Assembly: GCA_945872355.1 (NCBI GenBank)
Contig: CAMBZU010000019.1
Location: 1 to 47,366, forward strand
DNA length: 47,366 bases
Source of the DNA: Chitinophaga pinensis
GTDB lineage: Bacteria; Bacteroidota; Bacteroidia; UBA4408
Direction: 5' to 3'
Every line of letters begins with the position of its first letter. The first letter of the stretch is position 1. Shown here one piece after another: positions 1-47,366 of this stretch. The translations under genes and the position numbers were made by a program. Below the pieces are notes generated by a model. That model had not been told where the DNA came from. It saw only the letters and a program-made list of their open reading frames with translations, and did not search any database.

Positions 1-27
1 CATATTGGGATTATGTTTAGAATGAAT

Positions 28-951
28 TTATAAATCAAATGAAAATCTAATTACTATTTCGTTTGGTGGATAATTATATGTGCCAGTTTTTCCCATTACC
101 CTGTATTTGTGAATACGCCTTTTTCCAATATTTAAAATTGTTCCAGATACTGCAACCGCATTATGACTAATAGAATGCCAATCCCCTGTTAAAGTGCCCA
201 GAATAGGTAATGGAATAATAACCAAACCAGTTGACCAAGTATACCAGTTTAAGTTTGATAATTCATTCAATGGAATTATTTTTTTACAAATAGTAACGTT
301 TGGATATATTTCAATAATGTCTATGGCATGTGATGGTGAACACAAAAAAGTAAATTTATTATTTTCTTTACATACTAAGTCACACATTGCGTTAAGGCGC
401 AAAATAATGCTGTCAAATCTATTAATTGCAAAAGTTGACAATTTTTTTCTTAATGGGGTATAATCTAAGGCAAATGGAAAAATGTCCAACAATACAACTC
501 CCTTAATCGCCAAGTCGATCAATTTATCTGTTTTTGAGCCATTTACAACGCTGAAAGCATTACAAGGTGCACTAAAATAGTCAGTGCGATTGGTATGATT
601 AATATTATAAAAATATGTACCAGCAGTATCTGGTCGTGCCGCCTCGCCAATCATTATATATTTAATACATGGCTTCTCTATTTTACCCTTACCTTTTTCG
701 TCAAAAAATGGATGAGGATAATACCATTCTTCAGTTGGAAGAATTTGATTGCTGTTATTTTCTTTTTTTTTATTACATGGTTGAATGGGTCTTTTACTTC
801 GAGTATTAACCCCCCGGAAAATATCTAAATAATCTTCAACCATGTGTTCGCGATTAAGATATTCGCAATAGTCAGGCATTATAACACCTGCAGGTACTAT
901 CCCAGAAAAATGGGTTTTCCATAAATGTCCATATTCAGTTAGTGTTAGCAT
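28..951 (-). CDS. Hypothetical protein, possibly uracil-DNA-glycosylase-like fold
   Basis: 307-residue protein of uncertain function. The region around residues 97-118 (IMIGEAARPDTAGTYFYN) followed by a hydrophobic strand with an acidic residue (GVVLLDIFPFALD, 151-163) resembles the shape of uracil-DNA-glycosylase-like superfamily proteins: a strand ending in GE, a small-residue loop, an FY pair and a second hydrophobic strand. This is pattern resemblance only; I cannot assign a substrate. There is no signal peptide and no membrane segment, so it is probably cytoplasmic. It starts with ATG only 6 bases after the stop of the upstream metalloprotease gene, so the two are very probably one transcript and may act together. 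The C-terminal third (a strand-rich segment with NAVAVSG and GKTGTYNYPP) is not recognised. Confidence 0.7.
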   Translation of the reverse strand: MLTLTEYGHLWKTHFSGIVPAGVIMPDYCEYLNREHMVEDYLDIFRGVNTRSKRPIQPCNKKKENNSNQILPTEEWYYPHPFFDEKGKGKIEKPCIKYIMIGEAARPDTAGTYFYNINHTNRTDYFSAPCNAFSVVNGSKTDKLIDLAIKGVVLLDIFPFALDYTPLRKKLSTFAINRFDSIILRLNAMCDLVCKENNKFTFLCSPSHAIDIIEIYPNVTICKKIIPLNELSNLNWYTWSTGLVIIPLPILGTLTGDWHSISHNAVAVSGTILNIGKRRIHKYRVMGKTGTYNYPPNEIVIRFSFDL

Positions 952-957
952 AGTATT

Positions 958-2925
958 TTATTTATCAAAAAGATTAAATTTATGTAATAATTGAGTACTT
1001 TTATATTGATCCTCCGTAATTCCAAACCAACCTGGTTTAAGAATGCCCCCATTGGCTAATATATTATTATAATCCTCTTGAGTGATTTTTTTTGTATTAT
1101 CAAAATATTCATTTGGTTTAGAGCAATCAATATAATCATCAAAAAGTGTCTTGTTTTCTGATAATAAATAATCAAACATAACTTCGTCTTTCAAATAAAA
1201 TGCAGTCCTCAATTCTTTTAATTTTTCCAGAATTTCAGTTTTGCTTTTTTTGACAAGTAGCTGATAACATGCATAAGGATCGTTGATATCTTTTGGTGTT
1301 AGTTTAGTTAATACATCTAATGCTTCTGGCTCCTTTTCAATACACCAATATGCTATTAATTGAGCTAAGCCTTCTTTTGTTTTTTTATTTTTAAAATGAT
1401 ATCCTAAATTCCAAAATTGTTCTACTCCATTAGCTGCAGTATGAAGGGATATGTGTGTAAACCAGTGACCCAATTCATGCATCAGGACAACATGGCGCAA
1501 CAGTGTTATTTCTTCTGGAGTTCTATCTTCTCCATTTCTGTGTTTTTCAATCCTGTCTTTAAAAAGAATAATGATGCCTTCTTTGGTTTCAAATAAAAAT
1601 GGATCTTCATTTCTTTGTGTACCAAAATCGTAAATATATACTCCTAAGTAGTCCGGGTTTCCTTCCTCCTCATGACTCATGTTCAGTAAGGATGGAAATA
1701 TTTTACATGCAGTATCAAAATCATCGTAATAAATTTCAGGATATCTTCCAACCATAAGTCCGTTTTCATTAAATATTTTTCGTAACCATTCCATATTGAT
1801 TATTTCTTTTGGCCACAAACGATAAGCTTTTAGGCTAATTTCAGAGTTGGGTATCATCATATTATTAAAATACGGAATAAAATGATTTAGTATATCTAAT
1901 TGAATTTTATCATCATTCAAATTATCGGTTTTCATAAAGCCCATCAATTCATCCTTGGCCTTATTAGAGTTCGGATTAGATTTAATTTTTGCTAATAGCC
2001 TCAATTTTGTTTGACGAAAGTTTGAGGGAGTAAGCCCTTTTTCTGCCCATATCCTTTGTGCCTCATCATATAATTTCCTTTCAATTTTCCGCCATTTCTT
2101 ATCGGTGTCTCTATGATTCTTTACATCTAAATAAATATAGGAAGCTTCTTTTAATACTTCCACAAATTCAGTTTCACTATTATTTAGGTTTAATAACAAT
2201 TTCAATGCTTTTGCAAAGTCTTCAGGTTTATACAACCTTTCCAGATTAGAATATTCGCAAGCAATGCCCTCAATGGCAGTTATAAATCCTTCAACGTCAT
2301 CATCGGGTTCATTGGTTAAATAAGAAAAATTAGATTCTGGGGAATTATATTTTTTATCAATATCATCATTGTTGCAAATTGTTTTGCAATATGCAGGCAT
2401 TATTTCTGATAAATCCCTTCCTGTGTTTTGAATTTTTAAAATTATATCATGAATAATATCTAAAATAACATTTTCATCCTTTTTTATTTGTTTGGCAAAT
2501 CTGTGATAAATCCATTTCAATGTATTTTCATACCCATCTTTTTTATTATAAATATTTATCGCTTTCCAAGCTGGATTTTTAAACAAGAACATTAATTCTT
2601 CCTTGCATTTTTTATTAACTGAACTGTTTTCAATGTAATTAATACTTTTAAAATAATCTTCTATTTGCTTCTTTAGTGTAGGTATTGATGTTTTTTTGAC
2701 TACAAAACTCCTGATTAAGGTTACTGCAAGGTTGTAAATGTCATCTAATGGGTTGTCATTATTACCATCCTTTAGCTTGCTTTCATCATCATCAATTGCT
2801 ATATCTATTGTTTGTTTATATAAATCTATAAACCATTCTGCATCTTTTTTTGCCAGAGCTTCGATATGAGCTGTGATTTTTAATTTTCTTCTCTGTTCCA
2901 AGAATAATTGTTCAACTCTATTCAT
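958..2925 (-). CDS. Sigma-factor-like region joined to an HExxH zinc-metallopeptidase domain
   Basis: 655-residue protein. Residues 483-487 read HELGH, a zinc-metalloprotease motif (two histidine ligands and the catalytic glutamate), and E518 in TKEGLAQLIAYW is well placed as a third ligand, as in gluzincins. The N-terminal half has no obvious protease homology. Residues about 135-195 (DENVILDIIHDIILKIQN, then AYCKTICNN and an ID pair) resemble the conserved sequence of sigma-70 region 2 in ECF sigma factors (D-E/D-D-I-V-Q-E/D-V-F-L-K-L ... A-Y-L-x-T-I-A-x-N). A lysine-rich helical stretch follows to about residue 300. The sigma resemblance is an inference; the protease motif is directly visible. 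No signal peptide is seen, so it is probably cytoplasmic. It is the first gene of a two-gene operon with the 307-residue gene 6 bases downstream. A protease that controls or is controlled by a transcription-factor-like part is one possible reading. Confidence 0.75.
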   Translation of the reverse strand: MNRVEQLFLEQRRKLKITAHIEALAKKDAEWFIDLYKQTIDIAIDDDESKLKDGNNDNPLDDIYNLAVTLIRSFVVKKTSIPTLKKQIEDYFKSINYIENSSVNKKCKEELMFLFKNPAWKAINIYNKKDGYENTLKWIYHRFAKQIKKDENVILDIIHDIILKIQNTGRDLSEIMPAYCKTICNNDDIDKKYNSPESNFSYLTNEPDDDVEGFITAIEGIACEYSNLERLYKPEDFAKALKLLLNLNNSETEFVEVLKEASYIYLDVKNHRDTDKKWRKIERKLYDEAQRIWAEKGLTPSNFRQTKLRLLAKIKSNPNSNKAKDELMGFMKTDNLNDDKIQLDILNHFIPYFNNMMIPNSEISLKAYRLWPKEIINMEWLRKIFNENGLMVGRYPEIYYDDFDTACKIFPSLLNMSHEEEGNPDYLGVYIYDFGTQRNEDPFLFETKEGIIILFKDRIEKHRNGEDRTPEEITLLRHVVLMHELGHWFTHISLHTAANGVEQFWNLGYHFKNKKTKEGLAQLIAYWCIEKEPEALDVLTKLTPKDINDPYACYQLLVKKSKTEILEKLKELRTAFYLKDEVMFDYLLSENKTLFDDYIDCSKPNEYFDNTKKITQEDYNNILANGGILKPGWFGITEDQYKSTQLLHKFNLFDK

Positions 2926-3161
2926 ATATTTTTAAGTTTTATGAAATTAAGATTAATAGATAATTATTGATATTTTACTTTCACAGGCAAGCTAGATTCA
3001 AAAAGAGTTGTCAATTCCTGTGTTGCCATAATAGTAAATTTTATTTTTTAGATATTCAAAACTAAAGCAATCCAACCGATAAAAAAAATGTTTTTTATAA
3101 ATTGTTCTATTTTAATATTGTAGCACTGTTATTTTAAAATGCAAAGCAAAATCTTGAAATG

Positions 3162-3641
3162 TCACAAATTCCTTGTTAGTATATACTTCTTAAAATTTAA
3201 TGTAATACACTCCATTACAAATTCTTTATTTAAGGCAGGTTCTTTTTCAAAATCAATATCATCGTGTACCCAGTCATAATATTCTAATTCTGTACCTTCG
3301 TTATCATTTTCTATATTTTTAAATATTGCAGCATACTGCTTTTTTGCATTATAAGATTTTGTATAACCTAACGCTAACATCGGTTCAGCATTGTTTGGAT
3401 TTCTAATGTATTGCATGTGTATATAAAAAGGCTTTTCATGGTTCAATTGTATCATCAATTCAATTCTGCCTCTGGTATCATATTTTTGAGATAAAATTAC
3501 CTTTGTAGAAACATCAGTAAGTCCATCAAATTCTTTTGTGTATTCCTTGCACCAGCAAAGCAAGTCTTTATTCCATATTTCATAAGGAAAGAATTTCAAT
3601 TGACGCATTAAATCTTGTAATTCATTTTTCCAGGTTTCCAT
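3162..3641 (-). CDS. Unrecognised family protein, paralogue A of a local trio
   Basis: 159-residue soluble protein without signal peptide. It is a diverged paralogue of the proteins at 4365-4847 and 5093-5512. Shared architecture: N-terminal W/L/W pattern (WNKDLLCWCKEY here), a central strand pair ending in xMQY (CELQY in the other two), a tyrosine-rich Y-x-A-I segment, an acidic block with YYDWVHDDIDFE (Y-x-W-D-x-x-x-x in the others), and a C-terminal helix F-V-M-E-x-I-x-L-x-F-x-x-Y. I do not recognise the family and assign no function. It is on the opposite strand to the other two members and is more AT-rich. The small size and acidic C-terminus are compatible with an immunity, chaperone or antitoxin-like role, but no partner gene is visible beside it. 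Confidence 0.65.
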   Translation of the reverse strand: METWKNELQDLMRQLKFFPYEIWNKDLLCWCKEYTKEFDGLTDVSTKVILSQKYDTRGRIELMIQLNHEKPFYIHMQYIRNPNNAEPMLALGYTKSYNAKKQYAAIFKNIENDNEGTELEYYDWVHDDIDFEKEPALNKEFVMECITLNFKKYILTRNL

Positions 3642-4364
3642 AGTTTTTGTTTTTTAAGGTTTATAATGTTTTAAATCTGTAATTATTACTCTTCAGTATT
3701 AATAAACTGAAAACATCAATTTTTGTGACAATGAACTCATTTATTAATAAAAACTTTTTCAAGTTTCTATTTTCAACGATTTACTGTAATGAAAAAAACA
3801 TTCAAATAATATTTTTTTGAAATATTGTAACAAATTGAGAGGTGTTAGCTTTTAATATATAAATCTTTAAAAATTACCATTCTATCAAATATCAAAACTG
3901 CATGAGCTTGTAACATTTAAGTTCAGATAGCTAAAAAATAACCTTCCCTTGTTTAGGTTTTCTATATAGATACAACACCGATTTTAATTAATTAATATTA
4001 ATACTTTAAAGCCCTAAATATCATCAGCAACCCAAGAAATCAGTAAGAAACAATCAATTGGTCAGCAAAAAATGTCCTTTATCTAAAAAGGAATTTAATA
4101 GTCCTTATTCACTCTACACATTATTGCATAAGTTGAGCCTATGCCTTTTTGAAAAAATTCAATTAAATCAGGTCTTTACAAAGAATGATGATGCAATGAA
4201 ACAGTTGAATTTGTTCGATTGACAGTTGGACACTAGTGTTTGTAAGTGTAATCGGTATAAGTATGGAATTGATTTTAGAATCCCCAATCTGCAACAAGAA
4301 AAAAATATTAAACCTTTAAAATTAAATAAATCAAAATCTAATCAATCATTAAATACAAAGCAAC
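3642..4364. other. Gene-poor AT-rich gap with one unstarted open frame
   Basis: 723 bases between divergently transcribed paralogues A and B, so promoters for both should lie here. The plus strand holds one 70-codon open frame (4010-4222) ending in QLNLFD, with no ATG at its beginning and only an internal TTG at 4058. Its composition is lysine- and leucine-rich and somewhat protein-like (SLYTLLHKLSLCLFEKI), so it may be the tail of a decayed gene. A longer overlapping frame running to 4423 crosses the start of paralogue B and is a shadow. No RNA gene or clear repeat is seen. Confidence 0.5.
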
Positions 4365-4847
4365 ATGTCAAACTGGAAACAAAACCTTCAAAATTTATTA
4401 CAAATGCACGGAAACTATCCTAAAAAACAATGGTACGACAACCTCTCAAACTGGGCGCGTACATGGGCAAAAAACACTCAGCAAACTGGCTACAAGACGC
4501 ATGTAAGCTCCGGCTACCCTTATAAGGTAGTGATTACTGCCAAGAAGTATGGCATGGACACTACCTCTTTCATCTGCGAGTTGCAGTACAAAATTACTGA
4601 CAATAACCAACCGGCCTTATCTGTAAAAAGCGTGAAGGATTTTAAATTCGAATCCTACATTAAAGCTTGTATGACTGCAGAGGAGAGCGATGAAGATTTG
4701 GTGATGCAATATTACATTTGGGATGAATTTGAGCTCGATGGCGGGGAGGAAATATTTGCCGAGGGCTTTGTGACGGAAACCATTAGGCTGGCTTTCAAAA
4801 GATATCAGGAGTTCAGGAGTTCTTCAGCCAACGGCATCAGTTATTAA
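4365..4847 (+). CDS. Unrecognised family protein, paralogue B of a local trio
   Basis: 160-residue soluble protein, the best-formed member of the trio. Conserved points shared with paralogue C: W-x-x-L-x-x-W-x-x-x-W at residues 23-33, a G-x-x-T-x-V-S-x-x-Y-P-x-x-V segment, the block SFICELQYK, a YIKA segment, an acidic Y-x-W-D block, and a C-terminal V-x-E-T-I-R-L-x-F helix. Its base composition is visibly richer in G and C than that of paralogue A and of the flanking gaps, hinting at a different history. No signal peptide or membrane span is visible. Function unknown. The start ATG follows a long AT-rich leader. Paralogue C lies 245 bases downstream on the same strand, so co-transcription is possible. 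Confidence 0.7.
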   Translation: MSNWKQNLQNLLQMHGNYPKKQWYDNLSNWARTWAKNTQQTGYKTHVSSGYPYKVVITAKKYGMDTTSFICELQYKITDNNQPALSVKSVKDFKFESYIKACMTAEESDEDLVMQYYIWDEFELDGGEEIFAEGFVTETIRLAFKRYQEFRSSSANGISY

Positions 4848-4942
4848 ACAACAAAGATTGTGGTAAACAAATTAAAAACTTAACACGCAAAAACAATGCA
4901 ACAAGTGGTCAAGAAAAAACAGAACGGGAACTATGTTTAAAC

Positions 4943-5074
4943 ATGGTTAAAGCTGCTCACAGAGAGGAAGCAAAGCCTGTCCGCTTTTACGATGGGCGAT
5001 TTCTTTCGCGTGGGGTTGTGTCGCAAAAACATAAAAGTCTAAAGCATGAAAATGCTTGGTTGGCATACGCATAA
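4943..5074 (+). CDS. Possible 43-residue small protein between paralogues B and C
   Basis: An ATG-started frame of 43 codons sits between paralogues B and C and ends 18 bases before the start of C. The product is basic (runs such as QKHKSLKHENAW) with an aromatic centre (RFYDGRFLSRG). A 14-codon frame starting at 4896 ends two bases before it. The G/C content matches the neighbouring genes rather than the gaps. There is no homologue I recognise and no strong ribosome binding site, so it may be non-coding leader for paralogue C. Confidence 0.25.
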   Translation: MVKAAHREEAKPVRFYDGRFLSRGVVSQKHKSLKHENAWLAYA

Positions 5075-5092
5075 ATTTTAAATCAATTCATT

Positions 5093-5512
5093 ATGATTCA
5101 CACAGAAAAAAACGTTTTTAAAAATCTTCTCAGTTGGTCGCAGTGCTGGGCCGAAATAGTGGAACAGTATGGGTTTGATACCATCATTTCGAGTCACTAT
5201 CCCAAGCAGGTGCTTATACAGGCGATACCCAAAACGATGGTAACGCAGTCGTTTATTTGCGAGTTGCAATACAAAAAGGATGAGGCAAACACTACTTTTT
5301 TAAGTATCAGCAGTGTGAGCAAGTTAAATCACGGTGCCTACATCAAAGCTATACTAAAGGAACCTCAAATTACCGGTGATATGATATGGCCGTTTTATTT
5401 GTGGGATCATTACGACCTTTACGATGCCGACATATTTGATGAAAATACAGTAATGGAAACGCTAAGAATTATTTTTGAAATTTACTTTAGGCGCACCTAT
5501 GGTGTGGCTTAA
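5093..5512 (+). CDS. Unrecognised family protein, paralogue C of a local trio
   Basis: 139-residue soluble protein, shorter at the N-terminus than paralogues A and B by about 20 residues. It keeps the family core: L-L-S-W-S-Q-C-W-A, a G-F-D-T-I-I-S-S-x-Y-P-x-x-V segment, the near-invariant block SFICELQYK, GAYIKA, a FYLWDHYDLYD acidic-aromatic block, and a terminal V-M-E-T-L-R-I-I-F helix. The block SFICELQYK is identical to that in paralogue B, while paralogue A has only the residues QY at this place. Function unknown. Tandem and inverted copies within 2.4 kb indicate local duplication followed by divergence, as often seen for immunity or phage-variable genes, but this is inference. Confidence 0.65.
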   Translation: MIHTEKNVFKNLLSWSQCWAEIVEQYGFDTIISSHYPKQVLIQAIPKTMVTQSFICELQYKKDEANTTFLSISSVSKLNHGAYIKAILKEPQITGDMIWPFYLWDHYDLYDADIFDENTVMETLRIIFEIYFRRTYGVA

Positions 5513-6050
5513 TTGACTTTGATGGGACGCTTCGAAAATGTTTTTTTTATGAGCAAAGAATGCCGACTGCTACCTTGAGCTTGTTTGTGTTTGCCCCTAA
5601 ACAACAGCATTGAGAATCTGAACTGCCTTTTGCTTCGGTCGAAGCGGGTGGCTTGGCTTATTATTTTTCAATACTTCCATTGAGGGGTCTTGTGGTCATT
5701 TATCATACTAATTTAGTATTACAAAACTTTGCGTATAATGAGTCTTTTGAGTTTGGTTCTGTATTTGTTTAGGGAATAAATACTTGAATACAATCAGCTT
5801 GTTCATTTTTTATGAAGTGTGTTTGATTTAATGATGTCTTTTAAAGCTAATAGGCTTTTTGCCGGGGATTTTAACTCTTTAATTCATAACAATAAGGAAT
5901 ATATTGTTAAAAAATAATACTATCACCTCTAATTTGTGATCTTATCGAATTAGAATTAAAGGTTATAAAAACATTTGTTATTGATTCTATAGGCCAATTA
6001 GTTTTTCACTTTTTGCAGGAATTTCTCTCTGGATGCAACTTGTTAAGCAA
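5513..6050. other. 538-base gap without a gene
   Basis: No frame of believable length on either strand. It contains one short perfect hairpin at 5632-5645 (GCTTCG-GT-CGAAGC) just downstream of paralogue C, which is not followed by a T-run on the plus strand. The rest is AT-rich unique sequence with several TTTG tetramers but no promoter I would defend. Confidence 0.5.
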
Positions 6051-6599
6051 CTAAGGGGCAAGAACACCAAAATCTATATTTACTACGTATTCATCATAGC
6101 TGGGTATATTGCTTACCCTTTTAATCACTGAAATCCCTACAATATCTGGAAATTTTGGATTGTCCCCAGTCAACATTATTTCTTTGTGCTTTGGAGATCC
6201 GTCAAAAGATCTAATAATACTTTTAGCAATTTCTATTAGAGATAATCCAGATTTAACTGGCATAAAAGGTATACTAATTTCTCCCCAGATATTTTTATCT
6301 GGCGCCATTGCAGCTCTTTGGTCAAAATTCTTTTCTACAAATCCCTTAATGTCAAATTGTTCATCGTGTGGTAATTTATCATTATGAACCGAATGATTTA
6401 CTTTTGAGCATTCTAAAAGATAGTTTACATGATATAAAGCAATACTGGAAACAGTGCTATCAATTTTAACAGGGTTTAAACCGTGTTGTTTACGGTATAT
6501 ATTCAATTGATGTAAAACTTCTTTTTCTAATGGTAACTGCGAATAAGAAATTTCTATAACAAGAAAAAATAAAGCTGCCAATGTGATGATCTTTTTCAT
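6051..6599 (-). CDS. Secreted CAP-domain (SCP/PR-1-like) protein
   Basis: 182 residues. The first ~20 residues are a Sec signal peptide (KK, then a hydrophobic run, cleavage near SYSQ). The mature part has CAP-superfamily features: an opening helix LHQLNIYRKQHGLNPVKID, then SIALYHVNYLLEC with the histidine of the CAP cavity, a GE pair at NIWGEIS, the SPKHKEIML segment containing the second conserved histidine, and a closing strand VVNIDFG. CAP proteins are extracellular or periplasmic; their biochemical role in bacteria is mostly unsettled. The gene is monocistronic. A 13-bp motif upstream is shared with the 161-residue membrane protein gene further upstream on the same strand, which suggests joint regulation. 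Confidence 0.8.
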   Translation of the reverse strand: MKKIITLAALFFLVIEISYSQLPLEKEVLHQLNIYRKQHGLNPVKIDSTVSSIALYHVNYLLECSKVNHSVHNDKLPHDEQFDIKGFVEKNFDQRAAMAPDKNIWGEISIPFMPVKSGLSLIEIAKSIIRSFDGSPKHKEIMLTGDNPKFPDIVGISVIKRVSNIPSYDEYVVNIDFGVLAP

Positions 6600-6626
6600 A
6601 ATTCGTTGATTTTATAATTCAAAAGT

Positions 6627-6639
6627 ATAGATACTTCTA
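6627..6639 (-). promoter_or_regulatory. 13-bp motif shared with the neighbouring gene
   Basis: Read on the minus strand this is TAGAAGTATCTAT, 28-40 bases upstream of the CAP gene start. The same 13 bases occur at 7262-7274 upstream of the membrane protein gene, and both are preceded on the minus strand by an A/T tract and CCTA. The 12-mer has TAGA/TCTA palindromic ends, as an operator might. It could be an operator or an extended promoter; the identity of the two copies is directly visible. Confidence 0.45.
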
Positions 6640-6755
6640 CTAGGCAAAAAATGTTCAAAACATGTCAGTTACTAGGGTCTCTACACAAACAGTAGTGCCA
6701 ACAAATAAGCTTTTAAGCTACTATAAAACTTATCTAATAACTAACTCAATCCCTG

Positions 6756-7241
6756 TTAGCACAAATTATGAAGAATAAACTGTATTGCTGAATAAAACCC
6801 TATATACATGGCCACTAAACAAATTAAATAAACATAGTGGCTTTTTAGTCTTCTTAGTAATGGTACTTTCATTTGCTGTTTTATTGCGTCATTGAAGATA
6901 GAGACCCTATCACTTTCTACTACATATGCTGGATCTTCTGGGAAATATGGATCACCGCCCTCTATCTCTAAACAAGTTGAAAGATAGCATTCTTCCAATA
7001 TACAGGTTTCTAAAACACTGTTACGTATTTCTAAAACTATCCTTAGATCACGGCAGATAAAAAGAGAGAGAATAAAAGGAAGATGATAGAGAGGTAAATA
7101 ATATTGGACGAAAGCAGCAAAAATAATTGTTGTTGCAATAAAATAAGCGGGGATTCCGCTTGGAAGACTAAAAGTACCAAGAATGTATCCGCTCTTTTTG
7201 TGTTTGTCCAAATAGCCGAGATAGATGTTTGTAATTTCCAT
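6756..7241 (-). CDS. Small hypothetical membrane protein
   Basis: 161 residues with hydrophobic segments at about 28-63 (GIPAYFIATTIIFAAFVQYYLPLYHLPFILSLFI, likely two spans) and at the C-terminus (YVYLICLVAMYIGFYSAIQFI). Between them lies a ~65-residue hydrophilic loop rich in acidic residues and cysteines (ETCILEECYLSTC) with a PYFPEDPAY segment. No signal peptide and no family recognised. It is transcribed in the same direction as the CAP gene 156 bases downstream but has its own copy of the shared 13-bp upstream motif, so the two are probably separate transcripts under common control. Confidence 0.6.
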   Translation of the reverse strand: MEITNIYLGYLDKHKKSGYILGTFSLPSGIPAYFIATTIIFAAFVQYYLPLYHLPFILSLFICRDLRIVLEIRNSVLETCILEECYLSTCLEIEGGDPYFPEDPAYVVESDRVSIFNDAIKQQMKVPLLRRLKSHYVYLICLVAMYIGFYSAIQFILHNLC

Positions 7242-7261
7242 ATTTTTTATTTAATGCTAAA

Positions 7262-7274
7262 ATAGATACTTCTA
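7262..7274 (-). promoter_or_regulatory. Second copy of the shared 13-bp motif
   Basis: TAGAAGTATCTAT on the minus strand, 21-33 bases upstream of the membrane protein start. It is identical to the copy at 6627-6639. The two copies and their similar distance to a start codon are the reason for calling it regulatory. Confidence 0.45.
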
Positions 7275-7293
7275 ACTTAGGAAAAAAAAGTTT

Positions 7294-7327
7294 TACTAAA
7301 AAAGTTCCCTAAGGACCCTTTTTAGTA
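7294..7327. terminator. Hairpin upstream of the small membrane protein gene
   Basis: Inverted repeat TACTAAAAA (7294-7302) / TTTTTAGTA (7319-7327) with partly pairing GTTCC/GGAC inside. On the minus strand it is followed by AAAACTTTTTTTTCC, so it could stop minus-strand transcription entering the membrane protein gene, or act in its leader. There is no minus-strand gene just upstream for it to terminate, so the role is uncertain. Confidence 0.35.
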
Positions 7328-7350
7328 GAATTGAAGTTTTAAAATTAAGC

Positions 7351-7640
7351 GTTAGCCTAACGGAAGCCTTCAGCCGTTTGACAAATACCTCTAACAGCTT
7401 TAATGCTGGCTACTAGCGAAAGATGCTATTCATATATCAACCTATCCTAAGTATCATAGCTTTTTGGAGAATTTGAATTCTATAGGTAGATCACAAGTAA
7501 CGTATCACTTTGATTCGATTACTAACTCTAAATCATTCTATAAGTTTAGTAAAATAGATAATGAAGTAATGCCACAATTCTATCTTCTTGAAAGAAATTC
7601 TCATAAGGAATAGCTCTTGGCGAGAGCCTCCAGCCATTTG
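7351..7640. repeat. Pair of related 20-bp palindromic repeats flanking an unstarted frame
   Basis: Copies at 7361-7380 (CGGAAGCCTTCAGCCGTTTG) and 7621-7640 (CGAGAGCCTCCAGCCATTTG) match at 16 of 20 positions, and each is immediately preceded by or overlaps a small hairpin (CGTTAG-C-CTAACG; GCTCT-TGGCG-AGAGC). Between them is a 69-codon plus-strand frame, 7404-7613, with no start codon near its beginning but a protein-like C-terminal part (KIDNEVMPQFYLLERNSHKE). This could be a decayed gene or small mobile unit. The gap 7242-7989 holds no intact gene. Confidence 0.35.
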
Positions 7641-7709
7641 TAATAAGTAATGTGATGCTCCAAGACCACACATAGTAATCACGCAAGCGGAGCGCAAAAA
7701 AATGAGAAC

Positions 7710-7740
7710 AAAAGCGGCGGCAAAAGTTTCCGCTTTTTTT
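7710..7740 (+). terminator. Rho-independent terminator-like hairpin
   Basis: Stem AAAAGCGG (7710-7717) / CCGCTTTT (7730-7737) followed by further T residues. It closely resembles the terminator after the tRNA gene at 38523-38550. No intact plus-strand gene lies directly upstream, so it is probably left from the decayed sequence at 7404-7613. Confidence 0.55.
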
Positions 7741-7907
7741 ATGCCAAAAAAACGAGGAGTAAACTAATTCATTTCAACATAAGTTGGACGTTTTAAGTAC
7801 CAAAATTCATCAGCCTGATTAAATTGACACATTAATTCGTCCCGAAGTTTCGGAAGCAACAGGCGCTAATCTGTAAAATATCTAATCCTCAAAAAATATT
7901 TTTAATA

Positions 7908-7943
7908 TTTGTTGCAAGCAAACGCTTTTGTGGTTTATCTTTG
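7908..7943 (+). promoter_or_regulatory. Bacteroidota-type promoter for the SGNH gene pair
   Basis: TATCTTTG at 7936-7943 fits the Bacteroidota -7 consensus TAnnTTTG, and TTTGTTG at 7908-7914 supplies a -33 TTTG/TTG at roughly the expected spacing. It lies 46 bases before the start codon of the first SGNH gene. Confidence 0.55.
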
Positions 7944-7989
7944 CAATGTTATTACGTAAAGCACTCCCCATTCTTACATTTAAATTAGC

Positions 7990-9429
7990 ATGAACTACGG
8001 TGGCAACAAGCCCTTGCAGCCTTTTATTATTATTTTTATCTGCGTGTGTTTTCTTGCAATTTTAAGCGCAACAGATAGCTATTTTGTTGGCTATCACAAA
8101 AACTTAAAGCATTTAAACCTTTTAGCTGAGGTTACTAAAACGCCGCCCGTTAAGCTAAAGGTTGCTAAAAAAAACAATATTAACACTACTTATAAAGATA
8201 CCAACCAATTTGTTGCAGTGCAAAGAGTGATTGATTCATTAAGCATTGTTGATTACGCAAGTAGCACCAATCAAGGAATGGCTCAGTTTTTTGAAGCATT
8301 AAAAAACATTAAAACTAAAAAGAAAGTGCGCATAGCTTGGTTTGGTGATAGTATGGTAGAAGGTGATTTAATTACACAAGATTTACGCTATTTATTACAA
8401 AAACAATTTGGCGGAGCAGGCGTAGGCATTGTGCCTATTACGGCTGTAACTGCTGGTTTTAGACAAACGGTTAAACACACTTTTTCTGAAAATTGGACAA
8501 ACAAAAACTTATTGGATCCTACATCAGCAGCTGATATGCTTGGAATTACAGGTTTTGTATTTAAGCCTCAATTAAACTCCAAAGTAGATACTAATAATTT
8601 TAATAGCAATAACCTGAGTTGGGTAAAATACAAAGGAAGTCGTCAAAAAGGTTTAGATCAGTTTTACAAAGCACGCTTGTTTTATGGGCAAACAGAAAGT
8701 AGCAGTTTAGTTAACGTAGAGGTAAATAATGGTCAAAAAACCAATATTACATTAGACGGTAAAAAAAACGTGAATGCAATTGATTATAGCTCCTCAACGC
8801 CATTTAATGAAATAAAATTTACTTTTTTAAACCACGATAAATTGCCTGTATATGCAGTAAGTTTAGAAAGCGATACAGGTGTAATTGTAGATAATCTTTC
8901 TTTCAGAGGCAACTCGGGTTTACCGCTTACTAAAATTCCAGAGAATATATTGCAAGGTTTTGATGAGCAGAACAAATACGATTTAATTATTTTACAATAT
9001 GGAATGAATGCTGTAAGTCCAACTGCTAAAGATTATCATTGGTATCATCAAGGGTTAAACCGGATGGTAAAACATATTCAAAGGAGTTTCCCCAATGCTG
9101 CCATATTATTTGTTGGCGTTCCCGATAAAGGTTTTAAGCAAGATGGGCAATACATTACCAATCCGGGTGTGCCATTTGTGGTAGAAACCGAAAAACAAGT
9201 GGCCGAAGAAAATGGGATTGCCTTTTGGAATTTATTTGAAGCGATGGGTGGTTTTAACTCAATGGTAAAGTGGGCCGATGCCGATACATCTTTAGCGAAT
9301 AAAGATTATACCCATTTTAATTTTAGAGGCGCTTCAAAAGTAGGGCGCATGTTGTACAAAGAACTCGATAAAGAGTATAAAGATTATTTAAAGGCAAGTG
9401 CAAGCGTAAAAGCATCTATTCCCAATTAA
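7990..9429 (+). CDS. Membrane-anchored SGNH/GDSL-hydrolase-like protein
   Basis: 479 residues. One N-terminal membrane span (about residues 11-27, FIIIFICVCFLAIL) anchors a large extracytoplasmic domain. SGNH blocks are visible: block I AWFGDSMVEGD with the nucleophile serine at 121, block III LIILQYGMNAVS with the asparagine, and block V KDYTHFNFRGA supplying the D-x-x-H pair. Proteins of this kind in Bacteroidota often work as O-acetyl-group esterases or transferases beside an MBOAT acyltransferase during cell-surface polysaccharide acetylation. No MBOAT gene is present here, so that link is inference. It is first of a pair, with 4 bases between it and the next gene, and has its own promoter. 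Confidence 0.8.
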   Translation: MNYGGNKPLQPFIIIFICVCFLAILSATDSYFVGYHKNLKHLNLLAEVTKTPPVKLKVAKKNNINTTYKDTNQFVAVQRVIDSLSIVDYASSTNQGMAQFFEALKNIKTKKKVRIAWFGDSMVEGDLITQDLRYLLQKQFGGAGVGIVPITAVTAGFRQTVKHTFSENWTNKNLLDPTSAADMLGITGFVFKPQLNSKVDTNNFNSNNLSWVKYKGSRQKGLDQFYKARLFYGQTESSSLVNVEVNNGQKTNITLDGKKNVNAIDYSSSTPFNEIKFTFLNHDKLPVYAVSLESDTGVIVDNLSFRGNSGLPLTKIPENILQGFDEQNKYDLIILQYGMNAVSPTAKDYHWYHQGLNRMVKHIQRSFPNAAILFVGVPDKGFKQDGQYITNPGVPFVVETEKQVAEENGIAFWNLFEAMGGFNSMVKWADADTSLANKDYTHFNFRGASKVGRMLYKELDKEYKDYLKASASVKASIPN

Positions 9430-9433
9430 ATTT

Positions 9434-10387
9434 ATGTACAATATTATTTACCGAAGTGTAGCTTTATTTTTTATTTTATGTGTGCAAATTGATGCTATTG
9501 CGCAGTTGAGTGATGTTAACGATAGCATTAAGCGGCAATATAAATTTATCAGTACCGAAAAAAACAAATTAGAAGGAGATACTGCTTCTCTGGTGCATTT
9601 TTTTGATAAACTATCACAATTAGAGCAATCTAAAGATAAAAAGGTGGTTGTAGTGCATATTGGTGATTCGCATTTACAGGCCGATCATTATCCGGGTGTA
9701 GTGCGTGTTAACCTTCAAAAACATTTTGGCAACGCTGGTAGAGGGCTTGTTGCCCCATTTAAAGTAGGAAGAACAAATGAGCCTAGCAATTATAAATCCA
9801 GTAGTAACACTAAGTGGCGTGCACGAAGAATTGTAAATGAAAAAGATTCTTTACCAATTGGAATCAGTGGCTTAAGTATAAAAAACGATGATACAAAAAG
9901 TAATTTAATGATTACAACGCTTAACAAGGAGGGACTTGATTATAGCTTTAGTAAGATTACACTTTTTCATCAAAAGGGATTTCAGCATTATAATTTTATT
10001 TTATGCGATAGCTTATCATGTTTTCAGGCCTCAATTGATGCAAAAAAAGATACGCTCGAAGAATTTACAACGGTATATGTTAAACCTGCCAATTGTGTTA
10101 TTTTTAATATCGATCATCTTGATACTTTAACACGTAAAACTGCTCTAATTTATGGTTTGCTTTTAGAAAATGAGCAGCCTGGTGTATTATACAACAACAT
10201 CGGTATCAATGGTGCTGAGTACAGGCATTATAATAAAAATGTAAAATTACAATCACAAATGTCGTTGCTTAACCCCGACCTTATTATTATTTCTTTGGGA
10301 ACAAATGAGGCTTACGCACCAAGGTATAGTAACACTGATTTTTATAAACAGGTAGATTCATTAATTGTAAGCCAAAGTAATTGCTGA
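9434..10387 (+). pseudogene. SGNH-hydrolase-like protein truncated at the C-terminus
   Basis: 317 residues with a signal peptide (cleavage near AIAQ, residue 24). Block I is HIGDSHLQADHYPG (serine 79), the glycine block is NNIGINGAEYRHY, and block III is DLIIISLGTNEAYAPRY. The frame stops 30 residues later in an unrelated-looking end (SQSNC), so the D-x-x-H block V that completes the catalytic site is missing; its upstream partner, a related protein, has it. Relatives usually run to about 450-500 residues. No remainder of the gene is found to the right within the window. The breakpoint falls next to a truncated minus-strand gene, which marks this as the left edge of an insertion or deletion. 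It could still make a stable partial protein, but is unlikely to be an active hydrolase. Confidence 0.65.
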
Positions 10388-10420
10388 ATTATAACATTAA
10401 TACTATCAATCAATAAACTA

Positions 10421-10552
10421 TCACTCAATAGTAATACATGTAATGCAATTTCCTGATCGCCTTAGCTGTGCTAAATTGAATGCCAGTTTGCCTTTGGATT
10501 GACATTCTTCAATCCAATGCTCTAGTCGGCTGTAATTACTATCTGATATCAT
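10421..10552 (-). pseudogene. N-terminal fragment resembling an AbiEi-type antitoxin
   Basis: A 43-codon minus-strand frame whose ATG follows the TAA of the 119-residue gene with no gap (TAAATG). The first ~30 residues (MISDSNYSRLEHWIEECQSK, then GKLAFNLAQLR) look like the start of the winged-helix domain of AbiEi-family antitoxins, where a tryptophan/leucine helix is followed by a G-x-x-x-F-x-L-x-x-L/V-R segment. The frame then turns into a non-matching tail (SGNCITCITIE) and stops, so only the first part remains. The break lies within about 100 bases of the broken SGNH gene on the other strand. Assignment is by eye and moderate at best. Confidence 0.4.
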
Positions 10553-10912
10553 TTAAGATAAATTTTTCGAAAGATACCACATTTCGGTGCTTATCGCAAA
10601 AAAAATATAAATAAATTCTTCCTTTCTTTTAGAATAATTCTTATTTAAATCATCCTCTGAAAGTGATATAGCCTTCCCTTTTATAGCCACCTTGTTTTTT
10701 ACTTTTAATTTTTGCTGTGCTAGCCATTCTCTCAACTTATCATTTTTATGAATAGTCGGAGCTTCTAGCCATTTGTTAAAGCTTTTGTTAAGAATTAACT
10801 TAAAATAAAGTGGTTGATCGGAAATCCCGAACAACCACTTTAACTCTGACACATTTGGTGAAGGAATGAAAAACGAGTTTAATAAAAACTCGTTTACAAC
10901 ACTTTTACCCAT
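10553..10912 (-). CDS. Hypothetical 119-residue protein at the island edge
   Basis: Soluble protein, no signal peptide; the middle is lysine-rich and basic (LREWLAQQKLKVKNKVAIKG), and the C-terminus is aromatic (FIYIFFAISTEMWYL). No family recognised. It is divergent from the AAA ATPase gene, with 116 bases between the two starts, and the next downstream minus-strand frame is the AbiEi-like fragment, whose start codon touches this gene's stop. That tight join suggests the two were once an operon, possibly a toxin-antitoxin-like or accessory defence unit now damaged. Confidence 0.5.
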   Translation of the reverse strand: MGKSVVNEFLLNSFFIPSPNVSELKWLFGISDQPLYFKLILNKSFNKWLEAPTIHKNDKLREWLAQQKLKVKNKVAIKGKAISLSEDDLNKNYSKRKEEFIYIFFAISTEMWYLSKNLS

Positions 10913-10994
10913 CCATCAATAAAGAAAAGAAGGCCACATTTCACACTTTCAAAAATAATAATCAATCGCGACACAAATTGGCGTTGTGCTCATT

Positions 10995-11002
10995 TACATT
11001 TG
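10995..11002 (+). promoter_or_regulatory. -7 promoter element of the island operon
   Basis: TACATTTG matches TAnnTTTG, 26 bases before the ATG of the AAA ATPase gene; a TTGG at 10979-10982 or TTG at 10984-10986 could serve as the -33 element. The region is shared with the divergent 119-residue gene, so the island's WYL regulator might bind here; no clear palindromic operator was found by eye. Confidence 0.5.
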
Positions 11003-11028
11003 TAGCATAAATCAAAAATACTTGAACT

Positions 11029-12165
11029 ATGCAAACAATTAATTTACCAATCAACGTACCTACTCTTGGCTTGTTTCAACTTGAAAATACCTCTGCAAAA
11101 ATGAATCTTTCAGAGGTGTTCTCAGAGCGAAAAGGTTCCTATTTAAATGAGTTTACCATGTTTGTTGCGCATTTTAATGCTATTCCAAACTGCATTCAAG
11201 AAGAGCATATTGATTGTAGAAAAGCTAATCAATGGTTTGCTGAGCGATTTAGAGCGGAGATTAAAGATTCTTATTATAACAAGCGCGCTTTTAGCAAAAG
11301 CAAAAAGGTGGAACTAGATGATATATTTTACTTTTTGTATGATGATTTAATGATCAACTTTGATACAAATTGTTCCATCGTTCGTTTTTTGTTTCGCAAA
11401 ACCGCTGTATTAAAGGTTGAAGAATTACAAACAGAATTTCTTAAATTCAAAAAAAAGAAGAAAAAGCATATTCCAGAGATTTCACTTTTAGTGAACAGTA
11501 TGGCGGGCATTACAACAGAAAGTTTAAAAATCCTAAAACCTAAATTAAATTTAGAAGATAATTACAATGATGATTTTAAAGACATTCATCGTGCCATTTT
11601 AAAAAGACTTTCACGAAATAATGATAAAGGACTTATTTTACTGCACGGAAAGCCAGGTACAGGCAAGACTTCTTACATCCGTTATTTAGTGGCTTCATTA
11701 AAAAAGGATGTCATTTTTTTACCTCCAAATATGGCTAGTGCTATTACCAACCCTAATTTAATTTCAGTTTTAATCAGTAATCCCAATTCTATTTTTGTAA
11801 TTGAAGATGCAGAAAACATTGTGGTCGATAGAGAAAAGGATGGTAATTCGCCAGTTTCAGCTTTACTGAATATTTCAGATGGATTACTAGCTGACTGTTT
11901 AAATATTCAAATTGTTTGCTCATTCAATACAGATATTTCTAAAATTGATAGTGCCTTAATGCGTAAGGGGCGCTTGATTGCAAAGTATGAGTTCAAAGAA
12001 CTGGAAACAGAAAAGGCACAGAAGTTATCCAATAAATTGGGCTTCAAAACATGTATTGATAAACCAATGTCATTGACTTCGATTTATAATCAGGAGGAGA
12101 AAGATTTTCATGAAGTGAAGAGTAGAAGTAAGGTCGGATTTAGAACAAATTTATTGAGTAATTAA
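11029..12165 (+). CDS. AAA family ATPase, BCS1-like core
   Basis: 378 residues. The AAA core occupies roughly residues 180-335: Walker A GKPGTGKT (207-214), Walker B IFVIEDAE (255-262), sensor-1-like VCSFNTD, and an arginine-finger-like block MRKGRLI (311-317). The layout (aspartate/asparagine-rich second region, then RKGR) resembles BCS1-type AAA proteins. The N-terminal 170 residues form a helical domain with a lysine run (KKKKKK, 141-146) that I do not recognise, probably the substrate or partner-binding part. No signal or membrane segment. First gene of a five-gene operon; the next gene begins 28 bases later. In this setting it is likely to power a nucleic-acid or protein remodelling step. 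Similar stand-alone ATPases exist in Bacteroidota, so the gene might also have a life outside the island. Confidence 0.8.
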   Translation: MQTINLPINVPTLGLFQLENTSAKMNLSEVFSERKGSYLNEFTMFVAHFNAIPNCIQEEHIDCRKANQWFAERFRAEIKDSYYNKRAFSKSKKVELDDIFYFLYDDLMINFDTNCSIVRFLFRKTAVLKVEELQTEFLKFKKKKKKHIPEISLLVNSMAGITTESLKILKPKLNLEDNYNDDFKDIHRAILKRLSRNNDKGLILLHGKPGTGKTSYIRYLVASLKKDVIFLPPNMASAITNPNLISVLISNPNSIFVIEDAENIVVDREKDGNSPVSALLNISDGLLADCLNIQIVCSFNTDISKIDSALMRKGRLIAKYEFKELETEKAQKLSNKLGFKTCIDKPMSLTSIYNQEEKDFHEVKSRSKVGFRTNLLSN

Positions 12166-12193
12166 TTCCACAACATATTAAAAAGTAAGTAAC

Positions 12194-12577
12194 ATGGGAT
12201 CTTTAATAGAAATCAAATTAAATGGTAAAAGTGCAAATTTGCAAGTGCCTGCCTTACAGTTGAAACACTCCTTAATGTATAGCCTTTTTTCTTCAAAAAG
12301 TTTTCAAGAAAACATAGAAGAAGAGGTGTTGAGGATACATGCTGATCTTGATATTTTAAATGGGGTAATTTCTACAGATATTGCTGAATTAGCAAGAATA
12401 TGCAGAATTGCAAAAAATGAAAAAGAAATGACTGAAATTTTAGCCACTGAACTTAATCTTAATAAAAGTCAGGCGGAGTACATAGCAAATCTTGAATTAG
12501 ATGATTTGATCAATTTAGACTTCAAGAAGATTAAATATCATTTAGAGTTATGTATAATTTTTTTGCAAAAAAGATAA
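12194..12577 (+). CDS. Small protein resembling the GyrA/ParC coiled-coil gate segment
   Basis: 127 residues. Residues about 45-120 follow the sequence pattern of the type IIA topoisomerase A-subunit C-gate region: a helix like LRIHADLDILNGVISTDIAE (GyrA: A-H-I-L-E-G-L-x-x-A-x-x-x-I-D-x-V-I), then a spacer and LATELNLNKSQAEYIANLEL followed by DDLINLDFKKI (GyrA: F-x-L-S-E-x-Q-A-x-A-I-L-x-M-R-L-x-x-L-x-x-L-E). The catalytic tyrosine domain and the rest of GyrA are absent, so this cannot cleave DNA as a topoisomerase. The N-terminal 40 residues are a short strand/helix (IEIKLNGKSANLQV). It may be a dimerisation or DNA-clamp part of the island's complex, or a gyrase-targeting factor. The similarity is visual only. 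Its stop codon overlaps the next start by one base (TAATG), indicating coupled translation. Confidence 0.6.
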   Translation: MGSLIEIKLNGKSANLQVPALQLKHSLMYSLFSSKSFQENIEEEVLRIHADLDILNGVISTDIAELARICRIAKNEKEMTEILATELNLNKSQAEYIANLELDDLINLDFKKIKYHLELCIIFLQKR

Positions 12578-13062
12578 TGAACAGTAATTCTTATACAGCA
12601 ATAGATTTTGAAACCGCCCAAGGCAAACGTTGGAGCATTTGTCAGGTGGGTTTAGTTCGGGTAGAAAACAACATAATTACTGAACAATTATCAATTTTGG
12701 TTCAACCACCAGATAATTATTACTGGGATAGATTTATTGATATACATGGAATCACACCGGAACAAACAGCAGATGCGCCAACATTTGGTGTAGTTTGGCA
12801 TCAAATCGAGCCATACATCAAAAATCAACACGTTGTTGCACACAATGGCTTTGGTTTTGATTTCCATTGTTTAAAGCAAACTTTGGAATTCTACGGCCTT
12901 GCAAATCCAGTGTTTACAGGTCATTGCACTTATCAAATTTTCAAAGATAATTTGGCTTCACTTTGTGTGAAATATAATATACCTTTGAATCACCATGATG
13001 CGTTGAGTGATGCAAATGCTTGTTCAGAATTATTTAAAATTAATTTAGCCAATAAAAAATAG
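12577..13062 (+). CDS. DEDDh-type 3'-5' exonuclease (DnaQ-like)
   Basis: 161 residues from the ATG at 12577; a longer frame opens at 12550 but that would overlap the previous gene by 28 bases, and the TAATG junction favours this start. All exonuclease motifs are visible: Exo I AIDFET with D10 and E12, Exo II VVAHNGFGFDFHCL with D95, and Exo III HHDALSDA with H140 and D145, which makes it the DEDDh subgroup of the DnaQ / epsilon-proofreading type, with two metal ions. The length is that of a bare catalytic domain. The likely reaction is removal of 3' nucleotides from single-stranded DNA or RNA. Such exonucleases are frequent in defence operons beside a main nuclease. The DUF262 gene follows after 3 bases. 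Confidence 0.85.
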   Translation: MNSNSYTAIDFETAQGKRWSICQVGLVRVENNIITEQLSILVQPPDNYYWDRFIDIHGITPEQTADAPTFGVVWHQIEPYIKNQHVVAHNGFGFDFHCLKQTLEFYGLANPVFTGHCTYQIFKDNLASLCVKYNIPLNHHDALSDANACSELFKINLANKK

Positions 13063-13065
13063 CAC

Positions 13066-14892
13066 ATGGAACCAAACAAATCATTTTCAATCATTGCCAA
13101 AACTTGCACATTAAAATACAACTCACAAAAAAATGGAGAAACAATTTTTGGAGACAATATCAAATATATAATACCCATTTATCAGCGATCCTATTCATGG
13201 ACTGACGAACAGATTAGAAAATTTTTATCCGATATTTTTTTAGGCTACTGGGGCAGTGACGGAAATATAATTAAAGAGCCAATGTTCATAGGAACAATGC
13301 AATTAGCGGAGAAGGATTTAGAAAGAAAAGAGCAGCAAGTTATTGATGGACAACAGCGCCTGACAACTTTTCTACTTCTTTTGAAAATATTAAAAATGGA
13401 ATTTCCTGATTGCATAGAATTAGCATCCATTCACTTTGATTGGCTTGAAACAAAAGTCAATAGCGGAACACAGCAAAATGATTTAAATCAATTATTATCA
13501 TTCAACACATTTGAAGAATTTAATTCGAATCTAAATATCTATGTAAACAACGCATTGTATATAAGGAATATTCTGAGTGAGCTAATTGCAGAAGGAGAAA
13601 ATGTTTCTGAGAATGAAACCGAAGAGCAGTTCAATGCTGATGATTTTACTAATTATATTCTTAGCAAGATTTATTTTGTAGTTATTGAAACGCATGCTTC
13701 ATTGTCCAAAACACTACAGATATTTAATGCAATAAATACCACAGGACTTGACTTAAATGGTGGCGACATTTTCAAATTAAAAATGTATGAATATTTATGT
13801 GACCAAAACAAGGAGGCAAATGAAGAAACTAAAATAAAATTCTTTGAACAGATAAGCGGAATCTACGAAAAGATTGACACAAAGAACAAAGAGCTTGGTT
13901 GGGTTACGGATATTTTTGGAGTTTTAGAAATGTATAAATACATTCTGGTTGCAAAATATGATTTGCCAAAGACACTTTATTTTTATGAAACCAATAGATT
14001 TTTTGAAGAGTTATTTGATACCATCTCAAATACAAATAGATGGGATAATTTTAAAAGTATAAAAGAAAAAGGGCTAACTCTTTCCTTAATTGAATTGGAA
14101 GAAATAATTCAATCAAGATTTCAATGGCATTTAATTTACAAGAGCGTTCCAACCGCAGAAGACGCTTGTTCATGGCATTTTATTTGGTGGTCAAGATATA
14201 GTCGCTATCACATTTTAGTGTATTTGTTTACCTACAAATTTAATACAGAAGAAGATTTTAATTCAAAACTTTTTTTATTCAAAAGACAGCTAAGCAAGTT
14301 ATTTATTATTTATAGCATCCGTTTCCAAAAGCTAAAAAGTGAGATTTATTATTCATTTATGTATGAGGTATTGGATACAATGATGAACAAATCATCAGAA
14401 GAATTGATTAAACTGATTAATTCCAAAATTGGTAAAGTTGAAGACCATAAAGGTTGGTATGACATTGAGACTATTTTGAATGGAGACATAACTTACAACG
14501 CAAAACTTAAAAACATCGTTTGTAGGGTTTCCGCTATGCTAGAGGAAGACTACACTTCCAGTGATATGAAAATATGCAATAATTTATTCCAGTTACCCAT
14601 TGACATTGAGCATATTCAATCCTACCACGATAGCAATGGAGATAAAAGAGATGACATTTGGAATGAGTGGGGAGATGATATAAATTCTATTGGTAACCTC
14701 ATGATTTTGGAACAAGATAAAAATAGGTCTATTAGTAATAATCTGTATGAGTTTAAGACAAAAGTTTACCCAACAAGTATATATGGCATTGTAAAAAAGC
14801 AAGCTACTAACTATTCAGATTGGTCCATAGATAAATGTCGTGAAAGAAAGATAGTAGAAGTAAATAAAATTCTAAATTACTTATTCAATTAA
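13066..14892 (+). CDS. GmrSD-type DUF262/DUF1524 nuclease
   Basis: 608-residue single polypeptide with both halves of the GmrS/GmrD restriction system. The N-terminal DUF262 (ParB-like NTPase/nuclease fold) shows IPIYQRSYSW at 36-45 with the invariant Q-R, FIGTMQL (74-80), and VIDGQQRLTT at 92-101. The C-terminal DUF1524 His-Me (HNH) nuclease shows IEHIQS with H516, then SIGNLMIL and DKNRSISN with N544 and N553, and K564. GmrSD enzymes cut modified (glucosylated 5-hydroxymethylcytosine) phage DNA using NTP hydrolysis; whether this protein needs modified DNA is not known. It is preceded by the exonuclease after 3 bases, and its stop overlaps the WYL gene start (TAATG). Alone, this gene would be a type IV-like restriction enzyme; here it sits inside a larger operon. 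Confidence 0.9.
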   Translation: MEPNKSFSIIAKTCTLKYNSQKNGETIFGDNIKYIIPIYQRSYSWTDEQIRKFLSDIFLGYWGSDGNIIKEPMFIGTMQLAEKDLERKEQQVIDGQQRLTTFLLLLKILKMEFPDCIELASIHFDWLETKVNSGTQQNDLNQLLSFNTFEEFNSNLNIYVNNALYIRNILSELIAEGENVSENETEEQFNADDFTNYILSKIYFVVIETHASLSKTLQIFNAINTTGLDLNGGDIFKLKMYEYLCDQNKEANEETKIKFFEQISGIYEKIDTKNKELGWVTDIFGVLEMYKYILVAKYDLPKTLYFYETNRFFEELFDTISNTNRWDNFKSIKEKGLTLSLIELEEIIQSRFQWHLIYKSVPTAEDACSWHFIWWSRYSRYHILVYLFTYKFNTEEDFNSKLFLFKRQLSKLFIIYSIRFQKLKSEIYYSFMYEVLDTMMNKSSEELIKLINSKIGKVEDHKGWYDIETILNGDITYNAKLKNIVCRVSAMLEEDYTSSDMKICNNLFQLPIDIEHIQSYHDSNGDKRDDIWNEWGDDINSIGNLMILEQDKNRSISNNLYEFKTKVYPTSIYGIVKKQATNYSDWSIDKCRERKIVEVNKILNYLFN

Positions 14893-15809
14893 TGTCAAAA
14901 CGAGGCTACATATCGCGCTACTTGCTTATTCTTAAAAAGCTCAAAGTAAATCCATATTCATCTTATGAGGCATTGAAAGCCTATATGGAAAATCAATTTG
15001 AATATATGCAAATGCAAGATGATCATTTGCAAATAGGTTTTTCAAAGCGAACGCTGCAAAGAGATTTAAAGGAAATTAGAAACTTGTTTGGAATTGATAT
15101 TGAATATTCAAAACCGTATAGGGGATATTTTATTACCCAAAATGAAAATGAAAACATGAATTTTCAGCGGATGATGGAAGCTTTTGATATGTTTAATTCA
15201 CTTAATTTGGCGCAAGATTTAACTCCTTTTATTCACTTAGAAAATCGAAAGCCACAGGGAACTGAGAATTTATATGGATTACTCCATGCCATTAAAAACA
15301 GGTTTAATATCAAATTTACCTATCATAAATTTTGGGATGAAGAATTTAGTCAACGAACAGTTGAGCCCTTAGCTTTAAAGGAATTTAAAAATCGCTGGTA
15401 TATCATAGCCAAAGACTGTAAAGACGATACTATTAAAAGTTTCGCGCTCGACCGTTTATCAAATCTCGAAATTACAAACCAAACTTTTCTGTATCCTGCA
15501 AACTATAGCATTGAAGAAAGTTATCGTTATTGTTTTGGTATTGAAAGCCCAAATGGTAAGGAGCCTCAAGACATTATTTTGTCTTTTGACCCTTTACAGG
15601 GTAAGTATATTAAAACATTGCCCTTGCATCACACACAGGAAGTTTTAGTTGACAATGAAGAAGAAATGAAAATCAAACTTAAGCTTTGTTTAACGCATGA
15701 CTTTTTAATGGAATTATTATCTTTTGGAGATAACCTGGCGGTGATTGAACCAAAATCATTAATTAAAAAAATAAAGCAAGCATATAAAAGTGCTTATCAT
15801 CTTTATTAA
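14892..15809 (+). CDS. WYL-domain transcriptional regulator
   Basis: 305 residues. The N-terminal winged helix-turn-helix (about 1-80) contains a recognition helix SKRTLQRDLKEIRNLFGI. A WYL domain (about 130-200) follows, with FTYHKFW, RTVEPLALKEFKNRWYIIAK and FALDRLSNLE, the R/K-W-Y-x-x-A pattern of ligand-sensing WYL proteins. The C-terminal 100 residues match the WCX extension that regulates such proteins. WYL regulators of the BrxR/CapW kind repress defence operons until infection-linked nucleotides or single-stranded ends bind; by position this one probably controls the operon it closes. It overlaps the DUF262 stop by one base. The gene is followed by a 438-base non-coding stretch holding a dispersed repeat. 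Confidence 0.85.
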   Translation: MSKRGYISRYLLILKKLKVNPYSSYEALKAYMENQFEYMQMQDDHLQIGFSKRTLQRDLKEIRNLFGIDIEYSKPYRGYFITQNENENMNFQRMMEAFDMFNSLNLAQDLTPFIHLENRKPQGTENLYGLLHAIKNRFNIKFTYHKFWDEEFSQRTVEPLALKEFKNRWYIIAKDCKDDTIKSFALDRLSNLEITNQTFLYPANYSIEESYRYCFGIESPNGKEPQDIILSFDPLQGKYIKTLPLHHTQEVLVDNEEEMKIKLKLCLTHDFLMELLSFGDNLAVIEPKSLIKKIKQAYKSAYHLY

Positions 15810-15825
15810 AACCCAGCTTACCTTC

Positions 15826-16064
15826 GTAAAAGCGAAGCTGTGCTTCGTTTTCCTTTAATTTAGCAAGTTTCACTTGCGTGGAAATGGTTTAAATGCTATT
15901 ATTGAATTGCAAGCTTTTAAATGATTTATTACAATTAAATAATAGAGATTGCAGTGCAATACTATTTCTTGGAGTAGTTAGTTTTGGGATTTAAAAAAAT
16001 GACTCGCGCATGAGCATCAACAAGCTCAAATGCTAGCATGATATTAAATGGCTATGAAGCCGAG
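15826..16064 (+). repeat. Two-hairpin dispersed repeat, copy 1
   Basis: This sequence is homologous to copy 2 at 38677-38852. It begins with two perfect hairpins: CGAAGC-TGT-GCTTCG (15833-15847) and GCAAGT-TTC-ACTTGC (15863-15877), joined by a TTTAATTTA linker, and ends with the shared block GCTATGAAGCCGAG (16051-16064). The outer ends are strongly alike and the middle has diverged in length and sequence. No open frame. The remainder of the 15810-16247 gap is AT-rich without features. Likely a small non-autonomous palindromic element; no transposase is near it. Confidence 0.55.
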
Positions 16065-16247
16065 CTAAGCGCTAACAATTATAAAACACGAAGCTGGCTT
16101 AGAGTTTACTGAGATTATACGAAGAAGCGCGCGGGGTTGCAAAACATGCAATGCGCAGTGGCAATTACTAACATCTCACTTATTAAGTAAAAAAAATAGC
16201 CCTCATTTTAAAAAATTACAATGCAGCCGCCCATCTTTCCTTGTAAG

Positions 16248-17345
16248 CTAATCGCTGCTAATTTTTTCATGGCTGTATTTCATTTTTTTTGCGATAAAGC
16301 GCTTTTCAAAAAATTCATACGAAAGTATGGAGATCAAGATGGTGCTTGCCAAACTTAAAATGTAAATGGCTGTTGTGTTTTCAAAATTTAAATGCTTCAG
16401 CACCTTAATGCTGAGCACAATAAAAATGCTATGATACATGTATAAACCATAGGAAATTTTACCCAGGTAATCAAAAATCTTTATCTTAAATTGTACTACT
16501 GATTGCTTATTTACAGCCAAATTGTATACCAACACACCAAACAAAAGAGCATAAATTTGATGATGAAAAAATCCTAAACTTTTACCTGAAATTAACAAAA
16601 CAATTACTGCACTCCATACAGTTGTTTGTAATATTTTATGTTCTAAAAATCGAATTATTTTTTGATATTGATTCACATAGATCACCGCAAATAGTCCACC
16701 AATAGCCATATTGTCGATAGGAAATAAATACCAAATGCGATGTAAATAAGCAATTATTTGATGGGTGTTATAAAAATAGGCAAACAAATATTTAAACAAC
16801 ACATAAATAAAAATAACACCCAAAACCAAGGCTAATTTATTTTTTTTTAACCGCATTAACCAGGGCCAAATAATATAAAACTGTTCTTCAGCGCCAATCG
16901 ACCAAGTTTGTGTTCCATAGGCTAAACCTGCGCCCAGCGCGTGAATTACATTGGGCATGAAAAATATAAAAAATAAAAATTTAATGAGCCAATGAGAAAG
17001 ATCATGGCCTGGCATATGCATAAAACTAAGCTGAGGAAAAATGAAAAACGCCAGCATAATAATCAAATAATACAATGGCCAAATTCTTAAAATTCGGCGC
17101 ATGTAAAATGCTTTTATATCAATGGTTTCATAGGTATTTTGTTCAAGCAAAAGCAAATAGGTAATTAAAAATCCACTCAAAACAAAAAAGAGGGTAACTC
17201 CAATTTTACTCATCAATTGAATGCTGTGATTATGGAAAATATTTGGCAAGCCAAACATTTCCTTAAACAACTCAATATGATGCACCATCACCAACATAGC
17301 GGCAAGAAATCTGAGTGTATTTAAATTTGGAAAGTAAAGCTTCAT
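16248..17345 (-). CDS. Acyltransferase 3 family membrane protein
   Basis: 365 residues with about ten hydrophobic spans. The N-terminus has the family pattern LNTLRFLAAMLVMVHHIELF with the catalytic-region histidine, and a later R-R-I-L-R-I-W-P-L-Y-Y block (the RxxR motif). Acyltransferase-3 proteins (OafA/YrhL type) move acyl groups, often acetyl, onto surface sugars such as O-antigen or exopolysaccharide. It is monocistronic on the minus strand and lies next to a DUF4910-family gene that is often found in polysaccharide clusters. The substrate is unknown. Confidence 0.85.
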   Translation of the reverse strand: MKLYFPNLNTLRFLAAMLVMVHHIELFKEMFGLPNIFHNHSIQLMSKIGVTLFFVLSGFLITYLLLLEQNTYETIDIKAFYMRRILRIWPLYYLIIMLAFFIFPQLSFMHMPGHDLSHWLIKFLFFIFFMPNVIHALGAGLAYGTQTWSIGAEEQFYIIWPWLMRLKKNKLALVLGVIFIYVLFKYLFAYFYNTHQIIAYLHRIWYLFPIDNMAIGGLFAVIYVNQYQKIIRFLEHKILQTTVWSAVIVLLISGKSLGFFHHQIYALLFGVLVYNLAVNKQSVVQFKIKIFDYLGKISYGLYMYHSIFIVLSIKVLKHLNFENTTAIYILSLASTILISILSYEFFEKRFIAKKMKYSHEKISSD

Positions 17346-17502
17346 TTAAAATCAGTTATACAAAATCAAATGTATATTTTTTATCTTTTCAAGCTCATTA
17401 ATATTTGTAAACCAAAATTAGGAGAAGAAAAAACACAAGTGCTTAATAAAATATACTGTTAAAACACACAACAAGATATACGTAAATTCGAGCCTCAAAC
17501 AC

Positions 17503-17510
17503 TATATTTG
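17503..17510 (+). promoter_or_regulatory. -7 promoter element of the DUF4910-tadA operon
   Basis: TATATTTG fits the Bacteroidota -7 consensus TAnnTTTG, 26 bases before the start codon of the DUF4910 gene. No convincing -33 element is apparent at about 20 bases further upstream. Confidence 0.45.
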
Positions 17511-17535
17511 CAAATATTATTTGCAGCCTTAACCT

Positions 17536-18819
17536 ATGATGGAAAAACAGTTAGAAAAATATTTTGATGCGCTTTGGCCCATCTGCAGAAGTATTACAGG
17601 CAATGGATTACGCGAAAGTTTTAAAATTTTAAAGGAGATAATTCCTTTCGATTTAATTGAAGTGCCAACAGGAACAGTTGTATTAGATTGGAAAATTCCC
17701 AAAGAATGGAATATAAATGATGCCTATATTATTTCCCCGCAAGGCAATAAAATTTGCGACTTTAAAGTGAATAATTTACACCTCATTAATTACAGCATTC
17801 CTATCAACAAAACAATGACTTGGGATGAACTGCAACCTCATTTAAACACCTTGCCTAATAAGCCCGATGCGATACCTTATCTTACCACATACTACAAAGA
17901 AACTTGGGGTTTTTGCTTAACACATAATGAGTACTTACAATTGCCACAACAGGGAACCTATAAAGTGGTAATCGATAGCTCTCTCGAAGATGGTGCGCTC
18001 ACCTACGGTCAATGTATTTTAAAGGGAAGTTCAGAAGAAGAAATATTATTTTCATCGTATTTATGTCATCCAAGCATGGCCAACAACGAGCTTTCTGGCC
18101 CACTTGCACTTGCATTCCTTTATCAGGAATTAAGTAAAATAGAAAATCGTTACTATAACTATCGTTTTGTATTGGCTCCTGAAACCATTGGTATAATTGC
18201 TTTTTTAGCGCAGCATGGCATGGAATTGAAATCGAAAATTAAAGCAGGTTATGTGCTTACTTGCTGTGGCGATGCAGGTAAAATAACCTATCAACAAAGT
18301 AAACGCACGGATACCCTTGCTGATGTTATGATGCAACATTTTTTGCAAAGCAAATATACCAATGCGAGTGTTCGTGATTTTAGCGTAGGTGGGAGTGATG
18401 AAAGACAATACTGTTCGCCAGGATTTAATTTCCCTGTTGGAACCATCATGCGCACACCTTATAAGATTTATCCCGAATATCATACAAGCTTAGACAATAA
18501 AGATGTAATGAACTTTACTGCGCTCAAAGAAATCATTCATTTATTAGTAGATGTGAGCAAAGGTTTAGAAATGAACATAGCTATAGCACCTGGTCATCTT
18601 TATGGCGAACCCATGTTGGGCAAAAGAAATTTATATCCTGATAAAGGTGGTACAGGTATTTTAAATCAAGACTTGATGTTTTTATTGAGTATGATTACCA
18701 TGAGTGAAATACAACATACACCGCTAGAAATTGCGCAACGTTTAGCAGTTAATATACTTGAATTAGATAAAGCACTACACATTGCTTTAAGAGAAGGATT
18801 AGTAAAGAAAATGCAATAA
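17536..18819 (+). CDS. DUF4910-type aminopeptidase-like protein
   Basis: 427 residues without a signal peptide. The family is a zinc-aminopeptidase-fold group with a leading DUF2172-like part. Recognisable points: the opening LWPICRSITGNGLRES, LCHPSMANNELSGPLA (histidine and NE pair placed as metal ligands), ETIGIIAFL, GDAGKITYQQSKR, GGSDERQYCSPGFNF and YHTSLDN, which supplies the last metal histidine. The reaction in bacteria is not established. It is often found near surface-polysaccharide biosynthesis genes. The ATG pair at 17536/17539 makes the exact start uncertain by one codon. tadA starts 7 bases after its stop, so the two are co-transcribed. Confidence 0.8.
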   Translation: MMEKQLEKYFDALWPICRSITGNGLRESFKILKEIIPFDLIEVPTGTVVLDWKIPKEWNINDAYIISPQGNKICDFKVNNLHLINYSIPINKTMTWDELQPHLNTLPNKPDAIPYLTTYYKETWGFCLTHNEYLQLPQQGTYKVVIDSSLEDGALTYGQCILKGSSEEEILFSSYLCHPSMANNELSGPLALAFLYQELSKIENRYYNYRFVLAPETIGIIAFLAQHGMELKSKIKAGYVLTCCGDAGKITYQQSKRTDTLADVMMQHFLQSKYTNASVRDFSVGGSDERQYCSPGFNFPVGTIMRTPYKIYPEYHTSLDNKDVMNFTALKEIIHLLVDVSKGLEMNIAIAPGHLYGEPMLGKRNLYPDKGGTGILNQDLMFLLSMITMSEIQHTPLEIAQRLAVNILELDKALHIALREGLVKKMQ

Positions 18820-18826
18820 AAAAGAA

Positions 18827-19285
18827 ATGGAAGAAGAGCAAACTTTGAGTTTATACACAGATGCTTATTTTATGCGTGAAGCATTTAAGGAAGCGCAAAA
18901 AGCTTATGATGCTGATGAGGTTCCTGTGGGCGCTGTGATTGTTTGCAACAATCAAATTATTGCCAGAGCGCATAATCTTACTGAACGCTTAAATGATGTT
19001 ACAGCGCATGCTGAAATGCAAGCTATAACAGCCGCAGCAAATTATTTAGGTGGAAAATATTTGAATGAATGCGTGCTTTATGTTACCTTAGAGCCTTGTG
19101 TTATGTGCGCTGGAGCTTTGCATTGGGCACAATTGCAGAAAGTAGTTTTTGCCGCTGCCGATCTTAAAAGAGGTTTTTTAAGATTGCATGAAAATGTGTT
19201 GCACCCTAAAACAAAAGTATTAGGAGGAATTATGGCTGAAGATTGTAGCAAAATTATAGCTAAGTTTTTTAAAGATAAACGATAA
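18827..19285 (+). CDS. tadA: tRNA-adenosine(34) deaminase
   Basis: 152 residues, normal for the family. It deaminates adenosine to inosine at the wobble position of tRNA-Arg(ACG) and is essential in most bacteria. The zinc and catalytic motifs are intact: HAE at 61-63 (ligand histidine and proton-shuttling glutamate) and PCVMC at 90-94 (two cysteine ligands). The opening M-R-E-A-F-K-E-A-Q-K-A helix and VPVGAVIV are typical. It is the second gene of an operon after the DUF4910 peptidase. It starts with ATG 7 bases after the upstream stop. Confidence 0.95.
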   Translation: MEEEQTLSLYTDAYFMREAFKEAQKAYDADEVPVGAVIVCNNQIIARAHNLTERLNDVTAHAEMQAITAAANYLGGKYLNECVLYVTLEPCVMCAGALHWAQLQKVVFAAADLKRGFLRLHENVLHPKTKVLGGIMAEDCSKIIAKFFKDKR

Positions 19286-19336
19286 TGCTAATTTACATTT
19301 TAGGCCAAATAATTTTTTAATTTTAAATTTAAACTC

Positions 19337-20383
19337 ATGTTGAAGAAAATGGATCCAGCAATGCTCAAGCAAATTATATTGCTGCTTTGCATTGTGTTGG
19401 TTGGTGGTATCATCTTTTTTTCGTTAATCGATTTCTTTGCCGATTTTTTAGGGGCTTTAATAATTTATGTACTTTTTAGACCTTTTACAAAATATCTAAT
19501 AGAAAAAAGAAAATGGAAAAGAGGGCTTGCCTCTCTGCTGATTATGCTCATTACATTGCTATTGTTGATTGTGCCGCTTACGTTGCTATTTAACATGTTT
19601 ATACCTAAACTACAGCATTTATTTTCAGATTCAAGTGTGATAACTCAAGCCTTACAAAGTTTAGATAATAAAGTTTATGAATTCAGTGGTCAGCGTTTCA
19701 TGAATCAAGAAAATATTAAATCGCTGCAAAACAGTGCTGCCGAATATATCAAGGTGTTTTTAAGTCAATCTATTTCTATTTTAGGCGATATTGGAATCAT
19801 GTTACTATTTTTATATTATCTATTGAGTAACACAGGAAAGTTAGAAAAATTTGCAATTAATTTATTGCCATTAAAGCAATCAGATCTCACAAGATTTACC
19901 ACTGAACTTAAGGCTCAAACTTTTAGCAATGTATTGGGAGCGCCTATCTTAGCTACTTTACAAGGGCTGGTGGCTGCCATAGGCTATGCTATTTTTGGTG
20001 TTAAAGAACCTCTTTTTTGGGGAATCATTACAGGTTTCTTTTCTTTTATTCCAATGGTGGGTGGTGCACTAATTTGGGTGCCTTCTGCCTTGCTTTTATA
20101 TACTACTGGTCATGATTACGAAGCTTTTTCGCTTTTGCTTTATGGCGTATTTGTAATTTCAATGATTGATAATGTACTGCGTTTTGCTTTTCAAAAAAAG
20201 TATGCTGATGTGCATCCACTTATTACTGTAATGGGCGTGATTCTTGGAATTAAACTATTTGGTTTGCCTGGAATGATTTTTGGGCCATTATTAATTTCCT
20301 ACTTTTTATTGCTTGCAGCTATTTACAAAGAACAATTTCTTAACCAACATTTAGCACCTATTACATCTGAGTCTAGCGATTAA
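19337..20383 (+). CDS. AI-2E family transporter (PerM-like)
   Basis: 348-residue inner-membrane protein with about eight spans. Recognisable are the N-terminal doublet of spans, the helix-rich middle region (residues ~90-145), and the C-terminal signature spans PMVGGALIWVPSALLL, VFVISMIDNVLRF and PLITVMGVILGIKLFGLPGMIFGPLL. The family includes Escherichia coli TqsA/PerM and sodium/proton antiporters; the actual substrate here is unknown. It lies 51 bases after tadA on the same strand, probably the last gene of that transcript. Its stop codon directly abuts the stop of the convergent ArsC-like gene. Confidence 0.9.
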   Translation: MLKKMDPAMLKQIILLLCIVLVGGIIFFSLIDFFADFLGALIIYVLFRPFTKYLIEKRKWKRGLASLLIMLITLLLLIVPLTLLFNMFIPKLQHLFSDSSVITQALQSLDNKVYEFSGQRFMNQENIKSLQNSAAEYIKVFLSQSISILGDIGIMLLFLYYLLSNTGKLEKFAINLLPLKQSDLTRFTTELKAQTFSNVLGAPILATLQGLVAAIGYAIFGVKEPLFWGIITGFFSFIPMVGGALIWVPSALLLYTTGHDYEAFSLLLYGVFVISMIDNVLRFAFQKKYADVHPLITVMGVILGIKLFGLPGMIFGPLLISYFLLLAAIYKEQFLNQHLAPITSESSD

Positions 20384-20728
20384 CTATTTTATCCAATTTG
20401 CAACAATATCAATTGGACGGCCAATGATAGCCCTTGTTCTTTTTATTAAAATGGGCCTTTCAATCAATCCTGGGTTTTCAGCTAAAATCTCAATAAACTG
20501 TTGCGCTGTTAGTTTTTTTTGTGCATACTTCTCTTTAAAAAGTGGTTCTTTTTTTCGGATCAATTGTTCTGCTGAAATGCCTAGCTTTTGAACTATTGCA
20601 GTAAGCTCTTCAACACTTGGAGGATTTTTAATGTACTCAACTATTTTATATTTTTTACCCGATTGTTTTAAAATATCTAAAACTTTAATGCTGGTGCTGC
20701 AGTTGGATTTGTGGTAGATGGTTATCAT
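20384..20728 (-). CDS. ArsC/Spx-family reductase, probable arsenate-reductase fold
   Basis: 114 residues. The thioredoxin-like ArsC family signature is present: the active-site cysteine C10 in KSNCSTSIKVL, and the three arginines R58, R91 (in ERPILIKRT) and R104 (IIGRPID), matching the positions that bind arsenate in glutaredoxin-dependent ArsC. Without an ars operon around it, a general or YffB/Spx-like role is as likely as arsenic resistance. It follows the DUF4197 gene by 38 bases on the same strand, so the two may share a transcript. Confidence 0.85.
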   Translation of the reverse strand: MITIYHKSNCSTSIKVLDILKQSGKKYKIVEYIKNPPSVEELTAIVQKLGISAEQLIRKKEPLFKEKYAQKKLTAQQFIEILAENPGLIERPILIKRTRAIIGRPIDIVANWIK

Positions 20729-20766
20729 ATATTTTGTTGATTAAATTTGTGCAGTATTATATTTTA

Positions 20767-21507
20767 TTAAGATCCAAAAACACTTTTCAAGAGATCAGAA
20801 ACACGCGCTGCTGGGTCTTTTCTTATTTTTATTTCTTCTGCTGCTATCATTTTAAATAAGCCTTCAATGGCCTTATCGGTTACATATTTTTCTAAATCAG
20901 GATTTACTTTTTGCGTCAATGGCAGTTGATTGTACTTGCTGGCAATAGGTTTCCAGTATTTTGTAACTTGAACTTTTTGCATACTTTGCTGCACAATTGG
21001 CTTAAATTTAGCAGCAAGTTCATTACTTGTTTTGCTTTTCATTAAATCAGTAGCAGCTGTTTCATTGCCCTTTAAAACAGCCTTAGCATCAGCGAGTGTC
21101 ATATTTTTAATGGCGGCTGCAAAAATTGGGGTGGCGCTTTTGGCTGCATCTTCGGCGGCTCTGTTAAGTGAAACCACAAAATCATCGGCTTGTTTATTCA
21201 AGCCTACTTTGCGCACTGCAGTCTCAACTTTTTTAATTTCTGGAGGAAAAGGAATTTTTACTTTCGGATTTTTGAAAAAACCATCTGTTTTAGCAACTGA
21301 ACCAACTGCATTTTTAGCGCCTACATCCAAGGCTTCTTTTAACCCTTTAGCAATCTCACTTTCTGATAGTGATGCGCCTGCACCTGTTACTGTGTTAGCA
21401 GCATTGTTTATTAATGTGTTGCCAAGTTTGTTGGTTGGAATTTTAATTTGTGCTTGAACACCTATTGCGTATGTTAATAGGAGTAAACTTAACGAGGCTT
21501 TTTTCAT
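20767..21507 (-). CDS. DUF4197-domain secreted protein
   Basis: 246 residues with a signal peptide (KKASLSLLLLTYAIGVQAQ). The mature protein matches the DUF4197 pattern: SEIAKGLKEALDVGAKNAV, FFKNPKVKIPFPPE, a helix around LNRAAEDAA and SATPIFAAAIKNMTLADAK, and a C-terminal AIEGLFKMIAAEEIKIRKDP. Function of the family is unknown; the protein is likely periplasmic. The gene is the first of a probable pair with the ArsC-like gene. Confidence 0.85.
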   Translation of the reverse strand: MKKASLSLLLLTYAIGVQAQIKIPTNKLGNTLINNAANTVTGAGASLSESEIAKGLKEALDVGAKNAVGSVAKTDGFFKNPKVKIPFPPEIKKVETAVRKVGLNKQADDFVVSLNRAAEDAAKSATPIFAAAIKNMTLADAKAVLKGNETAATDLMKSKTSNELAAKFKPIVQQSMQKVQVTKYWKPIASKYNQLPLTQKVNPDLEKYVTDKAIEGLFKMIAAEEIKIRKDPAARVSDLLKSVFGS

Positions 21508-21842
21508 GTTATTTATTTTTTACAGCCACATTGCAAATATGCTGCCAAAGCTAGTTTGCACTGTCTGCAAACAATCACGCATTAATCATAAGCAAACATG
21601 AAAGTGCTGAATGATTGTTTTATGATAGAAATTAGTTATTAGTTAAGCTCACGATTTTTTTGGAGGGCTTAGCTGGATTAAATAAAAATTTATTTTTCGA
21701 TTCCCTTTTTCCAAACCAAAAAAAATTAGGGTATAAAAAATTAGATAAGCTAATTGCTCCTAAAATAAAATCGTGTTGCTCGCTGATATTGCAACATTGT
21801 CTATAAAAATAGTTAAACTACAAACAATCTTACTGTGTCAAG

Positions 21843-21873
21843 TTGTCATACTGCTTTAAAATCGTTAGTTTTG
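21843..21873 (+). promoter_or_regulatory. Promoter of the miaB-secG operon
   Basis: TTG at 21843-21845 and TAGTTTTG at 21866-21873, separated by 20 bases, make a good Bacteroidota TTTG-type/TAnnTTTG pair, 33 bases before the miaB start. The rest of the 21508-21905 intergenic region is AT-rich and shows no other signal. Confidence 0.6.
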
Positions 21874-21905
21874 CGAGGTATACAGTTTTAATGCATTAAT
21901 ATTAG

Positions 21906-23333
21906 ATGGAAAATAAAACAATAGACGAAAGCAGACAAGGCGAGGTTTTAGATTTGGCTTTAGAGGCCAATAAAGGTGGAAAGAAATTATTTTTAGAAAG
22001 TTATGGTTGTGCTATGAATTTCTCTGATAGTGAGATTGTAGCTTCTATTCTTAAAGACCAAGGCTATACCACAACAACAAACATGAATGAGGCAGATGTT
22101 ATTTTTGTAAATACATGCGCCATCAGAGATAATGCCGAACAAAGGGTGCGTCAGCGCTTACATGATTATCGTAAAGCCAAAAGAGCTAAGCCAGAAATGA
22201 TTATTGGCGTATTAGGTTGTATGGCCGAACGTTTAAAAGCTAAGTTTTTAGAAGAAGAAAAATTAGTAGATATTGTGGTTGGCCCAGATGCTTATCGCGA
22301 TTTACCTAACCTTTTAGATAGTGCCCAAGATGGAAGAAAAGCAGTAAATGTTATTCTTTCTAAAGAAGAAACGTATGCAGATATTTCTCCTGTTAGATTG
22401 CAAAGCAATGGCATTACTGCCTTTATTAGTATTACAAGAGGTTGCGACAACATGTGTGCTTTTTGTGTGGTTCCTTTTACTAGAGGCAGGGAACGCAGCA
22501 GAGCGCCAGAAACGATTATAAATGAAGCTAAAGAATTGTTTGAACAAGGCTATCGTGAAGTTACGCTGCTTGGTCAAAATGTTGATTCCTACCTTTGGAC
22601 AGGTGGTGGTTTGAAAAAGGAAAATCCAACAGCGGAAGAATTGAATGATGCTACTACTTTTGCAGCATTACTTGAGAAAGTAGCGCTTGTGAATCCTGAG
22701 TTGCGTGTAAGGTTCAGCACTTCTCATCCAAAAGATATGACAGATGATGTATTGCATACAATGGCCAAGTATGAAAACATTTGTAATTATGTACATTTAC
22801 CCGTACAGTCGGGCAGCAGCCGTTTATTGGAAATGATGAACCGTGGCTACACGCGCGAGTGGTATATTGATCGTATTGCTGCTATCAAACGCATTATACC
22901 CAATTGTGGTATTTCAACAGATTCAATTTCTGGTTTTTGTTCTGAAAGCGATGAAGATCATGCCGAAACTTTGAGTTTGATGGAGCACGTAAAGTATGAT
23001 TTTTCTTATATGTTCGCCTACAGCGAACGTCCTAAAACCCTTGCTGAACGTAAGTTTAAAGATGATGTGCCTGAGGAATTAAAGAAAAAAAGATTACAAG
23101 AAATAGTGGATTTGCAACAAATACACTCGGCCATAAGAACCAAAGAAGGTCTTGGAAAGGTGCACCGGGTGTTGATTGAAGGCGTTTCTAAAAAATCAAA
23201 AGAGCAGTACTTTGGAAGAAATTCACAAAACACTACCGTTGTATTTCCAAAAGGAAATTATAAACCGGGAGACTATGCAAATGTTTTAGCCACAAGCTGC
23301 ACAACAGCTACATTAATTGGTGAAGTAGTTTAA
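21906..23333 (+). CDS. miaB: tRNA-2-methylthio-N6-dimethylallyladenosine synthase
   Basis: 475 residues, radical-SAM methylthiotransferase that turns i6A37 into ms2i6A37 in tRNAs reading UNN codons. The auxiliary cluster cysteines are C35 (ESYGCAMN), C71 ([10 protein letters not shown]) and C105 (VLGCMAE), and the radical-SAM C180-x3-C184-x2-C187 lies in [22 protein letters not shown]-terminal TRAM domain ([14 protein letters not shown]) is present. It is the first gene of a five-gene run (miaB, sigma-54 activator, lptE, TPR gene, secG) with gaps of 14 bases or less, consistent with one operon from the promoter at 21843. Cytoplasmic. Confidence 0.97.
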
Positions 23334-23347
23334 ATAAACACAAAACA

Positions 23348-24589
23348 ATGACTATTCAAGAAATAAAAAATAGATTTGGTATCATTGGCAGTTCACCAAC
23401 CTTAGACAGAGCCATTGATATAGCTGCACAAGTGGCTTCCACAGATTTAAGTGTTTTAATTACTGGTGAAAGTGGTTCAGGAAAAGAGGTTTTTCCTCAA
23501 ATTATTCATACGCTTGGTGTAAGAAAACATGGGCCCTATATTGCTGTAAATTGCGGTGCAATTCCAGAAGGAACAATTGATTCAGAATTATTTGGGCATG
23601 AAAAAGGTTCATTCACTGGCGCCCACGAAGCACGCAAAGGTTATTTTGAAGTGGCCAATGGGGGTACCATATTTTTAGATGAAGTAGCCGAAATGCCTAT
23701 GGCAACGCAAGCTCGTTTATTGCGCGTTTTAGAAAGTGGCGAGTTTATTAAAGTTGGTTCTTCTAAAGTGCTGAAAACAGATGTAAGGGTAGTTGCCGCT
23801 ACAAATGTGCAAATACAACAAGCCATTGAAAAAAATAAGTTTAGAGAGGATTTGTATTATAGATTAAATACGGTGCCCATTATGGTGCCGCCGCTGAGAG
23901 AGCGCAAGCAAGATATATTTTTATTGATGCGCAAATTTGCTGCTGACTTTGCTGCTAAATACCGCATGCCAGTAATTAAGCTTACAGCTGATGCAGAGCA
24001 GATTTTAATTAATTATTATTGGCAAGGGAATGTGCGCCAGTTAAAAAATATTACAGAGCAAATTTCTGTGATAGAGCGCAACAGAGAGATTGATGGAGAA
24101 ACTTTGAAAAAGTATTTGCCAGACCTAGCAGCAACAAATTCTAACTTTCCCATGGTACTGCGCGGAGAACAGAGTGGTGGTGATTTTTCTGAGCGAGATC
24201 TTTTGTATAAAGTGTTGTTTGACATGAAACGCGACTTGGCCGAATTGAAAAAATTGGTGGTTAATATTATACAACGCGAAGGAGATTTACCAGATACTTT
24301 TACTGGTGAAAACGAACGTTATTTGCAACAAATTTATAGCGAAATAAATCCTTTAGGTAATGAAACTTCTATCATTCAAACAATGCCTAAAAATGGAGGT
24401 CAAGCTCCAGTGCAACAGTCAATAAACTTGCCTGTGGAAGAATCATTGTCATTGGAAGATAGAGAAATAGAGCTCATCAATAAAGCATTAGATAAAAGTA
24501 AAGGTAAACGTAAAAATGCAGCAAAAGAATTAGGTATTTCTGAGCGCACCCTTTATCGAAAAATTAATGAATACAATATCAAAAAGTAA
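23348..24589 (+). CDS. Sigma-54-interacting transcriptional activator
   Basis: 413 residues. The AAA+ domain begins almost at the N-terminus: Walker A GESGSGKE (40-47), GSFTGA (87-92, the loop contacting sigma-54), Walker B GGTIFLDEV (105-113) and ATN sensor. The C-terminus carries a Fis-type helix-turn-helix (AKELGISERTLYRKINEY). There is no receiver, PAS or GAF domain ahead of the AAA+ part, so activity must be controlled otherwise or be constitutive. The presence of this gene implies sigma-54 (RpoN) in the organism. It starts 14 bases after miaB and 3 bases before the lptE start, so it is embedded in a housekeeping operon; its targets are unknown. Confidence 0.92.
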   Translation: MTIQEIKNRFGIIGSSPTLDRAIDIAAQVASTDLSVLITGESGSGKEVFPQIIHTLGVRKHGPYIAVNCGAIPEGTIDSELFGHEKGSFTGAHEARKGYFEVANGGTIFLDEVAEMPMATQARLLRVLESGEFIKVGSSKVLKTDVRVVAATNVQIQQAIEKNKFREDLYYRLNTVPIMVPPLRERKQDIFLLMRKFAADFAAKYRMPVIKLTADAEQILINYYWQGNVRQLKNITEQISVIERNREIDGETLKKYLPDLAATNSNFPMVLRGEQSGGDFSERDLLYKVLFDMKRDLAELKKLVVNIIQREGDLPDTFTGENERYLQQIYSEINPLGNETSIIQTMPKNGGQAPVQQSINLPVEESLSLEDREIELINKALDKSKGKRKNAAKELGISERTLYRKINEYNIKK

Positions 24590-24592
24590 TTA

Positions 24593-25123
24593 TTGAAAAG
24601 GAATAAATACATATTGTTTTTGTGCGCTATAAGCTTTGCATTGATGCCAATGGCATGTAAAGTAAATTACTCTTTTACAGGAGCGTCCATTGCGCCTGAT
24701 GTAAAAACAGTGTCAATACAATATTTTTCTAGTTATGCACCTTTAGCAAAACCTACTTACAGTCAATCTTTCACTGAGGCATTAAGAGATATTTTTGTGT
24801 CACAAACCAACTTGTCATTTGTGCCCAAAGGTGGCGATTTGCAATTTGAAGGTGCCGTAACATCATACGGTGCTGCGCCTATTGCCATTCAAGGCACTGA
24901 TGCCAACGGATTAAATAAGGCAGCTCAAAATAGGTTATCAATAACTGTTAAAGTTAAGTTTGTAAATAATAAAGATGAAAAGCAAAATTTTGAAACCACC
25001 TTTACAAGATTCGCTGACTTTCCGAGCTCCACTGCTTTAGCAACTGAAGAAGAAAGATTGATTAAGGAAATAAATACGCAATTAGTGCAAGATATTTTTA
25101 ATAAAGCCGTTATTAATTGGTAA
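24593..25123 (+). CDS. lptE: LPS assembly lipoprotein LptE
   Basis: 176 residues in the style of Bacteroidota LptE, which plugs the LptD barrel that inserts lipopolysaccharide in the outer membrane. The start is TTG, three bases after the previous stop; the only in-frame ATGs lie inside the signal segment and would destroy it. The N-terminus KRNKYILFLCAISFALMPMAC is a lipoprotein signal with the cysteine at residue 22 (lipobox PMAC, not the classical one). Next comes VNYSFTGASIAPDVKTVSI, a family hallmark, and a TRFADFPSSTAL segment. It fits the operon between the activator and a TPR gene. Confidence 0.85.
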   Translation: MKRNKYILFLCAISFALMPMACKVNYSFTGASIAPDVKTVSIQYFSSYAPLAKPTYSQSFTEALRDIFVSQTNLSFVPKGGDLQFEGAVTSYGAAPIAIQGTDANGLNKAAQNRLSITVKVKFVNNKDEKQNFETTFTRFADFPSSTALATEEERLIKEINTQLVQDIFNKAVINW

Positions 25124-25124
25124 G

Positions 25125-26225
25125 ATGAATAAAGAACGCTTCATATCATTGGTAAAAAATCCTTCACTATTGAAAGTAGAGGATGGCCCTTTTTTAGAAG
25201 AATTGCTTAAAGAGTTTCCTTATTTTCAATCAGCGCATTTATTGGCTGCCCGCCTTTATAAAGTTAATGATAGCATTCATTTGCAGAAACAAATTAAAAT
25301 AGCTGCAGCAAATATTACTGATAGAAGAGTATTATATAATTTAATTGAGAATTTTGATGTAACGCATCAAGCGGCAAATAGCGATAACAATGCTGTTGCT
25401 GCCAGTGAAAAAAATGAATTAAATAATACAAATCAAGTTGATGAAGTTGAAGCGGACAAAGTTGTTATTTCTGTTGTTGAACCAGCGCATGAAATACCAG
25501 ATATTCCTGAATTGGCGGCAACGGAAACTAATTTAAAAGAAGCATCGACAGAAATTACATCAGCGGAAATTGCTTCTTCCATTGATGAGGGAACAGAAGT
25601 TAAAGTGCCTTTTAATGATCATGCCATACTTTCTGAAGGTCCAGTTTCTACTATTGAAGCAGAAATTCCTTTGGAGCGCGAAATAAAATTAGCTTTAGCA
25701 GCAACGATTTATGCTAAAGAATTCGAACAAAATGTCATCGAAACAGAAGGGCAATCGACTGAAATAGAAGAATTATTGCCAAAAAAGGAGCAAAGCTCAT
25801 CAGGAAAAGTGGAGCATCACAATGTTGATCAAACTGCTGAGGGAGCCACAGCATTTGTGGCCTGGCTCAAAAATTTAAAAGATACAGCGCATACAGGTGC
25901 TATAATTGAAGCAAAGACTACAGAAACTCAATCACAAAAAGAGGCTGAAAAATTGGTGGAAGCTTTTATGGAAAAGCCTATTATGAGAGCAAAGCCAGTC
26001 AAACAGGAATTTTTTAGTCCGGTAAATATGGCCAAACTAAGTGTTACTGATAACGACTTTTTTGTGACCGAAACTTTAGCTAAAATTTACATCAAACAAG
26101 GTAATTTAACAAAAGCAATTAAGGTATATCAAAATTTAAGTTTGAAAAATCCCGAAAAAAATACTTTCTTTGCAACCCAAATAAAAATTTTAAAAGAACA
26201 ATTACATAATAAATCAGGGAAATGA
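25125..26225 (+). CDS. TPR-like protein of the lptE-secG operon
   Basis: 366 residues, no signal peptide. The N-terminal ~75 residues are a folded domain (EEFPYFQSAHLLAARLYK and ITDRRVLYNLIE) seen next to secG in several Bacteroidota. The middle (about 90-285) is low complexity and acidic (many E, A, T, S), probably disordered. The C-terminus has one TPR-like helix pair, ETLAKIYIKQGNLTKAIKVYQNL. It could be a scaffold in envelope or secretion work, but function is unknown. It starts one base after the lptE stop, and its stop overlaps the secG start (ATGA). Confidence 0.7.
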   Translation: MNKERFISLVKNPSLLKVEDGPFLEELLKEFPYFQSAHLLAARLYKVNDSIHLQKQIKIAAANITDRRVLYNLIENFDVTHQAANSDNNAVAASEKNELNNTNQVDEVEADKVVISVVEPAHEIPDIPELAATETNLKEASTEITSAEIASSIDEGTEVKVPFNDHAILSEGPVSTIEAEIPLEREIKLALAATIYAKEFEQNVIETEGQSTEIEELLPKKEQSSSGKVEHHNVDQTAEGATAFVAWLKNLKDTAHTGAIIEAKTTETQSQKEAEKLVEAFMEKPIMRAKPVKQEFFSPVNMAKLSVTDNDFFVTETLAKIYIKQGNLTKAIKVYQNLSLKNPEKNTFFATQIKILKEQLHNKSGK

Positions 26226-26593
26226 GCGGATTATTGACATTCTTAATCATATTAGTAGCTATCTTATTAATATTAGTAGTTTTAGTGCAAAACAGCAAAG
26301 GTGGGGGTTTAGCCTCTAACTTTTCAGCATCAAATCAAGTGATGGGCGTACAAAAAACATCGGAGTTAATTGAAAAAGTGACCTGGGCTTTAGTAGCTGC
26401 ATTATTTATTTTGAGTATTTCACTTTCTTTTGTGCTCAAATCTGGCAGTGGAACTACCACTGTAAAAGATACTGAGTTGCGTGAAAGAATTAACAATATG
26501 CCAGCACCTGCAGCTCCTAAAGCTGCGCCAGCTGCAAATACACAAGGCGCGCAACAACCGGTAACAACGCCAGCTCCAGCGCCAACAAAATAA
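26222..26593 (+). CDS. secG: Preprotein translocase subunit SecG
   Basis: 123 residues. Two membrane spans: LLTFLIILVAILLILVVLVQ and WALVAALFILSISLSFVL, with the conserved QNSKGGGLASNF and VMGVQKTSELIEKVTW between them. The C-terminal tail is alanine/proline-rich (PAPAAPKAAPAANTQG), an extension common in this phylum. SecG is an accessory part of the SecYEG channel. The start ATG overlaps the upstream stop by 4 bases (ATGA). The operon ends at the terminator 26612-26646. Confidence 0.95.
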   Translation: MSGLLTFLIILVAILLILVVLVQNSKGGGLASNFSASNQVMGVQKTSELIEKVTWALVAALFILSISLSFVLKSGSGTTTVKDTELRERINNMPAPAAPKAAPAANTQGAQQPVTTPAPAPTK

Positions 26594-26611
26594 TAAATTA
26601 GCACAACAAAA

Positions 26612-26646
26612 ACAAAAAACGCCCGAAAATTTCGGGCGTTTTTTGT
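26612..26646. terminator. Strong rho-independent terminator after secG
   Basis: Near-perfect palindrome: ACAAAAAACGCCCGAAA then TTTCGGGCGTTTTTTGT, a GC-rich core (CGCCCGA/TCGGGCG) with T-run. It ends the miaB-secG transcript and, being symmetric, could also stop reading from the other side. Confidence 0.9.
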
Positions 26647-26726
26647 TTTATTACATTTGTTCAATTATTTTATTAATAGTTTGAATGGGATGTTTTAAAT
26701 ACAATCATTTAAAAATAGTTAATCGT

Positions 26727-27704
26727 ATGAAAAAGAGAATGAATATTTGCATGTTGGCAGCAATGCTGATGTTGTTTAATAATTGCACAACACCCAATAC
26801 AAAGCAAAATGAAAATGGAAAACCTGTAATTGCTTTTTTAGATGCTTTTGTTGATGAAACAATTGCGCAAGCTAAAACAGGATTTTATAAAGCTTTAGCT
26901 GATAATGGTTTCAACGAAAGTGATACAAGCATAACTATTCTCTATAGAAATGCACAGGGCGATATTCCTACCTTAACGCAGGCTTGCGATTATTTTATTA
27001 GCCAAAAGGTTGATTTAATTGCTACCAATGCAACATTAAGCACCATTACCGCTGTTCAAAAAACAAGTACTATTCCAGTGTGCATGATGGTTTCACCAAG
27101 CCCAGAAAATGCACATTTGACCGACGCGCAAGGAAAGGCGCCAAAAAACTTATTTGGGGTTTATGAAACCCTTGCCTACATTGATACTTCAGTAACTTTG
27201 ATCAACTACTTTTTTCCGAATGCTAAACATCTTGGGGTGATCTATAATCAAGCCGAACCTCAATCTGTAAGCGCTTTGGAGCATATTCAATTAGCTTGTA
27301 AACTGCTCAATTTAAAAGTAAGTGTAGTTTCAGTGAGCAATTCTTCTGAAACACAACTGGCTATTCAAAGCCTTATTGGCAAAGGAATAGATTGTTTTTT
27401 TGCCATGCCGGATAACAGTATTTTTGCTTCATTTGAAGTGATTGCTGCAGCATGTAAAGTCAAAAAAATTCCTGTATTTACAAGTGAAGCAGGTTTGGTA
27501 AAAAGAGGCGCCTTATGCGCTTACGGTGCCGATATGTTTGCTTGGGGGTATCAAGCAGGTGAGCAAGCCGCAAAGTACCTTAAAAGCGATAAAAAGAATC
27601 AACCAATGCCTGCTTTGGTAAATAAACGAATAAGGGTTATTAATAAAAAGGTGGCGCTTGAATTCAATAAACTAACTTTCGATAAAAATTTTATTGCGCT
27701 TTAA
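26727..27704 (+). CDS. ABC transporter substrate-binding lipoprotein (TrpX-like)
   Basis: 325 residues from the ATG at 26727; the frame opens earlier at 26685, but the signal sequence begins here (MKKRMNICML). The lipobox cysteine is residue 20 (MLFNNC). Sequence features of the ABC_sub_bind (PF04392-type) family: VIAFLDAFVDETIAQAKTGF, SQKVDLIATNATLSTITAVQ, HLGVIYNQAEPQSVSALEHI, FFAMPDNSIFASFEVIAAAC and a GALCAYGADMFAWGYQAGEQ segment. In other bacteria this family and its permease/ATPase partners take up tryptophan, tyrosine or related aromatic compounds; the ligand here is unknown. First gene of a three-gene importer. Confidence 0.85.
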   Translation: MKKRMNICMLAAMLMLFNNCTTPNTKQNENGKPVIAFLDAFVDETIAQAKTGFYKALADNGFNESDTSITILYRNAQGDIPTLTQACDYFISQKVDLIATNATLSTITAVQKTSTIPVCMMVSPSPENAHLTDAQGKAPKNLFGVYETLAYIDTSVTLINYFFPNAKHLGVIYNQAEPQSVSALEHIQLACKLLNLKVSVVSVSNSSETQLAIQSLIGKGIDCFFAMPDNSIFASFEVIAAACKVKKIPVFTSEAGLVKRGALCAYGADMFAWGYQAGEQAAKYLKSDKKNQPMPALVNKRIRVINKKVALEFNKLTFDKNFIAL

Positions 27705-27753
27705 ATAACAAACAAATTGCCCATGATAGTTTCTAAATACTCTAAATTATAGC

Positions 27754-28617
27754 ATGGACTTTTACGCGGTAGCTTTATTGTTGGGTTTGGCTTTTGTGCC
27801 CTTGGCTTTAGGTATTTATTTATCGGCTAAAGTGTTTAATATTCCTGATATTACTACCGATGGTAGTTTTACTTTAGGTGCTGCAGGTTTTGCTGTGTTT
27901 ATTTTAAAGCCAATAAATCCTATTTTTGCTACGCTGCTTGTATTGCCTTTAGGTGCTTTAGCAGGTGCTATTACTGGAATTATTCATACCAAACTAAAAG
28001 TGAATGCATTGCTTTCAGGTATTTTAGTGATGACAGCTTTGTATTCGGTTAATCTTTTGATGATGGAGAGAAGTAACATTCCCTTAATAGGCACGGGTAG
28101 TATTTTTGAACAAGTAAATAATTCCAATTATTTAAGCATAAACATGCTTAAAGCAATAACAATTGTTGTTATTATTACTGCATTACTCATTTGGTTATTA
28201 CATACCGATTTTGGGCTTACCATGCGTGCTGCAGGAAACAATGAAAACATGATTGAAGCGCAAGGTGTAAATCCAAATAAAATTAAAATAATTGGTTTGG
28301 CAATAAGCAATGCACTTGTTGCTTTGAGTGGTTGTTTAGTTACTCAACTGCAAGGTTTTGCTGATATTAATATGGGTATAGGTATTGTGATTGCTGGTTT
28401 AGCAAGTGTGATGATGGGCGAAGCAATGAGCAATAGGTTTAAACGTTCGTCTATTTTAATGCCGGTATTGATGGTAGTTTTTGCAGCCATTTTATTTCGA
28501 TTATTTATTGCATTTATACTGGCGCAAGGCATTGAACAAGTTTACGTGAAGTTATTTACTGCTGCCTTGGTATTGCTTTTCTTATCAGTATCAAAACTAA
28601 ACTTTATTAAGAAATAG
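27754..28617 (+). CDS. ABC transporter permease (TrpY-like)
   Basis: 287-residue inner-membrane protein with about eight hydrophobic spans, of the BPD_transp_2 (branched-chain/sugar/purine-type) permease group. Recognisable: NIPDITTDGSFTLGAAG near the start, KLKVNALLSGILVMTALYS and GFADINMGIGIVIAGLASVM (the EAA-like loop region). One permease gene is present, so the channel is probably a homodimer. It lies 49 bases after the substrate-binding gene and 5 bases before the ATPase gene. Confidence 0.88.
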   Translation: MDFYAVALLLGLAFVPLALGIYLSAKVFNIPDITTDGSFTLGAAGFAVFILKPINPIFATLLVLPLGALAGAITGIIHTKLKVNALLSGILVMTALYSVNLLMMERSNIPLIGTGSIFEQVNNSNYLSINMLKAITIVVIITALLIWLLHTDFGLTMRAAGNNENMIEAQGVNPNKIKIIGLAISNALVALSGCLVTQLQGFADINMGIGIVIAGLASVMMGEAMSNRFKRSSILMPVLMVVFAAILFRLFIAFILAQGIEQVYVKLFTAALVLLFLSVSKLNFIKK

Positions 28618-28622
28618 CAGTC

Positions 28623-29372
28623 ATGGTAAAGTTCACAAACATTTCTAAATCTTTTACAGATGATGCCGGGCAAATAAATGCACTCATCAACAATTTAAAT
28701 GTGGAGTTTAAGCAGGGCGAATTTACTATGATAATTGGAGCCAACGGCTCAGGAAAATCTACTATACTTAACTTAATAGCTGGATTGGTTTTTCCTGATA
28801 AAGGCATTATTAGCATAGCACAAAAAGAAGTTCAAACAATAAAGTCTTTTGAGCGTAGTGCCTTAATTGCAAGAATATTTCAAAACCCATTGCAAGGCTC
28901 AGTGGCCGATTTAACCGTGTTAGAAAATATGCGTTTAGCTTTTTTGCGTAATAGTACAAAAGGATTAAAATTAGGTATTGATGCTGCATTTAAATCAAAA
29001 ATAAAAGATGCAATTGCACAACTTAATTTAGGATTAGAAAATAAAACTTCGCAAAAAATGGGAACGCTTTCTGGTGGGCAAAGGCAAGCTTTAACCCTGG
29101 TAATGGCTACTTTGTGTGATGCCAAAGTTTTGTTGATGGATGAACCAACGGCTGCATTGGATCCTAAATCTGCACATAGTTTAATGGAGAATGCAGCAAA
29201 TATCATAAAGGAAAAACAGCTTACTACATTGATGGTTACCCATAACATGCGCGAAGCTGTAAATTATGGCAATAGATTATTGATGATGAAAGAAGGAAGA
29301 GTTGAAATAGATGTAAAAGGGGAGGAGAAAATGAAACTAAGTGCGAATCACCTTTTTGACTGGTTGAATTAA
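28623..29372 (+). CDS. ABC transporter ATP-binding protein (TrpZ-like)
   Basis: 249 residues with all nucleotide-binding motifs: Walker A GANGSGKS (39-46), Q-loop RIFQNPLQG, signature LSGGQRQAL, Walker B VLLMDEPTAALD, and the switch histidine in MVTHNMREA. It energises the importer formed with the two genes before it. The close spacing (5 bases) indicates the same transcript. A weak hairpin (AATTAAG/CTTAATT, 29367-29388) follows the stop. Confidence 0.93.
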   Translation: MVKFTNISKSFTDDAGQINALINNLNVEFKQGEFTMIIGANGSGKSTILNLIAGLVFPDKGIISIAQKEVQTIKSFERSALIARIFQNPLQGSVADLTVLENMRLAFLRNSTKGLKLGIDAAFKSKIKDAIAQLNLGLENKTSQKMGTLSGGQRQALTLVMATLCDAKVLLMDEPTAALDPKSAHSLMENAANIIKEKQLTTLMVTHNMREAVNYGNRLLMMKEGRVEIDVKGEEKMKLSANHLFDWLN

Positions 29373-29401
29373 GAGTTTCAACTTAATTTGTGGTAAAGTT
29401 T

Positions 29402-30952
29402 TTAGTGCTTTATAAATTTTTTCATCTCACTTTTATCCTTTGTTTCAGCCTTTACAAAATAAAAACCATTGGCTAAATCTTTCGTGAAAAATTGATTGTA
29501 ACCGGGATAAATATTTTTTTCAAAAACCAGTGTGCCAGAACTACTGTAAACACTTATTTTTCCTGCCTCTTTAGCTAACCATTGAATACTTAAATTTTCT
29601 GAAGGATTACCATTAATTTGAAAAACTGGATCAGCGTTTTTATTCAAATTTTCAATGGCTAAATAATTGCCATAATTAATGCCGTTTTTTTGATAACCGA
29701 TAAGCTTATTAATATAGGAAAAAGGAGCCGAACCTCCACCACCCCAATATTCTTCATGATAAATGCGCCCTAAAGCTTTACTATACTTACTTATTCTGGG
29801 TAATGTGGTTATTGTTTCGGAATAGCAGTTGTTTCCGGGGCAATAAATTTGTGTATTTTTTACATAAACTGGTTCAGTAAGACTTAAACCATTATCATTA
29901 AAGTCTTGTATGAGATTGTGTAAAATACAAGAACTTGAATCATAAGCTGTTTTCTCGGGAATACCCATCGATACATTTAAAGGAAAGTTATAGGTAATTG
30001 TAGATTGAATAATAGAGTCTAAATAGGTTGGATTTGGGAAATTGCTATAGTAATCATAATAAGTTGAATTGTACGTGCAAGTTAGGATTTGATTTGCAGT
30101 ATCGATAGTTTTACTAAGGACTTCTAATAGTGAATAATCTGTTGCCTCTGTTGGTGGCCAGTTGTTTGTTCTATAATATTGGTAATAAAATTTTTCGCCC
30201 ACATTAAAATCATAAATGTCGGTTGTAGTAGCAATGTTTAAATTAAATTGACGTGTTACCATGTTGGTATCGTCAGGGAAGTCATTAAAGATGGGGCATT
30301 TAATGAATCCATTGTTTTGTGAAAGAAGAATTTCTTTTTGTGTCCAACTGTTTGAGCCCGCATTACCATTTGCATCATACAAATTGAGTTGAATGGTTTT
30401 TACGCTATCGCTGATCCCATTTAAGTTTGAAATGACCACAGCTGTAATTGTAGCTTTAAGATAATCTCCATTGGGATAGGTATAAAATACCCATTGATGA
30501 CCAATGTTTTCTTGGGTGTGGAGAAGGATGGTATCAACTTCATTATTTATAAATTGATAATGCATTTGTGTATCATGAAAGAAATAATTACCCATCCACG
30601 AATTGCCTGTAAGGTCAATGCAAATTCCACCATTTGGCATATTAGAAGTATCACGCGCAGTTTTAAAAGGATAGTAAAAAGTGAGTCCGTTTGTATTTAA
30701 TACAGAATCAAATGAAGCCGCTTTATAATATGATTTTTGATATTGATCATTCCATCCTGTAAAATCCAAATTTTGAGCTTTGTAGAGTAGAGTAGAATCA
30801 TTAAAGAAAGGCTGATAAGGCGTTTGAGCGATTGCCTTGTTGAAAACACAATTCAGCACAATCATGAAAATAAAAACTGATATACTATGGAATGCCTTTA
30901 TAAAAACTTGGCTTATGCAATTAACTTGAAATGAAAGAGTACATATTTTCAT
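29402..30952 (-). CDS. T9SS-exported protein with type A C-terminal sorting domain
   Basis: 516 residues. The signal peptide is long (hydrophobic core FIFMIVLNCVF, cleavage near KAIAQ, residue ~42). The body is rich in aromatic residues and aspartate/asparagine with repeated YYDYYSN-type segments; no enzymatic motif recognised. The last ~75 residues are a Por-secretion-type C-terminal domain: PSENLSIQWLAKEAGKISVYSSSGTLV, then LANGFYFVKAETKDKSEMKKFIKH. This marks the protein for type IX secretion and usually for surface attachment or release. Monocistronic on the minus strand, convergent with the ABC importer. Confidence 0.85.
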   Translation of the reverse strand: MKICTLSFQVNCISQVFIKAFHSISVFIFMIVLNCVFNKAIAQTPYQPFFNDSTLLYKAQNLDFTGWNDQYQKSYYKAASFDSVLNTNGLTFYYPFKTARDTSNMPNGGICIDLTGNSWMGNYFFHDTQMHYQFINNEVDTILLHTQENIGHQWVFYTYPNGDYLKATITAVVISNLNGISDSVKTIQLNLYDANGNAGSNSWTQKEILLSQNNGFIKCPIFNDFPDDTNMVTRQFNLNIATTTDIYDFNVGEKFYYQYYRTNNWPPTEATDYSLLEVLSKTIDTANQILTCTYNSTYYDYYSNFPNPTYLDSIIQSTITYNFPLNVSMGIPEKTAYDSSSCILHNLIQDFNDNGLSLTEPVYVKNTQIYCPGNNCYSETITTLPRISKYSKALGRIYHEEYWGGGGSAPFSYINKLIGYQKNGINYGNYLAIENLNKNADPVFQINGNPSENLSIQWLAKEAGKISVYSSSGTLVFEKNIYPGYNQFFTKDLANGFYFVKAETKDKSEMKKFIKH

Positions 30953-31222
30953 CTTTGCAATTTATTAGATTGTAATTTATATTATTACATCAACAAAGTT
31001 AACATAAAATGCAACACAATTTTATACACATACATCGGATTTGTTCTAGCCAAAATATTAAGTGAATATATAAAATTCATTATCCGATTTCCAGCCAATC
31101 CAATCATAAATTGTAACAGATAGCAGTGCAAATAATCTTAATGCTTCTAAATGTTTAAAATGAGTTTCGATTAATTAATGTTGAAATAGAGAGTAGTAAA
31201 GTTTAAGTATTCAATTACTTGA

Positions 31223-32155
31223 TTATTTTTTGTAAAACAGATTAGTTTCTCTTAATCCCTGCTCATAACTAATGGGCTTATAATTAAAATACTTTTCAAA
31301 TTTTTCTGAACTAAAAAGATAGGGGTATTCATACTGATAAAGCATCTCCACTGATTCAGCAACTTCTTTGTTGAACCATCCCACCGATTTAATCATCCAT
31401 TTGCTCAGGTTCATATACTTATTATTTTGGCCCATTAAATTAGCGGCCATGGCAATCATTTCTTCGCCTGTAAGCGCTGGTTTAGCAGTTGGCATGTGCC
31501 AAGTTTGATTCAGTGTATTTTCATCATGCGCAAGTAAATACAGCCCTTGCGCCATATCAAGCGTGTAGCTGAATGAATGAGCCGCTTTTGCATTTACCAT
31601 CCACTGCGCTTTTTTACCTGCTTGCAAATTTTTTAAAACCAATTGGTGAAAGAAACTTTTTTCTTCGGAATGTGGTCCATAAAAATCGGCCGCACGTGCA
31701 ATGGATGCTCGTATATTATTTTTCTTGATCTGTTGTAAAAGATGCGAGGCAATAGTCGCTCTAATTTCTCCCTTTTTACTGCATGGGTTAAATGGTGTCG
31801 ATTCTGTCATTCTACCATCTACTTTTCCATACATATAAACATTATCGAAAAATATGAATGGTACATTGTTTTCAATACAAGATGTAATGCAATTATCCAT
31901 GATTGTAGGCCATTGTAATTGCCATTGTGCGGTGGTGTATTCAATGCCAACAAGTAAAATAACTACTTTGGAATCTTTGATGGCTACTGATAATTCTTTC
32001 TGATTATTGATAGCTACTTTTTTACAATCAGCACCAGCCATGCTGTATCCGCTTCTTGAGAGCAATCGTAATGGTTCATTTTTATTGATAATTAAAGGAG
32101 CCAAACAATTGGCGATAGTTCCTCCAGCGCCAATAATTGTGATAGGTTTACGCAT
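31223..32155 (-). CDS. SDR-family NAD(P)-dependent epimerase/dehydratase-like protein
   Basis: 310 residues. The nucleotide-binding glycine motif is GAGGTIA (9-15), the catalytic-type Y-x-x-x-K is YMYGK, and the downstream segment ARAADFYGPHSE is usual in the extended SDR group (sugar epimerase or reductase-like). Downstream half includes HMPTAKPALTGEEMIAMAA, also typical. Substrate unknown. It is monocistronic, cytoplasmic, and divergent from the small secreted gene at 32296. Confidence 0.85.
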   Translation of the reverse strand: MRKPITIIGAGGTIANCLAPLIINKNEPLRLLSRSGYSMAGADCKKVAINNQKELSVAIKDSKVVILLVGIEYTTAQWQLQWPTIMDNCITSCIENNVPFIFFDNVYMYGKVDGRMTESTPFNPCSKKGEIRATIASHLLQQIKKNNIRASIARAADFYGPHSEEKSFFHQLVLKNLQAGKKAQWMVNAKAAHSFSYTLDMAQGLYLLAHDENTLNQTWHMPTAKPALTGEEMIAMAANLMGQNNKYMNLSKWMIKSVGWFNKEVAESVEMLYQYEYPYLFSSEKFEKYFNYKPISYEQGLRETNLFYKK

Positions 32156-32239
32156 GTGGTTTTTTTACAAAGTAAAACACAGCGATGGCATAATTAAACA
32201 TTTGCTATACATTTTATTAACTTTTTAAAGTTTAAACAT

Positions 32240-32247
32240 TATATTTG
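32240..32247 (+). promoter_or_regulatory. -7 promoter element for the small secreted protein
   Basis: TATATTTG matches TAnnTTTG 49 bases before the ATG at 32296; no confident -33 element. It supports the later start, since the longer frame would start within this motif. Confidence 0.45.
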
Positions 32248-32295
32248 ACTTTCTATTTGAGTGCCAAACAAAAAACAAATTTAAAAAATACACCT

Positions 32296-32736
32296 ATGAA
32301 GAAATTAATTTACACAGCATTCATTGCGCTGTTCACCACATTTGCCTTTGCACAAGAAAAAGCTGCATGGAAAGAAATGAAAGACTTTCATACGGTGATG
32401 TCTCAAACTTTTCACCCAGCAGAAGGCGGAGATTTTAAACCTTTACGTGAAAGAAGTGGAGAAATGATTAGAACTGCTGAAGCTTGGAAACAATCTTCCA
32501 TTCCGGCTGATTACAAAGCTATAAAAGGCATTGAATCCACTCTAATGATGTTGGTTGATGGCGCTAAAAATATCGATAAACAAGTGAAAGCGAATGCAAC
32601 TGATGCAGACCTAAAAATTGCGATTACTGCTTTGCATGATGTGTTTCATAAAATAGCAGATTTATGCCGCCCCAGTGTTGAAGAACATAAAGAGAATAAT
32701 GATAAAAAAGTAATAAAAACTAGAGTAGAATTTTAA
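32296..32736 (+). CDS. Small secreted helical protein
   Basis: 146 residues counted from the ATG at 32296; a frame extending back to 32245 lacks a signal sequence, while this start gives MKKLIYTAFIALFTTFAFAQ, a clear signal peptide. The mature part is all-helical with scattered histidines and methionines (FHTVMSQTFHPAEGGDF, ALHDVFHKIADLC), reminiscent of four-helix-bundle cytochrome-b562-like proteins but lacking a decisive haem signature (no CxxCH). Function unknown. It is closed by a hairpin terminator overlapping its stop codon. Confidence 0.7.
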   Translation: MKKLIYTAFIALFTTFAFAQEKAAWKEMKDFHTVMSQTFHPAEGGDFKPLRERSGEMIRTAEAWKQSSIPADYKAIKGIESTLMMLVDGAKNIDKQVKANATDADLKIAITALHDVFHKIADLCRPSVEEHKENNDKKVIKTRVEF

Positions 32737-32776
32737 TTGGATTGATTTAACTTGTTTGAATCAATCCAATTTTTAT
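32736..32776 (+). terminator. Hairpin terminator after the small secreted gene
   Basis: Inverted repeat ATTGGATTGATT (32736-32747) / AATCAATCCAAT (32759-32770) followed by TTTTTATTTC. The first stem base is also the last base of the stop codon. Confidence 0.8.
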
Positions 32777-32789
32777 TTCATAAAACTGG

Positions 32790-33251
32790 ATGATGCTTCA
32801 AAAACTAATTTTGTTTTTATTGTTTTGTTTTACAACGCATGTAAATGCGCAGTTGCTTATTCAAAAATTACCCGATGAAAACCTTGTTGCCATTGATGTT
32901 GAGTTCATGCAAAATGGATATCAATTGGCCTATAGCCATATGACTTCTGAAACATATTTGTTCAAGGGCAATGAAGCAGCATGGAAAAAATGTTGGGTTG
33001 ATTTAATGCATGACCTAAGTAATTACATGCAAAAAAAAGGGCTGAAAGTAAATATAAACACCACTTGTTTTAATCGTATTTACTTTAATAAAGATGGCAC
33101 TATAAAAGCTTATCTTTATCAATTAAAAGGATTTACAAAAGCACAAGAAAAACTATTTGACGATCATTTATTTCAATTTCTTGCAGCACAAAAAGTAAGC
33201 ATTAAGGCCAGTGAAAATTATTGGCAATATGGCACTTTAAAGTTTGAGTGA
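32790..33251 (+). CDS. Hypothetical secreted protein
   Basis: 153 residues with a signal peptide (LILFLLFCFTTHVNAQ). The body has a strand-rich pattern (NLVAIDVEFMQNGYQLAYSH; KAYLYQLKGFTKAQEKLFDDHL) and no recognised domain. The second codon ATG gives an alternative start one codon later. It is convergent with the TonB receptor gene, only 4 bases apart. Periplasmic or outer-membrane-associated by its signal; function unknown. Confidence 0.65.
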   Translation: MMLQKLILFLLFCFTTHVNAQLLIQKLPDENLVAIDVEFMQNGYQLAYSHMTSETYLFKGNEAAWKKCWVDLMHDLSNYMQKKGLKVNINTTCFNRIYFNKDGTIKAYLYQLKGFTKAQEKLFDDHLFQFLAAQKVSIKASENYWQYGTLKFE

Positions 33252-33255
33252 TTTA

Positions 33256-35628
33256 TTAAAACTTAGTTACATACTGTAACATCCATAATCTAGGGGCTTG
33301 TAAATCGCCGGGGCGGCCCATATTTTCAGCGTTCAACACATTGTTCACTATCAAAGAAACTTTATTGGCTTTCGATAGCTGATAGCCAAATCTAAAATCG
33401 AAATATAAATTCCCTGTGTTATGTATATCTCTGTAATTCTCCAAACCAGGTAAAATAGTTGGGCCAAATTTAGCGCCAGGAATTAAATAACTGAACACTG
33501 GCTTTTGAAAGCTATCATCAATATTAATAACGTTGCTATTGTACCTGCAACTTAATCCCACAAAAACTTTTTTGTAATCGATTTGCAAATCACCTTTTAC
33601 ATTATGAAAGAAACGGTATTTCAACACATTTGCATTTTCGCTTTTTAAGGTATCTAAATTAGGATTGTAGTTGAGGTTTAATGGTTGCGTATAGGTGTAT
33701 CCTGCAAACAAACTTATATCAAAAGGACCAATCTTGCCGCTACCAGCAACAGAAGCTTCGAGGCCATTAATACGTGCATTACTTACGTTGATAGATTTAA
33801 AACCCAGGTACTTTAATTTATTTCCAAGGTACTGCTGATACTGCGAAGAAACAGTATCAGGAAAGTAGATGCCAAAAGCAAATTCCATCATGTTTCGGTA
33901 GGTTGTGCTAAAAGCTGCTACATCTATAAATCCATTCCAATTGCCAATTTTAAAACCTTGTTTAATTCCTATTTCAGCACTCGTGCCGGTTTCAGCTTGC
34001 AATTGTTGGTTAGGAAAAACGGTAAGTGCACCAACGCTTGTTTTTACATACTTTTCGGCAACTGATGGAAATCTGTATCCTTGGCCAAAAGAAGCCCTGA
34101 TATAGGTGTATTCAAAAGCTTGGTAATTTAATCCAAAACGCAGCACAGGCCTCATTTTTACACCTTTTAGTAAAGTTATTGTATCTGTTTTTGTATAAAT
34201 ATTTACATCGGTTACGCTTTCTTCATCATCAATTTTAAAATACTCCCCTCTAAGTCCTAGTGAAATTGAAAGTCTATTAAAAAAACGTTTGTCAATTTGC
34301 GCGTACAATGCATAATTAGCGCCATCATGAAAACCATAAAGAGAATCAGAAAGGATGACAGAACGCGTGGCTACAGCACCTAAATTAATGGCTCCACTTT
34401 TTTTGAAAAGATGACGGTACTGATATTCGCTATAATAAAGTTCTGCTGTTGATTCTTGATTGGTATTATTGGTATTTGTTGTGTTGAAATAACGTGTTCT
34501 TATAGTATGTTTATCACCTTTTTTTGTAAAGTAAGTTACAAATGGATCGTAGTTACTTCGTGTAGTTACATAATTACTTAAAGTGCCAGCTTGCGGTCGG
34601 TATGCACCTGAATCTGCATCTTGCCATAATAAAAATAGCCCACCTGTAGTTTGCATAGCGTTACTATTTAAGCCAACCGATAAACCTTTTATTTTTTTAA
34701 AATTGTATTTTATATTGATGTTAAAACGACCTCTTAATTCGTTTTCACCTTCTCTATAACCCTCATCATTAAACACATTTCCCGAAGCTACTAAATCGAA
34801 GTTACCTGCTTTTTGCGAATGAAAAAAACTTGAACCATTTGTAGTTGGATTAGTGTCCCACCATTTTAAGTTACTGCGTTTTGGATTGTCATAAATTCCT
34901 GCAAAAAATGTAACCTTTGTTTCTGGCTTTTCTTTAGGATAAGCGGTGCGCACATTAATAACCCCATTCAATGCCGATGAGCCAAAAAGCGCACTACTTG
35001 CACCTTTTATCACTTCAATTTGTTCAAGGTTTTCAATAGGTAAATAACTCCATTTAATATCACCAGCATCGGCGGCAAGCATAGGCATTTCATCAACACA
35101 CATTAATACCCTGCTGCCCGCACCATAGCTAAATCCACTTCCACCTCTAATGCTAACTTGGCCATCTGTTACTGTAACGCCCGGCACTTGATCGGCAATC
35201 GTTTCGAGGTTCACAGTATTTTTATTTTCTACGAGTTTAGGTTTAATTACATCCATTGAAACAGTTATTTCACTCAGCTTTTGCTCATATTTACCAGCTG
35301 TAATAACCACTTGGTCGAGCTCACGAACACTCTTTTCTAGTTTGTATTGAAGAGATTTTGTATTTGCATCTATAACAATACTGTCAGCTATATTTTTATA
35401 GCCCATTAAACTTATTTTAATAAAATATTTTCCTTCTGGGATAGCAATACTAAAAGCACCATCCAAATTGGTGTTGGTTACTTTATCTTTTCCAAAATTA
35501 ACAATAGCACCAACCAGTAACTCCTCGTTGCCAGCATCTATAACAGTGCCTTTAACAGAAGTATTTTGAGCATAAAGCCCAGAAAATAAACCTTTAAATA
35601 AAAGTAAAAATGTTATTAATTTTTTCAT
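33256..35628 (-). CDS. TonB-dependent outer-membrane receptor
   Basis: 790 residues. Signal peptide 1-20, then a carboxypeptidase-regulatory-like beta-sandwich (NTSVKGTVIDAGNEE to GYKNIADS), common in Bacteroidota receptors. The plug domain follows (VNLETIADQVPGVTV, SIRGGSGFSYG, VDEMPML, IEVIKGASSALFGSSALNGVINV), and a large beta-barrel ending in the aromatic sequence WMLQYVTKF. No SusD partner is adjacent, so this is a stand-alone receptor, more likely for a siderophore, cobalamin or metal complex than for polysaccharides. The ligand cannot be read from the sequence. Confidence 0.93.
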   Translation of the reverse strand: MKKLITFLLLFKGLFSGLYAQNTSVKGTVIDAGNEELLVGAIVNFGKDKVTNTNLDGAFSIAIPEGKYFIKISLMGYKNIADSIVIDANTKSLQYKLEKSVRELDQVVITAGKYEQKLSEITVSMDVIKPKLVENKNTVNLETIADQVPGVTVTDGQVSIRGGSGFSYGAGSRVLMCVDEMPMLAADAGDIKWSYLPIENLEQIEVIKGASSALFGSSALNGVINVRTAYPKEKPETKVTFFAGIYDNPKRSNLKWWDTNPTTNGSSFFHSQKAGNFDLVASGNVFNDEGYREGENELRGRFNINIKYNFKKIKGLSVGLNSNAMQTTGGLFLLWQDADSGAYRPQAGTLSNYVTTRSNYDPFVTYFTKKGDKHTIRTRYFNTTNTNNTNQESTAELYYSEYQYRHLFKKSGAINLGAVATRSVILSDSLYGFHDGANYALYAQIDKRFFNRLSISLGLRGEYFKIDDEESVTDVNIYTKTDTITLLKGVKMRPVLRFGLNYQAFEYTYIRASFGQGYRFPSVAEKYVKTSVGALTVFPNQQLQAETGTSAEIGIKQGFKIGNWNGFIDVAAFSTTYRNMMEFAFGIYFPDTVSSQYQQYLGNKLKYLGFKSINVSNARINGLEASVAGSGKIGPFDISLFAGYTYTQPLNLNYNPNLDTLKSENANVLKYRFFHNVKGDLQIDYKKVFVGLSCRYNSNVINIDDSFQKPVFSYLIPGAKFGPTILPGLENYRDIHNTGNLYFDFRFGYQLSKANKVSLIVNNVLNAENMGRPGDLQAPRLWMLQYVTKF

Positions 35629-35684
35629 AGTCTTGTAGAATGTTTCTTTAATTGTAATTTAGCGAATGTAAGTTTTTTTATAAA

Positions 35685-36782
35685 ATGCAAAACGATTTAT
35701 TATATAAAATTGGGATTACGCTCATAGATGGGGTAGGTGATATCAATGCCAAGAAGTTGATTGGCGCTTGTGGCAGCGCAGAAGAGGTGTTTAAAGCAAA
35801 AAAATCGCATTTAATAAGAATTGATGGCGTAGGTGCTTACATTGCAGATATGGTAATCAATCAAAAAGTATTATCAAGGGCCGAAAAAGAAATTAATTTC
35901 ATCAACAAAAATAATATTGAACCGCTATTTTATTTAGATAAAAATTATCCTCAACGTTTAAAGCAATGTGCTGATAGTCCGGTAATGCTTTATTATAAAG
36001 GGAATGCCGATTTAAATAACCGAAAAGTAATAAGCATAGTTGGTACAAGAAAAGCAACCGAATATGGAAAACAATTTTGTGCCGAATTGGTACAACATTT
36101 ACAAACACATCAAACTTTAATTGTAAGTGGCTTGGCTTATGGTATTGATATTTGTGCTCATAAAGAAAGTGTAAAAAATAACTTGCCAACAGTAGGTGTT
36201 TTGGCGCATGGCTTAGATGATTTATATCCGGGGCAGCACCGCAGCACGGCTGATAAAATGTTGGAGAACGGAGGCCTGTTGAGCGATTATATTAGTGGTA
36301 CCAATCCAGATAGAGAAAACTTTCCAAAAAGAAATAGAATTGTAGCAGGCATGTGCGATGCAGTGGTGATTATTGAAGCAGGAATTACAGGAGGTGCGCT
36401 CATTACCGCCGAAATAGCCAATTCATACAGTAGAGATGTGTTTGCCTTGCCAGGCCGCATAGGAGATCCCTTTTCTGCAGGATGTAACAAACTTATTAAA
36501 ATAAATAAAGCTGCCCTCATTGAATCTTATGCCGATATTTCATACCTGCTTGGCTGGCAGCAAGAAGAAGTTAAGGCCGCAAAACAAGCCAAATTATTTT
36601 TAGACCTCACAGAAGAAGAATTGTTGTTAGTTAACTACCTTAAAGAAAAAGGAAATTTACCCATTGATGAATTGTGTTATGCCACCAATTTAAGTATGAG
36701 TAAGGCATCGGGATTATTACTAAATTTAGAGTTTAATGGTGTGGTAAAAACACTGCCAGGCAAAGTATATCAGCTTAATTGA
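35685..36782 (+). CDS. dprA: DNA-processing protein DprA (Smf)
   Basis: 365 residues. The N-terminal helix-hairpin-helix-like region is GIGVGD-type (VGDINAKKLIGACGS, RIDGVGAYIADMV); the Rossmann core has SIVGTRKATEYGKQFC, VSGLAYGIDICAH, GVLAHGLDDLYP, FPKRNRIVAGM and AVVIIEAGITGGALITAEIA; the C-terminus is a winged helix. DprA loads RecA on incoming single-stranded DNA in natural transformation. Its stop is followed closely by the thioesterase gene. Confidence 0.95.
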   Translation: MQNDLLYKIGITLIDGVGDINAKKLIGACGSAEEVFKAKKSHLIRIDGVGAYIADMVINQKVLSRAEKEINFINKNNIEPLFYLDKNYPQRLKQCADSPVMLYYKGNADLNNRKVISIVGTRKATEYGKQFCAELVQHLQTHQTLIVSGLAYGIDICAHKESVKNNLPTVGVLAHGLDDLYPGQHRSTADKMLENGGLLSDYISGTNPDRENFPKRNRIVAGMCDAVVIIEAGITGGALITAEIANSYSRDVFALPGRIGDPFSAGCNKLIKINKAALIESYADISYLLGWQQEEVKAAKQAKLFLDLTEEELLLVNYLKEKGNLPIDELCYATNLSMSKASGLLLNLEFNGVVKTLPGKVYQLN

Positions 36783-36805
36783 GCAATTTAATAGAGGGTT
36801 ATAAA

Positions 36806-37213
36806 ATGAAAACACCAAAAGAAATATTTGATTTAATGTATAACAATGACCCTTTCAGCAAATTGTTGGGCATACAATTGATTGAAATTGCTGAAGGCCA
36901 ATGCAAATTAGCAATGAAGGTTACAAAAAATATGTTGAATGGATTTGGCATTGCCCATGGCGGCATTACCTATTCGCTTGCCGATAGCGCGCTTGCTTTT
37001 GCTTCCAACTCCCGAGGCATACAAAGTGTAAGCATCGAAACAAGCATCAATCATTTAAGTAAAGTGATGGAAGGAGATACACTCACTGCTACCAGCGAAG
37101 AAAAAAATCTTACAGGAAGAACTGCATTGTATCTTATCAATGTTAACAATCAAAATAATCAATCAGTAGCTTTATTCAAAGGCATTGTTTTTAGAACTGG
37201 GAAAGAATGGTAA
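36806..37213 (+). CDS. PaaI-type hotdog thioesterase
   Basis: 135 residues from the ATG at 36806, which has a ribosome-binding GAGGG at 36794-36798; an earlier TTG-started frame overlapping dprA is disfavoured. Hotdog fold hallmarks: FSKLLGIQLIEIAEGQCKLAM, the active-site loop NGFGIAHGGITYSLADSALAFASN, and SIETSINHLSKVMEGDTLTA. It probably cleaves acyl-CoA thioesters. PaaI belongs to phenylacetate degradation, and the next gene is PaaY-like, but no other paa genes are in the window, so a general housekeeping role is possible. Confidence 0.88.
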   Translation: MKTPKEIFDLMYNNDPFSKLLGIQLIEIAEGQCKLAMKVTKNMLNGFGIAHGGITYSLADSALAFASNSRGIQSVSIETSINHLSKVMEGDTLTATSEEKNLTGRTALYLINVNNQNNQSVALFKGIVFRTGKEW

Positions 37214-37627
37214 ATGATTAGCTGATGCTGATGATTAGCTGATGCTGATGATTAGCTGATTAGCTGTTACTGATTATTAGCTGTTTGTTTGATTAGCTGT
37301 TACTAATGATTAGCTGATTAGCTGATACTGATGATTAGCTGATTGTTTGATTAGCTGTTACTGATTATTAGCTGATACTGATGATTAGCTGATGACTCAA
37401 CTTAATTAAAATACTTTAAATTTGGCCAAGCCAAAATTTTCAATCACTAAAAAATAAATTATTAAAATTAAAATCAATTCACTCATTAAAAATCATCAGC
37501 TCATGAGCTAATTCGCTAATCAGCTAATTCGCTCATCAGTTAATCAACTAATTCACTCATTAAAAACAATCAGCTAATCAGCTCATTCGCTCATCAGCTA
37601 ATCAAACAATCAGCTCATCAAATAATC
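37214..37627. repeat. Opposed arrays of a short GATTAGCTGAT-like repeat
   Basis: From just after the thioesterase stop, the plus strand carries many copies of GATTAGCTGAT with linkers such as GTTACT, GATACT and GTTTGTTT (37214-37394). After about 80 bases of AT-rich spacer, with a small TTGGC-CAA-GCCAA hairpin, the reverse complement ATCAGCTAATC-like unit is repeated (37471-37627). The second arm itself contains a 74-base internal repeat (ATTCACTCAT at 37477 and 37551). The two arms can pair, so the whole is a long imperfect inverted repeat between two genes. No spacers of CRISPR type, no coding frame. Confidence 0.85.
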
Positions 37628-37635
37628 AACAAAAT

Positions 37636-38226
37636 ATGATCTACGAATTTAACGGTTATAAGCCAGTCATACATCCAAGTGCTTTTGTGCATCCGCAGGC
37701 TGCAGTTACAGGAAATGTAATTATTGGTAAAAATGTTTACATTGGTCCTGGTGCTGCTATTCGCGGCGATTGGGGGCAAATAATTATTGAAGATGGCTGC
37801 AATGTGCAGGAAAACTGTACCATACACATGTTTCCTGGCGTAACAGTAACCTTAAAGGAAGGCGCACATATTGGTCATGGCGCAATTATACACGGAGGCA
37901 CCATTGGTAAAAATGTGTTGGTGGGTATGAATGCTGTAGTAATGGATAATGTTGTAATTGGTGATAATTGCATTGTTGGCGCATTGTGCTTTGTACCTGC
38001 CGATATGCAAATTGAAGACAGAAAAGTAGTAGTGGGCAATCCAGCTAAAATTGTAAAAGAAGTAAGTGATGAAATGATAGCTTGGAAAACCAAAGGCACA
38101 GCGCTATACCAGCAGTTGCCGGCAGATTGTTATGCCAGCCTAAAAGAGTGTGCACCTTTAACAGAAATAGAGCCCGATAGGCCGCTACAACAAAATATCT
38201 ACAAAACTTGGAATCAAAGCAAATAG
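37636..38226 (+). CDS. PaaY-like gamma-carbonic-anhydrase-fold hexapeptide protein
   Basis: 196 residues with left-handed beta-helix repeats (V-T-G-N-V-I-I-G-K-N-V-Y-I-G type) through the first ~130 residues, then a C-terminal helix. The three zinc histidines of the gamma-CA fold are H64 (NCTIHMFPG), H81 (AHIGHG) and H86 (AIIHGG), in the pattern of PaaY/CaiE. PaaY acts as a thioesterase-like factor beside PaaI in phenylacetate metabolism. The start codon lies immediately after the repeat array, with no clear ribosome-binding site. Confidence 0.88.
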   Translation: MIYEFNGYKPVIHPSAFVHPQAAVTGNVIIGKNVYIGPGAAIRGDWGQIIIEDGCNVQENCTIHMFPGVTVTLKEGAHIGHGAIIHGGTIGKNVLVGMNAVVMDNVVIGDNCIVGALCFVPADMQIEDRKVVVGNPAKIVKEVSDEMIAWKTKGTALYQQLPADCYASLKECAPLTEIEPDRPLQQNIYKTWNQSK

Positions 38227-38369
38227 GTTATACCAATGTGATTTATAAATTATGCCAATAATTTAAAATCTTACATTGGTAAATGCCGATCGGAAAATAG
38301 TTTGGGACAAATGCCGTGAAACAAATTTGGACCATTACTTATTTCACATCGGTATTATCAAGAAAAGCA

Positions 38370-38377
38370 TAACTTTG
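38370..38377 (+). promoter_or_regulatory. -7 promoter element of the tRNA gene
   Basis: TAACTTTG matches TAnnTTTG 18 bases ahead of the tRNA. No clear -33 element at the usual distance. Confidence 0.5.
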
Positions 38378-38395
38378 CAGCCTTAAAAAAATATT

Positions 38396-38467
38396 GGTTT
38401 CGTAGTTCAACGGATAGAATAGATGTTTCCTAAACATTTGATCCCAGTTCGATTCTGGGCGAGACCA
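38396..38467 (+). tRNA. tRNA-Arg(CCT)
   Basis: 72 bases fold into a full cloverleaf: acceptor GGTTTCG / CGAGACC (one G-T pair), D arm GTTC/GAAT, anticodon arm GATGT / ACATT with loop TTCCTAA giving anticodon CCT (reads AGG), variable loop TGATC, T arm CCCAG-TTCGATT-CTGGG. The discriminator base is A; CCA is not encoded (ACAA follows), so it must be added by the tRNA nucleotidyltransferase. Confidence 0.95.
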
Positions 38468-38522
38468 CAAAAAGGAGAGTGAGAGCAGAGAGCGAGTGCA
38501 GAGAAGTATGAGAAATTGAGTG

Positions 38523-38550
38523 AAAGCGGAAACATTTGTTTCCGCTTTTT
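38523..38550 (+). terminator. Terminator after the tRNA gene
   Basis: Stem AAAGCGGAAA (38523-38532) / TTTCCGCTTT (38539-38548), loop CATTTG, then T-rich tail. It resembles the terminator at 7710-7740. Confidence 0.75.
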
Positions 38551-38676
38551 CTTGTTAGGGCGTTCTCCACTATCTAATTGGGCCATGCTGTTCCTGGTAA
38601 ATGGTACCTCGCTTCCAACATTAACACAAGCATAAAGTTTGCAATAAACTTTATTTTTAACAAAAGCACTCTCCCA

Positions 38677-38852
38677 GTAAAATCGAAGCTTTGCTTCGGT
38701 TTATTTTAATTTAGCAAGTTACACTTGCGTGGAATTGGTTTGAAAGCTATTTGTGAAAATCGTATGCTGAATTATTTGCATCAAAATTAATATTGTAGTT
38801 GTTTTTAAATTGACCTAGAATTAACTATTAACATCAATGCTATGAAGCCGAG
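38677..38852 (+). repeat. Two-hairpin dispersed repeat, copy 2
   Basis: Homologous to copy 1 at 15826-16064. Hairpins CGAAGC-TTT-GCTTCG (38684-38698) and GCAAGT-TAC-ACTTGC (38714-38728) have unchanged stems but different loop bases, as expected for a structure kept by pairing. The end block GCTATGAAGCCGAG (38839-38852) is identical to copy 1; the middle is shorter. It sits between the tRNA terminator and the end of the giant adhesin gene, in a stretch without other features. Confidence 0.55.
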
Positions 38853-38878
38853 TGCTTGTATTTGAAAAACCATTTATA

Positions 38879-41800
38879 TTACCTCAGTAAGGTCAGATAA
38901 AACAATTTGTCGAAAGGTAGTTTTGAACTAAATGTAGCCCTAGCCTTAACCAAGTATGATCCTTGTGGTAAGTCTTTATCACGGTACTTACCATCCCAAA
39001 AATCAGTTGGTCTACCTTCTTGATCTATTTTGTCTGTAAACCAAACTCTCTCGCCCCAAGGAGAAAAAATTTCAATCCTTAAAGTTTCTATATTTTTTCC
39101 CTTGGGAATGAATCGGGCTATTTCAGGGTCATCACTGCTCGGTGATAAAGCATTAGGTAAAACTAGCAAACCATCACAAAATACATCTATTATTTGAGTA
39201 CTGTTATTTTTACACCCATAAATATTTTCTACCAATAAGCTTACAAGGTATTGTCCGTTGTTATCATAAAAAACATTTGGTTTGATAGATGTTGATGATG
39301 AACCGTTTCCAAAGTCCCACCAAAATAATTTATCTGTTACCTTATATTCGGGAATTAAAGAAAAATAACCGGCACAGGGCGAAATAGCCATGCCATTAAT
39401 CATTGTATCAATTGGATTGACAGTGAATGTTGCTATAGGTGCCTCATCTACAATAATAGATGTTGAGGCTGTATCGAAACAAGTTGAATCAAAAGCAGAG
39501 AAGGCAATGATGCCAATATCAATAATACCTGGAATATCGTGGCTTAATACATAGGATGCTAAATTGCCAATCGTTGAACCATTCAAACTCCAAGTTACCG
39601 ATCCTGTAAAAATAGAATTATTAGTCAAAGAAAATTCCTCTCCCTCACAAACCCTATCAGGTGCAACAATCACTGCAATAGGCTTTATCACAACTTCTAT
39701 TTGTTGATTGGAAGTATCAGGGCAATTATAACTATTATTTGCTATCAATGTGGCAGTAAATGAAGTAGGCGTGGAGAAATTTAATGGTATTGGTGTCTGG
39801 AGGTTTGACGTTCCCTGACCATTAAAATTCCAGAGATAATTATTGCTTTGAGAGGATAAGTTTGTAAAGGTAATCTCCACCGATGGCGCGCATGGTGGCA
39901 GTTGATTGTAATTAAAATTTGAAATAGCATTTGGCCTTATATATATCATATTGAAACTTGTGTCATCCCAACATTGATTACTATCATTTACCCTCAAAAT
40001 AAACGAATATGTTCCGGTATCTTGAAAGGTCTGATTAACCTGACTTCCTAAAATGATTGTACCATCACTAAAGGCCCATTCATAATTGAGTCCTATGGCA
40101 GTTGCCGCATTAAGTGAGATTGGGCTGCCTAAACAAACTTCATTGTCTATAATGCTAAAATCAGCCACGGGATTATGCAACACCGTTATTGGTAAAGTTA
40201 ATGAGTCCTTACACATTGTGGAGGCAGATGTAACAGTTAGAGTTACATTAAACGTTGTGGTGTTATTGCTGGGAAGATTATACAAATGGCCCGGACTAAA
40301 CACTGATGAGTATTCACCATCGCCAAAATTCCAATAATAAAAATTATTGTTGCCAGGTGAGAGGTTATTGAAGATTGCACTATCTCGACTGCAGATGGGA
40401 TTTGAAAAACTAAATAAAGGTTGTGGGTTAGGAAATATTGTTACCGGTCTAGATATTGAGTCAATTCCACAGAATCCATAAACAACTTGCCATACCGTGT
40501 AAGTTCCAGGATTTGAATAAGTATGATACGGCAGCGTATCAATAGAATTTGGACCATCACCATAGCGCCAAATAATATAATTATAGCTAGGAACTGCACT
40601 GTTAAAATAAATTGTTTGACCCATGCAGGCAAAAGACGAATCAACTGTAAAGAAAGGATAAACATCTGCTGGATGCACTGTTATTGGGACTGATATCGAA
40701 ACAGTGTCACATATATTCGAGGCTGAGAGTGTAACAATATAAACAGAATCAGTAAGGTTTGCGGTGAACGTGTAGGGTAAGGGATTGTTAGCAGTTGAGA
40801 TTAAACTCCCATTTACAAACCACTCGTAAGAGAGATCGTACCCAAAAGAGATATTGCTGAAGCTCACCGGAACTCCTGAGCAAACCGTTTGCGGATAAAA
40901 GGCAAAATTGGGCAATGGAAAGGAAAATAAGTTGATAGTATCTTGAAAAGTATCAATTCCGCATAAATTAGATGCCGTTAGGAGAACAACAAAGGAAGTA
41001 TCAACCGAGTTTCCTATATCAAAAGTTACAGGCAAAGGATTAATATCAGTGCTAGTTACACCGTTGTCAAAATCCCAAGAATAAGTTGAATACTGAGAAA
41101 TTGATGTGTTGGTAAACGTTATAAGCTGCTGGCCACAGGATGATACTTGGTTGTCAATAAATGAAGCAGAAGGCGGTTCAGCAATTATGAGCGGCTGTAT
41201 CAAGGAGTCTAAACAACCCTCATTACTTGTAACAATCAAACTAACATTAACTGTATCAGCAAAAATATAAGTATGAGTAGGTTGCTGAGTAGCAGATGTA
41301 TTTGAATCGCCAAAATCCCAATTGTATGAATTGTTTCCTGCGGTATTGTTTATGAATTGAACCGGAGCGTTAATGCAAGCGATAGAAACAGTAGTGAATG
41401 AAACTACAGGTAGGGGATGCACATAGGCAATAAGCGTATCATAATTGACACATCCTGTAAGAGATGATTGAAATTCATATAGTAGCTGGCTTGAAGTTCC
41501 TGGAGTAATTAGTGAGGGATCAAAAATACCCGTTGTTTGATTGGTAATTCCCAAACCTGACCATAAGCCACCCGAAATATTGGACTGAAGCGTTGCGGGC
41601 AAATCACTAATGCAGAAGTTTAAATCAGGTCCTATTGCAACTAAAGGCAAAGGATTAACTATTACAATTAAGGTATCTTGGGTAAGGCAGGAGCCAGCAC
41701 CTACAGAAAAAATCATGTTGAACATACCAGTTGTATCAGGTGTAAATAATCCTGTTGAGTCAACAATAATTCCGTTCCAGTAACCTAAGGGAGAGTTTCC

Positions 41801-44800
41801 ATTTAGTTGAACCGAATTGTTTGAGAAGCAAATTGATTGATTCATGCCAGCATTCGCCTGCAGTGGATTCTGTATACTAGCAATCATTGTATCGCTGTTA
41901 ATACACCCATTTCCGTCAGTGTATGTATATAACAGATTAAAACTACCAACACCTGCAAGGCCGGGATTGAAAGTAGGAGAATTAACCGGAGTAGGATTAA
42001 CTCCTATACCTGACCAAATACCACCCGATGGTGAAAATCCTGCGAGGGACTCAGGTATATTCTGATTGCAATATGTTTGATCTAATCCGGCACTCACATT
42101 TGGAAGCGGATTTACTTGAATCATTATCGAATCTGCTCCTGAACAGGTATTAGCATCAGTTGCATCAACAAATATATAGCCAGTATTAACAGGAATTAGT
42201 GTTACTATAGGTCCTGATGCTAGCAATAAACCATTCTGTCCGTACCAATTATAAACCAATGCACCCAATCCATTAAGTTGCACGGAGTCGCCAATACATA
42301 TGGTACTTTGGGGTGAGGTAATATCAACGTTAGGAATAGGATTTACAACTACTTGAATAGTATCTGAAACAAGACATGAGCCTGAGCCAGTAGTATAGGT
42401 TAAAATATGTGTGCCAACACCTGCTATTGATGGATTAAATATTGATCCTGCAATACCAACGCCAGACCATGTTCCTGAGACAGGCGTGGCACCTGTTAGC
42501 GTAACAATAGAAGAGTTGAGACAAATAGAAAAACCATTTCCTGCATTTACAGTTGTTGGTGAACTTACTGTGATCTGAATGTCATCTTGGTTTGCGCAGC
42601 CGTTCCCATCGGTAAATGTATATGTAAGTGTAAAAGTTCCATTGCCTGCTACAGATGGAGTAAATATACCTGCAGAAGTAACTCCCGAGCCGGTCCATGT
42701 GCCACCAAGCGGAGTGTATCCGGTTAATGTTTGTGGAATATTTTGATTGCAAAAACTTAAATCTGAACCTGCATTTACGGTTGGTAGCAGATTAACAATT
42801 ATTGAAACATTTGCAGATGAAGTACATCCATTAGAAGCAGTTCCTGTTACATTGTAGGATGAGCTTGATAAAGGAGTAGCTATAACACTTGCGCCTGATG
42901 ATGAGTTTAAAGTGGCAGAAGGCGACCAAACATAAGTGTTTGCGCCACTTGCAGTTAATGTAGATGATTGACCAACACAAATTGTTGTGGGAATTGATGT
43001 AGCATTTACCGTTGGATTTGGCAATACAACTACTTGAATGGTATCTGAAATAAGACATGATCCCGCCCCAGCAGAAAAGGTTAAAATATGCATGCCAATA
43101 CCAGCTATTGAAGGATTAAACATTGACCCTGCAATACCAACACCAGACCAAGCTCCAGAAATAGGCGTGGCACCAGTTAACGTAACAGGAGAAGAGTTGA
43201 AACAAATCGAAAAACCATTTCCTGCATTTACAGTTGTTGGTGAGCTAACATTTACTTGAATATTATCAGTATTCGCACAACCATTTCCATCGGTAAATGT
43301 ATAGGTAAGTGTAAAAGTTCCATTGCCAGCCACAGATGGAGTAAATATACCTGCAGAAGTAACTCCCGAGCCGGTCCATGTGCCACCAAGTGGGTTGTAT
43401 CCGGTTAATGTTTGTGGAATGTTTTGATTGCAAAAACTTAAATCTGAACCTGCATTTACGGTTGGTAACGGATTAACATTTATTGAAACATTTGCAGATG
43501 AAGTACATCCATTAGTAGCAGTTCCTGTTACGTTGTAGGATGAGCTTGACAAAGGAGTTGCTATAACACTTGCACCTGTTGATGAATTTAAAGTGGAAGA
43601 AGGAGTCCAAACATAAGTGTTTGCGCCACTTGCGGTTAATGTAGTTGATTGACCAACACAAATTGTTGTGGGAATTGATGTGGCACTTACCGTTGGATTT
43701 GGCAATACAACTACTTGAATGGTATCTGAAATAAGACATGAGCCCGCCCCAGCAGAAAAGGTTAAAATATGCATGCCAATACCAGCTATTGAAGGATTAA
43801 ACATTGACCCTGCAATACCAACACCAGACCATGCTCCAGAAATAGGCGTGGCACCAGTTAACGTAACAGGAGAAGAGTTGAAACAAATCGAAAAACCATT
43901 TCCTGCATTTACAGTTGTTGGAGAGCTAACATTTACTTGAATATTATCAGTATTTGCACAACCGTTCCCATCGGTATAGGTATAGGTAAGTGTAAAAGTT
44001 CCATTGCCAGCCACAGATGGAGTAAATATACCTGCAGAAGTAACTCCCGAGCCGGTCCATGTGCCACCAAGCGGAGTGTATCCGGTTAAAGTTTGCTGTA
44101 TGTTTTGATTGCAAAAACTTAAATCTGAACCAGCATTTACGATGGGAAGCGGATTAACATTTACTGTTACATTGGCAGTTGAGGTGCATCCGTTAACTGC
44201 TGTGCCAGTTACAGTATAGGATGTGCTTGATAAAGGAATAGCTATAACACTTGCACCTGTTGGTGAGTTTAAAGTGGAAGAAGGCGACCAAACATAAGTG
44301 TTTGCTCCACTTGCAGTTAATGTAGATGATTGACCAACACAAATTGTTGGAGGATTGCTCACTACATTTAAAATAGGAGTTGGAATAACATTAACAGTAG
44401 CTGTGGCAGCAGAAGTACATCCAATGGATGATGTGCCGATTACAGTATAAACTGTAGACGAAGTAGGATTAGCTATTACATTTGATCCAGTAGTGGTATT
44501 CAAATTTGTGGCAGGCGACCATGAATAAGTTGCAGCTCCAGAGGCACTGATATTGGCGCTTTGGCCTGTGCATATTGTAGTATTAGATGGATTTACACTA
44601 ACCACTGGAAACGGGGATACATTAATTGTTTGCGAATTACTTGCGCTTCCACATATATTAGAAACACTAAGTGAAATTAAAAAATTACCTGGTGTTGCAT
44701 AGCTAATTGAAGGTGGTACCTGCAAGTTTGAGCTTGATGGATTGCCACTTGGAAAAGTCCAATTGTAATTTGTAATAGCACTGCCACAATTATTTATTAT

Positions 44801-46690
44801 TGCTGAGGGGCTAATGTTGGCACCTGCACATATTCCAAGCACAGGGTTCACTGTAACCTGAGGAGGCCGATTAACTGTTACAACTTGTGATGTTGAAAAT
44901 GTGCCACATGGATTAATAACATTGAGGGTAATAGTATAGTTCCCAGCGTTGTTGAAAATAAATGATGGATTTTGAGAGGCGGCATTTGTACCTCCTGTAA
45001 AATTAAAGGAAGCTGTATTGTCGCATGAGCTGCTAGCAGCATAGGTAACCACCCAATTATAGGTATTATTTCCACAGGGAGGTGCGGCTGTATTATTTGT
45101 TGTTGAGCAATTGAAAGGTATGCATCCTAAATTGTTACTTAATGTAAATGCAGGAATGGGTGGATTTATAATACAAATACTTTGCGTAAGTGTATCAACC
45201 CCACAATTAAGACCACTTGCAGACATACTTATTTGATAGGTACCTGCTTGATTAAAAATAATACCCAACGTGCTGCTGCCCCAATAAGTGCTATTATTAA
45301 AAATTACAGGAAACTGTCCGAGTGCTCCCGTAGAAACTGTCCAACCGATCGCAGGGGTTATAGTCCAACTTATGTGCACTGTAGAGTCACATACCGATGA
45401 TCCAACTGAAGAGGCTGGAAGGCTTGTATTTTGGAATGTAACAACTTGATTAACACAAGCTACTGGCGCAGGATTAATTGAAAAATTAGCCTCTGCCTTC
45501 TCCGATATTTTAATTGGAGAAATCGTAGCGCTTGATACATCGCAAGGATTGATTGCTCTCAATTGAGCTTGGAATGAATTGTTGTTTCCTTGGGAACTTA
45601 TTCCACAACTAGAGGATGTAAATAAATGTGAGATTGATGACGGTAATGAGCTTTGGGTATACGTTATAGGATTGCTGCCATCATTAATTAAAAATTCATA
45701 GGTCGTGCCCGGTGTGTTTGCAGCTGCAAGAACCAAATTAATAGGAAAACTAAAGGCTACAGGCGCGCAACCATTTGTTCCACCTGGATTACCTAAACCA
45801 ACTGATGGATTACTGCCGTAATAATAAGAATAGATGGTGGTATCATTACAGCCATTTGGAGTAGTTAGCGTTAGCAAAATATTGTAAGAACCCGGTAAAT
45901 TGTATGTGTGGGAAGTGTTGGTAAGTGTTGAAGCAGAATAATTAGCACTACCATCGCCCCAATTAATTTGATAATTATTTACACTGGTATTAAAACTTGA
46001 TATGTTAGAAACTGATATAGCGCTTGGCGTGGGGTTTAATGCTGAAAAGCTACAGTCAGTTGTGCCAAATCCGGTTAAAGCTCCTTGTGGCCTATTTTGC
46101 ACAGTAACATTTTGTGTCAAAGTTGCAGAGCAGCCTGCTGCATTTGTTACTGTAAGTGATACAGGAAATGATTGTGTTCCAGGTAAACCATAGGCATTGA
46201 ATTGATAAGCAGGAGATACTAAAGTAGAATTGCCTACCCCGCCAAAACTCCATAAATATGAATTACCATTGCCTGTTGTAGTGTTATTGAATTGTACTGG
46301 TGTATTTGAACAGCTATTATTTGTGAATGAAAATGCTGGGTTAGGAGTGGCGCCAACAGGAACATTCAATGAAATGGAGTCTCTGCAGTTTGGATTAATA
46401 AAGACCCCAACCAGCCAAACTGTATAATTTCCTGCTGCCGCATAAATATGTGTTTGACTTGTGTTATTGCCGGTGGTAGTTATTTGGCCATCTCCCCAGC
46501 GCCAAATAAATATATTTGGATTTGTGCCTGTAGAGTTATTGGCAAAATTAACAGCCACACCTGCACATACAGGGCTGGTTGTAACATTAAAAGCGACTGA
46601 AGAACCTCCGCAACTGTAGGCACTTTTAGCCATTAAAACATAACAGCATATCAACATTATCTTTATTAAACCAACTATTCTGTGCATCAT
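38879..46690 (-). CDS. Giant PKD-repeat adhesin with gliding-type T9SS C-terminal domain
   Basis: 2603 residues starting at the ATG at 46690; a frame opening at a TTG (46708) is disfavoured because the ATG overlaps the stop of the upstream PorP/SprF gene by 4 bases (ATGA). A signal peptide (IVGLIKIMLICCYVLMAKSAYS) precedes many PKD-type domains with repeated WRWGDG, YIWDFGDG-like and HIYAAAGNYTV segments. The C-terminal ~90 residues are a gliding-motility-associated (CHU_C, type B) domain: ALSPSSDDPEIARFIPKG, IEIFSPWGERVWFT, DFWDGKYRDKDLPQGSYLV. The middle holds three near-identical 227-residue units. SprB-type adhesins use such architecture for surface movement or attachment. It is probably co-transcribed with the PorP/SprF gene. 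Confidence 0.93.
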   Translation of the reverse strand: MMHRIVGLIKIMLICCYVLMAKSAYSCGGSSVAFNVTTSPVCAGVAVNFANNSTGTNPNIFIWRWGDGQITTTGNNTSQTHIYAAAGNYTVWLVGVFINPNCRDSISLNVPVGATPNPAFSFTNNSCSNTPVQFNNTTTGNGNSYLWSFGGVGNSTLVSPAYQFNAYGLPGTQSFPVSLTVTNAAGCSATLTQNVTVQNRPQGALTGFGTTDCSFSALNPTPSAISVSNISSFNTSVNNYQINWGDGSANYSASTLTNTSHTYNLPGSYNILLTLTTPNGCNDTTIYSYYYGSNPSVGLGNPGGTNGCAPVAFSFPINLVLAAANTPGTTYEFLINDGSNPITYTQSSLPSSISHLFTSSSCGISSQGNNNSFQAQLRAINPCDVSSATISPIKISEKAEANFSINPAPVACVNQVVTFQNTSLPASSVGSSVCDSTVHISWTITPAIGWTVSTGALGQFPVIFNNSTYWGSSTLGIIFNQAGTYQISMSASGLNCGVDTLTQSICIINPPIPAFTLSNNLGCIPFNCSTTNNTAAPPCGNNTYNWVVTYAASSSCDNTASFNFTGGTNAASQNPSFIFNNAGNYTITLNVINPCGTFSTSQVVTVNRPPQVTVNPVLGICAGANISPSAIINNCGSAITNYNWTFPSGNPSSSNLQVPPSISYATPGNFLISLSVSNICGSASNSQTINVSPFPVVSVNPSNTTICTGQSANISASGAATYSWSPATNLNTTTGSNVIANPTSSTVYTVIGTSSIGCTSAATATVNVIPTPILNVVSNPPTICVGQSSTLTASGANTYVWSPSSTLNSPTGASVIAIPLSSTSYTVTGTAVNGCTSTANVTVNVNPLPIVNAGSDLSFCNQNIQQTLTGYTPLGGTWTGSGVTSAGIFTPSVAGNGTFTLTYTYTDGNGCANTDNIQVNVSSPTTVNAGNGFSICFNSSPVTLTGATPISGAWSGVGIAGSMFNPSIAGIGMHILTFSAGAGSCLISDTIQVVVLPNPTVSATSIPTTICVGQSTTLTASGANTYVWTPSSTLNSSTGASVIATPLSSSSYNVTGTATNGCTSSANVSINVNPLPTVNAGSDLSFCNQNIPQTLTGYNPLGGTWTGSGVTSAGIFTPSVAGNGTFTLTYTFTDGNGCANTDNIQVNVSSPTTVNAGNGFSICFNSSPVTLTGATPISGAWSGVGIAGSMFNPSIAGIGMHILTFSAGAGSCLISDTIQVVVLPNPTVNATSIPTTICVGQSSTLTASGANTYVWSPSATLNSSSGASVIATPLSSSSYNVTGTASNGCTSSANVSIIVNLLPTVNAGSDLSFCNQNIPQTLTGYTPLGGTWTGSGVTSAGIFTPSVAGNGTFTLTYTFTDGNGCANQDDIQITVSSPTTVNAGNGFSICLNSSIVTLTGATPVSGTWSGVGIAGSIFNPSIAGVGTHILTYTTGSGSCLVSDTIQVVVNPIPNVDITSPQSTICIGDSVQLNGLGALVYNWYGQNGLLLASGPIVTLIPVNTGYIFVDATDANTCSGADSIMIQVNPLPNVSAGLDQTYCNQNIPESLAGFSPSGGIWSGIGVNPTPVNSPTFNPGLAGVGSFNLLYTYTDGNGCINSDTMIASIQNPLQANAGMNQSICFSNNSVQLNGNSPLGYWNGIIVDSTGLFTPDTTGMFNMIFSVGAGSCLTQDTLIVIVNPLPLVAIGPDLNFCISDLPATLQSNISGGLWSGLGITNQTTGIFDPSLITPGTSSQLLYEFQSSLTGCVNYDTLIAYVHPLPVVSFTTVSIACINAPVQFINNTAGNNSYNWDFGDSNTSATQQPTHTYIFADTVNVSLIVTSNEGCLDSLIQPLIIAEPPSASFIDNQVSSCGQQLITFTNTSISQYSTYSWDFDNGVTSTDINPLPVTFDIGNSVDTSFVVLLTASNLCGIDTFQDTINLFSFPLPNFAFYPQTVCSGVPVSFSNISFGYDLSYEWFVNGSLISTANNPLPYTFTANLTDSVYIVTLSASNICDTVSISVPITVHPADVYPFFTVDSSFACMGQTIYFNSAVPSYNYIIWRYGDGPNSIDTLPYHTYSNPGTYTVWQVVYGFCGIDSISRPVTIFPNPQPLFSFSNPICSRDSAIFNNLSPGNNNFYYWNFGDGEYSSVFSPGHLYNLPSNNTTTFNVTLTVTSASTMCKDSLTLPITVLHNPVADFSIIDNEVCLGSPISLNAATAIGLNYEWAFSDGTIILGSQVNQTFQDTGTYSFILRVNDSNQCWDDTSFNMIYIRPNAISNFNYNQLPPCAPSVEITFTNLSSQSNNYLWNFNGQGTSNLQTPIPLNFSTPTSFTATLIANNSYNCPDTSNQQIEVVIKPIAVIVAPDRVCEGEEFSLTNNSIFTGSVTWSLNGSTIGNLASYVLSHDIPGIIDIGIIAFSAFDSTCFDTASTSIIVDEAPIATFTVNPIDTMINGMAISPCAGYFSLIPEYKVTDKLFWWDFGNGSSSTSIKPNVFYDNNGQYLVSLLVENIYGCKNNSTQIIDVFCDGLLVLPNALSPSSDDPEIARFIPKGKNIETLRIEIFSPWGERVWFTDKIDQEGRPTDFWDGKYRDKDLPQGSYLVKARATFSSKLPFDKLFYLTLLR
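42340..44390 (-). repeat. Three tandem 681-bp units inside the adhesin gene
   Basis: Corresponding points recur every 681 bases (for instance TGTTACATTGTAGGATGAGC-type sequence at about 42.85, 43.53 and 44.21 kb), equal to 227 codons, so the frame is kept. Each unit encodes SDLSFCNQNIPQTLTGYTPL, SSPTTVNAGNGFSICFNSS, and TTICVGQSSTLTASGANTYV segments. The first two units are closest to each other, and the edges have diverged, showing recent duplication or gene conversion. Confidence 0.9.
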
Positions 46691-47366
46691 ATGATAAAAC
46701 TTGGACAACCTGTTGTTATTAAATTACATCCTTTATTTCTAGAAAATTTAAATCCTATCTGTAGTGAACCAAAACGATTTACGAATGGCGAAATACCAAT
46801 GCCGGTAATAACAGATGCGTAGCTGATGTAAAATTTGGTTAAAAACAAATCTCTACCTATTTCCTTCCTTTTTGTATACATGTTTGCTGTAAAAATAAGT
46901 GAGTTAATATTTCTCGACCACTTACCAATGTTATGGCTAGTTCCTGTAACAGTAAATGCAATTTGAGGATTTATAAAAAAATTTATACCTGCCATATATC
47001 TTCTTACAGGTTGTTGCTTTTCATATTGAACAAAAATTTCCTTATGTAGGTTGTTTTTATTGAGCAAGGAAAATGTCATGACTTGGTATCTTGGTAGCAC
47101 AACATTTTGGTTTTGCACGATAAAACTTGCCTCAGTTGGTTTGTCATTGCCTGTTGATTGCATATGGTGCATTGAATAGCAAAAGTTACCAATCCAAAAA
47201 TCGTTGTTAAAAATGAACAACTTGCTTATAGGAAACTGAATAGCCACACTGCCCCCAAAATCGGGTTTAGTTACACTTTGAAAAAGTTCTGGATTGGCTG
47301 TGCTTATAGGGTTTTGGGTCCAATCAACAATTTGTTTTGAAAAAATCATCTCGCCATTATTAATTG
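46687..47366 (-). CDS. PorP/SprF family type IX secretion system membrane protein (partial)
   Basis: C-terminal ~226 residues of an outer-membrane protein; the frame stays open to the window edge, so the N-terminus and any signal peptide lie outside. It is strand-rich with alternating hydrophobic and polar residues, including FGGSVAIQFPISKLF, FWIGNFCYSMHHM, MAGINFFINPQIAFTV and GIGISPFVNRFGSLQIGFKF, which is the pattern of the PorP/SprF family. SprF-like proteins are needed for secretion of particular T9SS type B cargo encoded next to them. Its stop codon overlaps the adhesin start (ATGA), which ties the two together. Confidence 0.85.
   Translation of the reverse strand, partial: INNGEMIFSKQIVDWTQNPISTANPELFQSVTKPDFGGSVAIQFPISKLFIFNNDFWIGNFCYSMHHMQSTGNDKPTEASFIVQNQNVVLPRYQVMTFSLLNKNNLHKEIFVQYEKQQPVRRYMAGINFFINPQIAFTVTGTSHNIGKWSRNINSLIFTANMYTKRKEIGRDLFLTKFYISYASVITGIGISPFVNRFGSLQIGFKFSRNKGCNLITTGCPSFII

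Follow-up and report, generated by a model that had tools for sequence, protein, structure and literature searches.

A probable WYL-controlled modular defense cassette of Bacteroidota with exchangeable nuclease and small-protein genes

The DUF262-DUF1524 nucleases GmrSD, BrxU, SspE, and DndI act against phage (PMC10952713, PMC8565348, PMC11662687), and inverted repeats at defense promoters serve as binding sites for the WYL regulators BrxR and CapW (PMC9122601, PMC9122588). Here we describe an operon that encodes proteins of both kinds, located in a 47,366-nucleotide stretch of DNA, the whole of which is referred to as the window. This five-gene operon is very probably an anti-virus cassette, an activity that we infer, and we lean to reading it as a mobile, modular, type IV-restriction-like defense cassette of Bacteroidota, expressed as a single transcript under WYL control.

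Gene content and layout of the operon

According to the open reading frame analysis, positions 11029-15809 are filled by five plus-strand genes in the order AAA ATPase, 127-aa protein, DEDDh exonuclease, GmrSD nuclease, and WYL regulator (Table 1). The successive junctions are a 28-base gap, a TAATG overlap, a 3-base gap, and another TAATG overlap, in agreement with the initial annotation. Its reading of the parts as defense-type is supported as well; the Pfam domains detected are AAA, RNase_T, GmrSD_N/GmrSD_C, and WYL/WCX. The operon is bracketed by a promoter-like element on the 5' side and a terminator-like hairpin on the 3' side, a layout that supports the proposed single promoter and predicted single transcription unit; the hairpin pattern alone is no rarer than chance, its location being the telling part. 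A scan for E. coli-type promoters produced fewer matches than in shuffled sequences.

Table 1. Features of the operon and its flanks (window coordinates).
Feature	Position	Strand	Details
Truncated GDSL hydrolase copy	9434-10387	+	Left border of inserted region
AbiEi antitoxin gene relic	10454-10552	-	33 residues, E 2e-12
Operator-like dyad GCGACAY-N3-TTGGCGT	10968-10984	+	Half-sites RCGMCA-N5-TGKCGY
Bacteroidota-type -7 element (TAnnTTTG), TACATTTG	10995-11002	+	10 bp past the dyad
Bcs1-like AAA ATPase	11029-12165	+	378 aa; Pfam AAA PF00004 6e-11
127-aa protein, weak GyrA/ParC coiled-coil similarity	12194-12577	+	In variable small-gene slot
DEDDh 3'-5' exonuclease	12577-13062	+	161 aa; Pfam RNase_T 1e-15
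GmrSD (DUF262-DUF1524) NTP-dependent nuclease (predicted)	13066-14892	+	608 aa; GmrSD_N 6e-29, GmrSD_C 3e-14
WYL-WCX regulator, N-terminal winged HTH	14892-15809	+	305 aa; Pfam WYL 1e-14, WCX 9e-07
Terminator-like hairpin	15829-15851	+	z = -3.1

The exonuclease residues D10, E12, D95, H140, and D145 are invariant in ten members; relatives begin at the second ATG, so that the in-frame ATG farther upstream, at 12550, has no support as the start. The nuclease combines DUF262 with a DGQQR motif (residues 94-98) and an HNH-type DUF1524 domain (EHI, residues 515-517) in one polypeptide, above the Pfam cut-off and with both motifs intact. As the catalytic residues of the two enzymes were located and are intact, D10 and H516 had been correctly named at the outset. 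In the regulator, the HTH domain was matched weakly (0.049).

Both genes to the left of the operon are damaged, as had been noticed previously. Homology of the GDSL copy to a complete 420-aa copy ends at approximately residue 313, near window position 10366, and the AbiEi relic matches, at 67%, the gene downstream of the WYL gene in a cassette of the same genus.

Constant frame and exchangeable slots

Neighborhood searches across Bacteroidota showed the ATPase, exonuclease, and WYL genes to recur as a group; in ten related loci, the proteins are 63-76% (AAA), 69-82% (DEDDh), and 71-83% (WYL) identical to those of the window. The order AAA, small gene, DEDDh, GmrSD, WYL recurs in at least three further loci (L062, L071, and L113); the same order with an extra DUF262 gene is found in L063, L065, L066, and L083, as well as in L079, where the WYL frame is broken. 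The WYL gene is the last one in the window operon and in its nearest relatives. The exact set, which had been thought to be undescribed, thus has other representatives, while neither PADLOC 2023 (2.0.0) nor the open-access literature searched yielded a named system joining AAA, DEDDh, nuclease, and WYL; matches of the window cassette in PADLOC 2.0.0 are confined to single-part or generic models.

Among the 55 DEDDh loci flanked on each side by 4 kb or more, a set that includes related copies, same-strand genes within 6.5 kb encode WYL (39 loci), a nuclease of the GmrSD, DUF262, or PD-(D/E)XK class (37 loci), and AAA (30 loci), figures that favor the frame because the loci were sampled by DEDDh similarity to cassette members. 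The ATPase accompanies the nuclease part in relatives, as the initial annotation supposed. Against the cassette reading, the nearest exonucleases are solitary in 9 of the 55 loci, and the ATPase family is common outside cassettes, occurring in jumbo phages as well. The solo ATPases L015, L042, and L044, which lack WYL, DEDDh, and operator, were rejected as cassette members.

The exchange of parts is seen in the same-genus locus L062, where AAA (73%), DEDDh (82%), and WYL (82%) are highly similar to the window proteins, whereas GmrSD is 33% identical over 87 aa. Homology at the DNA level forms three blocks (operator-AAA, DEDDh, and WYL) and breaks at the small-gene and nuclease slots. In relatives, the nuclease slot is occupied by an unrelated GmrSD, by GmrSD together with another DUF262 protein, or by PD-(D/E)XK; this alternative effector is of the PD-(D/E)XK_4 type and matches the PADLOC candidate PDC-S26 at 1e-103. 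By sequence comparison, the window operon is one version of a design common in Bacteroidota: the nuclease and the small gene are exchanged while the ATPase, exonuclease, WYL regulator, and control site stay, so that the constant frame comprises the operator, an AAA ATPase (Bcs1-like or longer), DEDDh, and WYL.

The nearest relatives of the window GmrSD are L038 (52%) and L135 (42%), both adjoined by a DEDDh gene; a GmrSD query against the genome contigs returned no relative. These two belong to other architectures and are closer to the window nuclease than are the nucleases of frames with the nearest ATPase. Together with the cargo-like swapping of the nuclease for unrelated families, this would suit an island united by its shared regulator, i.e., a regulon and not one machine, in which GmrSD is a self-sufficient type IV enzyme, with accessory or separate functions for the exonuclease and ATPase; the fused GmrSD-type enzymes BrxU and DndI do work as single polypeptides (PMC8565348, PMC11662687). 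We consider such an island somewhat unlikely, given that DEDDh is kept in the frame irrespective of the nuclease, that translational gene overlaps occur in several relatives, and that three separate lineages of the window GmrSD clade adjoin a DEDDh gene.

The gyrase-like gene, initially taken as a defining member, was found in the window alone and, judged by these comparisons, lies outside the conserved set; relatives carry unrelated small genes or none. Its GyrA/ParC match is sub-threshold in Pfam (0.0019, 17.6 bits vs. a cut-off of 31) and in NCBIfam (PRK05561, 1.2e-5, 24 bits vs. a cut-off of 654 for the full-length model), the curated cut-off for DNA gyrase/topoisomerase A being reached in neither. 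No relatives were detected in 395 genomes, viral contigs, or plasmids, and the predicted fold is of low confidence (pLDDT 47), too poor for a fold search. Variants of the slot include double zinc ribbons, triple beta-type repeats, and the gyrase-like hairpin of the window. A proposed match between this 127-aa protein and the extension at the N terminus of the L038/L135 nucleases was rejected. The two zinc-ribbon repeats seemed, by eye, to change in concert, a striking pattern that fails on average (0.66 within; 0.69 and 0.64 between).

The mobility suggested by the initial annotation is supported by varied insertion sites, damaged flanks, and near-identical copies, e.g., L063 and L065, distant records that are 99.9% identical across 7.5 kb, with identity ending beyond. 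MobC and relaxase genes adjoin cassettes L086, L088, and L090. Cassettes of this type are also present on some contigs named Limnohabitans, Phycisphaerales, or Rickettsiales; these contigs are possibly mis-binned and were left out of the host range. A DNA repair or housekeeping role is highly improbable: WYL regulators (e.g., SiwR; PMC10693628), like AAA ATPases and DEDDh enzymes, also act in DNA damage responses, but the distribution is patchy (21/395 class genomes have DEDDh at E values up to 1e-30), restriction-type nucleases are exchanged, the cassette is transferred among distant records, and its neighbors include AbiE and, in some copies, relaxase genes.

Operator-like dyad and proposed mechanism

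The dyad GCGACAY-N3-TTGGCGT is invariant across 13 aligned upstream regions, and its distance to TAnnTTTG is 10 bp in 31 sites (redundant copies counted). The site at 10968 is the sole match in the window at two or fewer mismatches (0.30 expected). Among loci found by AAA, all five with a nearby WYL gene carry the dyad, whereas the 21 without such a gene all lack it (Fisher 1.5e-5). Since it stands at the head of cassettes with differing first genes and is missing from ATPase copies without WYL, the dyad at 10968 is probably a WYL operator; it is imperfect yet conserved and follows the WYL cassette. Against this, many WYL-first cassettes lack the exact dyad. A scan of viral contigs returned 78 matches, approximately the chance number, none adjoining a cassette gene. 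The dyad and TAnnTTTG at a set distance constitute a previously unreported element. Because the dyad occupies the expected position of the -33 element, activation and repression are equally possible.

Under the favored cassette reading, the WYL protein would bind the dyad and tune transcription on sensing an infection product. GmrSD, gated by NTP hydrolysis in DUF262, would recognize foreign, probably modified, DNA and nick or cut it with its HNH-type domain; DEDDh could then resect from the nicks, blocking repair, and the ATPase may load or remodel the nuclease complex, possibly aided by the small protein. Alternatively, the nuclease and exonuclease would attack the host chromosome after the ATPase and small protein sense infection, WYL silencing the operon otherwise. 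This abortive infection seems improbable, as DNA modification is usually what GmrSD-type enzymes use to tell their targets apart, which makes host protection unneeded; it would fit the tight WYL control, resembling that of CBASS under CapW (PMC9122588), the toxicity of DndI to its own host given unmarked DNA (PMC11662687), and the absence of a modification enzyme from the cassette.

More tentatively, the cassettes might represent a modular immune system that is widespread in Bacteroidota and has yet to be described, with its own operator, a constant ATPase-exonuclease-WYL frame, and exchangeable nucleases and small proteins as cutting and recognition modules. If so, type IV-like restriction in this phylum would come as interchangeable cassettes that share a single regulator and a single operator, whose sequence would be a simple genome-wide marker for new nuclease families, and nuclease swaps in a fixed frame would offer a direct test of what the ATPase, exonuclease, and small protein each do.

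Comparison with known systems

The window ATPase is closest to the Bcs1 AAA ATPases both in profile (best PDB matches) and in fold (top Foldseek matches of the predicted model, pLDDT 77), which justifies its initial designation as BCS1-like. Identity is low (14-17%) and TM-scores are modest (0.34-0.45), and the mitochondrial-type role of Bcs1 would not be expected here. The PADLOC candidates HEC-06 and Orf5 resemble the window GmrSD, PDC-S48 resembles the exonuclease, and PDC-S26 the alternative nuclease, but these are separate candidate parts, with no model uniting AAA, DEDDh, nuclease, and WYL.

SspE and DndI contain the same two domains as the window nuclease, whose top PDB hits by sequence are 6jiv and 9jfl (approximately 1e-8), although the similarity spans no more than approximately 90 residues at the N terminus; the cassette genes and immediate flanks analyzed include neither dnd nor ssp genes. 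GmrSD and BrxU share with it the fused DUF262-DUF1524 architecture, DGQQR, and the HNH-type EHI, whereas sequence similarity is low and the window nuclease is set in an AAA-DEDDh-WYL operon. As in BrxR and CapW, a winged HTH-WYL-WCX protein is combined with a dyad at the operon promoter; in the window, the regulator is encoded last in the operon and its candidate dyad is a new sequence.

Operon structure and flanking regions

The five closely packed genes of the initial annotation were confirmed as ORFs (Table), with 28 bases between the first and second genes and 3 bases between the third and fourth; the second and fourth junctions are TAATG overlaps. Domains were recognized by Pfam profile search in four of the five genes, the exception being the 127-aa gene, for which the proposed likeness to a gyrase segment stood as a GyrA/ParC-segment similarity, but a weak one, below the cut-off. 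Catalytic residues are intact, and Bcs1 is nearest to the ATPase both by sequence profile and by fold (structure model, mean pLDDT 77). The start originally assigned to the operon is that of a -7 element (the Bacteroidota consensus being TAnnTTTG); together with the dyad upstream and the hairpin downstream, this element points to a complete transcription unit.

The operon was also described as lying beside damaged genes, and two are found to its left: a GDSL hydrolase gene without its last quarter, whose similarity to the complete copy in the genome stops at residue 313 of 420 (near 10366), and, between this gene and the operon, a 33-residue AbiEi antitoxin relic on the minus strand. An intact abiEi-abiEii pair is located 3' of the WYL gene in a related cassette of a same-genus genome. 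To the right, the order of the acyltransferase and following genes is kept in the same-genus genome G001, and not in G002 or G003. The truncated GDSL gene, the relic and the order kept only in G001 thus place the operon inside an inserted, partly decayed stretch. The window also contains a 119-aa ORF, which matches no family, has no relative and may be a decayed member of the AbiE-linked stretch, and an open frame of 2609 aa.

Features of the window and of related loci (L, locus)
Feature	Location	Strand	Remark
Dyad GCGACACAAATTGGCGT	10968-10984	+	Predicted operator; ten bases before -7 element
-7 element TACATTTG	10995-11002	+	Fits consensus
AAA ATPase	11029-12165	+	
127-aa protein	12194-12577	+	
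DEDDh exonuclease	12577-13062	+	
GmrSD nuclease	13066-14892	+	
WYL regulator	14892-15809	+	
Terminator-like hairpin	15829-15851	+	Begins 20 bases beyond last stop codon
119-aa ORF	10553-10912	-	
2609-aa open frame	38879-46708	-	
Second AAA	L016 7314-9474 (G000:C38)		Window's genome
MobC/relaxase genes	L086 4898-6602; L088; L090		Directly 5' of cassette
Nuclease N-terminal extension	L038 3856-4272; L135 4669-5070		
99-aa repeat protein	L062 6703-7002; L063 6703-7002; others		
Double zinc-ribbon gene	L068, L076, L086, L090, L091, L112, L121, L128		Directly upstream of or near DEDDh
Five-gene set (AAA - small gene - DEDDh - GmrSD - WYL)	L062, L071, L113		Layout
AAA - 99-aa repeat protein - DEDDh - GmrSD - DUF262 - WYL	L063, L065, L066, L083		Layout
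WYL - DEDDh - GmrSD - DUF262 - longer AAA	L098, L103		Layout
PD-(D/E)XK - AAA - DEDDh - WYL	L128		Layout

Related cassettes and their variable slots

A DEDDh profile scan over 84,980 species genomes yielded 80 loci, of which 55 are flanked by 4 kb or more on each side. Within 6.5 kb and on the same strand, a WYL gene occurs in 39 of these 55, a nuclease in 37 (28 GmrSD/DUF262 and 10 PD-(D/E)XK_4, some both) and an AAA gene in 30, whereas 9 have none of the three nearby; the counts are descriptive, since cassette-like exonucleases form the core of the sample, which also includes near-duplicates. The layouts found commonly are given in the Table. The proposed five-gene set holds in part: AAA and nuclease genes recur with DEDDh and the layout itself recurs, but the 127-aa gene has no relative in the cassette set, nor in 395 class genomes, viral contigs or plasmids.

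The same-genus genome G003 carries, at another genomic site, a cassette (L062, also L014) with a 99-aa protein and a different GmrSD. Its AAA, DEDDh and WYL proteins are 73, 82 and 82% identical to those of the window, whereas the nucleases share 33% over 87 residues, the sole alignable part. DNA-level homology forms three blocks: one starts with the operator, exactly at 10968, and runs almost to the end of AAA, and the others are DEDDh and WYL. It is lost across the small-gene and nuclease slots.

In relatives, the AAA-DEDDh interval is occupied by one of two small proteins, a triple-repeat protein of 99-100 aa or a double zinc ribbon of 76-84 aa, in place of which the window has its 127-aa gene. 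The 99-aa protein consists of three near-identical beta-type repeats (GSLIEVYDEKCKRISYMS) and is >90% conserved among cassettes whose nucleases are unrelated. The recurrent zinc ribbon (MANYYCEYCG..SSVSSLT..C.RHPNG..KGKHKLYEGSEKSQYVCKYCG...) shows variation at a few positions adjoining the cysteines. The nuclease slot is filled by differing GmrSD lineages, some of them accompanied by a second DUF262 protein, or by a PD-(D/E)XK_4 protein matching the defence candidate PDC-S26 at 1e-103. Nearest to the window GmrSD are the nucleases of L038 (52%) and L135 (42%), whose cassettes also contain a DEDDh gene. Both carry an N-terminal extension of 134-139 residues, absent from the window protein and with no Pfam match, which by eye looks like a PUA/EVE-type reader.

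Mobility is indicated by the Parapedobacter defluvii cassette (L063), 99.9% identical over 7478 bases to that of an unrelated MAG (L065) and unalike outside. MobC and relaxase genes precede cassettes in Myroides, Sphingobacterium and Chryseobacterium, suggesting carriage of those in L086, L088 and L090 by mobilisable elements.

Two other ATPase relatives were observed: a second AAA of the same family (39%) in the window's genome, which is divergent to another WYL gene and lacks DEDDh, nuclease and dyad, and a relative of the ATPase domain (41% identical) encoded by jumbo Pseudomonas phages (PA5oct group; e.g., LC727698, MK797984).

A predicted WYL operator

Thirteen aligned upstream regions of AAA-headed cassettes share GCGACA[CT]-N3-TTGGCGT, the only other element of note being the -7 box. 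The same element precedes cassettes headed by a longer AAA (L104, L106, L038), by DEDDh (L027, L117, L137) or by a 202-aa gene of no known kind (L120), with small departures from consensus in L038, L117, L137 and L120. Thirty-one sites (duplicate loci included) show an identical 10-base spacing to T(A/T)nnTTTG. Among ATPase-found loci, the element occurs in 5/5 with a close WYL gene and in 0/21 without one; it is absent from many WYL-first cassettes, whose WYL proteins are more distant. Its half-sites form an imperfect dyad, RCGMCA-N5-TGKCGY, which would suit a dimeric winged HTH regulator. Inverted repeats in defence promoters are the binding sites of the WYL regulators BrxR and CapW (PMC9122601, PMC9122588), and we infer that the window dyad is a WYL operator. 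As it overlies the -33 element position, both repression and activation are possible.

Comparison with known systems

Consistent with the suggestion that no described system has this gene set, none joining AAA, DEDDh, nuclease and WYL was found in PADLOC 2023, nor a paper describing the set in the open full-text literature searched, so that an earlier description elsewhere is possible. In the simplest reading, the nuclease would nick and the DEDDh exonuclease resect, since the latter accompanies varied nuclease types; the Bcs1-like ATPase may remodel or load the complex, and the small protein, as the most variable part, is a candidate recognition or adaptor component. In the GmrSD family, NTP hydrolysis by DUF262 is coupled to a DUF1524 activity that nicks or cuts DNA, directed at modified phage DNA or responding to phosphorothioate marks (PMC10952713, PMC8565348, PMC11662687).
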